From assembly GCA_022844345.1 (NCBI GenBank), contig JALHLU010000008.1, forward strand, positions 62,001-126,000: a DNA stretch of 64,000 nucleotides, read 5' to 3'. Source of the stretch: Hyphomonadaceae bacterium (GTDB taxonomy: Bacteria; Pseudomonadota; Alphaproteobacteria; Caulobacterales; Hyphomonadaceae). The number at the start of each line of letters is the position of its first letter. Positions within the stretch are counted from its first letter, which is position 1. Both the position numbers and the translations under genes were made by a program. The notes below the pieces were generated by a model. That model saw nothing but the letters and a program-made list of their open reading frames with translations, was not told the DNA's origin and did not search any database. Positions 1 through 64,000 of this stretch are shown piece by piece.

Positions 1-212
1 TCGAAGATGTCGGCCGCGCGCGCGGTGTCGCGCGAGGAGAACGACATCTTGCGCATCGAGTCGATGATCGGGCGCGCGTCGAAAGATGTCATGTCGACAT
101 GCTCGACGGTTTTGCCGAGCAGCTGCGCCTTCGTGTTGTTGCGCTTCTTCGCGACGGCTTTTACGGGCGCGGCTTTTGCGGAGGAGGCCTTGGCGGGGGC
201 TTTGGATGCCAT
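1..212 (-). CDS. Deoxyhypusine synthase-like protein, N-terminal part (runs off window)
   Basis: The reverse strand opens with an ATG at 212-210 and stays open to the window edge, giving about 70 residues. It begins MASKAPAKASSAKAAPVKA, a Lys/Ala-rich leader, followed by a block containing VEHVDMTSFDARPIIDSM and FSSRDTARAADIF. That block resembles the start of bacterial deoxyhypusine-synthase-like proteins, NAD-dependent enzymes that transfer aminobutyl groups and in bacteria are linked to homospermidine or related polyamine chemistry. A GGAG sits about 8 nt upstream of the ATG. It lies downstream of the ornithine decarboxylase gene on the same strand, which fits a polyamine role, but a strong hairpin terminator separates the two. 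Only the N-terminus is visible, so no catalytic residue can be checked. Confidence 0.7.
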   Translation of the reverse strand, partial: MASKAPAKASSAKAAPVKAVAKKRNNTKAQLLGKTVEHVDMTSFDARPIIDSMRKMSFSSRDTARAADIF

Positions 213-321
213 GGGAGGATGTCTCCAGGGATGAGGACGTCATCAGGCGACGGCCAGCCTTGGTTTCCCGGATCCGGGTTGGGCGGGGATATAGCAGTGT
301 GCGGACGAGTTTGAATAGGAA

Positions 322-354
322 AAGCGCGGGCCGGGGTTCATTCGGCCCGCGCTT
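322..354 (-). terminator. Intrinsic terminator after the ornithine decarboxylase gene
   Basis: Perfect 11-bp arms AAGCGCGGGCC and GGCCCGCGCTT flank an 11-nt loop. On the minus strand the stem is followed by TTCC. It lies 18 nt past the decarboxylase stop codon and before the deoxyhypusine-synthase-like gene. Confidence 0.75.
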
Positions 355-372
355 CCATTTGTTACAGTTATG

Positions 373-1602
373 CTACCGGACGACCTTGAGGCGGCGGGGC
401 GACTTGCGGGCCGTGCGGCGCGCAACAACGGCAGCAGGCTTTTCGACAACAAGCGGGCCGTACATCGAAGTCCACGGCAGGTCGCGGACACCGATGGTTT
501 CGGTCTCGCCAAAGCCGTTGAACCGCGTCTGCATCGCGACGCCATAGGCGCCGAGCATGCCGAGCTCGATATAGTCGCCTTCGCGGATGTCCGCCGGCAG
601 GGTGAACGGCCCTTCCATGGCATCCAGCGAATCGCAGGTCGGGCCATACAGCTTGAACGGCTGCTCGCCGCCTTCGAACGCGCCATCCGGGCGGTGGGCC
701 TTCACGGGGAAGGGCCACTTGCAGTGGGCGGCGTCGAACAGGTTGCCGTACGATCCGTCGTTGATGTGCAGCGCGCCGTCCTTCACCAGCTCGACGCGGG
801 CGAGGATGGAGCTCGACTCGGCGACAAGCGCGCGGCCGGGTTCGCACCATAGCTGGGCGTTCATCGCGACCGGCATTTCCTCGAACACCTCCTTGATGAC
901 CCTGACGTAGAGCTCAAGGTCCGGAGGCGTCATGCCCGGGTAAGCAGACGGGAAGCCGCCGCCCACATCGACGACATCGAGAATGACGCCAGCGCCGCGG
1001 ATGATCCGCGAGGCCAGCTCCATCGCGTCGCGATAGGCCGAGGGGTTCATGCACTGCGAGCCGACGTGGAAGGACACGCCGAGATTGTCGGCGAAGCCGC
1101 GCGCCTTGCGCAGCAGCGCAGGAGCGTTTTCTTCCGAGACGCCGAACTTGTTCGACAGCGCGTACATCGCATCAGCGTTGTTCACCGCGAGCCGCACGAC
1201 AAGCGTGAGGTCATCGGCGCGCTGGGTTGCGGCGACGATCTTCTCGAGCTCAGCCTCGCAATCGAGCGAGAACACGCGGACGCCATGCTCGAAGTAGGCG
1301 CGCTCGATAGCCTTGCGCGACTTCACCGGATGCATGAACGCCATCTTCGCGTCTGGATAACGCGATGCGATGAGCTTGATCTCTTCTTCCGAAGCGACGT
1401 CGAACCAGCGGAGACCCGTCGCATACATTGCGTCGAGCGCCCACGGCGAAGGGTTCGCCTTTACTGCGTAAAGAACTTCACCCGGAAAGTTATCCCTGAA
1501 CCATGAAGCCGCTATAGACACCCGTTCCGGTCGCACGCATGCAACCGGCTTTTCAGGGAGTCGTTCCCGGACCAGGTCCAGGGGCGTATGAAACGTGAGC
1601 AA
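373..1602 (-). CDS. Group IV PLP-dependent ornithine/lysine decarboxylase
   Basis: A 409-residue fold type III (alanine-racemase-like) decarboxylase that makes putrescine (or cadaverine) from ornithine (or lysine) in the cytosol. The PLP-binding lysine is K48 in YAVKANPSP, HVGSQ is at 179-183, the glycine-rich phosphate loop VGGGFPS at 213-219, CEPGR at 253-257, the active-site cysteine C323 in CDSLD, and the late tyrosine Y353 in GAYG. Length fits the family, apart from a basic tail at 391-409. The start is a TTG with AGGGG 9 nt upstream; no ATG precedes K48 in frame. A 218-nt structured leader and a strong promoter lie upstream. Whether ornithine or lysine is preferred cannot be told from the sequence. 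Confidence 0.92.
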   Translation of the reverse strand: MLTFHTPLDLVRERLPEKPVACVRPERVSIAASWFRDNFPGEVLYAVKANPSPWALDAMYATGLRWFDVASEEEIKLIASRYPDAKMAFMHPVKSRKAIERAYFEHGVRVFSLDCEAELEKIVAATQRADDLTLVVRLAVNNADAMYALSNKFGVSEENAPALLRKARGFADNLGVSFHVGSQCMNPSAYRDAMELASRIIRGAGVILDVVDVGGGFPSAYPGMTPPDLELYVRVIKEVFEEMPVAMNAQLWCEPGRALVAESSSILARVELVKDGALHINDGSYGNLFDAAHCKWPFPVKAHRPDGAFEGGEQPFKLYGPTCDSLDAMEGPFTLPADIREGDYIELGMLGAYGVAMQTRFNGFGETETIGVRDLPWTSMYGPLVVEKPAAVVARRTARKSPRRLKVVR

Positions 1603-1820
1603 TTCACGTACACCCCTGATAGATTGTTGAACCCAATCCGGCGTTAGTACGGGCTTTCAACTCGTTAAGTCTGCCTCTCAACCCGCACACGTCATCCAAA
1701 CCCCACCTCTTACGAGGAGCTCCCCTTCTGGGAGAGCGGGTCTCTTTCAGTGGAGACCCTTGGGAAGTTCAGACGCCACGTGGAATCAAGGCGCAGAGCC
1801 TCGAGCCGATGTCCGCCGGC
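1603..1820 (-). ncRNA. Structured 5' leader of the decarboxylase mRNA (candidate speF-type cis-regulatory RNA)
   Basis: About 218 nt separate the inferred transcription start from the TTG start codon. Read on the minus strand, the leader holds back-to-back hairpins: GGGTCTC/GAGACCC (1760-1739) and GCTCTCC/GGGGAGC just after it, then CGGGTT pairing with AGCCCG around 1686-1650. A five-codon ORF (ATG at 1695-1693, TGA at 1680-1678) follows a GAGGTGGGG purine run. The speF RNA motif is a known long leader element upstream of alphaproteobacterial ornithine decarboxylase genes, so position and size fit. I could not match its consensus from memory, so assignment to that Rfam family is inference. 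Confidence 0.5.
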
Positions 1821-1826
1821 GCGATG

Positions 1827-1855
1827 TATATAGGTCCATACCTTCCCCCTGTAAA
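1827..1855 (-). promoter_or_regulatory. Sigma-70-type promoter for the decarboxylase gene
   Basis: On the minus strand TTTACA (1855-1850) and TATATA (1832-1827) are separated by exactly 17 nt. This is close to the housekeeping consensus and the best promoter match I found in the window. It predicts a transcription start near 1820. Confidence 0.7.
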
Positions 1856-2068
1856 GAAAATCTTGCGGCCGTTCAGTGGGTTGCCAACAACCGTTCATAT
1901 TGGGGCACAATTAGTAGGTGGCGCCGCCGGGGGTGATCGGGCGACGGTATTTGTGACACTGGGCCGATCCACTTGCGCAACAGTTGATTCGCAGCTCCTG
2001 CGCCGCACCCCATTGCGGGAGGGTCCTCATCTTGCGAGACTTTTGTCGCGTGTGAGGGGGGAACTGCG

Positions 2069-4039
2069 ATGATCCGGATATTGGCGGCGGCGGCGTGGCT
2101 GGCGGCGGGTGCGGGCTGGGCGGAGGCTCAGGACGCGGCGAAGTTCGTTGACGCCACGACGGTGATTTCGGCGCAGCTTTCGCCGAGCGGCCGGGAAGTT
2201 GCGTTGATCCGCCGCACCGATGAGGTCCAGCAGGTGCTGGTCGTGGATATCGCGAAAAAAGAGACGCGCGTGATCCAGTCCACGAGCCAGTCGAGCAGGT
2301 TCGATTTCGACTGGGTGCGGTGGAAGGGCGATGCCCGCCTCGTGATTGGCGCGACGGTCGAACTGGTCCGGCACGGCACCTCGATTCCCGGCCAGCTGCG
2401 CAGGACCGAGGACCAGGTGTTCCGCGTATCGCGCGTGTTCGGACTTGGCACGGACGGCCGCAATGCGGTGCAGATGTTCGAAGGCAAGCTCGCCAGGCTG
2501 TGGGGCAATGTCGGCTCGACCGTGCTGCTCGACGAACTGCCGGGCGATGCGGGACATGTGATGATCTCGGCGTGGGAAAGTTCAGGCTTCGGCGCCTGGA
2601 AAGCCGATGTCACGACAGGAAAGGTCGAGCAGATCGCCAATGGCGGATCGGAGACCTTGTACTACGCCACCGACGGCGCCGGCTATCCGGTGATCAGGAT
2701 CGACGGAACGGCCAACGTCCAGCGCTTATACCGCCGGGCATCCGGCGCGGAGGCCTGGCTTCCGGCAGGCGAGATCCGGCAGTCGCTGGCGTTTGACACG
2801 CCTGACTTCAGGATCATCGGACCTGGACCGGCGCGGAGCCAGGTCTACGTCCTTGCCCGGCATGACAACTTCGACCGGGCATCGCTCTATCTCTTCGACA
2901 CATCGACGGGTGATTTCGGAGCGCCGCTCTTCACGGGGGTAGAGGCCGACGCCAGTTCGCCGTGGATTGATCCGGCGACGCGCGCGCTGGTCGCGACGTG
3001 CGAATTCGCTGCCCGGCTCGCGTGCCGCATGGTCGACCCTCAGCTTCAGAAGTTTCTCAACGGCCTCAACCAGTATTTCGACAAGCAGGCGACGATCCAG
3101 CTGGTCAACATGTCGGCTGACGCCAAGAAATGGCTGCTGCGCGTCGGCATGCCAACGGAAGGCGCGAGCTACTACATATTCGATCTGGCGACCGCTCAGG
3201 CTGACAAGCTTCTCGATATCTATCCAAGCCTGTCCGGCCAGAAGCTCTCTCCTACCGAAGTCGTCACCTACGATGCTCGCGACGGAACACAGCTGTGGGC
3301 CTATGTCACGGCCCGGCCCGGCGCGACGGCCGCGCGCCCGATGGTTGTGCTGCCCCACGGAGGCCCCGAAGCTCGCGACCACTATGGCTACGACGCCTTC
3401 GCGCAGTTCCTGGCAGCGCAAGGTTATGTCGTTGTTCAGCCCAATTTTCGCGGCTCGGCCGGGTTCGGCGAGGCATTCTCGGATGCTGGGATGGGCCAAT
3501 GGGGCGGGCGCATGCAGGACGATGTCAGCGACGTCGTGAAGCACATGATCGCGTCAGGTGCGGCAGACCCGCAGCGCATCTGCATCGTCGGCTCGTCCTA
3601 TGGCGGCTATGCGGCCCTCGCCGGCGTCACGCTTACGCCTGACCTCTACAAGTGCGCCGTGTCGATCGCCGGCGTTTCGGACCTTCCCGAAATTCTCAGG
3701 AATGAGAGGCGGGACAATGGCGTGAATTCCAACGCATATTTCTACTGGCGGTACTCGATCGGAGACCCGGACAAGGATCGCGTTGCGCTGGAAGCCGCCT
3801 CTCCCGCCAGGCTGGCGAAGAATGTGAAGGCCCCCGTCCTGCTCATCCACGGCGATGACGACGAGACGGTGCCGGTGAGCCAGTCGATACTGATGCACGA
3901 CGCCCTGCGGTCTGCTGGCAAGCCGGTGAAACTGATCCGCATCCAGAAATCAGATCACTACTGGGACAACTGGAAGCGCAAGGACCGGTTGACCCTCTAC
4001 CAGGAAACGGCGGCTTTCCTGAAGCAGCATCTGGACTGA
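2069..4039 (+). CDS. S9 family prolyl oligopeptidase-type serine peptidase
   Basis: A 656-residue exported peptidase with a beta-propeller N-terminal domain and a C-terminal alpha/beta-hydrolase domain that cleaves short peptides, often after proline or from the N-terminus. Residues 1-20 form a signal peptide (MIRILAAAAWLAAGAGWAEA). The catalytic triad is visible: S510 in GSSYGG, D598 in HGDDDETV, and H630 in KSDHYW. The oxyanion region LPHGGPEARDHYGY precedes the nucleophile as in dipeptidyl-aminopeptidase/acylaminoacyl-peptidase members. A GGGGGGA purine run stands 6-7 nt before the ATG. It is divergent from the decarboxylase, with the shared intergenic space holding that gene's promoter; no obvious promoter for this gene was found. 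Substrate is unknown. Confidence 0.9.
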   Translation: MIRILAAAAWLAAGAGWAEAQDAAKFVDATTVISAQLSPSGREVALIRRTDEVQQVLVVDIAKKETRVIQSTSQSSRFDFDWVRWKGDARLVIGATVELVRHGTSIPGQLRRTEDQVFRVSRVFGLGTDGRNAVQMFEGKLARLWGNVGSTVLLDELPGDAGHVMISAWESSGFGAWKADVTTGKVEQIANGGSETLYYATDGAGYPVIRIDGTANVQRLYRRASGAEAWLPAGEIRQSLAFDTPDFRIIGPGPARSQVYVLARHDNFDRASLYLFDTSTGDFGAPLFTGVEADASSPWIDPATRALVATCEFAARLACRMVDPQLQKFLNGLNQYFDKQATIQLVNMSADAKKWLLRVGMPTEGASYYIFDLATAQADKLLDIYPSLSGQKLSPTEVVTYDARDGTQLWAYVTARPGATAARPMVVLPHGGPEARDHYGYDAFAQFLAAQGYVVVQPNFRGSAGFGEAFSDAGMGQWGGRMQDDVSDVVKHMIASGAADPQRICIVGSSYGGYAALAGVTLTPDLYKCAVSIAGVSDLPEILRNERRDNGVNSNAYFYWRYSIGDPDKDRVALEAASPARLAKNVKAPVLLIHGDDDETVPVSQSILMHDALRSAGKPVKLIRIQKSDHYWDNWKRKDRLTLYQETAAFLKQHLD

Positions 4040-4100
4040 GCGTGCTTGCGCGGGTCTCCTGCGTGTTCTAGCGCTCGACCACGGTATGCAGGAGTGCTCC

Positions 4101-4670
4101 ATGGCCGCCATGTCCGCGGATATCCGCCTGCCCGATTGGGTGGAAGCGTGGGACATGCCCACAGCGCCGGTATCTGATGTGGAGGCGATGCGCCTCGCCA
4201 TCGCGCTCGCCGAAGAGAATGTTGCACGCAAAACCGGCGGCCCTTTCGGCGCCTGCATCCGCCACGACGCGTCCGGCGCTGTGATCGGCGTCGGCGTCAA
4301 TCTCGCCGTGTCGAGCGGCAACCCCCTGCTGCATGCCGAGACCGTGGCGATCTCGATGTCGGGCAAGCGCCTTATCGCCGGGCCCGCAGGCGTCACGCTA
4401 TTTACCTCATGCGAGCCCTGCATCATGTGCCTTGGCGCATCGCACTGGGCGCAGATCGGACGCATCGTGTCGGCGGCATCCCGCGACGACGCGCGGACAG
4501 TCGGCTTCAGCGAGGGCGCGGGCACACCGCAGCTTCGCGCCGAGATGGCCGCGCGCGGCGTCATCTTCGAGGACGGGCTGTTGCGAGATGAGGGGTCCGC
4601 GGTGCTGAGGCGCTATGTCGGGAGTGGCGGTGCGATCTACGGGCCTCAGGTTCGGGGAGGGTCGTCATGA
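4101..4670 (+). CDS. Nucleoside/cytidine deaminase-fold zinc hydrolase
   Basis: A 189-residue protein of the CDA/tRNA-adenosine-deaminase/guanine-deaminase fold that hydrolytically deaminates a base or nucleoside. The zinc site is intact: H78 and the proton-shuttling E80 in HAE, then C107 and C110 in PCIMC. The GGPFGACI segment before HAE is typical of guanine-deaminase-like members. I place the start at 4101 because AGGAG at 4090-4094 is 6 nt upstream; an in-frame ATG at 4086 has no such site. The C-terminus overlaps the next lipoprotein gene by 4 nt (ATGA), which implies translational coupling. Guanine is a plausible substrate, but the sequence does not decide it. Confidence 0.85.
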   Translation: MAAMSADIRLPDWVEAWDMPTAPVSDVEAMRLAIALAEENVARKTGGPFGACIRHDASGAVIGVGVNLAVSSGNPLLHAETVAISMSGKRLIAGPAGVTLFTSCEPCIMCLGASHWAQIGRIVSAASRDDARTVGFSEGAGTPQLRAEMAARGVIFEDGLLRDEGSAVLRRYVGSGGAIYGPQVRGGSS

Positions 4671-5218
4671 GACGTATGATGGGTCCTGCACTTGGCGTGC
4701 TGCTTCTGGCGTCCTGCGACCGGCTGGAAGGTCCGGCGGACGCGCCGCCCGCCGCCGCCGCGTTCAACCATAGTATAAGCGCGGACCTGTCCGGCTACTA
4801 TATGCCAGCGAGCGAGACGCGGGTCGGGAAGTGGTCATTCGGCCACATCTTCGTTGGTCAGCCGCAGGAGTTCGAGGCTTGGGAAGGCGGCCGGTCCAAC
4901 GAACACTTGGCCCCAGTCCTGATCCAGTTTGATGATACTTCAAGCCCAATGGTTGCGGACAAGTTCGGTCGCGCCGTTGAGCATATTGTCACGATCCGTG
5001 TCTTGCCGACGGCCTACTCGGTGTCTGACACCGCCATCAATTTCCAGGGTCGGTCGCCGGAGCTGGGGCTGGTCCGGTTCGACGGACTGCTTGATCCGGG
5101 CGCCTTGGCGAGGCCGCGTCGCAGTCTCGGCGATGAGGGCTTGCTTTTGACGGGCCGGCTGACAGTGGGCGACTCTACGGCGCAGAACATCCAGCTGCGC
5201 TGGTGGAGCGGCGACTGA
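4667..5218 (+). CDS. Putative lipoprotein of unknown function
   Basis: A 183-residue protein whose first 17 residues, MRRMMGPALGVLLLASC, are a lipoprotein signal with lipobox LASC, so C17 should be lipidated. The mature part is soluble with no membrane helices. I recognise no domain. The segments FGHIFVGQPQEFEAWEGG and LIQFDDTSSPMV look like a folded beta-rich domain. The start codon overlaps the stop of the deaminase gene (ATGA), so the two are probably translated together. Nothing visible explains why a deaminase would be coupled to an envelope lipoprotein. Confidence 0.75.
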   Translation: MRRMMGPALGVLLLASCDRLEGPADAPPAAAAFNHSISADLSGYYMPASETRVGKWSFGHIFVGQPQEFEAWEGGRSNEHLAPVLIQFDDTSSPMVADKFGRAVEHIVTIRVLPTAYSVSDTAINFQGRSPELGLVRFDGLLDPGALARPRRSLGDEGLLLTGRLTVGDSTAQNIQLRWWSGD

Positions 5219-5354
5219 CGGCCGCACAATCCCCCCGAGCGGATGTCCAGCCTCCGTCCTTTCAAGGGGAGGTGAATTCTCCCTGGGCCGAATCTTATTG
5301 CTTCTCGATAACGCCCACCTAGAGTGCTCCTCAGGCAATTTCTGAGGGTGAGCG

Positions 5355-8180
5355 ATGTCCAGAAAACTCATGATGGTGAAGCTTGGCGGCGTGCTCGCGG
5401 CTGTGCTGGCGGCGAATGCGTGTGCTTCCCCGGGGGCCACATCCACGACCTATGCGGCGCCGATGATCCCGGCTGCCGTGCCCGAGCAGCCCGCAACGCC
5501 CGCGCGCGATCCTGTCGTCGCCCAGATAGCGGCGATGGAATACGACATCCCCTACACGAAGTATGTCCTGCAGAATGGCCTCACGCTTGTCGTGCACGAA
5601 GACGCCAAGACGCCAACCGTCACGGTCCACCTGATCTACCACGTCGGATCGAAGAACGAGCCGAAGGGCCGCTCGGGTTTTGCCCACCTGTTCGAACACC
5701 TGATGTTCAACGGCTCGCAGCATTTCAACGACGACTTCTTCAAGGCGACGCAGCAGTTCGGCGCCACCAACCAGAACGGCACCACCAACACCGACCGCAC
5801 CAACTACTATCAGACCGTCCCCAAGGAAGCGCTCGATTCCATCCTGTGGCTGGAATCCGATCGCATGGGCTATCTGCTGGGCGCCGTCGATCAGGCGCGT
5901 CTCGATGAACAGCGCGGCGTCGTGCAGAACGAAAAGCGCCAGGGTGAGAACCAGCCTTACGGCCAGGTGTTCAACCGCATCGTGGCGGCAACCTATCCGT
6001 CGGATCACCCCTACGGCCACACCGTGATCGGTTCGATGGAAGACCTCGAAGCCGCCTCGATGGCTGATGTTCAGGAATGGTTCAAGCAGTGGTATGGCCC
6101 CTCCAACGCCATTCTGGTGCTCGCGGGCGACATCAAGCCGGAAGAGGCGAAGGCGCAGGTCGAGAAATACTTCGGCGAGCTGCCGCCCGGCCCGCCTCAG
6201 GCCCAGCCGAAATCCTGGGTGCCCTCGCTCGCTGAAGACCAGCGCGAGGTGCTCTATGATCGTGTCGCGCAGCCCCGCGTCTACGTGACGTGGAACGTGC
6301 CGCAGCTCGGCCACGCCGACGGCGAATTGCTCGACCATGTCGCCTCCGCGCTCGGCGGCGACCGCAATGCGCGTCTCACCAAGCGGCTGGTCTATGACGA
6401 GCAGATCGCCACCAGCGTCAATGTCGGCAACCCGCAAAGCGAGATCGCTGGCCAGTTCCGCATCGTCGTGACGGCCAAGCCCGACGCCGACCTGGCGAAG
6501 ATCGAGACGGCGATCAACGAGGAGTTGGCCCGCATCATCGCCACGGGCCCGACCCAGGCCGAGATCGACAAGAACATCGTCCAATCCGTTTCCGGCATTA
6601 TTTCTGGTCTCGAGAGCACATCGAGCAAGGCGGCCCAGCTTGGCCAGTGGGAAATGATCGCCGGCGAGCCCAGCGGCTGGAAGGACTCGCTCGAAAGGCT
6701 CGAAGCGGCGACCCCGGCCACCGTGCAGGCGGCCGCAAGCCGTTGGCTCACACGCGGGTCCTACACGCTGACCGTCCTGCCGTTCGGCAACCCGAAGGCG
6801 TTCGCCGAACCTGTCGACCGCTCCAAGCTGCCGCTTCCCGGCGCCATCGCGGATGCGGCCTTCCCGGCCTTCCAGACGGCGACGCTGTCGAACGGCGCCA
6901 AGGTCTACCTCGTCGAGCGGCATGACGCGCCGCAGGTCAACGTGTCGATGGTGCTCGACACGGGTTATCCCAGCGACCAGTCCTCGATCCGCAACGGCCT
7001 CAGCGGCGTCACCGCCAACATGATGGACGAGGGCACCACGACACGCACTGCTCTGCAGATCGCTGACGAGGTCGACCGGCTTGGCGGCTATGTCGGCACG
7101 TCCGGCGGCGGCGAGCAGTCCGTGGTGGAGTTCAGCGCGCTGACGCCCACGCTTGATCGCGTGATGGCGATCTGGGCAGACGTGCTGCGCAATCCCGCCT
7201 TCGCCGAGGGCGATTTCCAACGCATCCAGGCTCAGACGATCCAGAACCTGCAGCAGCAGCTCTCCAATCCGGCCTCAATCGGACAGCGCGTGATGTCGCG
7301 CATGCTGTGGGGCGACGACCATCCCTATGGCCGCCTCGTCTCGACGGGCGATATTGCTGGCCTCAAGCCTGCAGATGCGGCTACCTTCCATAAGGCCTGG
7401 TACGGCCCCAACAACGCAACCATCTTTGTGGTCGGCGATACCACGCTCGCGGAGATCACGCCGAAGCTGGAAGCTGCGCTGGCTGGATGGGCCAATGCGC
7501 CCAGCCGCGCTGCGACGGTCCCGAATGGCGCGCGTCCCGCCAAGCCCACGGTCTATATCGTCGACCGGCCGGATTCGGTGCAGTCGGTGATCCTTGTCGG
7601 ATCGCCCCAGCCGCCGCGCAACCCGGCCGAAGATACGCGCGTGTCAGCCTTCAACGCTCTCTTCGGCGGCAACTTCGATAGCAGGGTCAACATGAACCTG
7701 CGCGAAGACAAGGGCTGGTCCTATGGCGCCCGTTCGCAGATCAGCGGCGGCCGCGGCCCGCGCACCTTCCTGATCTCGGCGCCGGTGCAGACCGATCAGA
7801 CCAAGGGCGCGCTCGCCGAACTGCGCAAGGAACTCACCGAAGTCGTCGGCCGCCGTCCGCCCAGCGTGAACGAGCTCAATACCGTGCGCACAAACACGCT
7901 GCTCGGCATGGCGAGCCGGTGGGAGACCTCTGGCGCCGTCCTCAACTCGCTGATCGACATCCACCAGTTCAACCTTCCGGCTGACTACTGGTCGAACTAC
8001 GCGAGCACCTATCGCGCGGCGACGCCGGGCGATATCGAGGCGATGGCCAAGCGCATCATCCCGGACCAGAACCATGTCTGGGTGATCGTGGGCGACCGCG
8101 CCAAGATCGAGAAGGGCGTGCGTGAACTCAACCTCGGCGAAATCCGCATCGTCGATGTGGACGGCAACCCGGTCCAGTAG
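5355..8180 (+). CDS. M16 family zinc metallopeptidase, two-lobed
   Basis: A 941-residue pitrilysin/processing-peptidase-family protein with two tandem M16 halves. The N-terminal half is catalytic: H111-L-F-E114-H115 and the third ligand E193 in QNEKR, 78 residues on. The C-terminal half (from about residue 500) lacks an HxxEH motif, having ANMMDEGT where it would lie, which is normal for the non-catalytic half. An export signal covers residues 1-23. LAANAC could be a poor lipobox or simply a signal-peptidase I site. GAGGGTGAG precedes the ATG. Such proteins act in the periplasm on peptides or misfolded proteins. A terminator follows at 8202-8234. Confidence 0.92.
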   Translation: MSRKLMMVKLGGVLAAVLAANACASPGATSTTYAAPMIPAAVPEQPATPARDPVVAQIAAMEYDIPYTKYVLQNGLTLVVHEDAKTPTVTVHLIYHVGSKNEPKGRSGFAHLFEHLMFNGSQHFNDDFFKATQQFGATNQNGTTNTDRTNYYQTVPKEALDSILWLESDRMGYLLGAVDQARLDEQRGVVQNEKRQGENQPYGQVFNRIVAATYPSDHPYGHTVIGSMEDLEAASMADVQEWFKQWYGPSNAILVLAGDIKPEEAKAQVEKYFGELPPGPPQAQPKSWVPSLAEDQREVLYDRVAQPRVYVTWNVPQLGHADGELLDHVASALGGDRNARLTKRLVYDEQIATSVNVGNPQSEIAGQFRIVVTAKPDADLAKIETAINEELARIIATGPTQAEIDKNIVQSVSGIISGLESTSSKAAQLGQWEMIAGEPSGWKDSLERLEAATPATVQAAASRWLTRGSYTLTVLPFGNPKAFAEPVDRSKLPLPGAIADAAFPAFQTATLSNGAKVYLVERHDAPQVNVSMVLDTGYPSDQSSIRNGLSGVTANMMDEGTTTRTALQIADEVDRLGGYVGTSGGGEQSVVEFSALTPTLDRVMAIWADVLRNPAFAEGDFQRIQAQTIQNLQQQLSNPASIGQRVMSRMLWGDDHPYGRLVSTGDIAGLKPADAATFHKAWYGPNNATIFVVGDTTLAEITPKLEAALAGWANAPSRAATVPNGARPAKPTVYIVDRPDSVQSVILVGSPQPPRNPAEDTRVSAFNALFGGNFDSRVNMNLREDKGWSYGARSQISGGRGPRTFLISAPVQTDQTKGALAELRKELTEVVGRRPPSVNELNTVRTNTLLGMASRWETSGAVLNSLIDIHQFNLPADYWSNYASTYRAATPGDIEAMAKRIIPDQNHVWVIVGDRAKIEKGVRELNLGEIRIVDVDGNPVQ

Positions 8181-8201
8181 AGTTTTCCAGTCAGCAAACG
8201 C

Positions 8202-8234
8202 AAAGGGCGGCCGCGAAAAGTGGCCGCCCTTTTT
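8202..8234 (+). terminator. Intrinsic terminator after the M16 peptidase gene
   Basis: AAAGGGCGGCC and GGCCGCCCTTT form an 11-bp stem with a 9-nt loop, ending in a T-run. Because both sides are A/T-flanked it may also stop the convergent glycosyltransferase transcript. Confidence 0.85.
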
Positions 8235-8278
8235 CATGTCGCTCCCACGCATCGCGCGTCCGGAATGGCAGGGTACAG

Positions 8279-9412
8279 CTACTTCGCCTTCTTGGCGGCG
8301 CTCGCTTCGCCTTCGCCCGGCTTGGGCTTGCGCCTGCGGATCCGCAGCGCGTAGCGCAGCCGCGCCAGTTTCTTCCAGAAACGCCGGCGCTCGGGCACGG
8401 GCAGGGGCTCCAGATTGTTGACGAACTGCTCCGCGCAGGCGCGCCAGGAGTAGGTCTCGGCATACGCCCGCGTCGTCTCGCGCGAACAGGCCAGCGCTTC
8501 GTGGCACGCCTTGGCGAGATCATCGTTCACGGCGCCCGCGCCCGTTCCGGGGATCAGGTCGCGCGGCCCCGGCACATTGAAGCCGGCCACAGGCGTGCCC
8601 GCCGCCATCGCTTCGAGGATCACGAGGCCGAACGTATCGGTCAGGCTCGGGAAGACGAAGCAGTCGGCGTTGGCGAAACAGGCCGCCAACTCCTCGCCCT
8701 GCTTAACACCCAGGAAGTGAGCGTCGGTGTGCTTGGCCTTGAGCGATTCCAGCTGCGGCCCGTCGCCGACGACCACCTTAGTGCCCGGCAGGTCGGTTTC
8801 GAGGAAGGCCGCGATGTTCTTCTCCACGGCGACACGGCCAACATTCAGCCAGATCGGTCCCTTCATCCCCTTGAAGGGCCCGCGGTCATCCATGCGTTTC
8901 GATGGATGGAACAGATCCGTATCGACGCCGCGCGACCACGGGATAATGTTCTTGAACTTCTGCGCCGCCAGCTCGTCGCGCATGGAAGCGGTCGCCACCA
9001 TCACGCGGCCAGAATACTTGTGGAACTCGCGCACATACTGATAGCCCGCCCAGGTCGGGACAAAGCAGAACCGCGCCGAAATGTATTCCGGGAAGCGCGT
9101 GTGATACGCGGTGGTGTAGGGAAACTTGTGGCGCAGACAGACCGCGCGCGCCGCCCAGCCCAGCGGGCCTTCCGTCGCGATGTGCACGGCGTCCGGCGCG
9201 AATTCGAGAAAGCGCTCCTCGATCACCTTCTTGGCCCCGAAGGCGAGCTTGATCTCCGAATAGGTCGGCAGGGGGATCGTCTTGAACCCGTTCGGCGATA
9301 CGATGTCCCAGGTGTGGCCCAGCTGCTCGCATTCAGCGATTACGCGTTTCATCGTGCGTACAACGCCATTGACCTGCGGGTCCCAGGCATCGGTTACAAG
9401 CATGATGCGCAT
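8279..9412 (-). CDS. Family 4 (GT-B) glycosyltransferase
   Basis: A 377-residue retaining glycosyltransferase with the two Rossmann-like domains of GT4. The N-terminal acceptor domain starts MRIMLVTDAWDPQVNGVV, including the glycine-containing first loop. The C-terminal nucleotide-sugar domain has LNVGRVAVEKN, FVFPSLTDTFGLVILEAMAAG with the EX7E motif, and GPRDLIPG. This N-terminus resembles the MgtA/SqdX-like branch that builds glycolipids such as mannosyl-diacylglycerol, so a cytoplasmic-membrane lipid glycosylation role is plausible but not shown. The C-terminal 40 residues are strongly basic, consistent with membrane association. It is convergent with the M16 gene and stands alone. Confidence 0.88.
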   Translation of the reverse strand: MRIMLVTDAWDPQVNGVVRTMKRVIAECEQLGHTWDIVSPNGFKTIPLPTYSEIKLAFGAKKVIEERFLEFAPDAVHIATEGPLGWAARAVCLRHKFPYTTAYHTRFPEYISARFCFVPTWAGYQYVREFHKYSGRVMVATASMRDELAAQKFKNIIPWSRGVDTDLFHPSKRMDDRGPFKGMKGPIWLNVGRVAVEKNIAAFLETDLPGTKVVVGDGPQLESLKAKHTDAHFLGVKQGEELAACFANADCFVFPSLTDTFGLVILEAMAAGTPVAGFNVPGPRDLIPGTGAGAVNDDLAKACHEALACSRETTRAYAETYSWRACAEQFVNNLEPLPVPERRRFWKKLARLRYALRIRRRKPKPGEGEASAAKKAK

Positions 9413-9531
9413 GGTGCGGGCGCGAATCCTCTTTGGGGCCGGTCGCCGGCCGCCGCCTGATTACGGTCCGGGACGGGCTACGTCCATGGCTGGTTCAAAT
9501 AAGGGCTGGGCCTGCCGGGGCTAAGGGAGAA

Positions 9532-9903
9532 TCAAGGCAGGCGTAAGGGCGCCTCGAACCGCTCTCCAGCGCGGGTTTCGGCCCGCAGGGGTTTTTCCGA
9601 TAAGGCTGGAAACAGGGCTTTGACCTGGCCAAACAGGCGTGCGGCATCCGCATCGGTCCGGGTCGCGACGCACAGCGTGATCTCACCCTCGCGGCCCCAG
9701 CGCTCCCGGGCGATTTCTGCAACGCCCTTGTCGCCGGCAAGCAGCGCATCGACCTTTTGGAGCACGGCATGGTCGATGCCCGTGCCGATGCTGGCAAATT
9801 CCACCTTGAGATCACACCCACCCTCTGGCGGCGCCGCATCGGGCGCGGGGGGCGCAACGCAGCCGGCAAGCGCAAGCGCGAGGAAGGCGGATCGAAGCAT
9901 CAT
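9532..9903 (-). CDS. Small putative lipoprotein
   Basis: A 123-residue protein with signal MMLRSAFLALALAGC and lipobox LAGC, so C15 is the predicted lipidation site. A short Pro/Ala-rich linker follows, then a compact domain with a second cysteine in GGCDLKVEF and a third in ITLCVATRTDADA. No family was recognised. It is transcribed divergently from putA, from which it is separated by about 90 nt containing a dyad. Confidence 0.7.
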   Translation of the reverse strand: MMLRSAFLALALAGCVAPPAPDAAPPEGGCDLKVEFASIGTGIDHAVLQKVDALLAGDKGVAEIARERWGREGEITLCVATRTDADAARLFGQVKALFPALSEKPLRAETRAGERFEAPLRLP

Positions 9904-9943
9904 CTTGCTGAGGTGGCCCCATGGCGAAGAGTTTCAAGTTGAT

Positions 9944-9961
9944 CCGGTGCGGCTGCACCGG
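9944..9961. promoter_or_regulatory. Perfect dyad upstream of putA
   Basis: CCGGTGC and GCACCGG flank a GGCT spacer. The 18-nt dyad lies between the divergent lipoprotein and putA genes. It could be a regulator site or an mRNA hairpin near the putA start. Confidence 0.35.
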
Positions 9962-9993
9962 CAGATATGCCTCTCCTGACAAGAGTTCCGCAC

Positions 9994-12900
9994 ATGCCGC
10001 AAGCCAAGTCTTCGAACCTGCAGTCGCCAGACATGCTGGACCGGGAAAAATACGAGGACGAGGCCAGCCGCATCGCGGAGCTGTTGGCGAACCCGGCGCT
10101 GGACGCGGTCGAACGCCGCGCCGCCGCCACGGCCGCGCGTGATATCGTGCTGAAGGCGCGGGCGGAGACCCAGAACACTGGCGTCATGGAAAGCTTCCTC
10201 GAGGAGTTCGGCCTGTCGAACCCCGAGGGCCTTGCCCTCATGTGTCTCGCCGAAGCGCTGCTGCGCGTGCCCGATGCGGATACCGCCGATGCGCTGATCG
10301 CGGAGAAGATCACCTCGGGCGACTGGGGCGATCACAATGGCAAGTCGGACTCTCTGCTGGTGAACGCCTCCACCTGGGGCCTGATGCTGACGGGCCGCAT
10401 CGTGCGCCCGCCCGAAGACGCAACCGAGAATCCCGGCGGGTTCATGTCGCGCATGGTGCGCCAGGCCGGGGAGCCGGTGATCCGCGCCGCAATGATGCAG
10501 GCCATGCGCATCATGGGCGGGCAGTTCGTGATGGGGCGCACGATTGAAGAGGCGCTCAAGCGCGGCCAGCGCAATGTGAAGAAGGGCGAGGCTGCTTCCC
10601 ACTCCTTCGACATGCTGGGCGAGGGTGCGCGGACAACGGCCGACGCCCGCCGCTATTTCGACAGCTACGCCAACGCCATCGGCGCGGTCGGTAAGGCGAA
10701 GACCGGATCATCACCCGAAAACTCAGACGGCATCTCGGTGAAACTGTCCGCGCTGCACCCGGCCTATCGCGCCGTGCAGGGCGAACGCATCCATCGCGAA
10801 CTTTATCCCATGGTCGCCGAGCTCGCGAAGCTGGCCGCCACTCACAACATCAACTTCACGCTCGACGCCGAAGAGGCCGATCGCCTCGCCCTGTCGCTGT
10901 CGCTGCTCGAACGCCTCTGCCGCGAAACAGACACCGCGAAATGGACGGGCCTTGGCCTCGCCGTGCAAGCCTACCAGAAGCGCGGGCAGGCCACGGTCGG
11001 TTGGCTGGCCGATCTCGCCCGCGAGACCAATCGCCGCCTGATGGTCCGCCTCGTCAAGGGCGCCTACTGGGACTCGGAAATCAAACGCGCGCAGGTTGAT
11101 GGCCAGCCCGACTATCCGGTGTTCACCACCAAGCAGGCGACCGACGTCTCCTATCTCACCTGCGCCGACGCTCTGCTGCGCACGGGCCCATCGATCTACG
11201 CCCAGTTCGCCACGCACAACGCCCACTCGCTGGCCTCCATCGAACTGATGGCCAAACGCGCCGGCCGCAATGACTACGAGTTCCAGCGCCTGCACGGCAT
11301 GGGCGGCCCGCTCTACAAGGCGGCCGGGCGCGAGCGCTCCGTCCGCATCTACGCCCCCGTCGGCGCGCACCAGGACCTGCTGCCCTATCTCGTCCGCCGC
11401 CTGCTCGAGAACGGCGCCAACACCTCCTTCGTCCACTCATTCCTCGATGGCGATGTCCCCGCCGAACGCATCGCTACCGATCCCTACGCGCTGCTGTCAG
11501 CGGCCCCCGCGCGCCATCCGCGCATCCCGCCGCCGCCGAAGCTCTACGGCCCCGCACGCACCAATTCGAGCGGCCTCGACTACAGCCAGAAAGCCGTGCG
11601 CGATCGCGTCCACGAGGCTGTCGCGAAGCTGGATGCTGCCGGGCCGTTTACCGTTGCGTCGCTCTCAGCCGGGGACATGTATCGCGGCGGCGAGAGGTGC
11701 GACCCGATCCATGCGCCAGCAGACAGCGGACGTGAAATCGGCGGCGTGTTCAACGCATCGCGCGATATCATAGACCGGGCTTATGTTGCCGCTGCCGCAT
11801 ACCAGCCCGAATGGAACGCCATGGGCGGAGCCAAGCGTGCAGAAATCCTCGAAGCCATGGCCAACGCCATGGAGCGTGACTCGGATCGTCTCATCGCCAT
11901 CCTCGCGCGCGAAGGCGGCAAGACGCTAGATGACTGCATCGCTGAGGTCCGCGAAGCGGTGGACTTCTGCCGCTACTATGCGCTCGACGCCGAACAGAAA
12001 TTCCGTGGCGTGGAAACGCTGCCGGGCCCGGCCGGCGAAACCAACGGTCTCGAGATGATGGGCCGCGGCGTCTTCGTGTGCATTTCCCCGTGGAATTTCC
12101 CGCTCGCCATCTTCACGGGCCAGATCGCAGGCGCGCTGGCGGCCGGCAACACCGTCATCGCCAAGCCGGCCGAACAGACGCCGCTGATCGCGGCCGAAGC
12201 CGTGAAGCTGTTTTACGCAGCTGGCCTGCCCGGAAACGCACTGCATCTCGTATTCGGCGCGGGCGAAGTGGGCGGATGGCTGACCAGCCATCCCAGCTGC
12301 GCCGGCGTTGCTTTCACAGGTTCCACGGAGGTCGCGCGCATCATCAACCGCACGCTCGCCGCCAAGGATGGCCCCATCGTGCCGCTGATCGCCGAGACCG
12401 GCGGCCTCAACGCCATGTTCTGCGACACCACCGCGCTGCGCGAGCAGGTGGTCGACGATGTTGTAATGTCCGCCTTCCGTTCGGCGGGCCAGCGTTGTTC
12501 GGCCCTGCGCGTCCTATTCCTGCCGCACGAAACGGCAGACGAGACCATCGCCATGATAAAGGGGGCGATGGAGGTCCTGGTCATCGGTGATCCCGCCGAC
12601 GCCGCAACCGATATCGGTCCGATCATAGACGCCGAAGCGCGCGGGCTTCTGGGCGCACATCTCGAACGCATGCGGTCTGTCGCGAAAGTCTGGCAGCGCG
12701 ATATCGGCGCGCTGCGCGAGAAGGGCGCGTTCTTCGGCCCGGCCATCGTGGAGCTGCAATCCATCGACCAGCTGGACCGCGAGGTCTTCGGCCCAGTGCT
12801 CCACATCGTCCGTTACGATCCCGATGACATCGAAACCGTCGGCGGCGCGCTCTCGGCCAAGGGCTATGGCCTCACGCTTGGCGTGCACTCGCGGCTGGAG

Positions 12901-13125
12901 GGCTTTGCCGACAAGGTGAAGGCGCATGTCCGCGCCGGCAATGTCTATATCAACCGCTCGATCATCGGCGCTGTCGTCGGCGTCCAGCCCTTCGGCGGCT
13001 CGGGCCTCTCAGGCACGGGCCCAAAGGCGGGCGGCCCGCACTATGTCGCTCGCTTCGCAACCGAACGCGCGATCACGGTGAACATCGCCGCACAGGGCGG
13101 CGATCCGACGCTGCTGAACTTGTAA
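9994..13125 (+). CDS. putA: Bifunctional proline dehydrogenase / L-glutamate-gamma-semialdehyde dehydrogenase
   Basis: PutA oxidises proline to glutamate in two steps: an FAD proline dehydrogenase passing electrons to quinone, and an NAD aldehyde dehydrogenase. With the start at 9994 it has 1043 residues. The ProDH barrel shows LVKGAYWDSEIKRAQ, FATHNAHS and EFQRLHGM. The ALDH half shows SPWNFPLAIFTGQ, the general base E801 in AETGG, and the nucleophile C835 in GQRCS. There is no N-terminal ribbon-helix-helix, so unlike E. coli PutA it cannot repress its own gene by that route. Start choice: 9994 has AAGAG about 9 nt upstream, whereas the in-frame ATG at 9967 lies 5 nt after a hairpin and has no Shine-Dalgarno. 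No proline transporter is adjacent. Confidence 0.93.
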   Translation: MPQAKSSNLQSPDMLDREKYEDEASRIAELLANPALDAVERRAAATAARDIVLKARAETQNTGVMESFLEEFGLSNPEGLALMCLAEALLRVPDADTADALIAEKITSGDWGDHNGKSDSLLVNASTWGLMLTGRIVRPPEDATENPGGFMSRMVRQAGEPVIRAAMMQAMRIMGGQFVMGRTIEEALKRGQRNVKKGEAASHSFDMLGEGARTTADARRYFDSYANAIGAVGKAKTGSSPENSDGISVKLSALHPAYRAVQGERIHRELYPMVAELAKLAATHNINFTLDAEEADRLALSLSLLERLCRETDTAKWTGLGLAVQAYQKRGQATVGWLADLARETNRRLMVRLVKGAYWDSEIKRAQVDGQPDYPVFTTKQATDVSYLTCADALLRTGPSIYAQFATHNAHSLASIELMAKRAGRNDYEFQRLHGMGGPLYKAAGRERSVRIYAPVGAHQDLLPYLVRRLLENGANTSFVHSFLDGDVPAERIATDPYALLSAAPARHPRIPPPPKLYGPARTNSSGLDYSQKAVRDRVHEAVAKLDAAGPFTVASLSAGDMYRGGERCDPIHAPADSGREIGGVFNASRDIIDRAYVAAAAYQPEWNAMGGAKRAEILEAMANAMERDSDRLIAILAREGGKTLDDCIAEVREAVDFCRYYALDAEQKFRGVETLPGPAGETNGLEMMGRGVFVCISPWNFPLAIFTGQIAGALAAGNTVIAKPAEQTPLIAAEAVKLFYAAGLPGNALHLVFGAGEVGGWLTSHPSCAGVAFTGSTEVARIINRTLAAKDGPIVPLIAETGGLNAMFCDTTALREQVVDDVVMSAFRSAGQRCSALRVLFLPHETADETIAMIKGAMEVLVIGDPADAATDIGPIIDAEARGLLGAHLERMRSVAKVWQRDIGALREKGAFFGPAIVELQSIDQLDREVFGPVLHIVRYDPDDIETVGGALSAKGYGLTLGVHSRLEGFADKVKAHVRAGNVYINRSIIGAVVGVQPFGGSGLSGTGPKAGGPHYVARFATERAITVNIAAQGGDPTLLNL

Positions 13126-13390
13126 CGAGATGGAAATTCTCGGCTTCCCGGCGCCAGAAGGCGTTGCAGCGGCTAGGTACGTGCTGCCGGAAAAAGATAT
13201 CCTGCAATAATGCCGATTCTCATGCACCTGCCCCAAGGCAATTTTTTGGGGTGGCCAGACCCGTCAATACATCGCAGGAAGGAATCAGGGTCGCGCGCGG
13301 GGCTATCGGAGTTCCCGACGTTGCCGGCAGTGAGGCCTGTTTCTCCAGACGGAGAGTAGGTTGTGTAGGGATACGGAGGAGTCTAGGGGG

Positions 13391-14452
13391 ATGCGGGTCA
13401 TCTTGCACATTGGTGCGCACAAGACCGGTACATCGTCCATCCAGGCGACGATGACGCAATCGGACGATGCGCTTGCCAGCGCCGGCGTGATCTATCCGCG
13501 ATGCTGCTGGTTTGATGCGGCTCACCACCGCCTCGGTTATGCGATGAAGAAAAAGGTCGATCCCCGCCAAGGCGATCTTCCCGTTCTCGCCGACGAACTC
13601 GCCCAGCTTTCCGGCGCGCTCGCTGCCTCGAATGCGCGCACCGCCCTGATCTCCAGCGAGGAGATGTTCACGGCGCCGATGCAGTCGATCAGCGCGCTTG
13701 CCGAAACGCTCAAGGGTCATGATGTCGAGGTCGTGGCGTTTGTCCGCCGTCCGGACGTGCTGTTTGAATCCGCCTTCAACCAGCGCCTCAAGCAGGTCTA
13801 CCGCGACTTCGAAAAAGAGGCGAACGCCGACTACCACATCGAGGACTACACCGAGAATCCCGCCCTGATCATTCCCGACATCGACTACTATCGCTTCGTC
13901 TCGCGCTGGTCGGGTCCTTTCGGCCAGGCGAGCATCCGGCTTGTCCAGTACGAGTTGCAGGATGCTGTCGCCGCGATGGCCTCAATCATCGGCATCGATC
14001 GCGCACAGCTGGCGAACGGCGCCAGCAGCGAAAACCCCCGCGCGTCGGAAAAGCTCGTCACCCTGATGCGGCTGGCGCGTGCGGTTGGCGCGTCCGTCGA
14101 TACCCAGGAGCGGTTGCGCGATATCGCCTTGTCCCGTTTTCCCCACGAAGCGGGCTCAGGCCTGCTCGATCCGACCGAGCGCCGCTTCATCCTGAAGAAG
14201 TTCCGGCAGGGCAATGAGGCGCTGTTCAATACCTATCTGGGTCAGTCCAGTCCGTACGACCCGGGACAGATCGATTTCGGCGCGGAGTATGACGGCGGAA
14301 AGGAAACGCTGCGCATGCGCGACCTGATGCGCCTCGTCGTCGAGCTGATCGAAAACCAGCCCCGCTGCGCCGATTCACTCCCGGCCGCGCCTGTCGAACA
14401 GCAAAGCCTTCCCGCCGAAAGCCCCCCTGCCGAAAGCCTTCCCGCCGCCTGA
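13391..14452 (+). CDS. Sulfotransferase-like P-loop protein
   Basis: A 353-residue protein starting MRVILHIGAHKTGTSSIQ, a good match to the 5'-phosphosulfate-binding loop of PAPS-dependent sulfotransferases and related P-loop proteins. VVAFVRRPDVLFESAFNQ around residue 120 looks like the second (3'-phosphate) region, with RRP and a serine. The acceptor is unknown; bacterial relatives are often tied to surface polysaccharides, but no such cluster is here. The C-terminal 25 residues are a low-complexity tail with repeated LPAES/LPAA units. GGAG and AGGGGG precede the ATG at 13391; the more upstream start at 13361 lacks a site. It is convergent with the next gene, with only 19 nt between the ends. 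Confidence 0.7.
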   Translation: MRVILHIGAHKTGTSSIQATMTQSDDALASAGVIYPRCCWFDAAHHRLGYAMKKKVDPRQGDLPVLADELAQLSGALAASNARTALISSEEMFTAPMQSISALAETLKGHDVEVVAFVRRPDVLFESAFNQRLKQVYRDFEKEANADYHIEDYTENPALIIPDIDYYRFVSRWSGPFGQASIRLVQYELQDAVAAMASIIGIDRAQLANGASSENPRASEKLVTLMRLARAVGASVDTQERLRDIALSRFPHEAGSGLLDPTERRFILKKFRQGNEALFNTYLGQSSPYDPGQIDFGAEYDGGKETLRMRDLMRLVVELIENQPRCADSLPAAPVEQQSLPAESPPAESLPAA

Positions 14453-14471
14453 AGCGCAGGTCGGGCCGCGC

Positions 14472-15716
14472 CTAGCGTGGCGACAGCCGCCAGATCTCGC
14501 CATTGGCGTCGTCGGTGAGGATGTACAGAAGCCCGTCCGGCCCCTGCCGCACGTCGCGAATGCGCTTGCACTTGTCGCGCAGCAGCTTCTCCTCGCCCAC
14601 TACGCGCCCGTCCTGCACCTTCAGGCGCACAAGCTGCATCCCCGAAAGCCCGCCAGCGAACACATCGCCCTTCCATGCGGGAAACTTGTCTCCTGAATAG
14701 ATCGCCATGCCAGACAGCGCCACCGACGGCGTCCAGAAATAGACTGGCTGTTCCAGCCCGTCCTTCTGCGTCAGCCCGCCATTCAGAAGCTTGCCGTCAT
14801 TGTCGCGGCCATACGAGATCAGCGGGAAGCCATAGTTGCGGCCGGCGCGCACGATGTTCAGTTCGTCACCCCCGCGCGGTTCGTTCTCGATAGTCCACAG
14901 CTCTCCGGTTGTCGGATGCATCACCATGCCCTGCGGATCGCGGAAGCCGAGGGCCCAGATCGACGGATCGGCGGAATTCCACGGCACGAACGGATTGTCG
15001 CCCGGCACGGTCCCGTTCGGGTTGAGCCGCAGCACCTTGCCCTGCGGGCTCGCCATGTTCTGCACGGTCGCATAGGGCGTGATCACCTCCGCCGTGTGGA
15101 TGTAGAGGCGACTGTCGGCGCCCTGCGCGATCCGGCGCGGGATCATGCCCATCTGTTCCTTGAGGATGGTGTAGGCTTCAAGGCTCTTTTCATCGGCCGA
15201 TAGCTTCGCGCTGACGATGTATCCGGTCGGGCCCTTGCCCTCGGGCGTCGTGACAAAGGCGAGATAGAGCGTGCGGTTGCGCGCGAAGTCCTGGTCCAGC
15301 ACCACGTCATGCATGCCCAGCAGGCGGATCGCGTTCTTGATCGGCGGTGTGCCGCCTACGGCTGTCGATGTCTTGCCGTCCGCTGAAACAACCCGCAGGC
15401 CCTCGCCACGTATCGTCACCAGGAAATTGCCAGATGGCAGGAAAGCCAGCCCCCACGGGTTCGGCAGTCCGGACGCGACCACGTCCAGCGTGAAGTTGTC
15501 CGAGGCCGGCAGGCGCGGCGCCCGGGTCTGATCCGGATAGAGCGGGGCGGGACGATAGTCGTCGCCCGCATTGCGCGGCACGCCGCACGATTCAAGCGAA
15601 AGCTGGTCTTCCTCATAGGTCTTTGCGAGCTGTTCCGGCGTCGGTTTCGGCGCAATCTGCGCAAACGCCGGAAGCGCCAGCGCTGTGGCCGCGAACAGGA
15701 CAAGAAGGCGTTTCAT
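14472..15716 (-). CDS. Exported PQQ sugar dehydrogenase-like beta-propeller protein (catalytic His apparently missing)
   Basis: A 414-residue secreted six-bladed propeller of the soluble glucose dehydrogenase/sorbosone dehydrogenase type. Signal peptide at 1-19 (ending LPAFA). GLPNPWGLAFLPSGNFLVT at 83-101 and GFRDPQGM at 257-264, including R259 of the PQQ-binding RNPQG-like motif, mark the family. In soluble GDH the catalytic His sits four residues before the Arg of a SGRLxxGPD-like strand. Here the corresponding segment is GMIPRRIAQGADSRLYI with M191 at that place, so no His is seen. It may be a non-catalytic or divergent member. The alignment was made by eye, so the residue loss should be treated as provisional. 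Confidence 0.82.
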   Translation of the reverse strand: MKRLLVLFAATALALPAFAQIAPKPTPEQLAKTYEEDQLSLESCGVPRNAGDDYRPAPLYPDQTRAPRLPASDNFTLDVVASGLPNPWGLAFLPSGNFLVTIRGEGLRVVSADGKTSTAVGGTPPIKNAIRLLGMHDVVLDQDFARNRTLYLAFVTTPEGKGPTGYIVSAKLSADEKSLEAYTILKEQMGMIPRRIAQGADSRLYIHTAEVITPYATVQNMASPQGKVLRLNPNGTVPGDNPFVPWNSADPSIWALGFRDPQGMVMHPTTGELWTIENEPRGGDELNIVRAGRNYGFPLISYGRDNDGKLLNGGLTQKDGLEQPVYFWTPSVALSGMAIYSGDKFPAWKGDVFAGGLSGMQLVRLKVQDGRVVGEEKLLRDKCKRIRDVRQGPDGLLYILTDDANGEIWRLSPR

Positions 15717-15883
15717 GAGTATCTCCCCGCAGACAGATCTCTTGCGCCTGTCCGGACTATCTTCCGTTTTCTACCCCACGCTGCATCGCGCCGCACTTCA
15801 AGACTCATCAAAGCAGGACTAGAAGGAATCACTGGCATCACCCCGGCGCGTGCAGGGACTTGCCTCCGGGAAGGGCAAACCCC

Positions 15884-17206
15884 TTGGGCGATATACCCCC
15901 GCGTGGAACATCGGCCGTTGTCGAGGCTGACGCCGCCTACGACAAGTTCGTCCATGACAACCTGAAGCGGAACTATATCGGCCATTTCATGCACGGCATG
16001 CTGGGCATGACCGGCTTCCGGCTGGTCAACACGCCAACCTTCGTGCCCGCCTACCTTCACTCGATCTCGGGGTCTGATTTCTGGGTCGGCATCGGTACCA
16101 GCCTGCAGCAGCTCGGCAGCATCGTGTCCCCGATTGTCGGCGCCTCGCAGGTCGAACACCGCAAGAAGATCCTGCCCGTCTCCGTGACGCTGGGCCTGTT
16201 GATGCGGTTGCAGATCCTCGGCCTCGCCATTTCCGGCTGGTTCATGGCAGGGCCGCCCGCGCTGTTCTTTGCGCTGCTGTTCCTGTTCCTGCTCGGCCTG
16301 TTCCAGGGTCCACAGCGCGTGGCGTTCCAACTGCTTCTGGCGAAGGTCATTCCCATCCGCCTGCGCGGCCGGCTGCAGGCCTGGCGCAATCTCATCGGCG
16401 GCTTGATCGCAGCCCTGCTGTCGTACTTCGCCGGATCATGGCTCATCGCCAATCATGTCTGGGGCAATGGCTACGCCACCACCTTCTTCGTCTCCTTCGT
16501 GCTCACCAGCCTTGGTCTCACCGCCCTGCAGTTGATGATGCGTGAGCCAGAGCCGCCAACGGTGAGAGCGCGCACGCGCCTGCGCGAGCGGATGAAGGAT
16601 TTTCCGGCGCTCCTGCGCGAGGACAAGGGCTTCGCCTGGTTCATGGTGGCGCGCACCTTGGTGATGGGCTCGCGCATCAGCCAGCCCTTCTTGCCGATCT
16701 ATGCGGCGCATATTCTCGGCATATCGCATGAGTTGAGCCCGGAAGAGTTTGGCGTGATGCTGGCGGCGTTGTCAGTCGCCTACATGGGCGCCGACACGCT
16801 CACAAACCTCGTCTGGGGCTATCTGTCGGATCGCCAGGGCTTCCGCTCGACCTTCCTGCTCTCGACCGCGATCAACATCGCCGGCGTCGCCGCCATGATG
16901 CTGTGCACCTCCATCGAGACCTTCGCGATCGCGTTTCTTCTAATCGGGGCAGGGCAATCGGGCTTCCAGATGTCCACCACAAACATCGTGCTGGAATACG
17001 GCCACCCGCACGACGTGCCGATGCGCATGGCGCTCTCGAACACGGCCGAGGGAGCCGCGGGCGCCTTCGCCCCGCTTTTGGGCGCGGGGCTTGTCCTCCT
17101 TTGGGGGTATCAGTCGGCCTTCTGGGCAAGTGTTGCGACCATGGCCGCAGCTCTCGCCATCGCGATCTGGAAGATGGACGAGCCCCGCCGTTCGCGTGGC
17201 CGGTAA
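15884..17206 (+). CDS. Major facilitator superfamily transporter
   Basis: About 440 residues with roughly twelve hydrophobic segments, for example LGLLMRLQILGLAISGWF, ALFFALLFLFLLGLF and SAFWASVATMAAALAIAIW. A central cytoplasmic loop is rich in Arg and Glu (MMREPEPPTVRARTRLRERM). The conserved GYLSDRQGFRSTFL in the second half is the MFS loop 8-9 signature. Substrate is unknown. There is no usable ATG before the first helix. A TTG at 15884 has GGGAAGGG about 8 nt upstream and is preferred; a TTG at 15860 has its purine run too close. The gene is divergent from the propeller gene and convergent with a small gene whose end lies 1 nt away. Confidence 0.85.
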   Translation: MGDIPPRGTSAVVEADAAYDKFVHDNLKRNYIGHFMHGMLGMTGFRLVNTPTFVPAYLHSISGSDFWVGIGTSLQQLGSIVSPIVGASQVEHRKKILPVSVTLGLLMRLQILGLAISGWFMAGPPALFFALLFLFLLGLFQGPQRVAFQLLLAKVIPIRLRGRLQAWRNLIGGLIAALLSYFAGSWLIANHVWGNGYATTFFVSFVLTSLGLTALQLMMREPEPPTVRARTRLRERMKDFPALLREDKGFAWFMVARTLVMGSRISQPFLPIYAAHILGISHELSPEEFGVMLAALSVAYMGADTLTNLVWGYLSDRQGFRSTFLLSTAINIAGVAAMMLCTSIETFAIAFLLIGAGQSGFQMSTTNIVLEYGHPHDVPMRMALSNTAEGAAGAFAPLLGAGLVLLWGYQSAFWASVATMAAALAIAIWKMDEPRRSRGR

Positions 17207-17207
17207 A

Positions 17208-17384
17208 TCAGGCGTTGTCTCCCGGTTGGCGCGAGTACCGCTTGCGGTCCGCCTGCTCGAGAAAGTCCATCATTTCGGCCGCCGGGGTCTCGTCCACCGG
17301 GAAGGTCTCACGCAGGGGCTGCGCGAAGACGCGCGTCCAGCGCAGCACGCGGAGTCGGTTCGGGGGAGGCTGGACGTCGTTCAT
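17208..17384 (-). CDS. Small protein of unknown function (58 residues)
   Basis: The reading frame from ATG at 17384-17382 encodes a 58-residue acidic/basic soluble protein with a hydrophobic-charged pattern (TPAAEMMDFLEQADRKRYS). A GAG lies 8 nt upstream, a weak ribosome site. The ORF can be extended upstream, but the extension is Arg/Gly-rich, crosses the terminator of the next minus-strand gene and looks non-coding. No family recognised. Called because its composition is protein-like and it fills the gap exactly. Confidence 0.45.
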   Translation of the reverse strand: MNDVQPPPNRLRVLRWTRVFAQPLRETFPVDETPAAEMMDFLEQADRKRYSRQPGDNA

Positions 17385-17494
17385 GTTTGTCTCGCTGGCC
17401 GTGTCGAAGGCTCTTGCTGTACCCGGTAGACGTCTGGCGGCCCGCAAGGTTCCGACAGGCCCGGCACGCAGCGCCCAACCCGCGGCAAGTAACG

Positions 17495-17526
17495 AAAACG
17501 GCGCGATTCCTTCAGGAATCGCGCCG
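17495..17526 (-). terminator. Intrinsic terminator after the 95-residue secreted protein gene
   Basis: Perfect 12-bp arms CGGCGCGATTCC and GGAATCGCGCCG with a 4-nt TTCA loop; on the minus strand followed by TTTT. Strong match to a rho-independent terminator. Confidence 0.88.
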
Positions 17527-17549
17527 CTTAATGTCTTGACGACCAAAGC

Positions 17550-17837
17550 TTACTTGATCTTGGCGAGTTCGGCGTCGAGTTCCTTCAGCTTGGCGTCCGT
17601 GAGCAGTTCCGGAACGAAGCTCTTGACCATGTCCGGCGTCATCTGGAGCGCCGGCTCAAGTTCGGGGGACTCGGCCATCCCCGGGAAAACTTTTTCGAGC
17701 GCAGCCTTGGCTTCTGCGTTCTCGATGAGGGCGGCAAAGGAAGACGTCGTGGTCGAGAATTTCGGCGCGTCCTGGGCGAGGGCCATCGGCGACATGGCGA
17801 CGGCGAAAGCGGCGGCGACAAGAAGTTTGCGGATCAT
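17550..17837 (-). CDS. Small secreted protein of unknown function (95 residues)
   Basis: Signal peptide at 1-21 (MIRKLLVAAAFAVAMSPMALA) followed by a short helical, Lys/Glu/Leu-rich mature protein of about 74 residues ending ELDAELAKIK. No cysteines and no recognised domain. GGAGAG precedes the ATG on the minus strand, and a very good terminator follows, so this is probably a monocistronic, well-expressed periplasmic protein. Function unknown. Confidence 0.75.
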   Translation of the reverse strand: MIRKLLVAAAFAVAMSPMALAQDAPKFSTTTSSFAALIENAEAKAALEKVFPGMAESPELEPALQMTPDMVKSFVPELLTDAKLKELDAELAKIK

Positions 17838-17972
17838 GGGTCTCTCCGGTTGGGCTGCCGTGCACGGTCAGCGTGTTGGAAGGTTCCATACAGGAAAACC
17901 GGAGAAACGGTCCAGTACCCCTTCGCAGTCACCCACGAACTGGTGATCTCAGGCGTCGGGCGGTCCTGGACG

Positions 17973-18629
17973 TCAGCCCTTGAAGGCTGATCCGCGGCCG
18001 TCCTTCTTGCGCGCTTCCATATCTGCCAGCAGCACGTTGATGCGCCCGATCAGCTTGTCGATGTCGCCATTGTTGCGATCAAGGAAGCTGACGAACTGCG
18101 CCTGCTGTTCCTGGGCAAGCCACAGGATCGATCCGCCAAGCTCAATACCCACATCGCGCACGCGGTATGTCTTGCCGTCATTCGACAGGAGGACGTCCCA
18201 GAACACCTTCGTGTCCTTGCCGGTCTGCGAGCTCTTGATCACCGACTCGACCGTCGACCGCTGCGGGCCGTCGTCCTTTGACCCGGTCACGCGAATGGCT
18301 TCGCCGCGGAACTGGTCGAAGTGCACCTGGTAGACCTCAAGCGCGTAGGTCTCGAAGATCTTGTAGTAGCGGTTGAATTCCGCATCACTTAGCGACCGCG
18401 CTTTGACGCCCAGCACGCGGCGGGCGATCGACTGCATGTTGGCGAACTGGTTCATGTACTGGCCGAACTTGGCCTCGCGCTGTTCGGCCGTGATTGTCCG
18501 GTCGTTCAACGCTGACAGCGCGGAGTTCGCGTTTGACTGCACGAACGCTTCGGCCCGCTTGTCCGCGAAGGCCGACGGAGCGGCAATCGTCAACGCGACC
18601 GCGGCGGCGATGATGCTGAAAAGTCTCAT
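17973..18629 (-). CDS. mlaC: MlaC-type phospholipid-binding periplasmic protein
   Basis: A 218-residue exported protein of the MlaC/Ttg2D family, which shuttles phospholipid between the outer-membrane MlaA complex and the inner-membrane MlaFEDB transporter. Signal peptide 1-22. Family features are the helical N-terminal half with FGQYMNQFANMQSIARRVLG, the segment FNRYYKIFETYALEVY, and the later strands with KVFWDVLLSNDGKTYRVRDV and GGSILWLAQEQQAQF. The start at 18629 has GGGAGG 4 nt upstream; an ORF extension to 18680 would cross that site. mlaA is immediately upstream (34 nt), supporting the assignment. The ABC transporter parts are not in this window. Confidence 0.88.
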   Translation of the reverse strand: MRLFSIIAAAVALTIAAPSAFADKRAEAFVQSNANSALSALNDRTITAEQREAKFGQYMNQFANMQSIARRVLGVKARSLSDAEFNRYYKIFETYALEVYQVHFDQFRGEAIRVTGSKDDGPQRSTVESVIKSSQTGKDTKVFWDVLLSNDGKTYRVRDVGIELGGSILWLAQEQQAQFVSFLDRNNGDIDKLIGRINVLLADMEARKKDGRGSAFKG

Positions 18630-18663
18630 GAAGCCTCCCATGCGAACCCGGTCAGGGCGCCCG

Positions 18664-19407
18664 CTAAAAATCGAGTTCATCGTCCGTCAGGTCTGAGGCG
18701 TCATTCGGCTCTTCGTAAGGAATTCCGATGTCCGCAGCCCTTGTGCGGCCATACAAACGCCGCACTGTGGTATAGGGGTCGATCTGTTGATCGAGTTCGC
18801 CGGTCGCCTCAAGCGCGCCTTCGCGTGCATCCACTCCCCACAGCACAGCCGTGCCGGCGCGAATGGCGTCGTCATTCTCGAATTCCGGATAGTTCAGCGG
18901 GTTGAGTGCAAGGTCGCCGCCCATGCCCGTCAGGTCGCGCGGGTTGGTCGGACCGATCAGGGGCATCACCAGGTAGGGGCCCGAATCGACGCCCCAGCTC
19001 CCAAGCGTCTGCCCGAAGTCTTCCTTCGTGCGCTGGATGCCGATCGAGGAGGCCGGATCAAAGATGCCGGCAAGGCCGATCGTGGAGTTGATGAGGAAGC
19101 GGCTCACCGTCGCGCCGGCGTCGGGCAGCTTGCCCTGCAGCACATGGTTCACGGCCGTCAGCGGCTCGCCCAGGTTCGATGAAAAATTGCCAACGCCTTC
19201 GCGGATCGGCTCGTTTGTTACGGCCCGATAGCCCTGAGCGACCGGCTTGACGATTGCGCGGTCCACACCGTCATTGAAAGCGAACATCTGCCGGTTGAAA
19301 TCCTCGTAGGGATCGTCCGGGTTCGGTCCAGCCGTCAGGCATCCCGACAGCGCCATGGCTGCGAAGACGGGCAGGGTTCGCGGGAGCAGATGAAAGACCG
19401 GTTTCAT
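18664..19407 (-). CDS. mlaA: MlaA (VacJ) outer-membrane lipoprotein
   Basis: A 247-residue lipoprotein of the MlaA/VacJ family that removes mislocalised phospholipid from the outer leaflet of the outer membrane. Lipobox ALSGC near residue 23. Typical motifs follow: DPYEDFNRQMFAFND, INSTIGLAGIFDPASS, EDFGQTLGSWGV and GPYLVMPLIGPTNPRD. The acidic tail DASDLTDDELDF is common in the family. ATG at 19407 is preceded by GAGAGGG. It is co-directional with mlaC, 34 nt apart, forming an operon. Confidence 0.92.
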   Translation of the reverse strand: MKPVFHLLPRTLPVFAAMALSGCLTAGPNPDDPYEDFNRQMFAFNDGVDRAIVKPVAQGYRAVTNEPIREGVGNFSSNLGEPLTAVNHVLQGKLPDAGATVSRFLINSTIGLAGIFDPASSIGIQRTKEDFGQTLGSWGVDSGPYLVMPLIGPTNPRDLTGMGGDLALNPLNYPEFENDDAIRAGTAVLWGVDAREGALEATGELDQQIDPYTTVRRLYGRTRAADIGIPYEEPNDASDLTDDELDF

Positions 19408-19578
19408 AATGGGACCCTCTCCCGACACGGGTGGATATGAGGCCGTGACTCAAGCCGATCAACCACAGACGCCAGCTTCGTTGCGCAAACTTGTCGGAAT
19501 GGGAGCATGGACCAGGCCACATCCGGCTTCCTTAGGTGTCTCCCTCGGATTGTGACCGGAAAACCACGCCTTGCCTGA

Positions 19579-19600
19579 CATATAACGATATGTTTATATG
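19579..19600. promoter_or_regulatory. AT-rich dyad, candidate operator of the met operon regulator
   Basis: CATATAAC (19579-19586) and GTTTATATG (19592-19600) are inverted copies apart from one extra A, around a short GATAT centre. The dyad ends 5 nt before the ATG of the ArsR-methyltransferase gene, overlapping possible -10 hexamers TATAAC and TTATAT. ArsR-family repressors bind AT-rich dyads of this kind over promoters, so autoregulation is plausible. Confidence 0.5.
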
Positions 19601-19605
19601 ATTAA

Positions 19606-20583
19606 ATGGAACTTGCGAGCTTGGCCGATCTCGTTCTGCAGCTCCGCGCCGCTGGCGAGGCGACGCGTGCGCGTATCCTCATTCTCCTATCACATGGCGA
19701 GCTTTCTGTCGGCGAACTGGCCCAGGTCCTGAACCAGAGCCAGCCGCGCCTGTCGCGCCACCTCAAATTCCTCACCGGCGCCGGCCTGGTCGAGCGATTG
19801 CCTGAAGGCGCCTGGGTCTTCTACCGCCTGCCGGGCGATGGCCGTCCGCGGTCTCTCATCGACGGGTTGATCGCCTGGATTGATCCCGCCGATCCTGAAA
19901 TCCAGCGCGACCTTGTCCGGCTGCGCGAAGTGAAGGGCGAGCGTTTCGCCGCCGCTGACGCTTATTTCGCACGCGTCGCCGAACACTGGGACGAGCTGCG
20001 CGCGCTTCACTACTCCGATGCAGAAATCGAGAAGGCAGTGCTCGCCGCCGCGGGCCCGGGACCGTTCGACACCGTGATCGATTTCGGCACGGGCACAGGC
20101 CGCATGCTGGCGCTGTTCTCGCCCCTCGCGCGCCGCGTCGAGGGCATCGACCTGTCCCACCAGATGCTCACGGTCGCCCGCTCCAAGCTGGAGGCGGCCA
20201 GCGCTGCCAACGCTTTCGTCCGCCATGGCGATGCGACGGCAACGCCATACCCGGACAGCTGCGCCAGCCTCGTGATCATCCACCAGGTCCTGCATTTCCT
20301 CGACGACCCCTCGCGCGCCCTGCGCGAGGCGGCGCGTGTCCTGCGTCCTGGCGGCCGCGTCGTGGTGGTCGATTTCGCGCCGCACACGTTGGAACATCTG
20401 CGCGAACAGCACGCCCACCGCAGGCTCGGTCTCAGCGAGGCAGACCTTGCTGGCTGGGGCGAGAAGTCCGGCTTCGCGGCCAGCTTCTCCCGAACTTTCG
20501 CCGCGCCAAACGGCGACAAGGGCATTTCAGTGATGGTGTGGGCCGCCGACGTGGCCAAGTCCGCCAAGAGGTCAGTCGCATGA
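19606..20583 (+). CDS. ArsR-family HTH regulator fused to a SAM-dependent methyltransferase
   Basis: A 325-residue fusion. Residues 1-90 are a winged helix of ArsR type: ATRARILILLSHGELSVGEL, then the recognition helix in NQSQPRLSRHLKFLTGAGLV, then the wing EGAWVFYRLP. Residues 120-315 are a class I methyltransferase: motif I VIDFGTGTGRMLALF, acidic loop GIDLS, and RVLRPGGRVVVVDF. No ArsR-type metal-binding cysteine pair is seen. As first gene of the methionine/SAM operon, overlapping metF by 4 nt, it may sense SAM or SAH through the methyltransferase fold and repress the operon; that is inference. There is no Shine-Dalgarno before the ATG, so the transcript may be nearly leaderless. Confidence 0.88.
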   Translation: MELASLADLVLQLRAAGEATRARILILLSHGELSVGELAQVLNQSQPRLSRHLKFLTGAGLVERLPEGAWVFYRLPGDGRPRSLIDGLIAWIDPADPEIQRDLVRLREVKGERFAAADAYFARVAEHWDELRALHYSDAEIEKAVLAAAGPGPFDTVIDFGTGTGRMLALFSPLARRVEGIDLSHQMLTVARSKLEAASAANAFVRHGDATATPYPDSCASLVIIHQVLHFLDDPSRALREAARVLRPGGRVVVVDFAPHTLEHLREQHAHRRLGLSEADLAGWGEKSGFAASFSRTFAAPNGDKGISVMVWAADVAKSAKRSVA

Positions 20584-21446
20584 GCAGGACGCCAAGCGTA
20601 TCCTTCGAATTCTTCCCCCCCAAGACGCCCGAGATGGAGGCGAAGCTCTGGGATTCGGTGAAGCGGCTGGAGCCGCTGAAGCCGTCCTATGTCTCGGTCA
20701 CCTATGGCGCCGGCGGGTCCACTCGCGAGCGCACGCACGGCATCGTCAAGCGCATGGCGGAGGAGACGAAGCTCAATCCCGCCGGCCACATCACCTGCGT
20801 CGCCGCCACGAAGGGCGAGATTGATCAGGTACTCAAGGACTACTGGGAAGCCGGCGTGAAGCGCGTCGTCGCCCTGCGTGGCGACCCCACCGCCGGCATC
20901 GGCACGCGCTACGAACCGCATCCGGGCGGCTATGCCTACGCCAGCGACCTGATCGCAGGCGCGCGCCGGATTGGCGACTTCGATATCTCCGTCGGCTGCT
21001 ATCCCGAAGTGCATCCCGATGCGCCCTCGCTGAAGGCCGAGATCGACAACCTCAAGCGCAAGTTTGATGCGGGCGCCACGCGCGCCATCACGCAGTTCTT
21101 TTTCTACCCCGACGTCTTCTTCAAATTCCTCGACCAGGCCCGCGCCGCCGGCATCACCCAGCCCATCGTGCCGGGCATCATGCTGCAGTCGAACTTCAAG
21201 GGCCTGCAGCGCATGGCCAACCTGTGCAATACAGCCATCCCCGCGCGCATCGCCGAACTCTATGAAGGCCTCGATGGCGACGCCGAAACGCGCGACCTCG
21301 TAACCGCCCATGTCGCCGCGGATCTCTGCCAGCGCCTTGCCGAGCAGGGCGTCGACCATTTCCACTTCTACACGATGAACCGCGCCGGCCTGTCGCTCTC
21401 GACCTGCCGGTTGCTGGGCATCAAGCCGGAGGCGCGCCCATCATGA
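20580..21446 (+). CDS. metF: Methylenetetrahydrofolate reductase
   Basis: A 288-residue FAD-dependent TIM barrel that reduces 5,10-methylene-THF to 5-methyl-THF, the methyl donor for MetH. Family markers: SFEFFPPKT with the catalytic glutamate at the N-terminus, YVSVTYGAGGSTRERT, ALRGDPTAG, GCYPEVHPDA, and ITQFFFYPDVFFKF. AGAGG precedes the ATG, which overlaps the stop of the regulator gene (ATGA). Length agrees with bacterial MetF. It is the second gene of the methionine operon. Confidence 0.95.
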   Translation: MSRTPSVSFEFFPPKTPEMEAKLWDSVKRLEPLKPSYVSVTYGAGGSTRERTHGIVKRMAEETKLNPAGHITCVAATKGEIDQVLKDYWEAGVKRVVALRGDPTAGIGTRYEPHPGGYAYASDLIAGARRIGDFDISVGCYPEVHPDAPSLKAEIDNLKRKFDAGATRAITQFFFYPDVFFKFLDQARAAGITQPIVPGIMLQSNFKGLQRMANLCNTAIPARIAELYEGLDGDAETRDLVTAHVAADLCQRLAEQGVDHFHFYTMNRAGLSLSTCRLLGIKPEARPS

Positions 21447-21898
21447 GCGATCCCGCAATCCGCATCGCGCTTGTTACACTCGGCGTCGAGGATCTCGCCC
21501 GCGCCGCCGCTTTCTACGAGGCGATGGGCCTAAAGCGTTCGCGGGCCTCGCAGGAGACGATCTATTTCTACGACATGGATGGTGTCGTGCTCGCGCTGTT
21601 TCCGAACGACATGCTTGCCGAAGATGCCGGCGTGCCGGCCGAAGGCCACGGCTTCCGTCGCCAGACGCTGGCCTGGAACGTTCCCGACGCCGCCACGGTC
21701 GACGCCGCCTTCGCGCGCGTCCTCGCCGCCGGCGCCGTCAGCCTCAAGCCTCCCTACAAGACGTCATGGGGCGGCTATGTCGGCCACTTCGCCGATCCCG
21801 ACGGCCATCTCTGGGAAGTCGCTCACAACCCGTTTTTCCCGCTCCATCCCAACGGAGCCGTGTCGGTTCCGCCCCCTCGCGAAGGAGTCAAAAAATGA
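21443..21898 (+). CDS. VOC (glyoxalase/bleomycin-resistance fold) protein
   Basis: A 151-residue vicinal-oxygen-chelate protein with two beta-alpha-beta-beta-beta units: LVTLGVEDLARAAAFYEAMG and the second ending GGYVGHFADPDGHLWEVAHN. The H and E of DGHLWEVA match common metal-ligand positions. The reaction is unknown. It overlaps metF and metH by 4 nt at either end, so it is firmly within the methionine operon, though nothing in the sequence ties it to methionine chemistry. Confidence 0.88.
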   Translation: MSDPAIRIALVTLGVEDLARAAAFYEAMGLKRSRASQETIYFYDMDGVVLALFPNDMLAEDAGVPAEGHGFRRQTLAWNVPDAATVDAAFARVLAAGAVSLKPPYKTSWGGYVGHFADPDGHLWEVAHNPFFPLHPNGAVSVPPPREGVKK

Positions 21899-22959
21899 CC
21901 CGCGCCGAACGCATTGAAAAACTGAAGGCCGCCGCGAAAGAGCGCATCCTGATCCTCGACGGGTCATGGGGCGTGATGTTCCAGAAGATGGGCCTCACCG
22001 AAGCCGATTATCGCGGCGACCGTTTCGCCACGCACATCGGCCAGATGAAGGGCAACAACGATATCCTCTGCCTCACGCGCCCGGATCTCGTGGCGCAGCT
22101 TCACACGATGTATTTCGAAGCAGGCGCCGACATCTCGGAGACCAACACCTTCTCCGCGACGACGATCGCGCAGGACGACTACAAGCTCGACGCCAAGGCC
22201 GTCCGGGACATCAACTATGAAGGCGCCCGCATCGGGCGCGAGGTGGCCGACAGCTTCACTGCAAGACAGCCTGACAAGCCGCGCTTCCTCGCCGGCTCCA
22301 TGGGCCCGCTCAACAAGATGCTGTCCATGTCCTCGGACGTGAACGATCCCGGCGCGCGCCTCGTCGACTTCGACGAGGTCTACCACGCCTATCGCGACCA
22401 GGTCCGCGCCCTGAACGAGGGCGGGGTGGACCTCTACCTGATCGAGACCATCACCGACACGCTAAATTGCAAGGCGGCGATCAAGGCGATCATGGACCTT
22501 GAGGCCGAAGGCCTCGAACATCTCCCGATCTGGATCTCCGGCACGATCACCGACCGCTCCGGCCGCACGCTCTCGGGCCAGACAACGGAAGCCTTCTGGA
22601 ACTCCGTGAAGCACGCCAAGCCTTTCGCCGTAGGCTTCAACTGCGCGCTGGGCGCCGACCTGATGCGCCCCTTCATCGCCGAGATGTCGCGCGTCGCCGA
22701 CACGCTGGTCGCAGCCTATCCGAATGCGGGGCTCCCGAATGAAATGGGCCAGTATGACGAACAGCCCCACGAAACCGCGCACTCCGTCGAACAGTGGGCG
22801 AAGGAAGGCCTCGTCAACATCCTCGGCGGCTGCTGCGGAACCACGCCCGACCACATCCGCCACGTTGCGGAATCCGTGAGAGGCGTCACCCCGCGCCAAC
22901 CGCCCGTGCGCCCGCACGCGCTGCGGCTGGCGGGGCTTGAACCGTTTGAGCTGGCCTGA
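21895..22959 (+). CDS. metH: Methionine synthase, homocysteine-binding subunit (split MetH, N-terminal part)
   Basis: A 354-residue protein equal to the first module of cobalamin-dependent methionine synthase. This TIM barrel binds and activates homocysteine through zinc. Zinc ligands are C250 in GFNCALGA and C313/C314 in GGCCGTTP. LDGSWGVMFQ and DISETNTFSATTIAQ are typical. The remaining modules are encoded separately at 24049-26676 on the same strand. GAAGGAG lies 7 nt before the ATG, which overlaps the VOC gene stop. Split metH is known in several alphaproteobacteria, so this is not a frameshift: the gene ends properly beyond the barrel. Confidence 0.93.
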   Translation: MTRAERIEKLKAAAKERILILDGSWGVMFQKMGLTEADYRGDRFATHIGQMKGNNDILCLTRPDLVAQLHTMYFEAGADISETNTFSATTIAQDDYKLDAKAVRDINYEGARIGREVADSFTARQPDKPRFLAGSMGPLNKMLSMSSDVNDPGARLVDFDEVYHAYRDQVRALNEGGVDLYLIETITDTLNCKAAIKAIMDLEAEGLEHLPIWISGTITDRSGRTLSGQTTEAFWNSVKHAKPFAVGFNCALGADLMRPFIAEMSRVADTLVAAYPNAGLPNEMGQYDEQPHETAHSVEQWAKEGLVNILGGCCGTTPDHIRHVAESVRGVTPRQPPVRPHALRLAGLEPFELA

Positions 22960-23522
22960 TGGCCAAGTTCTACGACGCCCTGAACGACAAGCATGTCGCC
23001 TTCATCAAGGCGCAGAAGATGTTCTTCGTCGCCACTGCGCCCTTGTCAGATGCGGGCCGCGTGAATCTCAGCCCCAAGGGCTATGACTCGTTCCGCATCA
23101 TCGGCCCCAACCGCGTCGCCTATGCCGATCTCGGCGGCTCGGGCGCAGAGACGCTGGTGCATGTGCGCGAGAACGGCCGCATCACCTTCATGTTCTGCGC
23201 CTATGAAGGCGCGCCGAATATCATGCGCCTCTATGGCCGTGGCTCCGCCATGCAGTTCAACGATCCGGGCTTTGCCGAAGAGATCGCAAAGTTTCCACAC
23301 GGCCACGAACGCGCCCGCGACATCATCTTCGCAGACATCACGCAGGTGCAGGACAGCTGCGGCTGGGCCGTGCCCTTCATGGAGTTCAAGGGCGAGCGCG
23401 ACCAGCTGCGCCGCTACATCGACCATATGGAACTCGACGCCTGGCACGAAAGCCGCCTGACGAAGAATGCGAAGAGCATCGATGGTCTGCCGGCGTTGCA
23501 ACGAACGAAGGCTGCGGAATAG
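22959..23522 (+). CDS. Pyridoxamine 5'-phosphate oxidase-fold (FMN-binding split barrel) protein
   Basis: A 187-residue protein with the PPOX split-barrel pattern: FFVATAPLSDAGRVNLSPKG, YADLGGSGAETLVHVRENG, and ITFMFCAYEGAPNIMRLYG. Such proteins bind FMN, F420 or heme. The C-terminal region has SCGWAVPFMEFKGERDQL, common in a widespread uncharacterised PPOX subgroup. Specific substrate unknown. Its start overlaps the metH N-terminal gene's stop by 1 nt (TGATG), so it is co-translated in the methionine operon. Confidence 0.87.
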   Translation: MAKFYDALNDKHVAFIKAQKMFFVATAPLSDAGRVNLSPKGYDSFRIIGPNRVAYADLGGSGAETLVHVRENGRITFMFCAYEGAPNIMRLYGRGSAMQFNDPGFAEEIAKFPHGHERARDIIFADITQVQDSCGWAVPFMEFKGERDQLRRYIDHMELDAWHESRLTKNAKSIDGLPALQRTKAAE

Positions 23523-23524
23523 CT

Positions 23525-24048
23525 ATGAGCAGTGCGTCCAGCAATCTGGCGACCGGAATGGCCGCCGAAGCCGAAGATCGGCTGGATGACGCCCTTGCTT
23601 ACTATGCAGCCGCGCTGGACGCGGACGAGCCAGCCACTGCCGAAGAGGCGTTGAATGCCGGGCTAACTTTCTTCGAAGCCAAGGATCTTGGCGTAGTCGC
23701 AGCCAGCTCTGTGCGACACGATCTCTATTTTGATGTTGAGCGCTGTTCCGCCTGGCTGCGCCGGGCCGTCGATTTGGGATCACCATGCGCGGAGTTCTGG
23801 ATGCACTACGACAATCTCATCTATGGAGACGGGAAGGAATTCCCAGAGCTCGCTACGACAATGCTTGCGCAAGGCTGTTCAGATGCCTTGCTGGTTCTGT
23901 TTCATGTAGATCCGCCGCGCTATACGCCCGCTGTTGAGCGATTTGCCGCTACATTGCGCGCGCGGAAGACCTACCGGGAGCGGTACCTTTATTCGATCTT
24001 GGGGCCGTATTTCGATCCTGAGCATCCTCACAAGCGGACATTTTCCAA

Positions 24049-24052
<4 letters not shown>
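23525..24052 (+). CDS. Protein of unknown function inside the methionine operon
   Basis: A 175-residue soluble, helical protein. The N-terminal part [20 protein letters not shown] and [16 protein letters not shown] resembles tetratricopeptide/Sel1-like helical hairpins, but no full repeat array is clear. The C-terminus KRTFSK overlaps the GTG start of the second metH gene by 4 nt. Its base composition is lower than its neighbours (33 G+C in the 60 bases 23641-23700), and it uses codons rarer in the operon, suggesting a later insertion between the metH parts. Function unknown. Confidence 0.72.
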
Positions 24053-26676
<2,624 letters not shown>

Positions 26677-26778
26677 GGTTCTAAACGCGGCGCCGCGCCG
26701 CAAGCGGTGTTGAGCCAGATCAACCGGATCGTCCGCCGGCGGAGCAACTTGTCTGCATAACAGACAAGGACATCTCCC

Positions 26779-27426
26779 ATGCGTATCGTTCGATCCCTCA
26801 TTCTTGCAGCCAGCCTTGCAACCGGCTCCCTGGCGTTCGCGGGCGCAGCCTCGGCGCAGGGCTTCCTGGATAATTTCCAGTTCAAGGTCGGCGTCTCGGG
26901 AATCCTGCCGGATGAGTCCGCAACGATTTCGGCTATCGGCGGTACGGTCGACATCTCGGACGAGTATGTCCCCAGCCTGCAGATCGAGTACTTCTTCTCC
27001 GACAACATCTCGGTCGAGCTGCTGTGCTGCATCGCCACTCACGATGTGAAGGCGGTCAGCACGTCGATCGGCACGGTTGACCTTGGAGAGGTCTCCCACT
27101 TCCCGCCCACCGTTACGGCGAAGTATCGCTGGACCGACTTTGGCACCTTCCAGCCCTATCTGGGCGCTGGCGTGAACTACACCACCTTCTATGACGACGA
27201 GCTGCCGGCCGGCGGCCCCGTCACATCGATCGAGTATGATGACAGCTTTGGCGGCGCCCTCCAGGTCGGCTTCGACTACAAGCTCGACGAGCATTGGGCG
27301 ATCAACGTCGACGTCCGCAAGATCTGGATCAGCACCGACGTCACCCTTGTCGCCGGCGCAACGATCAACGCTGACGTCGATATCAACCCGCTCGTGGTGA
27401 CTGTGGCCACGGGATACCGGTTCTAG
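26779..27426 (+). CDS. OmpW-family outer-membrane beta-barrel protein
   Basis: A 215-residue protein with a signal peptide (1-26, ending ASA). The mature eight-stranded barrel has FKVGVSGILPDESA, EYVPSLQIEYFFSDNISVEL, FQPYLGAGVNYTTFYDD and a C-terminal aromatic GYRF, the outer-membrane sorting signal. OmpW proteins form narrow hydrophobic channels. A pair of adjacent cysteines (LLCCIA) falls where relatives often have them. AAGGA precedes the ATG with 8 nt spacing. A strong terminator follows, so it is likely transcribed alone. Confidence 0.92.
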   Translation: MRIVRSLILAASLATGSLAFAGAASAQGFLDNFQFKVGVSGILPDESATISAIGGTVDISDEYVPSLQIEYFFSDNISVELLCCIATHDVKAVSTSIGTVDLGEVSHFPPTVTAKYRWTDFGTFQPYLGAGVNYTTFYDDELPAGGPVTSIEYDDSFGGALQVGFDYKLDEHWAINVDVRKIWISTDVTLVAGATINADVDINPLVVTVATGYRF

Positions 27427-27480
27427 TTTGAAGTTCTGAATTCCGGTTCTGGACGAAGGCGTCGTCAGGAGCCGAGGACT

Positions 27481-27511
27481 GGGGCGGGCCCAAGACCCGC
27501 CCCACTTTTTT
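27481..27511 (+). terminator. Intrinsic terminator after ompW-like gene
   Basis: GGGGCGGG and CCCGCCCC form an 8-bp stem with a 7-nt loop, followed by AC and six T residues. Confidence 0.9.
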
Positions 27512-27666
27512 GTGGGTCATCCCGCATTGTTCGGATTGAGAACAACTTGCATCCTCCCCTGCGAGTCTGCTTAGGAAGGTAACGAAACAGATTCACACAC
27601 GAGAAACGCCGCCCGCGTCTTGTCGCGGAGGGGCGACGCAGGGACCCCAAAGGGGCAGGGACGCGC

Positions 27667-29808
27667 ATGAAGGGCTTCAAGAGCATACTCGTGCTTGCAG
27701 CAAGCTCATTCGCGCTCGCAGGCGCAGCGTTTGCGCAGGAGGGCGGCGCGACCCAGCCGGTTTCCGAATCCGGTGCGGTCCAGACCTTTGACCCCGCCTT
27801 CTTCGCGCGCTTCAGCCCGGTCACGGCCTACGACATGGTGCGCCAGCTCCCCGGCTTCTCGATCGACGCGGGCGAAAGCCTGCGCGGCTTCGGCGCCACC
27901 GCTGGGAACGTGCTGGTCGATGGACGGCGCCCCTCATCCAAGGATTCCATTTCCGACCAGCTTGAGCGCATTTCCGCAGCCGATGTCCTGCGCATCGAAC
28001 TGATCGGCGCGGCCTCTGCGGGCGACATCGATGTCCGCGGCTACACCGAACTCGCCAACGTGGTGCTCAAGCCGTCCGCCGGCCTCAAGGAAAGCACCAC
28101 CTTCGCCGGAACGCTGCGCTATGCGGGCAAACGTGTCAGCCAACAGGCCGGCGGCACACGCGCCTGGACCACCGATACGCTCAGCGGCCGCCTCACGATG
28201 CAGCTGACCAATCTCGGCGGCCGCGAGGAAGTCGACATCACACGGCGCGGCTCCAACGGCGCGCTGCTGTACACGGGCGAACAGTTCAGCCAGGAACAGC
28301 TGGTCGAGGTCCTTCTTACCGGCTCGGTCGGTTGGGAGGTGTCGCCGCGCGATACGGTGAACCTGAACGCCAAGATCATGCCGCGCCTGTTCAACGTGCA
28401 ATCCGGCCTCGATCTCCGCCTGCCCAACGACGCTGTCCTGGCGCAGGCGAGCCAAGACTATCAGGAAAAGGACATCTGGCACATCGAACTGGGCGGCGAT
28501 TACGAGCATCGCTTCTCGCCCGAAAGCGCGCTGAAGCTGGTCACCGTCAACCGCTCCGTGAACTGGCGTCCGCAGGAACTTTTCACTCAACAGGCCACTG
28601 GCGGTCCTCTGGAGCTGACCCGCACCAACACCGACCTGAAAGCCGGCGAGCATGTTCTGCGAGGCGTGTGGACGTTGAAGACGCACGCCAACAACACGCT
28701 CGAGATCGGCGCCGAAAGCGCCTTCAACTATCGCGATCAGGACCGCAACCTCGCCTTCAGCTCCAATGGCGGTCCCTCCACGCCGATCACCCTGCCGCTA
28801 TCCTCCATCAAGGTGGAGGAGACGCGCTACGAAGTCTTCATCAACGACACCTGGCGGGTTGATCCCACCCTGACGCTCGAAGCGGGCTTCACCTATGAAG
28901 CGTCGACCATTTCCGCTGTCGCGCCTGCGGACAATGTCGATCGCGAAAGCGACTTCAGCTATCCCAAGCCGCGCGCCGTCGCGACCTGGACGCCAGCGAA
29001 GGAAACTCAGTGGCGCCTCGCCGTCGAGCGTGAAGTGGCGCAGCTCGACTTCTCCGAATTTGGCTCGGACTTCGAGTTCATCAACAACCAGATCACGGTG
29101 GGCAATCCCGATCTCGAACCAGAGCAGGCCTGGAAATCCAGCCTGCAGTGGAAACAGCAGCTGGGTCCCCGGGGCTCTGTCTCCCTCTCCGCGTTCTATG
29201 ACCAGATCGACGACGCGCAGGACTTCATCCTGACACGCCTCGACACACCCTTCTGCAACACGGCGCCCGCCAACGACCCCACCTGCGTCTTCACCGCCGC
29301 CGGAAACATTGGCGATGGCGAACGCTACGGCCTGAGCATCGACGCCACTTACCCGCTCGACGATTTCGGCATCAAGGGCGGCCTCCTCAAATTCCAGAGC
29401 ACGCTGCAGGACAGCAAGGTCACCGATCCGATTGACGGCCTGACGCGGCGCATCGCCGGCGAGGAAGAGTGGACTTACTATTTCGAATTCCGGCAGGACA
29501 TTCCCGAATGGAAAATGGCCTGGGGCTGGGATTATTTCAGCGCCGGCCCGTCCAGCGCTTTCCGGTTGGATGAAGTGCAGACCGAAGATATCGGCGAGGG
29601 CGATCTCGATATCTTTGTCGAAACGACCGCGCTGCTCGGCGGTCTGCTCGTGCGTCTTAGCGCGGACAATATCGGCGACATGCCCGAGGAAGAGGAGCGC
29701 CGCTTCTTCGCGCCCAACCGTCTCCCGGGCGGTGTCTTCTCCGGCGCCGAGTTCCGCCGCGAAACCGAAGGCCCGTCCTTCAATCTCACGATCGCGGGCG
29801 CGTTCTGA
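27667..29808 (+). CDS. TonB-dependent receptor-like outer-membrane protein
   Basis: A 713-residue outer-membrane protein: signal peptide 1-23 (ending AFA), a plug domain (about 40-150; YDMVRQLPGFSIDAGESLRG, VLVDGRRPSSK, ADVLRIELIGA), then a long barrel rich in alternating aromatic strands (ETRYEVFINDTW, SLSAFYDQIDDAQDF, FRQDIPEWKMAWGWDYF) ending in AGAF with a terminal phenylalanine. There is no obvious TonB box right after the signal peptide, so energy coupling is uncertain. Ligand unknown. It stands between two terminated units, with a 240-nt upstream gap. Confidence 0.87.
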   Translation: MKGFKSILVLAASSFALAGAAFAQEGGATQPVSESGAVQTFDPAFFARFSPVTAYDMVRQLPGFSIDAGESLRGFGATAGNVLVDGRRPSSKDSISDQLERISAADVLRIELIGAASAGDIDVRGYTELANVVLKPSAGLKESTTFAGTLRYAGKRVSQQAGGTRAWTTDTLSGRLTMQLTNLGGREEVDITRRGSNGALLYTGEQFSQEQLVEVLLTGSVGWEVSPRDTVNLNAKIMPRLFNVQSGLDLRLPNDAVLAQASQDYQEKDIWHIELGGDYEHRFSPESALKLVTVNRSVNWRPQELFTQQATGGPLELTRTNTDLKAGEHVLRGVWTLKTHANNTLEIGAESAFNYRDQDRNLAFSSNGGPSTPITLPLSSIKVEETRYEVFINDTWRVDPTLTLEAGFTYEASTISAVAPADNVDRESDFSYPKPRAVATWTPAKETQWRLAVEREVAQLDFSEFGSDFEFINNQITVGNPDLEPEQAWKSSLQWKQQLGPRGSVSLSAFYDQIDDAQDFILTRLDTPFCNTAPANDPTCVFTAAGNIGDGERYGLSIDATYPLDDFGIKGGLLKFQSTLQDSKVTDPIDGLTRRIAGEEEWTYYFEFRQDIPEWKMAWGWDYFSAGPSSAFRLDEVQTEDIGEGDLDIFVETTALLGGLLVRLSADNIGDMPEEEERRFFAPNRLPGGVFSGAEFRRETEGPSFNLTIAGAF

Positions 29809-29840
29809 GGCCCATTCAATTCATCCCACCTGCCGGTATA

Positions 29841-29990
29841 GACCCCACACCTGTCCGCCCCCTAAACGGGGCGGGACCGTGTTGCGACACCTTACCTCAC
29901 AGCGAAGGCCGGTGGCGGCTCCAGGGTCCCGCCCCGTTTAGGGGGCGGACAGGTGGGGGTCTGTCTCAACGCTCGCCGCCGCCTGCGATT
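29841..29990. repeat. Palindromic repeat element A, copy 1
   Basis: Left arm 29841-29878 and right arm 29924-29961 are near-perfect inverted copies (core CCGCCCCCTAAACGGGGCGG) around a 45-nt loop. The homology with copy 2 (34691-34837) continues past the right arm through TCTCAACGCTCGCC and a further CTGCGAT. The element therefore includes the stop and last codons of the minus-strand flavoprotein gene. Confidence 0.8.
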
Positions 29991-31183
29991 ACACCCATCG
30001 CCGCCGCGCGTCCCGTCGCGAAGCACGCCTGCAACAGATAGCCGCCCGTCGGCGCCTCCCAGTCCAGCATCTCGCCGGCCACGAACACGCGTGGCGCCGC
30101 CTTCAGCGAATAGTCCGCGTTCACGCTGTCCCAGCTGATCCCGCCTGCTGTCGAGATCGCACGCTCGATCGGAGCCGAGCCTGTCAAACGAATACCCACC
30201 TGCTTGATGCGATGCGCCAGCCGCAGCCCTTCCGCCGGCAACACAGGCCCGCGCTCATCTTCGCGCAGCAGGCTTGCCACCGCTGGCGTTAGCCCCGCCT
30301 TGCGCAGGCGATTGGAAAGCGAGTCCTTGCGCCCGCCTTCAAGCCGCTGCGCCATCGCCTCGATCGACACGCCCGGCATCAAGTCGATCTCCAGCACAGC
30401 TTCACCGCGCGTCGCAATCGCCTCACGCAGCTCCACGCCAATCGCATAGATCGCGCCGCCCTCGATGCCATAGCTCGCGATCATCGCGTCGCCCTGAACC
30501 TCGCGCCCGCCAAAGCGGAACACCGCCGCCTTGATCGGCTCACCCGCGAACTTCTCACCAAACATCGGAGACCAGCTCACGTTGAACCCCGAATTCGCCG
30601 GCCGCAGCGGCGCAATCTCCGCGCCCTTCGCGCGCAGTATCCCCACCCAGCTTCCATCCGACCCCAGCCGCGGCCAGCTCGCCCCGCCCAGCGCCAACAC
30701 CACCGCATCGGCGTCCTCGCGCTTAACGCCATCCGGCGTCTCGAACGTCACCGCATCGCCATCCCACCCGGTCCAGCGCGAACGCGACAATAGCTCAACC
30801 CCAAGCCCGCCCAGCCGCGCCAGCCATGCACGAAGCAGGGGAGAGGCCTTCATCGCCTTCGGGAACACACGCCCGCTCGATCCCACGAACGTCTCTACGC
30901 CGAGGTCCTCGCACCAGGCGCGCAGGTCATCCGGCGTGAAGCCGCGAATGGCGGGCTCGACACGCGACCGCGCCGATCCAAACCGCGCCAGAAAATCATC
31001 TAGCGGCTCGGAATGCGTGAGGTTCAGCCCGCCGCGTCCCGCCAGCAGGAACTTTCGCGCGGGGTTCGGCATGCGCTCGTGAATCGCCACGCGCCATCCC
31101 GCGTCCGCCAGCACCTCGGCTGCGGCAAGCCCTGCCGGGCCAGCTCCCACCACGATCGCGCGCGAAGATGTCGACCCTGTCAT
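29966..31183 (-). CDS. TIGR03862-like FAD/NAD(P) flavoprotein (HI0933/YhiN-BaiN family)
   Basis: A 405-residue flavoprotein with the FAD dinucleotide-binding motif IVVGAGPAGLAAAEVLADAG near the N-terminus, the HI0933-type signature KFLLAGRGGLNLTHSEP, GRVFPKAMKASPLL, and the C-terminal FAD site VFVAGEMLDWEAPTGGYLLQ. Related proteins include BaiN-type reductases; substrate unknown. I start it at 31183 because the FAD motif lies 10-12 residues in, as usual; the longer frame to 31354 adds low-complexity sequence. No strong Shine-Dalgarno is visible. Its last codons (GER-stop) lie in repeat element A, so the native C-terminus may have been altered by that element. Confidence 0.85.
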   Translation of the reverse strand: MTGSTSSRAIVVGAGPAGLAAAEVLADAGWRVAIHERMPNPARKFLLAGRGGLNLTHSEPLDDFLARFGSARSRVEPAIRGFTPDDLRAWCEDLGVETFVGSSGRVFPKAMKASPLLRAWLARLGGLGVELLSRSRWTGWDGDAVTFETPDGVKREDADAVVLALGGASWPRLGSDGSWVGILRAKGAEIAPLRPANSGFNVSWSPMFGEKFAGEPIKAAVFRFGGREVQGDAMIASYGIEGGAIYAIGVELREAIATRGEAVLEIDLMPGVSIEAMAQRLEGGRKDSLSNRLRKAGLTPAVASLLREDERGPVLPAEGLRLAHRIKQVGIRLTGSAPIERAISTAGGISWDSVNADYSLKAAPRVFVAGEMLDWEAPTGGYLLQACFATGRAAAMGVIAGGGER

Positions 31184-31335
31184 GCCGCTGGCTTGGCTCA
31201 CCTTCGCCAGTGTGACAACTCGATCAGGTGTTCCCCCCAGGTTTTCCTCGCCTGCCGGGTGCGCCTCATTGCCGACGCCCATCGCGCGTCTAGGCTTCTC
31301 CAGTTCGCCGGAATCACCGGTGCGGGGAGGGCAGG

Positions 31336-31434
31336 ATGACGGCAGGCCTGGCAAACACGTTCAGCCGCATGAACCTCGCCTGGGTCCGCATCGAGATCGG
31401 CCTCCTTGTCGGCGCGCTGATGATGGGCGCGTGA
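31336..31434 (+). CDS. Possible 32-residue membrane peptide
   Basis: ATG at 31336 follows an excellent ribosome site (GGGGAGGGCAGG directly upstream). The frame encodes 32 residues: MTAGLANTFSRMNLAWV, then a hydrophobic RIEIGLLVGALMMGA, ending at TGA 31432-31434. It could be a small single-pass membrane protein, or the truncated start of a lost gene. It is divergent from the flavoprotein. No relative recognised. Confidence 0.4.
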   Translation: MTAGLANTFSRMNLAWVRIEIGLLVGALMMGA

Positions 31435-31735
31435 TTCAGACAACCCCAGCCTGCTGCGGCTAATCAGCTAATATCAGGCCGTTAACTTGACTTTGAGGGG
31501 TCATGGGGCGATATGCGCCTCGTGTTCGCTCGGACTTGTCCCTGCAGACACTATCGGCGTTCCGGCTGCGTGAGGGTCCTGAGAAGCAGGTCCCGGCCCG
31601 TTGAGCGCCCTGAAGAGTCGCAAGAACACCCGCACACGCCGGGTCTTCCCCAAGAAGCAGCGCCCCAGAAGGGCCAGCGAAGACGGACCTGCAGAGTCAG
31701 GCGTCCGCGACTTCGCGCACACGAAAGAACTTCAT
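31435..31735 (+). promoter_or_regulatory. Upstream region of the RhlE gene with a possible promoter
   Basis: About 300 nt without a confident gene. TTGACT (31487-31492) and GATATG (31510-31515) are 17 nt apart and could drive rhlE, giving a leader of roughly 215 nt. The rhlE frame is open from a TTG at 31601, so the last 135 nt could instead encode a basic N-terminal extension. Confidence 0.3.
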
Positions 31736-33328
31736 TTGACCCAATTCAAAGACCTCGGCCTCAACGCCTCGATCCTCGATGCGTTGACCTCCAAGGGCTA
31801 CACCCAGCCCACGCCGATCCAGCTCGGCGCCATTCCCGGCGTCATGGAAGGCCGCGACCTGCTCGGCATCGCCCAGACCGGCACCGGCAAGACCGCCGCG
31901 TTTGCCTTGCCCATCCTCCATCGCCTCGCCGCCAACCGGAAAGCTGCGCCCAAGCGCGGCTGCCGTGCGCTCGTCCTGTCGCCCACACGCGAACTCGCCA
32001 CCCAGATCGCCGACCAGTTCAAGGCCTACGGCTCGCAGCTTGGTTTCTCCGTCGCCACCATCTTCGGCGGCGTCGGCCATGGTCCCCAGCGCCAGGCGCT
32101 GGCGCGCGGCGTTGATGTGATCGTCGCTGCTCCCGGCCGCCTGCTCGACCACCTGCAGGAGAAGGACGCCGATCTCTCCAAGCTCGAAATCTTCGTGCTC
32201 GACGAGGCCGACCAGATGCTCGACATGGGCTTCATCGATCCCATCCGCCGCATCATCCGCCATCTGCCGCGCGAGCGTCAGAACCTGTTCTTCTCGGCCA
32301 CCATGCCCTCCGACATCGAGAAGCTGGCGAACGACCTGCTGCACAATCCGCTGAAAGTATCCGTCGCGCCGCCCGCGACCACGATTGAACGCGTCAACCA
32401 GCAGGTTGTCTTCGTTGAGGCCGGCCGCAAGCGCGGCCTCCTCACCGAACTCTTCGCCAAGCCGGAATTCACCCGCGTCCTCGTCTTCACGCGCACCAAG
32501 CGCGGCGCCGACAAGGTCGCCCGCATTCTCGAGGGCGGCGGCGTCGCCTCGGCTGCGATCCACGGCAACAAGAGCCAGGCCCAGCGCGAGAAATCCCTTG
32601 CCGCCTTCAAGGCTGGCGATGTGCGCGCCCTCGTGGCGACCGATATCGCCGCGCGCGGCATCGACGTGTCCTCGGTCAGCCACGTCGTCCAGTACGAACT
32701 GCCCGACGTTCCCGAACAGTATGTCCACCGCATCGGCCGCACCGCACGCGCAGGCAAGGATGGCTCCGCCGTCGCTTTCTGCGCCGAGGATGAACGTTCA
32801 CTGCTGCGCGACATCGAACGCGTGACGCGCCAGAAAATCCCGGCGGTTGATCGCCGCAACGACGCGACGCTCGGCCAGCTCTCTGCCTCCATCGGTGATG
32901 GCGAAAAACGCGGCGCTCGCGTCGAATCGCGTGGCCCGGCCCAGCCGCGCCGCAGCAACGGCGCCAAGCCCCAGCGCAATAGCCGCAACGACGGTCCGCG
33001 CGGCGAAAACCGCCAGCACGAGCCCCGCTCCGAAGCTGCCGCCGGCGAAGGTCGCAGCGGCGGCCGCCGCCGTGGCAATGGCGGCGGCGCAGGCTGGGAT
33101 GGTCCGCGCACACAGGGCAATGGCCCCGCCAGCGACAAACCCCGCAGCCCCAATGGTCAGAAGCCGCGCGGCGCCAAGCCGGCTGCCCACCGCAAGGGCC
33201 AGGGCCAAGGGCAGGGCGCTGCCCAGGCGCCGGCTCGCGGTGATGTCATGAACGTGCAGTCGGCCAAGCCCGGCGGCCCGCTTATGCCGGCGCGCGATCT
33301 GATGAAGCACCTGTCTTCACAGAAGTAG
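31736..33328 (+). CDS. rhlE: DEAD-box RNA helicase, RhlE type
   Basis: A 530-residue ATP-dependent RNA helicase for RNA remodelling (ribosome assembly, decay, cold adaptation). Motifs in order: Q motif GYTQPTPIQ, Walker A AQTGTGKT, PTRELA, GG, APGRLLD, DEAD in VLDEADQMLD, SAT, then second-domain VFTRTKRGADK, ATDIAARGID and HRIGRTARAG. The C-terminal 130 residues are a low-complexity Gly/Arg/Asn/Lys tail typical of RNA-binding extensions. The preferred start is TTG at 31736 (LTQFKDLGLN is the usual RhlE beginning); a TTG at 31601 would add 45 basic residues. The 3' end carries a short tandem duplication. Confidence 0.93.
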   Translation: MTQFKDLGLNASILDALTSKGYTQPTPIQLGAIPGVMEGRDLLGIAQTGTGKTAAFALPILHRLAANRKAAPKRGCRALVLSPTRELATQIADQFKAYGSQLGFSVATIFGGVGHGPQRQALARGVDVIVAAPGRLLDHLQEKDADLSKLEIFVLDEADQMLDMGFIDPIRRIIRHLPRERQNLFFSATMPSDIEKLANDLLHNPLKVSVAPPATTIERVNQQVVFVEAGRKRGLLTELFAKPEFTRVLVFTRTKRGADKVARILEGGGVASAAIHGNKSQAQREKSLAAFKAGDVRALVATDIAARGIDVSSVSHVVQYELPDVPEQYVHRIGRTARAGKDGSAVAFCAEDERSLLRDIERVTRQKIPAVDRRNDATLGQLSASIGDGEKRGARVESRGPAQPRRSNGAKPQRNSRNDGPRGENRQHEPRSEAAAGEGRSGGRRRGNGGGAGWDGPRTQGNGPASDKPRSPNGQKPRGAKPAAHRKGQGQGQGAAQAPARGDVMNVQSAKPGGPLMPARDLMKHLSSQK

Positions 33329-33350
33329 GCCTGTCTTCGCAGAAGTAAGT
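33311..33350 (+). repeat. 20-bp tandem duplication across the rhlE stop codon
   Basis: CTGTCTTCACAGAAGTAGGC is repeated immediately with 17 of 20 bases identical, and a third partial unit CTGTCCGG follows. The first unit contains the stop codon. Confidence 0.75.
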
Positions 33351-33625
33351 CTGTCCGGAATCGGGACCCAGAAGCGCAATCGCCGCCACTCCGTTAGGGG
33401 TGGCGGCGACGCTTCCTTCCCGGCGGGGGGACGTGGGGGGACTAGATCGCCGGGTCTGGAACTCTGAATTCTCTAAACGTCCTGCGGGGACATTACTCCC
33501 GGGGCGCCATTGTGTTCCCCGTCACCATCAAATGGGGTCCCGGCAGGCGAATCCAAGCCCTGTGCTGATCTCGCCCCGATACCGCGATTGCGCCACGCCG
33601 TCGCATGTGATCATACAGCAACCGC

Positions 33626-34333
33626 ATGAGCATCTGGTCGCAATTGTCCTCGCTCTCGCGCCGCGCGTTCGAGGACGACGCCGCGCCAGGTACGGACGTT
33701 GACGCACCCAAGTGCGGGCCCGATCCGAACGACCTTGAATTCACAGCCGCTGTCGTTGGCCTCGGCGCCAAGCTCGCCAAGGCCGATGGCCTGGTGACGA
33801 TCGACGAGGTCGCGGCCTTCTCGCGCGTCTTCCGCTCCGCGCCCGGCGATGAGCCCGCCATGCGCAGGGTCTTCGACATCGCGCGGCAAACCGTCCTCGG
33901 CTACGAATCCTACGCGCGGCGGATCGGCAAACGCTATCGTGATCGCCCATGCCTGCTCGAAGGCGTGCTCGACGGCCTTTTCCTGATCGCCGGCTCGGAC
34001 GGCGCTGTGACAGGCGACGAACTCGCCTACCTCAAGAGCGTCTCCGACCTGTTCGAATTCAGCGAAGATACATTCCGCCGCATCAAGGCCGGTCACCTGG
34101 GTCCCGATGCTGATGATCCCTACGCAGTCCTTGGCGTCAGTCACGATGCGCCGTTCGAGGAGATCCGCACCGCCTATCGCCGGCTGATGCTGCGAAACCA
34201 TCCCGACACGCTTGCGGGCGCCAAGTCGGCCCCGCGCGAATATGAACCCGTCGCGCACCAAAAATCGGCTGCGATAACCACTGCCTATGCACGCATACGG
34301 GCTGATCGCGGTTTTCTCATAAGCGCCGATTGA
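33626..34333 (+). CDS. DjlA-like TerB/J-domain protein
   Basis: A 235-residue protein with a TerB-like helical domain (about 38-160: FTAAVVGLGAKLAKADGLVT, FDIARQTVLGYESYARRI, GLFLIAGSDGAVTGDELAYL) and a C-terminal J domain (about 168-232: DPYAVLGVSHDAPFEEIRTA, then HPD in RNHPDTLAG). The HPD tripeptide means it can stimulate a DnaK ATPase. Unlike classic DjlA there is no N-terminal membrane helix, so it is predicted cytosolic. Start ATG at 33626, with no strong ribosome site. It sits alone with a small membrane-protein gene following. Confidence 0.85.
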   Translation: MSIWSQLSSLSRRAFEDDAAPGTDVDAPKCGPDPNDLEFTAAVVGLGAKLAKADGLVTIDEVAAFSRVFRSAPGDEPAMRRVFDIARQTVLGYESYARRIGKRYRDRPCLLEGVLDGLFLIAGSDGAVTGDELAYLKSVSDLFEFSEDTFRRIKAGHLGPDADDPYAVLGVSHDAPFEEIRTAYRRLMLRNHPDTLAGAKSAPREYEPVAHQKSAAITTAYARIRADRGFLISAD

Positions 34334-34377
34334 CTTTCCGCCGCGCGGGCGCACCTTTTGCGCAAGGGAGTCCCGAC

Positions 34378-34650
34378 ATGACCGAGACGCTTGGCCAGAC
34401 CGACATTGGAACCCGCATCATCGCGGCCTTCCAGCGTTTCTGCGCTTTTCTGGGCAAGGCCGGGTTCGGGGTATTTCTTGTAGCCGCCGCTATCTTCGCG
34501 CTTCTTGCCGCGACTTTTGTCGGCCTGATGCTGGCGATCGCCGCCATCTTCCTCAGCTTCGCCCGTCCCCGTCGCCGCAAGGCCCAGGGCGACGACCCGC
34601 AGACTCTGGAAGCCCGCCGCACCGCCGACGGCTGGGTAATCGAGCTTTAG
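34378..34650 (+). CDS. Small membrane protein of unknown function
   Basis: A 90-residue protein with one long or two short hydrophobic segments (FGVFLVAAAIFALLAATFVG and LMLAIAAIFLSFA) followed by a basic stretch ARPRRRKAQ and a soluble tail ending TADGWVIEL. GGGAG precedes ATG 34378 by about 6 nt. The positive-inside pattern places the C-terminus in the cytoplasm. No family recognised; function unknown. Confidence 0.7.
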   Translation: MTETLGQTDIGTRIIAAFQRFCAFLGKAGFGVFLVAAAIFALLAATFVGLMLAIAAIFLSFARPRRRKAQGDDPQTLEARRTADGWVIEL

Positions 34651-34690
34651 TACTCGCGCTCCGCCGCATCGTCACAAGACGCCGAAGCAA

Positions 34691-34837
34691 ACCCCCACCT
34701 GTCCGCCCCCTAAACGGGGCGGAACCGTGCCGCGCGAACTTACCATACTTTGGAAGACGGTGATGCAACAGGGTCCCGCCCCGTTTAGGGGGCGGACAGG
34801 TGGGGGTCTCTCTCAACGCTCGCCAGCGCTGCGATCG
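34691..34837. repeat. Palindromic repeat element A, copy 2
   Basis: Left arm 34691-34726 and right arm 34771-34807 form the same palindrome as at 29841-29961, with a 44-nt loop of different sequence. The right flank again reads TCTCAACGCTCGCC and then CTGCGAT, although no gene ends here. Confidence 0.8.
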
Positions 34838-34940
34838 TCCACTCAAAGGGGGGGGAGGGTGAACGTTGCGCCGCCTTCCCAAAAGGCACATACGCGTCCT
34901 GCATCTGAGCGCGCCAACCCAAACGTCCCAATCATCCCCC

Positions 34941-35834
34941 ATGAAGCCCGCAGACTTCGCGCTCCTCGTCGCCGTGTGCCTGTTCTGGGCGCTCAACCTC
35001 GTCGTCACGCGCTGGACGGTGACCGAGGGCGGCGTGCCGCCGATCTTCTTCGCGGCCATCCGCGTTTCGCTGCTCGCGCTCGTGCTGCTGCCATTCCTGC
35101 TGCCGGCGCCGCGCCAGATCGGCATCATGTTCATGATCGCCATGGGCATGGCCGGCATTCACTTCGCGCTGCTCTTCCTCGGCCTCGCCACATCTACCGC
35201 CGGCGTCGCCTCCGTCATCGGACAGCTCGGCGTTCCCTTCACCACCATCCTCTCGATCATGTTCCTCGGCGAGAAGATCGGCGTCTGGCGCACCGCCGGC
35301 ATCCTGCTCGCCTTCGCCGGCGTGATGATCATCGTGGTCGACCCCGGCCAGTTCTCGCTCACCATCGGCATCGTCTATCTCGTCGGAGCAGCCATGGTCG
35401 GCGCCATCGCCAACATCCTGATGAAGCGCATCGACCCGATGCCCGCCATGCGCCTGCAGGCGTGGATCGGCCTGTTCTCCATCACGCCGCTGATGGCCAT
35501 GTCCTTCCTGATCGAGACCAACCAGACCGCCGCCTACGCAGCCCTCGACTGGCGTGTCTACCTCGCCAGCATCTTCGCCGTCGCCGGCGTCTCCATCTTC
35601 GCCCACGGCAGTTTTTACCGCCTGATCAAGAAGTATGAGGTGACGCTATTGTCGCCCCTCACCCTGATGACCCCCGTCATGGGCGTCGCTCTCGGCGTCC
35701 TGCTGCTGGGCGAGGGGATAACCTGGAACATGGTCATCGGCGGCGTCATGGCGCTCGCCGGCGTCGGCGTCATCGGCATTCGCCGCAACCGGCGCTTCCC
35801 TGAAGCCTCGGTTGGCGACAAGATCAGCCAATGA
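34941..35834 (+). CDS. EamA/DMT-family transporter
   Basis: A 297-residue inner-membrane protein with ten predicted helices in two EamA repeats, for example DFALLVAVCLFWALNLVVTR at the N-terminus, TASTAGVASVIGQLGVPFTT-like helix 4, and FLGEKIGVWRTAGILLAFAG, which is repeated later as LLLGEGITWNMVIGGVMALA. DMT proteins export amino acids, metabolites or drugs; substrate unknown. The ATG at 34941 gives the normal start before helix 1, though no Shine-Dalgarno is seen. Its stop overlaps the amidase start (ATGA), so the two are translationally coupled, raising the possibility of a muropeptide- or peptidoglycan-related substrate (inference). Confidence 0.88.
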   Translation: MKPADFALLVAVCLFWALNLVVTRWTVTEGGVPPIFFAAIRVSLLALVLLPFLLPAPRQIGIMFMIAMGMAGIHFALLFLGLATSTAGVASVIGQLGVPFTTILSIMFLGEKIGVWRTAGILLAFAGVMIIVVDPGQFSLTIGIVYLVGAAMVGAIANILMKRIDPMPAMRLQAWIGLFSITPLMAMSFLIETNQTAAYAALDWRVYLASIFAVAGVSIFAHGSFYRLIKKYEVTLLSPLTLMTPVMGVALGVLLLGEGITWNMVIGGVMALAGVGVIGIRRNRRFPEASVGDKISQ

Positions 35835-36589
35835 GCCTCACCCTGATCGACGCCCCCAGCCCCAACTTCAACGAGCGGCTCCACCCGCTCGACATGCTGG
35901 TGCTGCACTACACCGGCATGCCCGATGGCCCCTCCGCGCTCGCCCGCATGCAGGAAGAGAAGGAGCCCCGCGTCTCCGCCCATTACATGGTCGAGGAAGA
36001 CGGTCGCGTCTTTGTGCTCGTGCCCGAGGAAAAACGCGCCTGGCAGGCCGGGCGCTCATGGTGGCAGGGCGATGAAGACCTCAACTCCCGCTCCATCGGC
36101 ATCGAGATCGTGAACCCCGGCCACGAATGGGGCTATCGCGCTTTCCCGGACGCCCAGATCGCCGCCGTGATCAAACTCTGCCAGGGCATTCTCGCGCGCT
36201 GGCCCATCCCCCAGAACCGCATCGTCGCCCATTCCGACATCGCGCCCGACCGCAAGGAAGACCCCGGCGAACTCTTCCCGTGGAAGCGCCTGTCCGAACA
36301 CGGCATCGGCCTCTGGCCAGAACCCGTGCGCCCGGAACCGTGGATGACCCACGGCGCAGCGATCCGCGACGCCGGTCTCACCGTTGAAAATCACCAGCGC
36401 GATCTGGCCGCTATCGGCTATCGTATCGACGTCAACGGCGCCTACGACGAGAAGATGGCCGCCGTCGTCCGCGCGTTCCAGCGCCGCTGGCGCCCCATCC
36501 GCGTAACAGGTGAAGCCGACACCGAAACGATCACCCTCGCCCACGAAGTGGCGCGGCTGTCACAGGCCCCCTCACAAAACGCAGTGTGA
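35831..36589 (+). CDS. N-acetylmuramoyl-L-alanine amidase (AmpD/amidase_2 family) with peptidoglycan-binding domain
   Basis: A 252-residue zinc amidase that cuts the bond between MurNAc and L-Ala in peptidoglycan or anhydro-muropeptides. Zinc ligands fit H26 (LVLHYTG), H134 (IVAHSDIAPDRK) and D144 (KEDPG). The segment NSRSIGIEIVNPG is typical. Residues about 185-245 are a PG_binding_1 domain (IDVNGAYDEKMAAVVRAFQ). No signal peptide is present, so a cytosolic recycling role like AmpD is favoured over secretion. It overlaps the EamA transporter gene by 4 nt. Confidence 0.92.
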   Translation: MSLTLIDAPSPNFNERLHPLDMLVLHYTGMPDGPSALARMQEEKEPRVSAHYMVEEDGRVFVLVPEEKRAWQAGRSWWQGDEDLNSRSIGIEIVNPGHEWGYRAFPDAQIAAVIKLCQGILARWPIPQNRIVAHSDIAPDRKEDPGELFPWKRLSEHGIGLWPEPVRPEPWMTHGAAIRDAGLTVENHQRDLAAIGYRIDVNGAYDEKMAAVVRAFQRRWRPIRVTGEADTETITLAHEVARLSQAPSQNAV

Positions 36590-36655
36590 CAGAAACGCTA
36601 ATTCCCCGTTCACCCTTGAGCATGCATCATCTCAATCGGTTGATCGGAGTTGCCT

Positions 36656-37093
36656 ATGACTCCCGACGTCATTCATCGCCTGGTCTATCTCAGCACAGCC
36701 GTCGGCGTGCTGCGCGCTGATGAGCTCGACCGCATCTGGCTGCGCGCCCGCGCGGCGAATGCGGCCGCCGGCGTCACCGGCCTCATGCTCTTCCACCAGG
36801 GCGTCTTCCTGCAGGTGCTCGAAGGTCCCGCCGCCGGCGTCGCCAGCCTGTTCGAACGCATTCGCCGCGACCGCCGCCACGCCAATCTCACCATCCTCGA
36901 ATCCGGCCCGGTCGAAGAGCGCGCCTTCGCGAACACGCCCATGACCTACATTTCCGCCCGCAACCTCTCCTCCGGCGAGAAACAGGCGCTGACCGATCTG
37001 CACGCCGCCGTCACCGCCCGCCCCGGCCTCCCAGCCCTCGCCGGCCCCGGCCTCTCCCGCTTCCTCGCTGCGTTCAGTTTGCGCACGGCTTAG
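36656..37093 (+). CDS. Short BLUF-domain blue-light photoreceptor
   Basis: A 145-residue single-domain BLUF protein, which binds FAD and switches hydrogen bonding on blue light. Y11, N35 and Q53 have exactly the spacing (24 and 18) of Y21, N45 and Q63 in AppA, the residues of the photocycle, and M96 lines up with the AppA semi-conserved methionine. The tryptophan position is T94. Motifs: HRLVYLSTA, AAGVTGLMLFHQGVFLQVLEG, and RRDRRHANLTIL. CGGAG lies 6 nt before ATG 36656. There is no fused output domain, so it must act through a partner; none is adjacent. Confidence 0.88.
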   Translation: MTPDVIHRLVYLSTAVGVLRADELDRIWLRARAANAAAGVTGLMLFHQGVFLQVLEGPAAGVASLFERIRRDRRHANLTILESGPVEERAFANTPMTYISARNLSSGEKQALTDLHAAVTARPGLPALAGPGLSRFLAAFSLRTA

Positions 37094-37129
37094 GGCCATC
37101 CTGTTCGTAACACTGCTGCGACTTCAGTA

Positions 37130-37228
37130 AGCCCGGCCTCGTGCTTCGACAGGCTCAGCATGAGGCCTGTCCAGCGCCGGTGCATGTGAAGGCCTCATGC
37201 TGAGCCTGTCGAAGCACGAGGCCGGGCT
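37130..37228. repeat. Palindromic repeat element B, copy 1
   Basis: A perfect 38-bp inverted repeat (37130-37167 and 37191-37228) with a 23-nt loop. The core contains CTTCGACAGGCTCAGCATGA, a sequence type widely dispersed in proteobacterial genomes. Confidence 0.88.
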
Positions 37229-37283
37229 CACAAGCGCTGCCGCAGTAGCCGCCCGCCCACTCCCCATGCCATCCTCTCCCACA

Positions 37284-37766
37284 ATGAGGGACATCTTCGC
37301 CGCCATCGAACAGACGCCGTTCTCGATCTTCATGCGCGAGGATTTCTACGCCTATTTCATAGCGCTGATCTTCCACTCCATCGGCATGGCCCTGCTCATC
37401 GGCGGCGGCATCCTGCTCTCGCTCCGCTTCATGGGCCTCGCCGCCGCAGCCAGGCTCGAACGCTTCGCCGGCTTCTTCCCCGTCATGTGGGTGGGGGCAG
37501 GGCTCGCTTGTCTCTCGGGCCTCGCGCTGCTCGCCGCCTATCCGGCCAAGGCGCTCACCAATCCCGTCTTTGGCCTGAAATTCGTCTGCCTCGTCGCCGC
37601 AAGCCTCATCCTCTGGCGCCTCGCCCGCCGCCACTTCACCGCCGGCGCACAGCCGCCGCCGCAAAGCGCGCGCATCCTCGCCGCCATCGCGCTCGCCCTG
37701 TGGCTGGGCGGTGTCGTGTTCGGCAAGCTGTTGCTGCACACCTCAACCATGCTGATGGTGTCGTGA
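37284..37766 (+). CDS. Four-helix membrane protein of unknown function (first of a pair)
   Basis: A 160-residue inner-membrane protein with about four helices: FYAYFIALIFHSIGMALLIG, FFPVMWVGAGLACLSGLALL, FGLKFVCLVAASLILWRLA and ILAAIALALWLGGVVFG. Histidines in or near helices (IFHSIG, LLHTST) could in principle bind heme, but that is speculation. The upstream in-frame ATG at 37197 lies inside repeat element B and is not credible; 37284 (MRDIFAAIEQTPF) is chosen, with 37266 an alternative. It overlaps the next membrane protein gene by 1 nt. Confidence 0.7.
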   Translation: MRDIFAAIEQTPFSIFMREDFYAYFIALIFHSIGMALLIGGGILLSLRFMGLAAAARLERFAGFFPVMWVGAGLACLSGLALLAAYPAKALTNPVFGLKFVCLVAASLILWRLARRHFTAGAQPPPQSARILAAIALALWLGGVVFGKLLLHTSTMLMVS

Positions 37767-38296
37767 TGGACCCCATCTTCAACGCAGACGCCATCGAAGC
37801 CTGGGCCAGATCCGTCGGCATCTTCCAGCTGATGAACACGCAATGGGGCTGGCCCATCGCCGAGATCATCCACTTCTTCGGCCTCTGCCTGCTCATCGCC
37901 ACTGTCGGGATGTTCGACCTGCGCATGATGGGTGTAGCTCGTGGCGTCAGCATGAGCGCGCTGCACAAGCTCGTGCCCTTTGGCGTCGCGGGCTACGCGA
38001 TGTGCGCCATCACCGGCTTCCTGTTCATTGTCACCGCACCGGGCCAGTACATCTACAACCCCGCCATCCAGACCAAGCTCGCGCTCATGGCGCTGGCCGG
38101 CGTCAACGTGGCGGTCTTCTACCTCACCACCGCGCGCGCGGTCGCATCGCTTGGCGAACACGACATGCCCCCCATGCACGCGCGCCTCATCGGCTTCGTC
38201 TCGCTGGCCTGCTGGCTCGGCGTCATAACGGCGGGAAGGCTCGTCACCTTCTTCCGCCCCCCGGAATTCTGGTGCCTGTGGTGCGTGTCGGGTTAG
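37766..38296 (+). CDS. Membrane protein of unknown function (second of a pair)
   Basis: A 176-residue membrane protein with about four helices: WPIAEIIHFFGLCLLIATVG, FGVAGYAMCAITGFLFIVTA, KLALMALAGVNVAVFYLTT and GFVSLACWLGVITAGRL. It shares with the preceding protein the layout of an N-terminal soluble helix, a His in helix 1, and four helices, so the two may form a complex. ATG 37766 overlaps the previous stop (TGATG). The C-terminus FWCLWCVSG carries two cysteines. No function can be assigned. Confidence 0.72.
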   Translation: MDPIFNADAIEAWARSVGIFQLMNTQWGWPIAEIIHFFGLCLLIATVGMFDLRMMGVARGVSMSALHKLVPFGVAGYAMCAITGFLFIVTAPGQYIYNPAIQTKLALMALAGVNVAVFYLTTARAVASLGEHDMPPMHARLIGFVSLACWLGVITAGRLVTFFRPPEFWCLWCVSG

Positions 38297-38307
38297 CCAT
38301 CCCGCAC

Positions 38308-38402
38308 GCCTCGTCTTTCGACAGGCTCAGCCAAGCTACAAGGATAAGGCTTTGTGGCCGCTGCCCGATAGGCCTCATGGTGAGCCTGTCGAACCACGAG
38401 GC
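38308..38402. repeat. Palindromic repeat element B, copy 2 (degenerate)
   Basis: CCTCGTCTTTCGACAGGCTC in the left arm and GAGCCTGTCGAACCACGAGG in the right arm are imperfect inverted copies with a long, diverged centre. It is the same family as the copy at 37130-37228, so the membrane-protein pair is bracketed by the two copies. Confidence 0.8.
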
Positions 38403-38423
38403 CGTGCTCACGAGCGTCAGCGG

Positions 38424-38594
38424 CTACTCCGCCTTCTTCGCCGCAAGCGCGGCAATCTCGGCATCAAGGTCGCGGATCTTCTTCTGCAGGACCGGAATCG
38501 CCGCCTTGTCGTCCGTCCCCTGCGCAAGCTGCAGCTCCTGCTCCAGGCGCGACCGGTCGCGACGCAACCGGCGGATGGGGGACTGTTTCGACAT
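38424..38594 (-). CDS. Small coiled-coil protein (56 residues)
   Basis: Starting at ATG 38594, 56 residues: a basic N-terminus (SPIRRLRRDRSRLEQELQLA) and a helical C-terminus (LQKKIRDLDAEIAALAAKKA) with heptad spacing of Leu/Ile. AGGAAG lies 9 nt upstream of the ATG. It is predicted to be a short antiparallel or dimeric coiled coil; function unknown. It is convergent with the membrane-protein pair and divergent from the AlkA-like gene. Confidence 0.65.
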   Translation of the reverse strand: MSKQSPIRRLRRDRSRLEQELQLAQGTDDKAAIPVLQKKIRDLDAEIAALAAKKAE

Positions 38595-38708
38595 GGCTCT
38601 ACTTCCTGATGACGCGCCGCTTATAGCCGGGCTGGAGAAATTCTCCATGGCCCAGTCATACCGCTGTCATGCCTTCGCAGCCGCCCCGCTGCACGCTAGC
38701 CTGTCCCC

Positions 38709-39356
38709 ATGACCGCCATCGACGTAACCGACCGCAAACAACTCACCCGCGCCGTGAAGAGCCTCGCGAAATCCTGCGAGATCATCGCGGCCGCGCACAA
38801 CCATTGCGGCGTACCCGAGTGGCGAACCCGCCCCGGCGGATATGACGGCCTCGCCCGGATCATCGCCTACCAGCAGCTCTCCACCAAAGCCGCCGCCACG
38901 ATCTGGGGCAGGGTGGAGGTCCAGCTTGGCAAGGTCACGCCCGGGTCCGTTCTCGAAGCCGACATCGACGCCCTGCGCGCCTGCGGCCTCTCCCGCCCCA
39001 AGATCGCCCACATCCGTTCCATCGCCGAAGCCGTGCAATCCGGCTCCCTCAACCTCCGCCGCGTCGCGAAAGCCAGCGACGCCGACGCGCAGGCCGAACT
39101 CGTCGCGGTGAAGGGCATCGGCCCGTGGACCGCCGACGTCTACCTGATGTTCTGCCTCGGCCGCTGGGACGTCTTCCCCCACGCCGATATCGGCCTCTCC
39201 GAGGCCTACCGGATGATCACCAACCAGCGCAAACGCCACCCGCCGAAGAAGTTCATGCGCACCGGCGAGAAGTGGCGCCCCTATCGCGGCGTCGCCGCCC
39301 ACATGCTCTGGTCCTACATCAACCGGGTCCGCGAAGAACAACGGGGTGGGGCGTAG
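38709..39356 (+). CDS. DNA-3-methyladenine glycosylase II (AlkA-like HhH-GPD)
   Basis: A 215-residue base-excision glycosylase that removes alkylated purines. The helix-hairpin-helix LVAVKGIGPWTADVYLMFCL is at about 131-150 and is followed by the catalytic aspartate D160 in FPHADIGL. The N-terminal EIIAAAHNHCGVPEW and ARIIAYQQLSTKAAATIWGR are typical. It lacks the N-terminal beta domain of E. coli AlkA, resembling the compact form, and has no iron-sulfur cluster cysteines. No Ada regulator is adjacent. Confidence 0.9.
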   Translation: MTAIDVTDRKQLTRAVKSLAKSCEIIAAAHNHCGVPEWRTRPGGYDGLARIIAYQQLSTKAAATIWGRVEVQLGKVTPGSVLEADIDALRACGLSRPKIAHIRSIAEAVQSGSLNLRRVAKASDADAQAELVAVKGIGPWTADVYLMFCLGRWDVFPHADIGLSEAYRMITNQRKRHPPKKFMRTGEKWRPYRGVAAHMLWSYINRVREEQRGGA

Positions 39357-39603
39357 TCCTCTGGACCGCCGGGCGCCTGTCCGGCAACCTTCGATCACCC
39401 CCCCAGAATCCGTGTCTTTCCGGGCTCATTTCTGGACACTTACCCGTTCGCCATGCCCACAGGGCTTGCCATGTCGCCCCCCTGTCACGATGTTATGAGA
39501 GAGAATCGCTCACCCCGGTTGCTGGAGCCATGTGGCGCAATGCGGGGAACCTGACGGGCCCGGCGGGTCGCGCCGCCTGACCTGTCAAATACGACGGGTA
39601 CAC

Positions 39604-40182
39604 ATGACCCAGCTAGTCACGCACGCGCCGCCATCCTTCGCGCCGAACGGATGGCCCGCCCTCGTTCTCAACGCCGATTTCCGTCCACTGTCGTACTATC
39701 CGCTCTCGCTGTGGCCATGGCAGGAGGTGGTGAAATCCGTCTTCCTCGAACGGGTCGACGTGGTCGCGGAATACGACGAGTACGTCCACTCGCCCTCGAT
39801 CACGATGCGGCTCCCGTCCGTCATCGCGCTGCGCGAATTCGTGAAGCAGGATCGCCAGCCGGCGTTCACGCGCTTCAACGTCTTCCTGCGCGACGGCTTC
39901 AAGTGCGTCTATTGCGGCTCCCACGAGGACCTGACCTTCGACCACCTCGTCCCCCGTTCCAAGGGCGGCCGCACAAGCTGGGATAACATCGTCGCCGCCT
40001 GCAGTCCCTGCAACCTGCGCAAGGGCGGCCGCATGGCGCACGAGATCAACATGCACCCGTCCCACCGCCCGCACCGCCCCACCACCTTCCAGCTGCAGGA
40101 GCAGGGCCGCAAATTCCCGCCCAACCACCTGCACGATACCTGGCTCGACTATCTCTACTGGGATGTCGAACTGGAGATGTAG
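39604..40182 (+). CDS. HNH endonuclease family protein
   Basis: A 192-residue protein with a zinc-stabilised HNH core: C101xxC104, D113-H114 (TFDHLVPRSKGG), N128 in SWDNIVAAC, and C133xxC136. The N-terminal 95 residues (ALVLNADFRPLSYYPLSLW and IALREFVKQDRQPAFTRFN) are characteristic of a very common stand-alone bacterial HNH family whose biological role is not settled. The start at 39604 fits the conserved N-terminus. It precedes the TIR-ATPase gene by 140 nt, but composition and spacing suggest they are separate units. Confidence 0.88.
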   Translation: MTQLVTHAPPSFAPNGWPALVLNADFRPLSYYPLSLWPWQEVVKSVFLERVDVVAEYDEYVHSPSITMRLPSVIALREFVKQDRQPAFTRFNVFLRDGFKCVYCGSHEDLTFDHLVPRSKGGRTSWDNIVAACSPCNLRKGGRMAHEINMHPSHRPHRPTTFQLQEQGRKFPPNHLHDTWLDYLYWDVELEM

Positions 40183-40216
40183 GCGGCGCGACATCTAACC
40201 AGTGTTCCACCCTTCA

Positions 40217-40238
40217 TAGTCACTCGCAAACGTGACTA
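40217..40238. promoter_or_regulatory. Perfect dyad upstream of the TIR-ATPase gene
   Basis: TAGTCAC and GTGACTA, 7-bp perfect inverted arms with an 8-nt spacer, about 85 nt before the GTG start. It could be an operator or, less likely, the end signal of the HNH gene since no T-run follows. Confidence 0.4.
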
Positions 40239-40282
40239 GGTCGTACGAGGGCTGATCCGCGTTAGTTGCGAGCTGAAGCCTT

Positions 40283-40303
40283 GGTCTCAGCAAAACGGAG
40301 ACC
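40283..40303. promoter_or_regulatory. Second dyad upstream of the TIR-ATPase gene
   Basis: GGTCTC and GAGACC with a 9-nt spacer, ending about 18 nt before the GTG start. In the mRNA it would be a hairpin just upstream of the GGGGGG ribosome site. Confidence 0.35.
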
Positions 40304-40321
40304 GCTTAAGTTGGGGGGCAA

Positions 40322-41878
40322 GTGGCGGACGTATTTCTATCTTATCGCAACACACCTGAGCGACGTTTGTTGGTCAAACGCTTGGCCGTGATACTCCGTG
40401 CGCACGAGGTCACCGTTTGGTGGGACTACGGTCTAGAGGCTGGTGAAAGTTTTCGCGCTCAGATTACCGAAGAGCTCTCCAAAGCGCGCGTTGTTGCGCC
40501 GCTTTGGTGTAGCGAAAGCGTGCAATCACGGTGGGTAATGATGGAGGCGGAGTTTGGCAAAGATCGCCTTGTTCCTGCACGTTTTCAGAGCGTACCGCCT
40601 CCGAAAGAATTTGCAGAGATTCAAGCCGCTGATTTGGTAGGATGGAATGGCTCGATCGATGATCCTCGGGTCAAAGCGTTCGTCCGCAAGATCTGCGAAC
40701 GAGTAGGCAAGCAACCCGATGCACCGGTAGATATGATCGAGGCGCTGCGCGACCTTCGGGAGCTGCCTGCTATTCCTGACGCCACCCGGGCTTTGGCGCA
40801 AACCGTCAGTGTACAGCAGGAGCATCTTTTATCTGATTTGCGACGAACCTGGGAGTCGTTCCAATCGAGGGACGACTTAGCTGTCGTGGAGCGCTTTTTC
40901 GAGCACGTGGCGCGAGCGGCTCCCGGGACCGGACTTGAGTTCGAAGTCAAACAGCACCTAGAGATTTCACGTTCGAAGACGGTCGATCTTCCCGGGCAAG
41001 CAGAGCCGCCCCGCGAGACTAAAAAACAGAATGAACGGGCGCGCGAAAAGAAGCCGAAGGGGCGGTTGGGTATTGGGGCCGCACCCTCCAAACAAGAGGC
41101 TGTCAGGCAGGAGCTGCCTCGAGGCCGAGTCATTGGTGTCGCTTCGGGAAAGGGAGGGGTGGGGACAACGTGGCTGGCGACCACGTTGGCATGTGCATTT
41201 GCTCGATCTGGAAGGCGCACCTTGCTGGTAGATGCCGACTTGGGATCTGCAAATGTTGACGTAATCTTGGGTATAGCTCCAGAAACCGACCTTGCGGCGG
41301 TAATAGCTGGCTGGGTAGAGCTGGAGGATGCGATCGCGAAGGTGAACGGAGGGGCGGGATCAACGACTGGCTTTGATGTTCTGCCGGGCCGTTCGGGCAG
41401 CGGCGCATTGGCGGGCCTTCCAGCCGAAGAGGTTTCGCGACTTGCGGCCAGCATTTCAGCACTCGCAATTCCATATGACGTTGTTGTTGTTGATTTGCCC
41501 ACTGGCATTGGAGACGACGCGCTAAGGATGGCGCGTGCATGCGACGAATGCATCGTAGTTTCGACTGACGAACCGCCGTCCATGACGGACGCGTTCGCGT
41601 TCCTGAAAGTGCTGGAAGGTTACGCCCCGTCTGTTCGCCCTTGGCTGCTGGCGAATATGGCAGATACTCCTGTGGCCGGTCGGCGAACAATTGATGCGTT
41701 GTTACGCGCCAGCAAGACCTTCTTGAAGCGCGTGCCGTTGATTGCGGGAGTTGTCCTGCGAGATTTGAACGTCCGAGCTGCTGTCCGTGCGCAGAGGACA
41801 ATTTTCAGCTTTGATGAGACCACTCAGGCGGCCAAGGATGTTCAAGCAATCGCAAACAAGCTCACAGCCGAGATGTAG
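40322..41878 (+). CDS. TIR domain fused to a MinD/FlhG-like P-loop ATPase
   Basis: A 518-residue fusion protein. Residues 1-130 are a TIR domain: DVFLSYRN, VWWDYGLEAGESFRAQI, and SRWVMMEAEFG, where W71 and E75 have the spacing of SARM1 W638 and the catalytic E642, so NAD hydrolysis or cyclisation is plausible. Residues 135-230 are helical; 230-262 a charged linker. Residues 268-518 are a SIMIBI ATPase closest in motif to MinD/FlhG: SGKGGVGTTW with signature K277, DADLGSANVDVILG with D304/D306, and switch II DLPTGIG with D391. The P-loop lysine is T282 (KGGVGTT), as in some CpaE/TadZ-like members. GTG start after GGGGGG. The gene is AT-richer than its neighbours (29/60 G+C at 41461-41520; 30/60 at 41761-41820), suggesting transfer. 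Function unknown; defence is a guess. Confidence 0.88.
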   Translation: MADVFLSYRNTPERRLLVKRLAVILRAHEVTVWWDYGLEAGESFRAQITEELSKARVVAPLWCSESVQSRWVMMEAEFGKDRLVPARFQSVPPPKEFAEIQAADLVGWNGSIDDPRVKAFVRKICERVGKQPDAPVDMIEALRDLRELPAIPDATRALAQTVSVQQEHLLSDLRRTWESFQSRDDLAVVERFFEHVARAAPGTGLEFEVKQHLEISRSKTVDLPGQAEPPRETKKQNERAREKKPKGRLGIGAAPSKQEAVRQELPRGRVIGVASGKGGVGTTWLATTLACAFARSGRRTLLVDADLGSANVDVILGIAPETDLAAVIAGWVELEDAIAKVNGGAGSTTGFDVLPGRSGSGALAGLPAEEVSRLAASISALAIPYDVVVVDLPTGIGDDALRMARACDECIVVSTDEPPSMTDAFAFLKVLEGYAPSVRPWLLANMADTPVAGRRTIDALLRASKTFLKRVPLIAGVVLRDLNVRAAVRAQRTIFSFDETTQAAKDVQAIANKLTAEM

Positions 41879-41996
41879 AACGCGCCCCTTGAACTCTTAG
41901 GTCATTGACCTCAACCCAATCTTGCCCCCTCCACATCTACCGTCTACAAAGACTGCAAACCGCCCCCAAAGAGGCGGAAGCAGACAGGAGGACCAC

Positions 41997-43061
41997 ATGC
42001 CCATCCGCGCCTTCCGCGCCGCGCTTCTTGCAGCAGCAGCCGTCGCCATCGCCGCCCCAGCCTTCGCGCAGAACCACACGCCGCCCAAAGAGGCGATGTC
42101 CCCCGGCTGGGAGCCCAAGCGCAACGCCATGGGTCAGCCCAACTTCTCCGGCGCCTGGGGCAATGAATCGCTCACCCCGTTCGAACGCCCCGTCGCCATG
42201 GGCGCGCGCAAGGCGCTGACACCTGAGGAAGTCACCCAGCGCGAGGGCGGGGCGGACTCACGCTACGCCGCCTCCAATGCGCCCACCGATCACAACAAGC
42301 CCGTGGTCGAGGATGGCCGCACCGGCGGCTACAACTCCTACTGGGTCGGCAACAACAACCGCGTCATGCGCGTCGGCGGCGAGCCGCGCACCTCGCACAT
42401 CACCTATCCCGAAAACGGCCGCATCCCGGCCCGCAAGCCCGACGCCCCGCCCAAGCAGACCAGCCCGCTGCAGACCATCTTCTTCACGCCCGAAGTCGGC
42501 GATCTCGACAGCTACGAAGTCCGCTCCGGCGCCGAACGCTGCATCTTCTGGCCGTCACAGGCCGGCGCCGTCCTGCGCGCCGCCGCCTACAACACCAACT
42601 ACCAGATCACGCAAGGCGCCGAAGCCGTCGCCATCATGGCCGAGACGATCAACGACACCCGCATCGTCCGCCTCAACTCGAAGCATCATCCCTCGTCAGC
42701 CATCACACGCCCATGGATGGGCGATTCCATCGGCTGGTACGAAGGCGACACCCTCGTCGTCGAGACGATCAACTATCATCCCGAGCAATACTTCTTCTAC
42801 GCCTCCGACCAGCTGAAAGTCACCGAACGCTTCACGCTCGTCGCGGATGATCGGCTGCTCTACCAGTTCCACGTCGAAGACCCGCTCGTCTGGGCCGAGC
42901 CGTGGGGCGGCGAATACGAGTTCAGCCGCTCGCCCGGCGTCTGGGAATACGCCTGCCACGAAGGCAATCACGGCATGTACAACGCCCTGATGATCGGCCG
43001 CATGCAGGACGCCGGCCTCATCAAGCAGGACACCGCCGCAACCCTCGGCGGGGTCGACTGA
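41997..43061 (+). CDS. Exported protein of unknown function (family member 1)
   Basis: A 354-residue protein with a signal peptide (1-24, ending AFA). The mature part has NFSGAWGNESLTP, GDSIGWYEGDTLVVETI, LKVTERFTLV, VEDPLVWAEPWGGEYEFS and YACHEGNHGMYN. The same blocks occur in the protein at 60172-61257, so the two are divergent paralogues of a family I know only as uncharacterised secreted proteins of alphaproteobacteria and acidobacteria. The conserved His, Asp and Glu suggest a metal or ligand site, but no activity can be named. AGGAGG is 6 nt before the ATG. It stands alone after the TIR-ATPase gene. Confidence 0.82.
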   Translation: MPIRAFRAALLAAAAVAIAAPAFAQNHTPPKEAMSPGWEPKRNAMGQPNFSGAWGNESLTPFERPVAMGARKALTPEEVTQREGGADSRYAASNAPTDHNKPVVEDGRTGGYNSYWVGNNNRVMRVGGEPRTSHITYPENGRIPARKPDAPPKQTSPLQTIFFTPEVGDLDSYEVRSGAERCIFWPSQAGAVLRAAAYNTNYQITQGAEAVAIMAETINDTRIVRLNSKHHPSSAITRPWMGDSIGWYEGDTLVVETINYHPEQYFFYASDQLKVTERFTLVADDRLLYQFHVEDPLVWAEPWGGEYEFSRSPGVWEYACHEGNHGMYNALMIGRMQDAGLIKQDTAATLGGVD

Positions 43062-43247
43062 CGCGCCCGTCCTGCTGCTTGCCTTGCCGCGCCGAAGCGC
43101 AGCGCAGGCGGTGGGGGCTTCCCACCTCGACGTGAGCTGCGAAACCCGTCTCGCCAGGCCCACCTGCGAAGCCGCGCCCGCAAGAGCGGCTTGACAGAAC
43201 CGCGTCATCTCCCGCTTGTCGCGTCATTGATCCTAGGGAGTGGCAGC

Positions 43248-43691
43248 ATGCCGCACGGTCTCACCAACATCATGGCGCCCCTGCTTGCGCTCGTCGTCTG
43301 GACGCTGGTCGTGCTGGTATGGCTCTATGTCCGCCGCATCCCGGCCATGCGGAAGGCCGGCATCGACCCTGCCAAGATCAAGGGCTCGGAATCCTACGCC
43401 AGCATGCCGCCGATGAACCCCAAGGCCGTCTGGGTTGCCGACAACTACAACCACCTGCACGAACAGCCGGTCCTCTTCTACGCGCTCTGCGTCTACACGC
43501 ACCTCGTGGGGCCGGGGAATGAACCGCTGATGGTTGGCCTCGCCTGGGCCTATGTCGCCATCCGCGTCGTGCACACGCTGATCCAGGTCACCACCAACTA
43601 CGTCCCGCTGCGCTTCGCCGTGTTCAATCTCGGCTCGCTGATGCTGATGATCCTCGCTGCCCGCAACGTGCTCTGGCTGTTCGGCATCTGA
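43248..43691 (+). CDS. MAPEG-family membrane protein
   Basis: A 147-residue four-helix membrane protein of the MAPEG group (eicosanoid/glutathione metabolism-like). Helix 1 is MAPLLALVVWTLVVLVWLYV. The family signature NYNHLHEQPVLFYALC follows, then VGLAWAYVAIRVVHTLIQVT with the conserved Arg and His, and a last helix ending NVLWLFGI. Bacterial members are mostly of unknown substrate; glutathione conjugation is possible. GGGAG precedes the ATG. No partner gene is adjacent. Confidence 0.88.
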   Translation: MPHGLTNIMAPLLALVVWTLVVLVWLYVRRIPAMRKAGIDPAKIKGSESYASMPPMNPKAVWVADNYNHLHEQPVLFYALCVYTHLVGPGNEPLMVGLAWAYVAIRVVHTLIQVTTNYVPLRFAVFNLGSLMLMILAARNVLWLFGI

Positions 43692-43813
43692 CCCTGGTTG
43701 CGCCTGCACGCGGGTCCAGGACCGGTCCGCCGGAGCATCGCCGGCGTGTGTACGGCGAGAGCTCGCTTCGGGGGTCGTCGGACCGGCCCTGGATTCGTGT
43801 GTCTCGATGGCGG

Positions 43814-44215
43814 CTACTTGATGCCCAGATCGGCCCGCACAATGTCGTACAGCATGCACGCGGTTGCATAATCGCCACGCCCAAGCGCTGCACCTGCATC
43901 CGCAATCGAGATGGTGATCGACTTCGTCCGGCTCACGCTGGAGTTGATTGCGTTCCGGGTGTCCGCATTGTCCTTTTCCTGCATGATACCTGCGCCAAAG
44001 CCGCCAAGCGCGCCGCCAAAGGTGCGAAGCGCGTCCTTGGTCGCCGTGCGCCCGGCGTCCGGCGCTTCCTGCACGCCGGTCTGCGACATCGCCTCGCGAT
44101 AACGCGGGCTGGTCAGGATCGACTGCATCTTCGCCGTCGCCTCCGCCTGGGTGCACTCCCCATGCGCAGCGCCAACGGGAACGGCGCCCAGCAGCAGGGC
44201 AAGGATCCACTTCAT
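43814..44215 (-). CDS. Small secreted protein of unknown function (133 residues)
   Basis: Signal peptide MKWILALLLGAVPVGAAHG (1-19) and a helical mature domain with one cysteine pair candidate (ECTQAEA near the N-terminus and ATACMLYDIV near the C-terminus). A Gly-rich middle AFGGALGGFGAGIM-like stretch (TFGGALGGFGAGIM) interrupts the helices. GGAGA lies 6 nt upstream of ATG 44215. No known family. Confidence 0.72.
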   Translation of the reverse strand: MKWILALLLGAVPVGAAHGECTQAEATAKMQSILTSPRYREAMSQTGVQEAPDAGRTATKDALRTFGGALGGFGAGIMQEKDNADTRNAINSSVSRTKSITISIADAGAALGRGDYATACMLYDIVRADLGIK

Positions 44216-44481
44216 ATTTGTCTCCACGGTTGGTCTTTGCCCACCGGTAGCCCCAGTGGTCCCGCTCGGTCATGTCCGCAGGCGAGGGGGTTGACGCAGA
44301 TCGCGAGGCAGGAAACGCGGAAAACCTCCTCTAACGTCACTGCCGCACGCCTGCGCTCGTGGGGGGCGGGGATCAGGAAACCGGGGCAGGGGGGGCAAGC
44401 CACGCGAATTTGGCGCTATTGCCCAAGCCCGCCCTATTCCCTATTCCCCACTCCCTTCCCACGTCGCGATGACCCGTATCC

Positions 44482-45558
44482 ATGGCCGCCCTTTCCGAAT
44501 CCCGCCTGCGCCAGATGATCGACCGCTTCGACCAGGTCGAGGCGCGCATGGGCGTGGCCACAGACCCCAAGGAAATCGTCCAGCTCTCGCGCGACCACGC
44601 CGAACTCAAGCGCGTCGCCGAAAAGGCGCGCGAGGTCATCATGCTCCGCGCCCAGCTCGCCGAGGCCGAGGCGCTGATCGAGGACGAAACCGCCGACCGC
44701 GATTTCGTCAACATGGCGATCGAGGAACGCGGCGACATCCGCGAGAAGCTCCCCGGCATCGAGCGCGAGATGCAGCTCATGCTGCTGCCCAAGGATCGCG
44801 ACGACGACGGCTCGGCCATCATAGAGGTCCGCGCCGGAACCGGCGGCGATGAAGCCGCGCTCTTCGCGGGTGATCTCTGGCGCATGTACCAGCGCTACGC
44901 CTCGAAACGCGGCTGGCAGGTCGAGCTCGTCTCCGCCACCGAAGGCGAGATGGGCGGCTACAAGGAGATCGTCGCCCAGCTCAATGGCGCGGGCGTCTTC
45001 GGCCGCATGAAGTTCGAAAGCGGCGTCCACCGCGTGCAACGCGTTCCCGCCACCGAGGCGCAGGGCCGCATCCATACATCCGCCGCCACCGTCGCCATTC
45101 TGCCCGTGCCGGAAGAAGTGAACATCGAGGTCAAGGACCAGGACATCCGCATCGACACCTACAGGTCATCAGGGGCAGGCGGCCAGCACGTCAACAAGAC
45201 CGACTCGGCCGTGCGCATCACCCACCTGCCCACCAACATCGTGGTGACCTCGTCAGAGAAGTCGCAACACGAGAACCGCCGCAAGGCGATGGAGCAGCTC
45301 AAGATCCGCCTTTATGAACGCGAGCGCGAGATGAAAGACAGCGCCCGCGCCGAAGCCCGCAAACTGCAGGTCGGCTCAGGCGACCGCTCCGAGCGCATCC
45401 GCACCTACAACTTTCCTCAGGAGCGTGTGACCGACCACCGCATCAACTACAGCGCCCACAATCTCTCCGACTTCGTCCAGGGCGACATTGAAGCCCTCCT
45501 CGACGCCCTCCACGCAGAGGATCAGGCCGAACGCCTGGCTCAGATGGAGCAGGGCTGA
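44482..45558 (+). CDS. prfA: Peptide chain release factor 1
   Basis: A 358-residue class I release factor that reads UAA and UAG and triggers peptidyl-tRNA hydrolysis. The catalytic GGQ is at 233-235 in [20 protein letters not shown], and the codon-recognition tripeptide region [20 protein letters not shown] lies about 45 residues before it. The coiled N-terminal domain [12 protein letters not shown] and the C-terminal [14 protein letters not shown] are as expected. Length matches the family. In many bacteria prmC follows prfA; here a thiolase-like gene follows 50 nt later, so the modifying methyltransferase must be elsewhere. Confidence 0.96.
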
Positions 45559-45607
45559 CCTACCGTCAGTTGTTGATCCCTCGCTCCCAATGCCCTCAAG
45601 TTCCATC

Positions 45608-47116
45608 ATGACCCTGTCCCCCGACCGCATCCCCGTCATCGCCGGCATCGGCGAAATCGCCGACCGCCCGAAAGATGTCACGCAGGCGCTCGAGCCCGTG
45701 GCCCTGATGGCCGAAGCCGCCCGCCTTGCGGACGCCGAAGCCAAGGGCCTGCTCAGCGAAGTCGATAGCATCGACATCGTCGGCCTTGTCTCGTGGCGCT
45801 ATTCCGACACGGCCGCGCTCCTCTGCGAGAAGCTCGGCGTATCCCCGAAGCGCGCGGTTTACGGCCCCGTCGGCGGCGAAAGCCCGATCCGCTACCTCCA
45901 CGAAGCCGCCCGCCGCGTCGCGAACGGAGAGTCCACCGTCAGCCTCGTCACCGGCGGCGAAGCCCAGCACGCGGTGAACCACGCCAGGCGCGCCAACGTC
46001 GAACTGCCGTGGACGCCCTATGCCGTCAGCGCCCCGAAGTTCAAGCGCGCCGCCGACTATGTCCATGCGCTTGCGGTCAAGCAGGGGGTCGCCTGGCCGA
46101 TCAATGTCTATCCGCTCTACGACACCGCCAGCGCTCACGCCTGGGACCAGACGCCGGAAGAAGCCACAGCCGAGTCCGCGCAACTTTGGTCCGCCAACAG
46201 CGCCGCCGCCGCGCGCAATCCCTACGCCTGGCTGCGCAAGGAACTGACGCCGGCCGAGATCGCGACGCCCTCCGACGACAACCGCATGATCTCGTGGCCT
46301 TACCCCAAGCGCATGGTCGCCAACCCGAATGTGAACCAGGGCGCCGCCATCATCATCACCTCGCTGGCAAAGGCGCGCGCCGCCGGCATTGCCGAGGACC
46401 AGCTCGTCTTCATCGGCGCCGGCGCCGTCGCCAACGAACCGCGCGACTGGCTGACGCGCCCGCAATTCGCCCAGAGCCACGCGCAGGCCGCCGTCCTCAA
46501 CGCATTGCAGCGCCATGCCGGAAGCTTCGATGCGGTCGAGCTGTATTCCTGCTTCCCCGTTGTGCCCAAGCTGGCGCGCCGCACACTGGGCCTTGGCGTG
46601 GACCATCCCACCAGCGTCACCGGCGGCCTCAGCTTCTTCGGCGGCCCGCTCAACAACTACATGTCCCATGCCGCCTGCGCGATGGCGCGCGACGTGAGGG
46701 CGGGGGCAAGGCTCGGCTTGATCTACGGCCAGGGCGAATTCGTCACCAAGCATCACGCCCTCATCCTCGGCCGCGAGCCGCAAGCGCGCGACAACGCTCC
46801 CGACGCCCTTATCGACATGAAAGCACAAGCCGCCGCTGATCCCATGCTCGGCCCGCCTGTCGCCATCGACGAGACCCCGCAAGGCGAGGGGATGTTGGAG
46901 ACCTTTACTGTGCTGTTCGATCCCTCTGGCTGTCCGGCCTATGGCGCCGTCATCGCCCGTCTCGATTCAGGCGCACGAACGCTCGCGCGGATTCCGGCCG
47001 ACCAAGTGGATGATCTTGGCCTGCTCATGTCCGCCCACACATTCGCCGTGGGCCTGCGCGGCCGCATATCCACGGATTCGGCGGGCCTGCCGCAATGGCG
47101 CGCTGCTCACGCATGA
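45608..47116 (+). CDS. Thiolase-like (acetyl-CoA acetyltransferase/SCP-x-type) protein
   Basis: A 502-residue protein with the thiolase fold: RIPVIAGIGEIADRP start, VSLVTGGEAQHAVNHAR, FDAVELYSCFPVVPKLARRT, and GGLSFFGGPLNNYMSHAACA, a variant of the conserved GGxxxxGGPxxxYxxHA region with His. The usual nucleophilic cysteine near residue 90 is not obvious (the segment around YGPVGGESPIRYLHEAARR has none), as in other SCP-x-like non-degradative members. Its role in acyl-CoA metabolism is likely, but the substrate and even activity are open. It has no partner oxidoreductase next to it. Confidence 0.78.
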   Translation: MTLSPDRIPVIAGIGEIADRPKDVTQALEPVALMAEAARLADAEAKGLLSEVDSIDIVGLVSWRYSDTAALLCEKLGVSPKRAVYGPVGGESPIRYLHEAARRVANGESTVSLVTGGEAQHAVNHARRANVELPWTPYAVSAPKFKRAADYVHALAVKQGVAWPINVYPLYDTASAHAWDQTPEEATAESAQLWSANSAAAARNPYAWLRKELTPAEIATPSDDNRMISWPYPKRMVANPNVNQGAAIIITSLAKARAAGIAEDQLVFIGAGAVANEPRDWLTRPQFAQSHAQAAVLNALQRHAGSFDAVELYSCFPVVPKLARRTLGLGVDHPTSVTGGLSFFGGPLNNYMSHAACAMARDVRAGARLGLIYGQGEFVTKHHALILGREPQARDNAPDALIDMKAQAAADPMLGPPVAIDETPQGEGMLETFTVLFDPSGCPAYGAVIARLDSGARTLARIPADQVDDLGLLMSAHTFAVGLRGRISTDSAGLPQWRAAHA

Positions 47117-47195
47117 TCTATCGGCCGCGAGGCTGGTTTTCTCTGGCCTGCCATCCCCGGCGTGGTATCTGAGGCCGCAACCAAGGAGATCGACC

Positions 47196-47720
47196 ATGCG
47201 CTTTCAAGGCCTGCTTGCCGTCCCTGTCCTGGCGTTCGCCCTTGCCGCCTGTGATGGCGCATCAACCGGCCCCGCCGCGCCTGATCCGGCTGCTGTAAAG
47301 GCCGAGGTCGACAAGGCTGTCGCGGATGCACTAGCCGCGCGCGATGCGGAGGCCACAAAGCTGCACGGCGATGCCGGCCCCGCAGCCTACTTCGTCAACC
47401 TGCGCGATGGACAGACCGTGACCTCGCCCTTCCGCGTCGTGTTCGGCGTCTATGGCATCGGCGTCGCGCCTGCGCTCACTGACAAGCCGAACACCGGCCA
47501 TCACCACCTGCTCATCGACACCGAACTGACGGCCGATGAAATGCAGTACGCCATCCCTGCCGACGACAAGCACATCCACTATGGCGCCGGTCTGACGGAG
47601 ACGGTGCTCGATCTCCCGCCCGGTCCCCACACGCTGCAGCTGGTCTTCGGCGACATGAACCACGAGCTGCACAAGCCCGCGCCAATCATGTCGCAGAAGA
47701 TCACCATCACGGTGAAGTAG
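47196..47720 (+). CDS. DUF4399-type lipoprotein
   Basis: A 174-residue protein with signal MRFQGLLAVPVLAFALAAC (lipobox LAAC, C19) and a coiled, Ala/Lys-rich spacer. The DUF4399 domain follows: YFVNLRDGQTVTSPFRVVFG, NTGHHHLLIDTELTADEM, and PGPHTLQLVFGDMNHELH. The several clustered histidines suggest metal (perhaps copper) binding, which the family is suspected of but not proven to do. AAGGAG is 7 nt before the ATG. Confidence 0.85.
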   Translation: MRFQGLLAVPVLAFALAACDGASTGPAAPDPAAVKAEVDKAVADALAARDAEATKLHGDAGPAAYFVNLRDGQTVTSPFRVVFGVYGIGVAPALTDKPNTGHHHLLIDTELTADEMQYAIPADDKHIHYGAGLTETVLDLPPGPHTLQLVFGDMNHELHKPAPIMSQKITITVK

Positions 47721-47886
47721 GGCGTGGCTGAGCGAATCCCATTCGCAGTCAAGGCGAAAGCGGATCGCCGCGGGGGCGGGGGCGGCCGGGCGAGCTCGCG
47801 AGCCTTGAAAATCCTTAATAAGCGTAGGCCGATCCCCGGCTCAGCGAAGGCTTGCTTGTGGTCGCGGAACGACCACATCTAGCTCC

Positions 47887-48843
47887 ATGAACCACCTGCG
47901 AACCTTCATCCTGCTGGCGGCGCTGACGGCGCTGTTCGTGGGCGTCGGCTACCTGATCGGCGGGCCGGCGGGCATGATGATCGCCCTGGCCGTCGCTCTG
48001 GTCGGCAACCTGATCAGCTACTGGAACGCCGACAAGATCGTGCTGTCGATGTACCGTGCGCAGGAAGTTCCGGACAACCATCCGGACGCCCGCGTGCGCG
48101 CCTATGCCGGCGACGTGCGGGAGATGGCCCAGCGCGCCGGCATGCCCATGCCGAAGATCACCATCATCGAGAGCGAACAGCCCAACGCCTTCGCCACCGG
48201 CCGCGATCCTAGCCACGCCGCAGTCGCCGCCACCACGGGCCTGCTCACCATGCTCGACCGCCGCGAGATCCGCGCTGTGATGGGCCACGAACTTGCGCAC
48301 GTGAAGAACCGCGACACGCTGACAATGACGGTCACCGCCACCATCGCGGGCGCGATTTCCGCGCTTGCCAACTTCGCCTTCTTCTTCGGCGGCAATGATC
48401 GCGAACGCCCCGGCGGATTTCTCGGCGTCATCGCCATCATGATCCTTGCGCCCATCGCCGCAGGCCTTGTGCAGATGGCGATCAGCCGCGGCCGCGAATA
48501 TGAAGCGGACGAGGGCGGCGCCGAGATTTCCGGCGATCCCGCGGCGCTCGCCTCGGCGCTCCAGAAGATCGACGCCTATGCGCGCTCAGGCCGCGTCAAT
48601 TTCCAGGCCGAACGCAACCCGGCGACGGCGCACATGTTCATCATCAACCCGCTGCTGGGCCGCGGCGCGGACAACCTGTTCTCCACCCACCCGTCGACGC
48701 AGAACCGTGTAGAGGCCCTGGCCAAGCGCTTCGGAGGCCGCACAACCACGCCGCCGCAGCCCGAAATCATCAAGTCGACCCGCCCGCGCCCGACCGGGCC
48801 CTGGGACCAGCCTACTCGCCGCAAGCCCGGCCCCTGGGGCTGA
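47887..48843 (+). CDS. htpX: Membrane zinc protease HtpX
   Basis: A 318-residue M48B protease of the inner membrane that degrades damaged membrane proteins together with FtsH. Two N-terminal helices ([20 protein letters not shown] and [18 protein letters not shown]), zinc motif H134-E-L-A-H138, two further helices after it ([17 protein letters not shown] and [18 protein letters not shown]), and the third ligand region [27 protein letters not shown] is the usual C-terminal motif. Length is slightly above the family norm owing to a Pro/Arg-rich tail. Confidence 0.95.
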
Positions 48844-48950
48844 GCCCGACCCGCAGCGGCAGCATCACACCATCGCTTGTGCGATTCGCCGGGACCGCCG
48901 CCCCACATATTGAAATCGCAGCGTTGCATATTTTCACTCTTTGTTCACGA

Positions 48951-48965
48951 GAACATTTGTAGTAC
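48951..48965. promoter_or_regulatory. Probable LexA (SOS) box upstream of recA
   Basis: GAACATTTGTAGTAC matches the alphaproteobacterial SOS box GAAC-N7-GAAC with one mismatch (GTAC in the second half). It lies about 75 nt before the recA start. Confidence 0.6.
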
Positions 48966-49040
48966 AAAGAGGTGGTCGAGAGCTGGAATCGGTCGGATTT
49001 GCCCGCCCCTGAACAGCGTGGCACATGATGGGAGACGAAC

Positions 49041-50159
<1,119 letters not shown>

Positions 50160-50470
50160 CGCCTCTACGATCCGGGCCTTGCGACCGCCGGCTGCCTTGC
50201 CTTCCGGCTAACCTCCCAGGCGCCCCTCGATCCGAAAGGCATGGGCGCCGGTCCTTCAGGGCCGGCGCCCTCCCTTTTTCCGGCCCCGCGCCTGCGGGAC
50301 CATCCCCCGCAGGGGGCTTCGCTTGTCGCTGCGCGGCTGCGGCCCTATACGGGCCTCAAGGTTCCGCTCCGGGCTGGGATAGCTGGCGCAGGAACCCCAA
50401 CTAACCGGTATGCGCTTGCCTGCCGCCTTGTTCCGGGCGGGGGCGGCGTATCGCCCGAAGGAGCCGCCTG
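50160..50470. terminator. recA-alaS intergenic region with recA terminator
   Basis: 311 nt without a gene. GGGCGCCGG (50243-50251) and CCGGCGCCC (50262-50270) form a 9-bp stem followed by TCCCTTTTT: an intrinsic terminator for recA. The remaining 190 nt up to alaS is C/G-rich with a good ribosome site (AAGGAG) at its end, but I see no clear promoter or T-box-like element. Confidence 0.75.
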
Positions 50471-53155
50471 ATGACGTCCACAAGCTCGCCCTCGAAGTCG
50501 ACCCAGCTCACGAGCGTGAACGCCATTCGTGCCGCCTTCCTCGGTTATTTCGAGAAGACGGGCCACGCCGTGAAGCCATCCTCCTCGCTCGTGCCCCAGG
50601 GCGACAACACCCTGTTGTTCACCAATGCCGGCATGGTCCAGTTCAAGAACATATTCACCGGCGCCGAGAAGCCCTTCGCCCCGCGCGCGGCCACCTCGCA
50701 GAAGTGCGTCCGCGCCGGCGGCAAGCACAACGACCTCGACAATGTCGGCTACACGGCGCGCCACCACACCTTCTTCGAGATGCTCGGCAACTTCTCGTTC
50801 GGCGACTATTTCAAGGAACTCGCCATCGAGCATGCGTGGACGCTGCTGACGCGCGACTACGGGTTGCCGAAGGACAAGCTGCTGGTCACCGTCTATCACG
50901 ACGATGACGAGGCGGCCGGCTACTGGAAGAAGATTGCGGGTCTGCCCGAATCGAAAATCATCCGCATCGCCACGAACGACAATTTCTGGATGATGGGCGA
51001 CACCGGCCCCTGTGGCCCGTGCTCGGAAATCTTCTACGACCATGGCGACAAGATCTGGGGCGGCCCGCCGGGGTCGGCCGAACAGGACGGCGACCGGTTC
51101 ATCGAGATCTGGAACCTCGTCTTCATGCAGTACGAGCAGTTCAACGACGGCCGCGAGCGTATCCCGCTGCCCAAGCCGTCGATCGACACCGGCATGGGCC
51201 TGGAGCGCATCTCGGCCATCCTGCAGGGCGTCCATTCGAACTACGAGATCGATCTGTTCGCGAACCTCATCGCGGCCGAAGAAGACCTCTACAATGTGAA
51301 GGCGCAGGGCGGCCAGCTGGCTTCCTTCCGCGTCATCGCCGATCACCTGCGCGCCTCCTCCTTCCTCATCGCCGATGGCGTCTCGCCGTCCAACGAGGGC
51401 AGGGGCTATGTCCTCCGCCGCATCATGCGCCGCGCCATGCGCCACGCGCACATCCTCGGCACGCAGGAAGCCAACATGTACAAGTTGGTCGGCGCGCTCG
51501 CGAAGGAGATGGGCGAGGCCTATCCCGAACTGAACCGCGCGAGGGACGCGATCGAGAGCGCCTTCGCCCAGGAAGAACAATCCTTCCAGCGCACGCTCGG
51601 CCGCGGCCTTGCCCTGCTGGATGAGGAGACCGCCTCGCTTGGCAAGAACGGCGTGCTCGCGGGCGACGTCGCCTTCAAGCTTTACGACACCTACGGTTTC
51701 CCGCTCGATCTCACGCAGGATGTGCTGCGCTCGCGCGGCATGACGGTTGATGAAGCCGGCTTCAACGCCGCGATGGAAATCCAGCGCGCGCGCAGCCAGG
51801 AAAATTCCAAGTTCGCCGCCAGCGACGCCTCGGGTGAAGTCTGGTTTGCTGTGCGCGATGCGTCCGGCGCCACCAACTTCCAAGGCTACACGGCCGAAGA
51901 ATCGTCCGGCCGTCTCGTCACCGCCCTTGTCGGCGGCGCCCAGGCAAAAGAGCTGAAGACAGGCGACAAGGCCGAACTCGTCTTCGACCAGACGCCCTTC
52001 TACGCTGAATCCGGCGGCCAGGCCGGCGACGGGGGCGAGGTGTTCTTCCCCGGCGGCGGCCGCTTCCGCGTCGACGATGTGCAGAAGCGCGCCTCGGATG
52101 TCTTCGCCCATGTCGGCGAGATGGTCTCCGGCTCGGCCAAGGTGGATGACATCGCCGAACTCAAGATCAATCGCGTCCGCCGCGCGAAAATCCGCGCCAA
52201 TCACTCGGCCACCCACCTGCTGCACGCGGCCCTGCGCAATCGCCTGGGCAAGCACGTCACGCAGAAGGGCTCGCTGGTCGAGGCCGACTATTTCCGCTTC
52301 GATTTCTCACACACCGCGCCGATGACGCGCGAGGAGATCGAAACGGTCGAGGCCGAAGTCAACGCCGTCGTGCGCCAGAACGCCGAAGCGCAGATCAAGG
52401 TGATGGCGCCCGACAAGGCGATCGAGGCCGGCGCGATGGCGCTGTTCGGCGAAAAATATGGCGATGAAGTCCGCGTCCTCCGCCTCGGCAATTCCGTCAG
52501 CGAAGCCAACGCGCCTTACTCGGTCGAACTCTGCGGCGGCACGCATGTCGCACGCACGGGCGACATCGCGGTCTTCGTGATCACGTCCGAAGGCGGCGTG
52601 GCGCAAGGCGTCCGTCGCATCGAAGGCGTCACGGGTGAAGCAGCCCTGGACTATCTCAAGGGGCAGGCGGCTATCGCGCGCGAGATCGCCGGCCAGTTCA
52701 AATCCCCCATCGCGGATGCGCCCGCGCGCGTCGCGTCGCTCACCGCTGAACGCAAGAAGCTCGAGGCCGAACTCGCCGACGCCCGCAAGAAGCTCGCAAT
52801 GGGCGGCGGGGGCGCGGCGTCCGGCCCGGAAGAGGTCAACGGCGTCAAGTTCATCGGCAAGGTCGTCGATGTCCCAGCGAAGGATCTCAAGGGTCTCGCC
52901 GACGACGCCAAGAAGTCCGTCGGCTCGGGCGTCGTCGTGTTCGTCGCCGTCGCAGAGGGCAGGGCCACCGTCGTCGTCGGCGTCACTGATGATCTCACCA
53001 AGCGCTTCCCCGCCGGCGACCTCGTCACCAAAGCCGTGCAAGCCGTCGGCGGCGCCAAAGGCGGCGGCCGCCCCGACATGGCCCAGGGCGGCGGCCCCGA
53101 CGGCGCGAAGGCCGACGACGCCATCGCCGCTGTGAAAGCTGCGCTGGTGGGTTAA
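50471..53155 (+). CDS. alaS: Alanyl-tRNA synthetase
   Basis: An 894-residue class II synthetase that charges tRNA-Ala. The catalytic core has [30 protein letters not shown], and [15 protein letters not shown]. The editing domain zinc ligands are seen as [12 protein letters not shown] and [13 protein letters not shown]-terminal DHHA1-like oligomerisation domain ends RPDMAQGGG and [16 protein letters not shown] precedes the ATG by 8 nt. Length is usual. The recA-alaS order is common in alphaproteobacteria. Confidence 0.97.
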
Positions 53156-53175
53156 TCGCACACACGCCAAACAAA

Positions 53176-53204
53176 AGGCCCGCGGGATCATCTCCTGCGG
53201 GCCT
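53176..53204 (-). terminator. Terminator between alaS and icd
   Basis: AGGCCCGC and GCGGGCCT pair with a 13-nt loop. On the minus strand the stem is followed by TTTTG, so it chiefly serves icd; on the plus strand it could also end alaS. Confidence 0.8.
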
Positions 53205-53227
53205 CGTCTTGTCCGTGTCAGCGAAGC

Positions 53228-54445
53228 CTACTTCGACATCGCGTCCTGGAAGTTCGTCGCGATCTTCTCGATGAAGCCTTCGGTCGTCAGCCAGGGCTGA
53301 TCCGGGCCGATGAGAAGCGACAGATCCTTGGTCATGAAGCCGGCTTCCACCGTGTCGATCACGGTCTTCTCAAGCGTCGTCGAGAAGTTGGCGAGTTCGG
53401 TATTGCCGTCCAGCTTGGCGCGGTGGGCAAGGCCACGCGTCCAGGCGAAGATCGAGGCGACCGAATTGGTCGACGTCGCCTTGCCCTGCTGGTGGGCGCG
53501 ATAGTGGCGCGTCACGGTGCCGTGCGCGGCTTCGGCTTCAACCGTCTTGCCATCCGGCGTCATCAGCACCGACGTCATCAGGCCGAGCGAGCCATAGCCC
53601 TGCGCCACGGTGTCCGACTGCACGTCGCCGTCATAGTTCTTGCAGGCCCAGACATAGCCGCCCGACCATTTCAGGCAGGCCGCAACCATGTCGTCGATCA
53701 GGCGGTGTTCGTAGACGCCATTGAACTCGGCGAACTTGTCCTTGAACTCGGCGTCGAACACTTCCTGGAAGATATCCTTGAAGCGGCCGTCATAGGCCTT
53801 GAGGATGGTGTTCTTGGTCGAGAGGTAGACCGGCCATTTGCGCTGGTAGCCGAAATTGAACGAAGCGCGCGCGAAATCGCGGATCGACTTGTCGAGGTTG
53901 TACATGCCCATGGCGATGCCAGGGCCGGGGAAGTCGAACACTTCGTATTCAACCGGATCGCCGCCGTCTTCCGGCACGAACTTCATCGTCAGCTTGCCCT
54001 TGCCGGGCACCTTGAAGTCGGTCGCCTTGTACTGGTCGCCGAATGCGTGGCGGCCAACCACGACCGGCTGGGTCCAGCCCGGCACGAGGCGCGGCACGTT
54101 CTTCATCACGATCGGCTCGCGGAACACGACGCCATCGAGGATGTTGCGGATCGTGCCGTTGGGCGACTTCCACATCTTCTTCAGCTTGAACTCTTCGACG
54201 CGCGCCTCGTCCGGCGTGATGGTCGCGCATTTCACGGCGACACCATACTTCTTGGTTGCTTCCGCCGAGTCGATGGTCACCTGGTCGTTGGTGGCGTCGC
54301 GGTTCTCGATCGACAGGTCGTAATACTTCAGGTCGATGTCGAGATAGGGGAGAATCAGCCGCTCCTTGATGAGGGCCCAGATGATCCGGGTCATCTCGTC
54401 GCCATCCATCTCGACGACGGGGTTTGCTACCTTGATGACGGCCAT
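53228..54445 (-). CDS. icd: NADP-dependent isocitrate dehydrogenase
   Basis: A 405-residue TCA-cycle enzyme converting isocitrate to 2-oxoglutarate with NADP. It is of the eukaryotic-like homodimeric type II class: [18 protein letters not shown] at the start, [18 protein letters not shown] with the substrate-binding S/N/R residues, [40 protein letters not shown] with the metal aspartate, and [17 protein letters not shown] is 7 nt before ATG 54445; the longer frame upstream is not needed. Convergent with alaS. Confidence 0.97.
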
Positions 54446-54585
54446 GAAGTGCTCCTGAAAGTGCGTTTCCGGGGCTATACCAGACACGCCCCGATGCACA
54501 ATGGGCGGTTGGGAAACTGCATATTCGCCGCCCGGATGCCGGCTGCCCGCATGCCATTCCGGAACCGGCCGATCGGGCCTAAAAG

Positions 54586-55344
54586 ATGCGCATGACAAGT
54601 CCTGCTTCGGCCCCCGCCTTCATCCTCGTCGCCCCGCAGCTGGGCGAGAACATCGGCGCTGCTGCGCGGGTGATGGCGAATTTCGGGCTCACAGACCTGC
54701 GCCTCGTCGCGCCGCGCGATGGCTGGCCCAACCCCGCCGCCGAGACGATGAGCGCGGGCGCGTTGCCCGGCGTGGTCACGGCCACTGTGTTCGACACGGT
54801 GGAGCAGGCGATCGCCGATTGCGCCCTGGTGTTCGCCACCACGGCGCGCCCGCGCGAGATGGAGAAGCCCGTCCTCGGCGCGCGTGATGCCATCGAACGC
54901 ATCGGCCAGACGCCGGCCCGCGCCGGCTTCCTTTTCGGCGCCGAACGCGCGGGCCTGCCCAACGAGGCGGTGGCGCTTGCCGACGCCATCCTGTCCTATC
55001 CGGTTGCGCCGGGCTTCGCCTCGCTCAACCTCGCGCAGGCCGTCGCGCTGCTTGCCCATGCCTGGGCCGATGCAAACGCCGCCGGCCCGCCGCCTGCCTT
55101 CGCCCAATCCATCGATGCGCCCGCCCCGCGTGAGGAGCTGATCGGGATGATGCAGCATTTCGAGACCGAGCTTGATCGCGCCGGTTTCTTCTTTCCTGAG
55201 GAAAAGCGCGCGCCGATAACGCAGAACCTGCGCAACGCCTTCACGCGGGCCGGCTGGACATCGCAGGAAGTCCGCACCTTCCGGGGCGCCATCAAGGCGC
55301 TGGCCCTTGGCCGCGGCAAGGCCCGGGTCGTCCGGGAGGAGTGA
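54586..55344 (+). CDS. TrmJ-like SPOUT tRNA 2'-O-methyltransferase
   Basis: A 252-residue SPOUT-class RNA methyltransferase. Motif 1 is [20 protein letters not shown], motif 2 [15 protein letters not shown], and motif 3 [20 protein letters not shown], the trefoil-knot SAM site. The architecture with a C-terminal helical extension ([20 protein letters not shown]) matches TrmJ, which methylates the ribose of nucleotide 32 in some tRNAs. Two ATG codons, 54586 and 54592, are possible. It is divergent from icd. Confidence 0.9.
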
Positions 55345-55504
55345 AGCGCGGGACTGTCCGCCCCCGGGCTGACTCGCGCCCGCCTTCGGCCTAGGCTCTC
55401 TCCCGCGCGATGGCCTCCGCTCACCGAATTGGAGGCCGCGCACGGGTGACGGTGGAGTCTGGGGATACGCTCATGGCGCATCCCCCCGCGCAGGGGACGT
55501 GAAC

Positions 55505-56539
55505 ATGATCAAGGCAATCCTCATTGCCGCCATTGCCGGCGGCTCCGGCTTCGCGGGCTGGATCGGCGGCAGCATCTGGCCAGCCCCGCCCGAATGGACC
55601 GATGTGGTCAACCGGTCCGCCAACGACCTGCGCGCGAAACTCAGGCTTTCCGACATCAGCTTTGCCGGCCTGCGCGAGCTTCTCCCCACCGAAACGCTGG
55701 ACCGGCTCACCAGCGACATCCAGACGGTGGCGATGGCCGCCGGCGAGGTCATCATCGTCGAACGTGACGCGGGCACGCTGGAAGAGCAACTCGACAATCT
55801 TGCGCTCAGCCAGGAAGAGGCCGTGCCCGATGGCATGCTGCTGCCCGCCGCGCCGCCGCCATCGCCCGAGCCAGCACCTGACGCGCCTGCGGACAGCCCC
55901 GCGCCTGCTGCGCCCGCCTCGCCGGAGGAGGCGCCCGCCACGCCCGAGGCTGGCGTCACGCCGCCGCCAGTAACGCCGCCTGTCGCGCAATCCACGCCGG
56001 TCTTTGGCGTGGCTGCGTTTCCGGACTCGCTCGAACTCTGCCCGGGCATGACGGTGTCGAACGCGCCCCTCGCCCAGGGCCGCGTCGTCCGTGACTTCAA
56101 GCCGGTGGTCCTCGTGAACGACAGGCCCATCGCCACCTTCCCGACGCCGGGCGCCTGCCTCTCGTCTGGCTTCGGTCCGCGCAATGACAGGCTGCACAAG
56201 GGGCTCGACTTCCATGCCGACACGGGCGTGAACGTGCTCGCCGCTGGCGATGGCGAGATCGTCGAGCTCAAATATCGCGACGACTACGGCAACATGATCG
56301 TCATCGACCACGGCGGCGGCGTCTTCACGCGCTATGCGCACCTCGCTTCATTCGGACGCGGCCTCTCGCCGGGCGTCACCGTGCGCGCAGGCGAGTCAAT
56401 CGGTCTGATGGGCAACACGGCCGCCTACCGCATTCCGATCCACCTGCACTACGAACTGCTGCTCGGCGAAATCCAGAACCCGAAAGGCTCGTTCGGCCTC
56501 ACGCCCGCCGACCCGCTCGCCTATCCCGCTGCGCAGTAG
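55505..56539 (+). CDS. M23 family (LytM-type) peptidoglycan endopeptidase-like protein
   Basis: A 344-residue exported protein anchored or secreted by an N-terminal hydrophobic segment (MIKAILIAAIAGGSGFAGWI). A long Pro/Ala/Glu-rich linker (about 116-165) leads to a C-terminal M23 domain with H231xxxD235 (HKGLDFHAD) and the H313-L-H315 motif; IVIDHGGGVFTRYAHL lies between. All zinc/catalytic positions look intact, so it may cut peptide cross-links or activate by binding. CAGGGGAC precedes ATG 55505. No FtsEX or division partner is next to it. Confidence 0.88.
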   Translation: MIKAILIAAIAGGSGFAGWIGGSIWPAPPEWTDVVNRSANDLRAKLRLSDISFAGLRELLPTETLDRLTSDIQTVAMAAGEVIIVERDAGTLEEQLDNLALSQEEAVPDGMLLPAAPPPSPEPAPDAPADSPAPAAPASPEEAPATPEAGVTPPPVTPPVAQSTPVFGVAAFPDSLELCPGMTVSNAPLAQGRVVRDFKPVVLVNDRPIATFPTPGACLSSGFGPRNDRLHKGLDFHADTGVNVLAAGDGEIVELKYRDDYGNMIVIDHGGGVFTRYAHLASFGRGLSPGVTVRAGESIGLMGNTAAYRIPIHLHYELLLGEIQNPKGSFGLTPADPLAYPAAQ

Positions 56540-56600
56540 GTGGCTTCGCTCCCCCCAGGACCCCGCCAAGGCCGCCTGCGGAAAGTCTGCATCTCCAAAC

Positions 56601-56670
56601 TAAGAACCTAGTTGACAGGCATATCGATAATCGGCAAAAGCTAATGCACCTAAGGAACTAGTTGTTCCGG
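56601..56670 (+). promoter_or_regulatory. Direct repeats upstream of blaI-like gene, candidate operators
   Basis: TAAGAACCTAGTTG (56601) and TAAGGAACTAGTTG (56651) match at 12 of 14 positions and are exactly 50 bp apart. The second is part of a GGAAC-TAGTT-GTTCC palindrome; the first runs into TTGACA. They suit binding sites of the BlaI-type repressor encoded downstream. Confidence 0.45.
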
Positions 56671-56757
56671 CAATGGTCAGAATGCCGGATTGAAAGAGAC
56701 ACGAGCAAGCAATCGAGAAGATCCGGGACAGCCGGACCCGACAACGAGAAGAACGCC

Positions 56758-57153
56758 ATGCCGAAGCCAAGATCCGACGTTCTGACCGAAGCCGAGCAGC
56801 GCATCATGCGCGTGCTCTGGGAAAAGGGGGAGGCGAGCGTGCGCGATGTCACTGACGCGCTCACAGACAGCTACCCCGTCGCCTACAACACCGTGCTCAC
56901 ACTGCTGCGGATTCTCACCGACAAGGACTATGTCGCGCCGCGCCAGGACGGCCGGGCCTTCATCTACCGGCCCATCGTATCGCGCGCCGAAGCGCGTACC
57001 CGCGCGCTGCGCAAGATGGTCTCGACCTTCTTCGAAGGTTCGCCCAACGAACTTGCTCAGCATCTCATCAGAAGCGAGACCCTCAGCGCCAATGAAATCC
57101 AGGCCCTGAAGGACGAACTCGACAGCATCTCCCCGGAGGACGGCAATGAGTGA
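56758..57153 (+). CDS. BlaI/MecI-family transcriptional repressor
   Basis: A 131-residue winged-helix repressor: LTEAEQRIMRVLWEKGEASV, recognition helix region YPVAYNTVLTLLRILTDKDY, wing DGRAFIYRPIV, and a C-terminal dimerisation helix (LRKMVSTFFEGSPNELAQHL). In the known systems a membrane M56 protease senses a signal and leads to cleavage or inactivation of the repressor. Here the M56 gene overlaps it by 8 nt. The start at 56758 fits the family N-terminus; the open frame upstream from 56662 overlaps the candidate operators. Confidence 0.92.
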   Translation: MPKPRSDVLTEAEQRIMRVLWEKGEASVRDVTDALTDSYPVAYNTVLTLLRILTDKDYVAPRQDGRAFIYRPIVSRAEARTRALRKMVSTFFEGSPNELAQHLIRSETLSANEIQALKDELDSISPEDGNE

Positions 57154-59143
57154 AGTTGGCGTGACCCAGACGCTAGTGATCGGCCATCTGTGGCAGAGCG
57201 TGGCCCTCGCCGCCGTGCTGGCTACGGTCCTGATCCTTGGCAAGCGCATGCGCGGCGCCACGCGATACAATGTTGGCGCGGCTGCCTTCATGGCCAGCCT
57301 CGCCCTGCCGCTGGCCGCCTTCATCCCCGGTGAGACCATCATCGCCAGCCTGTTGAAACAGCTTGATGCCCCGATCACGCTGCAGTCCGCCGGAACGGCG
57401 CCCCTTCAGGTTGATGCGACAGCCACGACGGCTTCGACGACCGCCCCCGTGATGGTCACACCCGGTGTTTCACCTGACAGCTTCACCGCCGAGCACGCTG
57501 CTGCGCCCTCCGATGCGCCGGTCGTCACGGTCACCGCCGGCACGCAGCCGCTCTCGCTCTTCACGCTGCCGGAACTCAAGCTGCCTGACCTCGGCCTGCC
57601 TATCCTTGCGATCTGGCTTGGCGTCGCCGCCTTCATGCTGTTCCGCACCGGCCGCGATCTCCTCGCCGTCGAGCGCCTCGTGGCCCGCGCCCGCCCGGCT
57701 GACCTGCCGCCGGCGCTCCAGGCCCGCATGAAGGGCGTCCGCGTCGTTGTCAGCCCCGAAGCCCCCGGCCCGATGGCCGCTGGGCTCCTGCGTCCCTGCA
57801 TCGTCCTGCCGGAATCGATCGCGCTTGCCTCGCCGGGTATGGCTGGCCTGCTTGAGCACGAGCACGCTCACATCCGCCGCCGTGACATGCTCGCCGCTCT
57901 GGGCCAGCGCATCGTGCTTGCGCTCCTGTGGTGGAGCCCGGCGCTGTACTGGATCAGCCGCCGCATGGACGAGGAGCGTGAAGTGGCGTGCGATGAAGCC
58001 GCTGTCGATCGTACTGGCGATGCTCGCGCCTTCGCCCGCTCGCTCACCAGCCAGGCCGAGAACCAGCTCTGGGTCCGCGCCCCGCGCCTCGCTGTCGGCG
58101 CTATTGGCCCACGCTCGCACTTCGGCCGCCGGGTCCGCCGCCTGATCGACATCGCCAATACCGGCGGCACGCAGACGCGTTATTCCGGCCGCCTCGCCTT
58201 TGCTGGCTTGGTGCTCGCCGTTGGCGTCGCCGCCATGGTCACCCCGCGCTTCACGGCAGAGGCCCAGCCGCCTGCGTCAGACGTGCAGGGCGCCGCCCCG
58301 GGCAACACCGAGGATCGCACGCACAGCCGCACCGTCATCACGCTCGACGGCGGCGATGGCGACAGCCGCAGCTTCGCCTTCTCAGGTCCTGATGGCGATT
58401 TCGCCGCCTTCGGCGCCGAGATCGAGGCCATGATGGCCGAACTCCAGCCGGAAATTGAAGGCCTGATGATCGGGCTTGGCCCCGAACTCGAAGGTTTGAT
58501 GGCGGAATTCACGCCCGAGCTTCAGGCCGAGATGGCCGCCCTCGGTGTCGAGATGTCGGCGCTTGGCATCGATATCGGCGGCGTCGTCGGCGAGGGGATC
58601 CTTTCCGAAATGCCGCACATCCTGGAAGAAGTCCGCCTCGCGCTGGGGGAAGCCGGCATTGATCCGGGTTCGCTCGAAAGCTGGGACCACCTCCAGGACG
58701 TTGAAGTCGACATGGAAGAGGCCCGCCGCGCCATCGCCGAGGCCCGCGAAGAACTGGGCCGCACGCTCGGGCCGGAACTCGAGGCCGACATCCGCGCCGC
58801 GCTTGCTGATGCCCGCGCGGAACTGGCGGACGCCCGCGCGGAAGTGGCCAACCATCGCGGCGAAATCGCCGCCGCTTTCGCAGATGGCCGCTTCGGTCTC
58901 GACATTGCCCGTCACGCGCTGGCCGCCGCACGAACCGAAATCGCAGCTGCCCGTGCAAGCGGCGAGCTCAGCTTCTCCGGCCCTCAAGGCGATGCACTGG
59001 GTGAGAATATCGAGCGCGCGGTGATGCAAGCCCTTCACGCAGCTGGCATCGCCGTCGACGCTATGGAGCCGCCGGAGCCGCCACGCCCGCTCGCTCCGCC
59101 GCAGCCGCCTGCTTCGCCACAGCCTCCGGCGCCCCCGCGCTAG
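57146..59143 (+). CDS. M56-family (BlaR1-like) membrane metalloprotease sensor with repetitive C-terminal region
   Basis: A 665-residue protein with about four to five N-terminal membrane helices (GHLWQSVALAAVLATVLILG and later ones). The cytosolic-loop zinc motif H238-E-H-A-H242 is followed by E279 in DEEREVACDEAAV. A last helix near 350-365 leads into a predicted periplasmic tail of about 290 residues that is not the penicillin-binding sensor domain of BlaR1. The tail contains three 11-residue units (PEIEGLM at 435, PELEGLM at 446, PELQAEM at 457), seven-residue ADARAEL-type repeats, and a proline-rich end. The inducing signal is therefore unknown. Overlaps the repressor gene. Confidence 0.9.
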   Translation: MSEVGVTQTLVIGHLWQSVALAAVLATVLILGKRMRGATRYNVGAAAFMASLALPLAAFIPGETIIASLLKQLDAPITLQSAGTAPLQVDATATTASTTAPVMVTPGVSPDSFTAEHAAAPSDAPVVTVTAGTQPLSLFTLPELKLPDLGLPILAIWLGVAAFMLFRTGRDLLAVERLVARARPADLPPALQARMKGVRVVVSPEAPGPMAAGLLRPCIVLPESIALASPGMAGLLEHEHAHIRRRDMLAALGQRIVLALLWWSPALYWISRRMDEEREVACDEAAVDRTGDARAFARSLTSQAENQLWVRAPRLAVGAIGPRSHFGRRVRRLIDIANTGGTQTRYSGRLAFAGLVLAVGVAAMVTPRFTAEAQPPASDVQGAAPGNTEDRTHSRTVITLDGGDGDSRSFAFSGPDGDFAAFGAEIEAMMAELQPEIEGLMIGLGPELEGLMAEFTPELQAEMAALGVEMSALGIDIGGVVGEGILSEMPHILEEVRLALGEAGIDPGSLESWDHLQDVEVDMEEARRAIAEAREELGRTLGPELEADIRAALADARAELADARAEVANHRGEIAAAFADGRFGLDIARHALAAARTEIAAARASGELSFSGPQGDALGENIERAVMQALHAAGIAVDAMEPPEPPRPLAPPQPPASPQPPAPPR

Positions 59144-59173
59144 ACCGGAACCTTCGCCCGGCCAAATATGAAG

Positions 59174-59202
59174 CCGCCGCCCCTCATCAGGGCGGCGGTT
59201 TT
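59174..59202 (+). terminator. Intrinsic terminator after the M56 gene
   Basis: CCGCCGCCC and GGGCGGCGG form a 9-bp stem with a 7-nt loop, followed by TTTTA. Confidence 0.88.
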
Positions 59203-59235
59203 ACTTCTGACGATTGCGCCGGATGTTGCGGGAGG

Positions 59236-59961
59236 TCAGTGCCCGCCGGCCGGAGCGCCTTCCGGTTTCTCCGCAAATGGGCAATGCGCGCCCAGTTCGG
59301 ATCCGTTGCCGAACCAGCTCGGGTTGCAGTCCTGTACCTGCAGCCAGCCGTCAAAGATCATCTTCACCGCGACATAGAGGATGATGACCAGGCCGACATA
59401 GGCGATCCAGCGATGCTTGTGCAGCAGGCGCGCAACGAAGGTCGCCGCCACGCCCATCAGCAGCACCGACAGGGCGAGGCCGAACACCAGGATCTCCGGG
59501 TGGTCGTGCGCCGCGCCCGCGACGGCCAGCACGTTGTCGAGCGACATCGACACGTCGGCCACGATGATCTGGATAACGGCGTCGCGCAGGGACTTCTTCT
59601 TGCCGGCCGCGCCAGCGATCATTCCATCCTTGTTGAGGTCCTGGCCCTCGATCGCCTCTTCCTGGTCATGGTGCGGCGTGCGCAGCTCGCGCCACATCTT
59701 CCAGCACACCCACAGCAGCAGGACGCCGCCGGCGATCAGAAGTCCGATGATGCCCAGCAGCACGGTGGTCATCAGCGCGAACACGATACGCAGCACGGTG
59801 GCGGCGATGATGCCGATCAGGATGGCCTTGCCGCGCTGTTCCTTGGGCAGGCCCGCCGCCGCAAGACCGATGACAACCGCATTGTCCCCGGCCAGCACGA
59901 GGTCAATCATCACAACCTGGAGAAAGGCCTGAAAAGCTTCCGGGGTGAGCAGATAGTCCAC
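59236..59961 (-). CDS. TerC-family integral membrane protein
   Basis: A 241-residue membrane protein with about seven helices. The family motif LQVVMIDLVLAGDNAVVIGL has the acidic residues of TerC proteins (metal, probably manganese, transport), and the mirror motif IVADVSMSLDNVLAVAGAA occurs in the second half. A charged cytosolic loop (EEAIEGQDLNKDGM) lies between. The best start is a GTG at 59961 with AGGAGG 8-9 nt upstream; the longer upstream frame has no helices and is discounted. It is convergent with the M56 gene. Confidence 0.9.
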   Translation of the reverse strand: MDYLLTPEAFQAFLQVVMIDLVLAGDNAVVIGLAAAGLPKEQRGKAILIGIIAATVLRIVFALMTTVLLGIIGLLIAGGVLLLWVCWKMWRELRTPHHDQEEAIEGQDLNKDGMIAGAAGKKKSLRDAVIQIIVADVSMSLDNVLAVAGAAHDHPEILVFGLALSVLLMGVAATFVARLLHKHRWIAYVGLVIILYVAVKMIFDGWLQVQDCNPSWFGNGSELGAHCPFAEKPEGAPAGGH

Positions 59962-60116
59962 TGGGATAGGCCTCCTGCGCCGCGGACGAGTCCAGCCGGG
60001 CAAGCGGTCCACATCTGCGATTTGGCGCGGCATTTCAAGTGCGCCGGCCGGGCTGCAGATATTTGGCTCGGGTCTGCGGCCAGTTTGACGGGCCGCAAGG
60101 GCGACGCCGCACATGC

Positions 60117-60147
60117 AAACGGCGCGTGGGGTCTCCACGCGCCGTTT
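60117..60147 (-). terminator. Perfect inverted repeat, terminator of the secreted-protein gene
   Basis: Perfect 13-bp arms AAACGGCGCGTGG and CCACGCGCCGTTT with a 5-nt loop, 24 nt past the stop of the minus-strand gene. Confidence 0.82.
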
Positions 60148-60171
60148 CCTTGTATGTCGTTCCGCCTGGTA

Positions 60172-61257
60172 CTAGCGGGTGGGCGGCTTGGCCGGCTTGG
60201 CGGCTGCGTCTGTCACCGCCCAGTCCTTCACCCGCTCACCCATCAGGATGCCGGGCAGGGCATGGTTGCCTTCGTGGCAGGCGTATTCATACAGCGGCTG
60301 GCCCAGCGGCGAGAACTCGTATTCACCGCCCCACGGCTGTTCCCAGAAAGTCGGATCCTCGACCGTGAAGCCGTAGTGCACCCTGTCCTCGCCAACGCGT
60401 GTGAAGCGTTCCGTGACCTTCAGCTTCTCCCACGACCCCATGAACTGCTGCGAGCGCGGGATATGGGTGGTTTCCACCACCAGCGTGTCGCCATCCCACC
60501 AGCCGATCGAATCGCCGAAATACGGACGGATGTTGTCCTTCCGGTGCTCTGAGTTCAGCCGCACGATGCGGGCGTCGTGGTTCATCTCCACCGTGATCAC
60601 CACGTGATCAGGCGATTGGGTGATCTGGTAGTTGTTGTTGTAGAAACCGTTCGCAAGCATGGGCGGGCCGCCATTGCGGCCGAACGAGACGATGCAACGC
60701 TCGCCGGCCGATCGGCGCTCATAGCTGTCGAACGAGTTGGTGCCAGCCGGCATTGCGGGTGAGGGGCCGGTAGACGCGCCAGCCTTGCGGGCTGGCGGCA
60801 TGCCGTTCGGCGTCGTGAGGATCGAGGTGCGCGGCTGGCCGTTGACGCGCATCACATGGTTACCCGGGTCTAGCCATCCGCGGTTGTAGCCGCCGACGTC
60901 GCCCCCAGCCGCTGCGAACTCCGGGCGGGTGACAGTGGATTTCTGGACGAAATCGGCTGGCGCATTCGGATCGGTCGGGGCATTGCCTTCTTCGATCTCG
61001 ATCTGGACGTTGCCTTCCAGCTTGGCGACTTCTTCCTCAGTATAGACGAGGCGGTCGCCGAGGCCGGACGGCCGGCTCAGCGTCGTAAGCGACGCGTTGC
61101 TCCACACGCCCTGCAGGTCGGGCTGGCCAAAGGCGGTCCGTGGGGCCTTGTAGGGCGCCTGGGCCGAAGCGGGCGCCGCTGCGGGCGTCTGGGCGTGGGC
61201 TGCGAGGGCGCCGCCTGACAGCGCGGTTCCAAGAAATAGGGCAATGGCAAGACGCAC
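60172..61257 (-). CDS. Exported protein of unknown function (family member 2)
   Basis: A 361-residue protein with a signal peptide (1-22, ending AHA). The mature part shares the conserved blocks of the protein at 41997-43061: FGQPDLQGVWSNASLTT, GDSIGWWDGDTLVVET, LKVTERFTRVGED, VEDPTFWEQPWGGEYEFS and YEYACHEGNHALPG. Identity is scattered outside these blocks, so the two are old paralogues. Function unknown; a role at the cell surface or in the periplasm is inferred from export. A perfect inverted repeat terminates it. Confidence 0.82.
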   Translation of the reverse strand: MRLAIALFLGTALSGGALAAHAQTPAAAPASAQAPYKAPRTAFGQPDLQGVWSNASLTTLSRPSGLGDRLVYTEEEVAKLEGNVQIEIEEGNAPTDPNAPADFVQKSTVTRPEFAAAGGDVGGYNRGWLDPGNHVMRVNGQPRTSILTTPNGMPPARKAGASTGPSPAMPAGTNSFDSYERRSAGERCIVSFGRNGGPPMLANGFYNNNYQITQSPDHVVITVEMNHDARIVRLNSEHRKDNIRPYFGDSIGWWDGDTLVVETTHIPRSQQFMGSWEKLKVTERFTRVGEDRVHYGFTVEDPTFWEQPWGGEYEFSPLGQPLYEYACHEGNHALPGILMGERVKDWAVTDAAAKPAKPPTR

Positions 61258-61534
61258 GGCTAGCTCCCGATTTTATTGCCGCTCCAGGGCGACATACCGT
61301 TCATTCTAAGGCCGCCAGGTCCGGCCCGGCAATGCCGCAAGGGCGCCGTTACGGTCACAGGGCGGAGAGCGGGCGTCCGGCGAGGCTACAATCAGTTGAC
61401 TTTCTCGGCATAATCCTGTTTTTGCCCGCTTCCGCGCTGGCAACGGCCGGAAAATGACGGGTGGTGCGCATACCGCCGTTGAGATCGCGTGGGCCATGAG
61501 GGTCCCGCCGGAGCGCGCCGAATTAGAGGTTACC

Positions 61535-62152
61535 ATGTCCAGGCGCCAGAACGCCAAGTACAAGCTCGACCGCCGCGTTGGTGAAAACGTCTGGGGTCGT
61601 CCCAAGTCCCCCATCAACAAGCGCCAGTCCCGCCCCGGCCAGCACGGCGCCCGCCGCGCCAACAAGCCGTCGGACTTCGGCATCCAGCTGATGGCCAAGC
61701 AGAAGCTCAAGGGCTTCTATGGCGACATCACGGAAAAGCAGTTCCGCAAGACCTATGAAGAGGCCTCGCGCCGCACCGGCAACACCGCCGAGCTGCTCGT
61801 CGGCCTGCTGGAATCGCGTCTCGACACAGTCGTCTACCGCGCCAAGTTCGTGCCGACGATCTTCGCCGCGCGCCAGTTCGTGAACCACGGCCACGTCACG
61901 CTGAACGGCAAGAAGGCGAACATCGGCTCCATGATCGTGAAGCCAGGCGACGTCGTCCAGGTGCGTGAGAAGTCCCGCAACATGGCGCTGGTCATCGAAG
62001 CGATGAGCTCGGGCGAACGCGAAGTTCCCGACTACATCGAAGTCGACCAGAAGGCCGGCACGGCCACCTTCGTCCGCATGCCGACGCTGACCGACATCCC
62101 CTACGCGGCCCGCATGGAGCCCAACCTGGTGGTCGAATTCTACTCGTCGTAA
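61535..62152 (+). CDS. rpsD: 30S ribosomal protein S4
   Basis: A 205-residue primary 16S rRNA-binding protein of the small subunit, needed for 30S assembly and decoding accuracy. Markers: [58 protein letters not shown], and the S4 RNA-binding motif [20 protein letters not shown] followed by [21 protein letters not shown] lies 5 nt before ATG 61535. It stands alone, not in the alpha operon, as usual in alphaproteobacteria. A terminator follows. Confidence 0.96.
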
Positions 62153-62177
62153 GACGGACTATCGCAAGAGACACTGG

Positions 62178-62207
62178 AAAGGGCGGTCTGGAAGCAGGCC
62201 GCCCTTT
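62178..62207 (+). terminator. Intrinsic terminator after rpsD
   Basis: AAAGGGCGG and CCGCCCTTT form a 9-bp stem with a 12-nt loop. Confidence 0.8.
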
Positions 62208-62277
62208 CGCTTTCTGGGCGAACAGGGGGACTCGCGCGGCGCCAGGCGCTAGGCTGCACATCCAGCCGGGAGCGCTC

Positions 62278-63114
62278 ATGTCCGACCAACCCTCGATCGA
62301 CTCAGTTCGCGCCGCCACCATCGTGGATCCCAAGGACCGCAAGTCCTTTGCCCTCAAGGACCGGGAGACGCGGGGCGACAGGATTTTCGACTCCAAGAAG
62401 GATGCGAAAGCCTCTCTTGAGGCAGACGCCCTCGCCATAAACGAACTGCAGGACGCCATGTTCGCGTGCAAGGCCGGCGCGCTGCTGGTCATCATTCAGG
62501 GCATCGACACGTCGGGCAAGGACGGCACGACAAAGGAGTGCTTCAAGTATACCAGCCCGCTCGGCGTCAACGTCTTCGGATTTGGCAAGCCTTCGGAGGA
62601 GGAACTGGCGCACGACTATCTCTGGCGCCTGCACATCCGCGCGCCCAAGAGAGGCTTCATCCACGTCTTCAACCGCTCGCAGTATGAAGACGTGCTGGTC
62701 GTGAAGGTGCGCAACCTCGCCCCGCCGAAAATGATCGAGCAACGCTATGAGCAGATCAACGCCTTCGAGAAGCTCCTGGCCGAGAACGGCACGCGCGTCC
62801 TCAAGCTGATGCTCCACATCTCGAAGGAAGAGCAGGGCGTGCGCCTGCGCGAACGCCTCGAAGTCCCTGCCAAGCGCTGGAAGTTCAACCCGGCCGATCT
62901 GGAAGACCGCAAGCTCTGGGACAAGTATCAGCAAGCCTACGAAACGGCGATCCAGCGCTGCTCCACGCCGCACGCCCCCTGGCATGTCATCCCGGCCGAC
63001 AGCCGTTCGCGCCGCGACGCCACCGCCGCCCGCCTCATCCGCGGCGAACTCGAAGCGATGAAGCCCAGCTATCCCGATCCCGGCTACCGCCTCGACCAGT
63101 TCGAGATTGATTAG
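62278..63114 (+). CDS. Polyphosphate kinase 2 family protein
   Basis: A 278-residue PPK2 enzyme that moves phosphate between polyphosphate and nucleotides (class assignment, and so AMP/ADP/GDP preference, is not certain). Walker A IIQGIDTSGKDGTTKE, PTSEEELAHDYLWR-like (KPSEEELAHDYLWRLH), Walker B/lid IHVFNRSQYEDVLVVKV, and LMLHISKEEQGVRLRERLEV. The C-terminal WHVIPADSRSRRDATAARLI is standard for the short PPK2 form. GGGAGCG precedes the ATG. A strong hairpin follows at 63143-63168. Confidence 0.92.
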   Translation: MSDQPSIDSVRAATIVDPKDRKSFALKDRETRGDRIFDSKKDAKASLEADALAINELQDAMFACKAGALLVIIQGIDTSGKDGTTKECFKYTSPLGVNVFGFGKPSEEELAHDYLWRLHIRAPKRGFIHVFNRSQYEDVLVVKVRNLAPPKMIEQRYEQINAFEKLLAENGTRVLKLMLHISKEEQGVRLRERLEVPAKRWKFNPADLEDRKLWDKYQQAYETAIQRCSTPHAPWHVIPADSRSRRDATAARLIRGELEAMKPSYPDPGYRLDQFEID

Positions 63115-63495
63115 GGACGGATTGCACCTACCAGAACAAGTCGGGGGCGCCGGTTGCCCGGCGCCCCCGTCTTCCTCGGCCCGGGGTTGGGGGGACGGGC
63201 CTTGGAGCGAACGCTTATTGTAAAACGTGATGCTCTCCGCAATGCCTGATACCGGCTCGTAGTGTCACAAAACGTGCACGAAATGTCGCAGCAGAAGTCT
63301 TCCTGTGGATTTCCGCGGCGATCCCACCCCATCGCCGCCTGCCTGAGTATCTGCGACACCCGAATTGCGGCCTCGGCCGCTCGATCCCAAGCCCCCAACT
63401 AAACAACGCGTTCATCACGGGTTCATATCGAAAAACGATATGATACCTCATCGGCATATCGCCTTTGGCAACACACCCGACCACAGGGGCAGGAC
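63115..63495. promoter_or_regulatory. Intergenic region before the last lipoprotein gene, with a dyad
   Basis: 381 nt without a gene. Besides the hairpin at 63143-63168 it has TCATATCG (63423-63430) and CGATATGA (63436-63443), a perfect 8-bp dyad with AAAAA spacer, 53 nt before the next start. The rest shows nothing I can assign. Confidence 0.4.
63143..63168 (+). terminator. Hairpin after the PPK2 gene
   Basis: Perfect 11-bp arms GGGGGCGCCGG and CCGGCGCCCCC with a 4-nt loop; no T-run, so it may need Rho or act as a processing/stability element. Confidence 0.65.
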
Positions 63496-63876
63496 ATGAA
63501 AATCACAGGAACTCTCGCGCTCGCTGCCCTCTCCGCTGCGATGCTCGGCGGCTGCGTCATCGTCGATGCAGACGTCCGCGACCATGGCTGGAGCCATGAT
63601 GACGACGGCTACGGCTATCTCTATGGCGCCGAGATCAGCGATCGCGGCCAGGAGATCACGATCCTCGTTCACTCGAATGGCTGCACCGAACGTGGCGACT
63701 TCGATGTCGATGTCGACCATCGCGGCGACAACCGCTTCAACATTGGCTTCCAGCGTATCGAGAAGGACTACTGCAAGGCGCTCGTCCCTGAAGGCCGCCG
63801 CCTCGCCTGGACCTATGAGGAGCTTGGCCTGCCGCGCAACGCCACGGTCCTGATCATCAATCCCGTCGGGCGCTAG
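63496..63876 (+). CDS. Small putative lipoprotein
   Basis: A 126-residue protein with signal MKITGTLALAALSAAMLGGC (lipobox LGGC, C20). An acidic, His/Asp/Gly-rich start (DHGWSHDDDGYGYLYG) leads to a compact domain with two further cysteines (HSNGCTERGDF and EKDYCKALVP) likely paired in the periplasm, ending NATVLIINPVGR. A GGCAGGAC ribosome site is 3-4 nt upstream. A dyad lies 53 nt before the start. No family recognised. The last 124 nt of the window after it contain nothing assignable. Confidence 0.75.
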   Translation: MKITGTLALAALSAAMLGGCVIVDADVRDHGWSHDDDGYGYLYGAEISDRGQEITILVHSNGCTERGDFDVDVDHRGDNRFNIGFQRIEKDYCKALVPEGRRLAWTYEELGLPRNATVLIINPVGR

Positions 63877-64000
63877 CCCCGCAAGACACTCGGCCCGACA
63901 TGCGTATCGGGTCCCGGGACATCACCCAGCCAGCCTGACTGCGGGCTCCAGACACCTGCCAGGCCATCCCGGATCCCGCTTCGGCTCTCCCCCAGCCGAG

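What the first reader, a model, noticed from the sequence alone, without database searches (positions are those of the whole stretch)
40322..41878. Isolated TIR domain fused to a MinD/FlhG-like ATPase
The protein joins an intact-looking TIR domain (W71 and E75 spaced as in catalytic SARM1) to a 250-residue MinD/FlhG-like SIMIBI ATPase through a helical region and charged linker. In known systems TIR enzymes consume NAD+ when a sensing module is triggered. Here a nucleotide-dependent dimerisation ATPase of a class that tracks membranes or poles would be the trigger or scaffold. The gene is AT-richer than its neighbours (about 50 percent in two counted 60-base lines against about 65 percent next door) and has its own upstream dyads, which fits a mobile, single-gene module. 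TIR fused to P-loop ATPases of other kinds is known in actinobacterial proteins, so novelty of this pairing needs checking.
Basis: partly seen in the sequence, partly recalled or inferred. Interest (0 to 1): 0.85.

Follow-up and report, generated by a model that had tools for sequence, protein, structure and literature searches.

The report
TIR immune protein carrying captured FlhG
One gene in an unnamed alphaproteobacterium joins a probable NAD-destroying immune domain to a changed copy of the bacterium's own flagellar regulator FlhG, placed where a related protein carries a putative sensing domain, so it may use a copy of a host protein as bait for an attacker.

Summary
The 518-residue gene is real: an N-terminal TIR domain (E75 in the catalytic position), a small helical module, a charged linker and a full FlhG domain. 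The C-terminal part is not a generic MinD-type ATPase. It is FlhG, 69% identical to the intact flhG of the same genome. In a tree it groups with the FlhGs of its own genus and two nearby genera, on a long branch. Its P-loop lysine is Thr; all 45 scorable housekeeping FlhGs aligned keep Lys. Synonymous sites are saturated while dN is 0.25, so the protein sequence has been kept.

The gene is a single-gene accessory stretch: two sister species have the same neighbours without it. The helical module also occurs in a TIR-helical-charged linker-FGE protein, so FlhG occupies the slot of a putative sensor domain. No other TIR-FlhG fusion appeared in 200 relatives, 398 order-level or 385 class-level genomes (overlapping samples), or in the plasmid, phage and viral searches made.

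Best reading: a single-protein TIR receptor whose sensor is a captured FlhG copy with a broken P-loop motif; a bait or decoy is the boldest form. NADase activity, defence and trigger are untested.

The parts
40322..41878 (+). TIR-helical-linker-FlhG fusion gene (518 aa, GTG start)
40322..40711 (+). TIR domain, residues 1-130
   Evidence: Pfam TIR_2 2e-14; AlphaFold2 model mean pLDDT 84.5, PDB folds SPARTA TIR-APAZ, SARM1 and AbTir among the matches
40544..40546 (+). codon of E75, catalytic-position glutamate
   Evidence: invariant in three TIR alignments; aligned with the Glu of AbTIR, 3h16 and others
40823..40966 (+). small helical module, residues 168-215, shared with a TIR-FGE protein, an FGE protein whose N-terminus is at a contig end, and a double-TIR protein
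   Evidence: E 1.9e-14, 1.1e-11, 1.8e-8 in three other genomes; architectures; alignment
40982..41116 (+). charged, probably disordered linker, residues 221-265
   Evidence: segment 226-281 has pLDDT under 50 in the full-length model
41117..41875 (+). captured FlhG domain, residues 266-518
   Evidence: 69% identical to own flhG over 255-514; tree
41165..41167 (+). codon 282, ACA (Thr) where FlhG has the P-loop lysine (KGGVGTT instead of KGGVGKT)
   Evidence: 30 of 30 FlhGs have Lys; 45 of 46 rows Lys and 1 gap
40185..41914 (.). stretch absent at the same site in two sister species (G008, G004)
   Evidence: flanks align at 82.7-92.9% identity up to 40183/40184 and again from 41921/41915

Best explanation
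A single-gene TIR immune receptor. The TIR domain is the predicted NAD+-consuming effector, the helical module plus charged linker is the coupling piece, and a captured copy of the host flagellar regulator FlhG is the sensor or bait in the C-terminal slot, where a related protein carries an FGE/C-type-lectin-fold domain. The FlhG copy kept its sequence family and fold motifs but lost the P-loop lysine. It therefore probably no longer runs the normal ATP-driven monomer-dimer cycle, and acts as a binding surface. Binding of a ligand (a phage or mobile-element protein that acts on FlhG, or an FlhG partner such as FliM/FliN, FlhF or the flagellar activator set free by damage) would cluster the TIR domains and deplete NAD+. 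Shown: domain content, kinship of the FlhG part to the genus's own FlhG, lysine loss, sequence conservation, absence from the site in sisters, slot equivalence. Inferred: NADase activity, defence role, trigger, clustering.
For: TIR fold and catalytic-position Glu. FlhG identity and kinship. Lys-to-Thr in the P-loop and Ala-to-Thr at 394, where 46 of 46 FlhG rows have Ala. dN 0.245 with dS near 3 (saturated) against own flhG, so not a decaying pseudogene. Slot equivalence: the helical module links TIR to an FGE domain in L205 and precedes an FGE domain in L206; 17 of 36 TIR proteins scanned, nearly all from this family, match the FGE model. An FGE domain, as a C-type-lectin subtype, is said to have been proposed to sense an invasion (PMC10907252, passage); PMC8195603 reports FGS domains in STAND-NTPase proteins beside TIR partners (passage). 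A second TIR protein, L120, carries DnaJ C-terminal domains without a J-domain match. Accessory single-gene stretch with deviant composition.
Against: No activity, expression or phage data. Only one such fusion found, so no conservation across species supports the pairing. No defence neighbours beyond weak matches of the HNH gene. No phage protein known to me acts on FlhG, and none showed in the paper searches (listings: 15 of 606, 15 of 56); the nearest hint there is a paper on an FlhF mutation in a phage carrier state of Campylobacter (PMC6282759, start of abstract only). The K-to-T change is also listed for BcsQ (PMC9178275), so loss of nucleotide binding is not proven. In the own genome the helical module was found in no other protein, and of eight other own-genome TIR proteins scanned one ends in FGE and six have TPR matches, so FGE is only one of several C-terminal types.
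Confidence: 0.55

Rival explanations
1. Localised effector: the FlhG half brings the TIR enzyme to the flagellar pole or the membrane, or to FlhF/FliM, and the trigger lies elsewhere.
For: FlhG contacts FlhF, FliM and FleQ-type activators in other bacteria (PMC12826062 passages); the host has an flhA-flhF-flhG cluster with an intact flhG.
Against: P-loop lysine lost. The C-terminal tail is shorter than in host FlhG. I saw no exact DQAxxLR motif in host or fusion sequences (read by eye), so the usual FlhF contact is doubtful in this clade.
Confidence: 0.2
2. One reading: ATP-dependent dimerisation of the SIMIBI ATPase is itself the switch that brings two TIR domains together.
For: Signature Lys K277, Thr283, D304, D306 and D391 are retained; BcsQ listed with RGGVGTT shows that this motif occurs in nature.
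Against: P-loop Lys to Thr and Ala394 to Thr beside the Walker-B-like Asp, positions otherwise invariant in the FlhGs aligned.
Confidence: 0.12
3. Flagellar or motility regulator that happens to carry a protein-interaction TIR without NADase activity.
For: FlhG origin; some TIR domains act only as scaffolds (recalled).
Against: Catalytic-position Glu kept; the gene lies on another contig than the flagellar cluster and is absent at this site in two sister species; the two closest TIR relatives have subtilase C-termini.
Confidence: 0.08
4. Transient chimera with no function.
For: Single known case; short-lived accessory genes are common (recalled).
Against: dN much lower than dS over a long branch (0.55 changes per site in the tree) with an open frame.
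Confidence: 0.05

Closest known systems
TIR-FGE (sulfatase-modifying-factor/C-type-lectin-like) proteins of this order
   Same: N-terminal TIR; in L205 also the same helical module and a charged linker before the C-terminal domain
   Different: C-terminal domain is FGE, not FlhG
   Same: closest TIR halves, 57% and 51% identity over about 150 residues
   Different: Peptidase_S8 C-terminal domain; similarity to the query ends near residue 151
FlhG/FleN flagellar number regulator
   Same: full-length family match; 69% identity to own FlhG
   Different: not in the flagellar cluster, fused behind TIR, P-loop Lys lost, shorter C-terminus
SPARTA (TIR-APAZ), SARM1, AbTir
   Same: fold and profile matches of the TIR half
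   Different: no Argonaute/APAZ, ARM or SAM partner in this protein
Plant NLRs with integrated decoys (recalled)
   Same: TIR-type receptor with an extra domain copied from a host protein
   Different: no NB-ARC or LRR; decoy role unproven here
TIR-DnaJ_C protein L120
   Same: TIR joined to part of a housekeeping protein
   Different: chaperone substrate-binding domains, another alphaproteobacterium

Membership tests
NAD+-consuming TIR enzymes | TIR fold | tested here: met
NAD+-consuming TIR enzymes | catalytic Glu position | tested here: met
   E75 aligned to Glu of AbTIR and others; Glu in 36 of 36, 35 of 35 and 48 of 48 rows
NAD+-consuming TIR enzymes | NADase activity | not testable with these tools
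   needs an assay
FlhG/FleN | sequence and phylogeny | tested here: met
   inside a starred set of 17 rows (14 own-genus FlhGs, 2 from other genera, the fusion), on a long branch
FlhG/FleN | deviant Walker A KGGxxK[S/T] | tested here: not met
   KGGVGTT
FlhG/FleN | flagellar operon context | tested here: not met
   own flhG follows flhF on C3; the fusion lies on C8 between an HNH gene and a gene without Pfam match
TIR-adaptor-sensor receptors of this order | TIR + helical module + charged linker + C-terminal domain | tested here: met
   same order of parts as L205; one complete comparison protein only
Known defence systems in PADLOC (Thoeris ThsB, SAVED-TIR) | match beyond the TIR domain | tested here: not met
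   TIR-type hits cover only residues 1-73; PDC-M28B hits only 266-321
Anti-phage defence system | protection against phage | not testable with these tools
   needs an experiment
Integrated decoy | the original protein is targeted by an attacker and the copy binds the same attacker | not testable with these tools
   no FlhG-directed phage protein seen in the listings

The most novel reading that the evidence does not exclude
A bacterial TIR receptor with an integrated decoy: a copy of the host's own FlhG, with its ATPase motif broken, is fused to a TIR NADase so that an attacker's protein aimed at the flagellar regulator trips cell-level immunity. The TIR-DnaJ_C protein L120 would be a second case of the same principle, with housekeeping proteins copied into the sensor slot of TIR receptors.
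Probability: 0.3. Interest if true: 0.88.

Novelty: new variant of a known kind. Interest (0 to 1): 0.7.

Why it matters
If true, bacteria, like plants, would build immune receptors by copying a host protein that attackers target and attaching it to a TIR enzyme. It would point to FlhG as a target of phages or other elements and give a search rule: immune effectors fused to degenerate copies of the same genome's housekeeping genes. Short of that, it shows that the C-terminal slot of a TIR-helical-FGE architecture can be filled with a captured housekeeping protein.

Tried and rejected
Generic MinD or ParA domain: rejected, since FleN scores far higher among solved structures, although NCBIfam's best, sub-threshold model is archaeal MinD. 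Common housekeeping fusion of the clade: not seen. Phage- or plasmid-borne copy: none with at least 80% query coverage in 72,556 plasmid or 50,697 phage records; the viral-contig scans, which look for a few peptide patterns, found no relative of the fusion or of the TIR part, and for FlhG ten weak matches of 28-45% identity. Other FlhGs in long open frames: six fetched, none with a TIR match. Extra conservation of a special FlhG surface: residues 306-365 hold 6 of 59 changes against own FlhG, the lowest share of 31 rows, but the next rows are at 0.12-0.15, so I make no claim. YN00 gave a value for one pair only, and NG86 dS was undefined for 9 of 11 fusion pairs. Alignment A5 with weak viral rows was misaligned and not used further. 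My notebook entry and row labels called the own-genome contig C16 array TIR-FGE; one search shows TPR matches instead, and the report follows.

Literature: 'TIR domain' with 'FlhG' gave one paper, on Piscirickettsia plasmids, seen as a listing; 'integrated decoy' with 'anti-phage' gave two, on fungal and plant NLRs; 'TIR domain' with 'FGE-sulfatase' none; 'TIR domain' with MinD/ParA/bacterial immunity terms showed no TIR-MinD or TIR-FlhG fusion in the 15 listed of 733; 'TIR domain' with 'DnaJ' and 'anti-phage' gave three, seen as a listing. Searches were also run; listings only, apart from passages read in PMC10907252, PMC8195603, PMC12826062, PMC9178275, PMC7439463 and PMC13432727. The library holds open-licence papers only.

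Full report
OBSERVATION. The ORF 40322-41878 is intact and codes for 518 aa. Pfam finds TIR_2 at 4-108 and MinD/ParA-class families at 269-515. Compared with solved structures by sequence, the C-terminal part is FleN: 5j1j E 2e-41 over 269-514, against 1.4e-15 for the best MinD-type entry, 1g3q. NCBIfam's best hit, archaeal MinD, stays far below its cut-off. The TIR half folds confidently (35-row alignment, pLDDT 84.5). Its PDB matches are led by SPARTA TIR-APAZ, then MyD88, SARM1, plant and AbTir TIR domains. E75 falls on the Glu of AbTIR in a profile alignment and is Glu in all rows of the three TIR alignments checked (36, 35 and 48 rows, overlapping). That this Glu is the catalytic one in SARM1 and AbTIR is recalled, not taken from a call.

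HOST. Of the 60 named TIR loci found in genome contigs, 18 carry Hyphomonadaceae or Hyphomonas in the title. That the host is a Hyphomonadaceae is inferred from this.

ORIGIN OF THE FLHG HALF. The same genome has an intact flhG directly behind flhF and a 702-aa gene read as flhA (gene names by eye), at G000:C3:300988-301767. The fusion is 69% identical to it over 255-514. In a tree of 47 rows the fusion falls inside a starred set of 17 rows (99/94): 14 FlhGs of its genus, two of other genera of the family, and itself. It sits on a long branch of 0.55 changes per site; the genus's own FlhGs have end branches of 0 to about 0.04. Finer forks have supports under the starred level, the bootstrap had not settled, and a long row's place is unsure. 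NG86 distances to own flhG are dN 0.245 and dS near 3, saturated; dS was undefined for 9 of 11 fusion pairs. The protein sequence has thus been kept while synonymous sites were overwritten. GC3 is 57% for the fusion against 82% for own flhG and 87% for the two neighbours.

THE P-LOOP. FlhG reads KGGVGKT; the fusion reads KGGVGTT. All 30 FlhGs in the first alignment have Lys, as do 45 of 46 rows in the second, the last being a gap. The signature Lys277, Thr283, Asp304, Asp306 and Asp391 are kept; Ala394 is Thr (46 of 46 FlhGs: Ala). I read this as loss or strong change of the ATPase cycle. Against this, BcsQ, another SIMIBI protein, is listed with RGGVGTT in PMC9178275 (passage with a table), so nucleotide binding may remain.

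SITE. In sister species G008 and G004 the flanking sequence matches at about 90% and 83-93% identity up to 40183/40184 and again from 41921/41915; the fusion is absent, with about 150 and 590 bases without a blastn match in its place. The left HNH gene is found in 13 of 15 genus genomes. A close match of the right neighbour (94% and 86%) is seen only in G008 and G004; elsewhere only paralogues of 52% or less are listed. Three species thus share the site, and gain here against loss in two sisters is not strictly told apart; the composition favours gain. Neighbours by Pfam: amidase, BLUF, HhH-GPD glycosylase, HNH, MAPEG and RF-1; three of nine ORFs had no match. There is no defence island, apart from weak PADLOC matches of the HNH gene.

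SLOT EQUIVALENCE. Residues 168-215 recur at E 1.9e-14, 1.1e-11 and 1.8e-8 in three other genomes of 398 in the order sample, plus one marginal hit at 0.007 that I do not count. L205 is TIR, helical module, charged stretch, FGE domain. L206 is helical module, charged stretch, FGE, with its start at the end of the locus, so a TIR domain before it may be cut off. L201 is two TIR domains followed by the helical module. The fusion has the order of L205 with FlhG in place of FGE. The full-length model gives helices 154-178, 183-199 and 204-220, then a low-confidence stretch over 226-281; the FlhG part had no alignment rows and is poorly modelled.

TIR REPERTOIRE. Own genome: 25 TIR_2 matches, 24 over the cut-off. 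Of 36 TIR proteins scanned, 17 match FGE, 2 subtilase, others TPR or Sel1 repeats, and 1, the query, the ATPase families. The 36 are the query plus 27 of the 30 loci (left out: L037, the query again; L048, of the same length and nearly the same score as L047; L057, cut by its contig end), 7 of the 8 own-genome loci (L067 had no phmmer match) and one order-level protein (L036). Eight own-genome TIR proteins other than the query scanned one by one gave one FGE, six with TPR matches and one with TIR alone. A second set, 48 of 84 TIR ORFs from the 60 genome-contig loci (counts; I chose the 48, leaving out mainly look-alikes and cut rows), contained one TIR-DnaJ_C (L120), one TIR-nuclease, one TIR-AAA_35, three with FGE, two with subtilase and several with TPR matches. 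L120 has DnaJ C-terminal domains (5e-60), a zinc-domain match below cut-off, and no J-domain match. No second TIR-DnaJ turned up in 337 class-level genomes: the rows listed cover query residues from about 210 on, and the list is cut.

RECURRENCE. Only the window's genome showed the fusion: 200 relatives, 105 family genomes with the TIR-linker query, 398 order genomes at E 1e-20, 385 class genomes at E 1e-45. These samples overlap, the lists are cut, and a fusion with a very different TIR half could be missed at these thresholds. Among 134 loci checked by script, only the two records of the query held both domains in one ORF.

MECHANISM. Established knowledge of TIR NADases (recalled) plus the evidence above gives a receptor-like protein: effector, coupler, sensor. 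FlhG normally contacts FlhF, FliM and FleQ-type activators (PMC12826062, passages), so a captured copy offers a ready surface for a flagellar partner or for an attacker's protein aimed at FlhG. I favour a binding-surface sensor; the decoy form is the boldest reading, at 0.3. Nothing here shows defence, NADase activity or a ligand.

Noticed in passing
L120:6001-7533 (JAHZKP010000028.1): TIR domain fused to DnaJ C-terminal domains without a J-domain match: a second TIR protein carrying part of a housekeeping protein.
   Followed up: partly
L186 3802-5481, 16458-18128, 18367 onward; L187 1-1743, 1961-3649 (own genome contig C16): Array of TIR genes of about 560-590 aa, with TPR matches in the five copies scanned (L069, L074, L071, L072 and L187:1961). 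The own genome has 25 TIR_2 matches.
   Followed up: partly
window 41997-43058: Downstream gene has no Pfam match and belongs to a large paralogous family: 12-26 matches at E<=1e-40 in each of 15 genus genomes.
   Followed up: no
L106:6001-7158: TIR domain fused to a DNA/RNA non-specific endonuclease domain in a MAG labelled Acidobacteria: two possible effectors in one protein.
   Followed up: no
L038:1501-3228 and L039:1465-3246: TIR-subtilase proteins whose TIR halves are the closest relatives found of the finding's TIR domain (57% and 51%).
   Followed up: partly
L136 (G008), L137 (G004), between the HNH gene and its right neighbour: The same intergenic site holds different content in each species: a GC-rich, inverted-repeat-like stretch in G008 and about 590 bases with a possible small gene in G004 (by eye).
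   Followed up: partly
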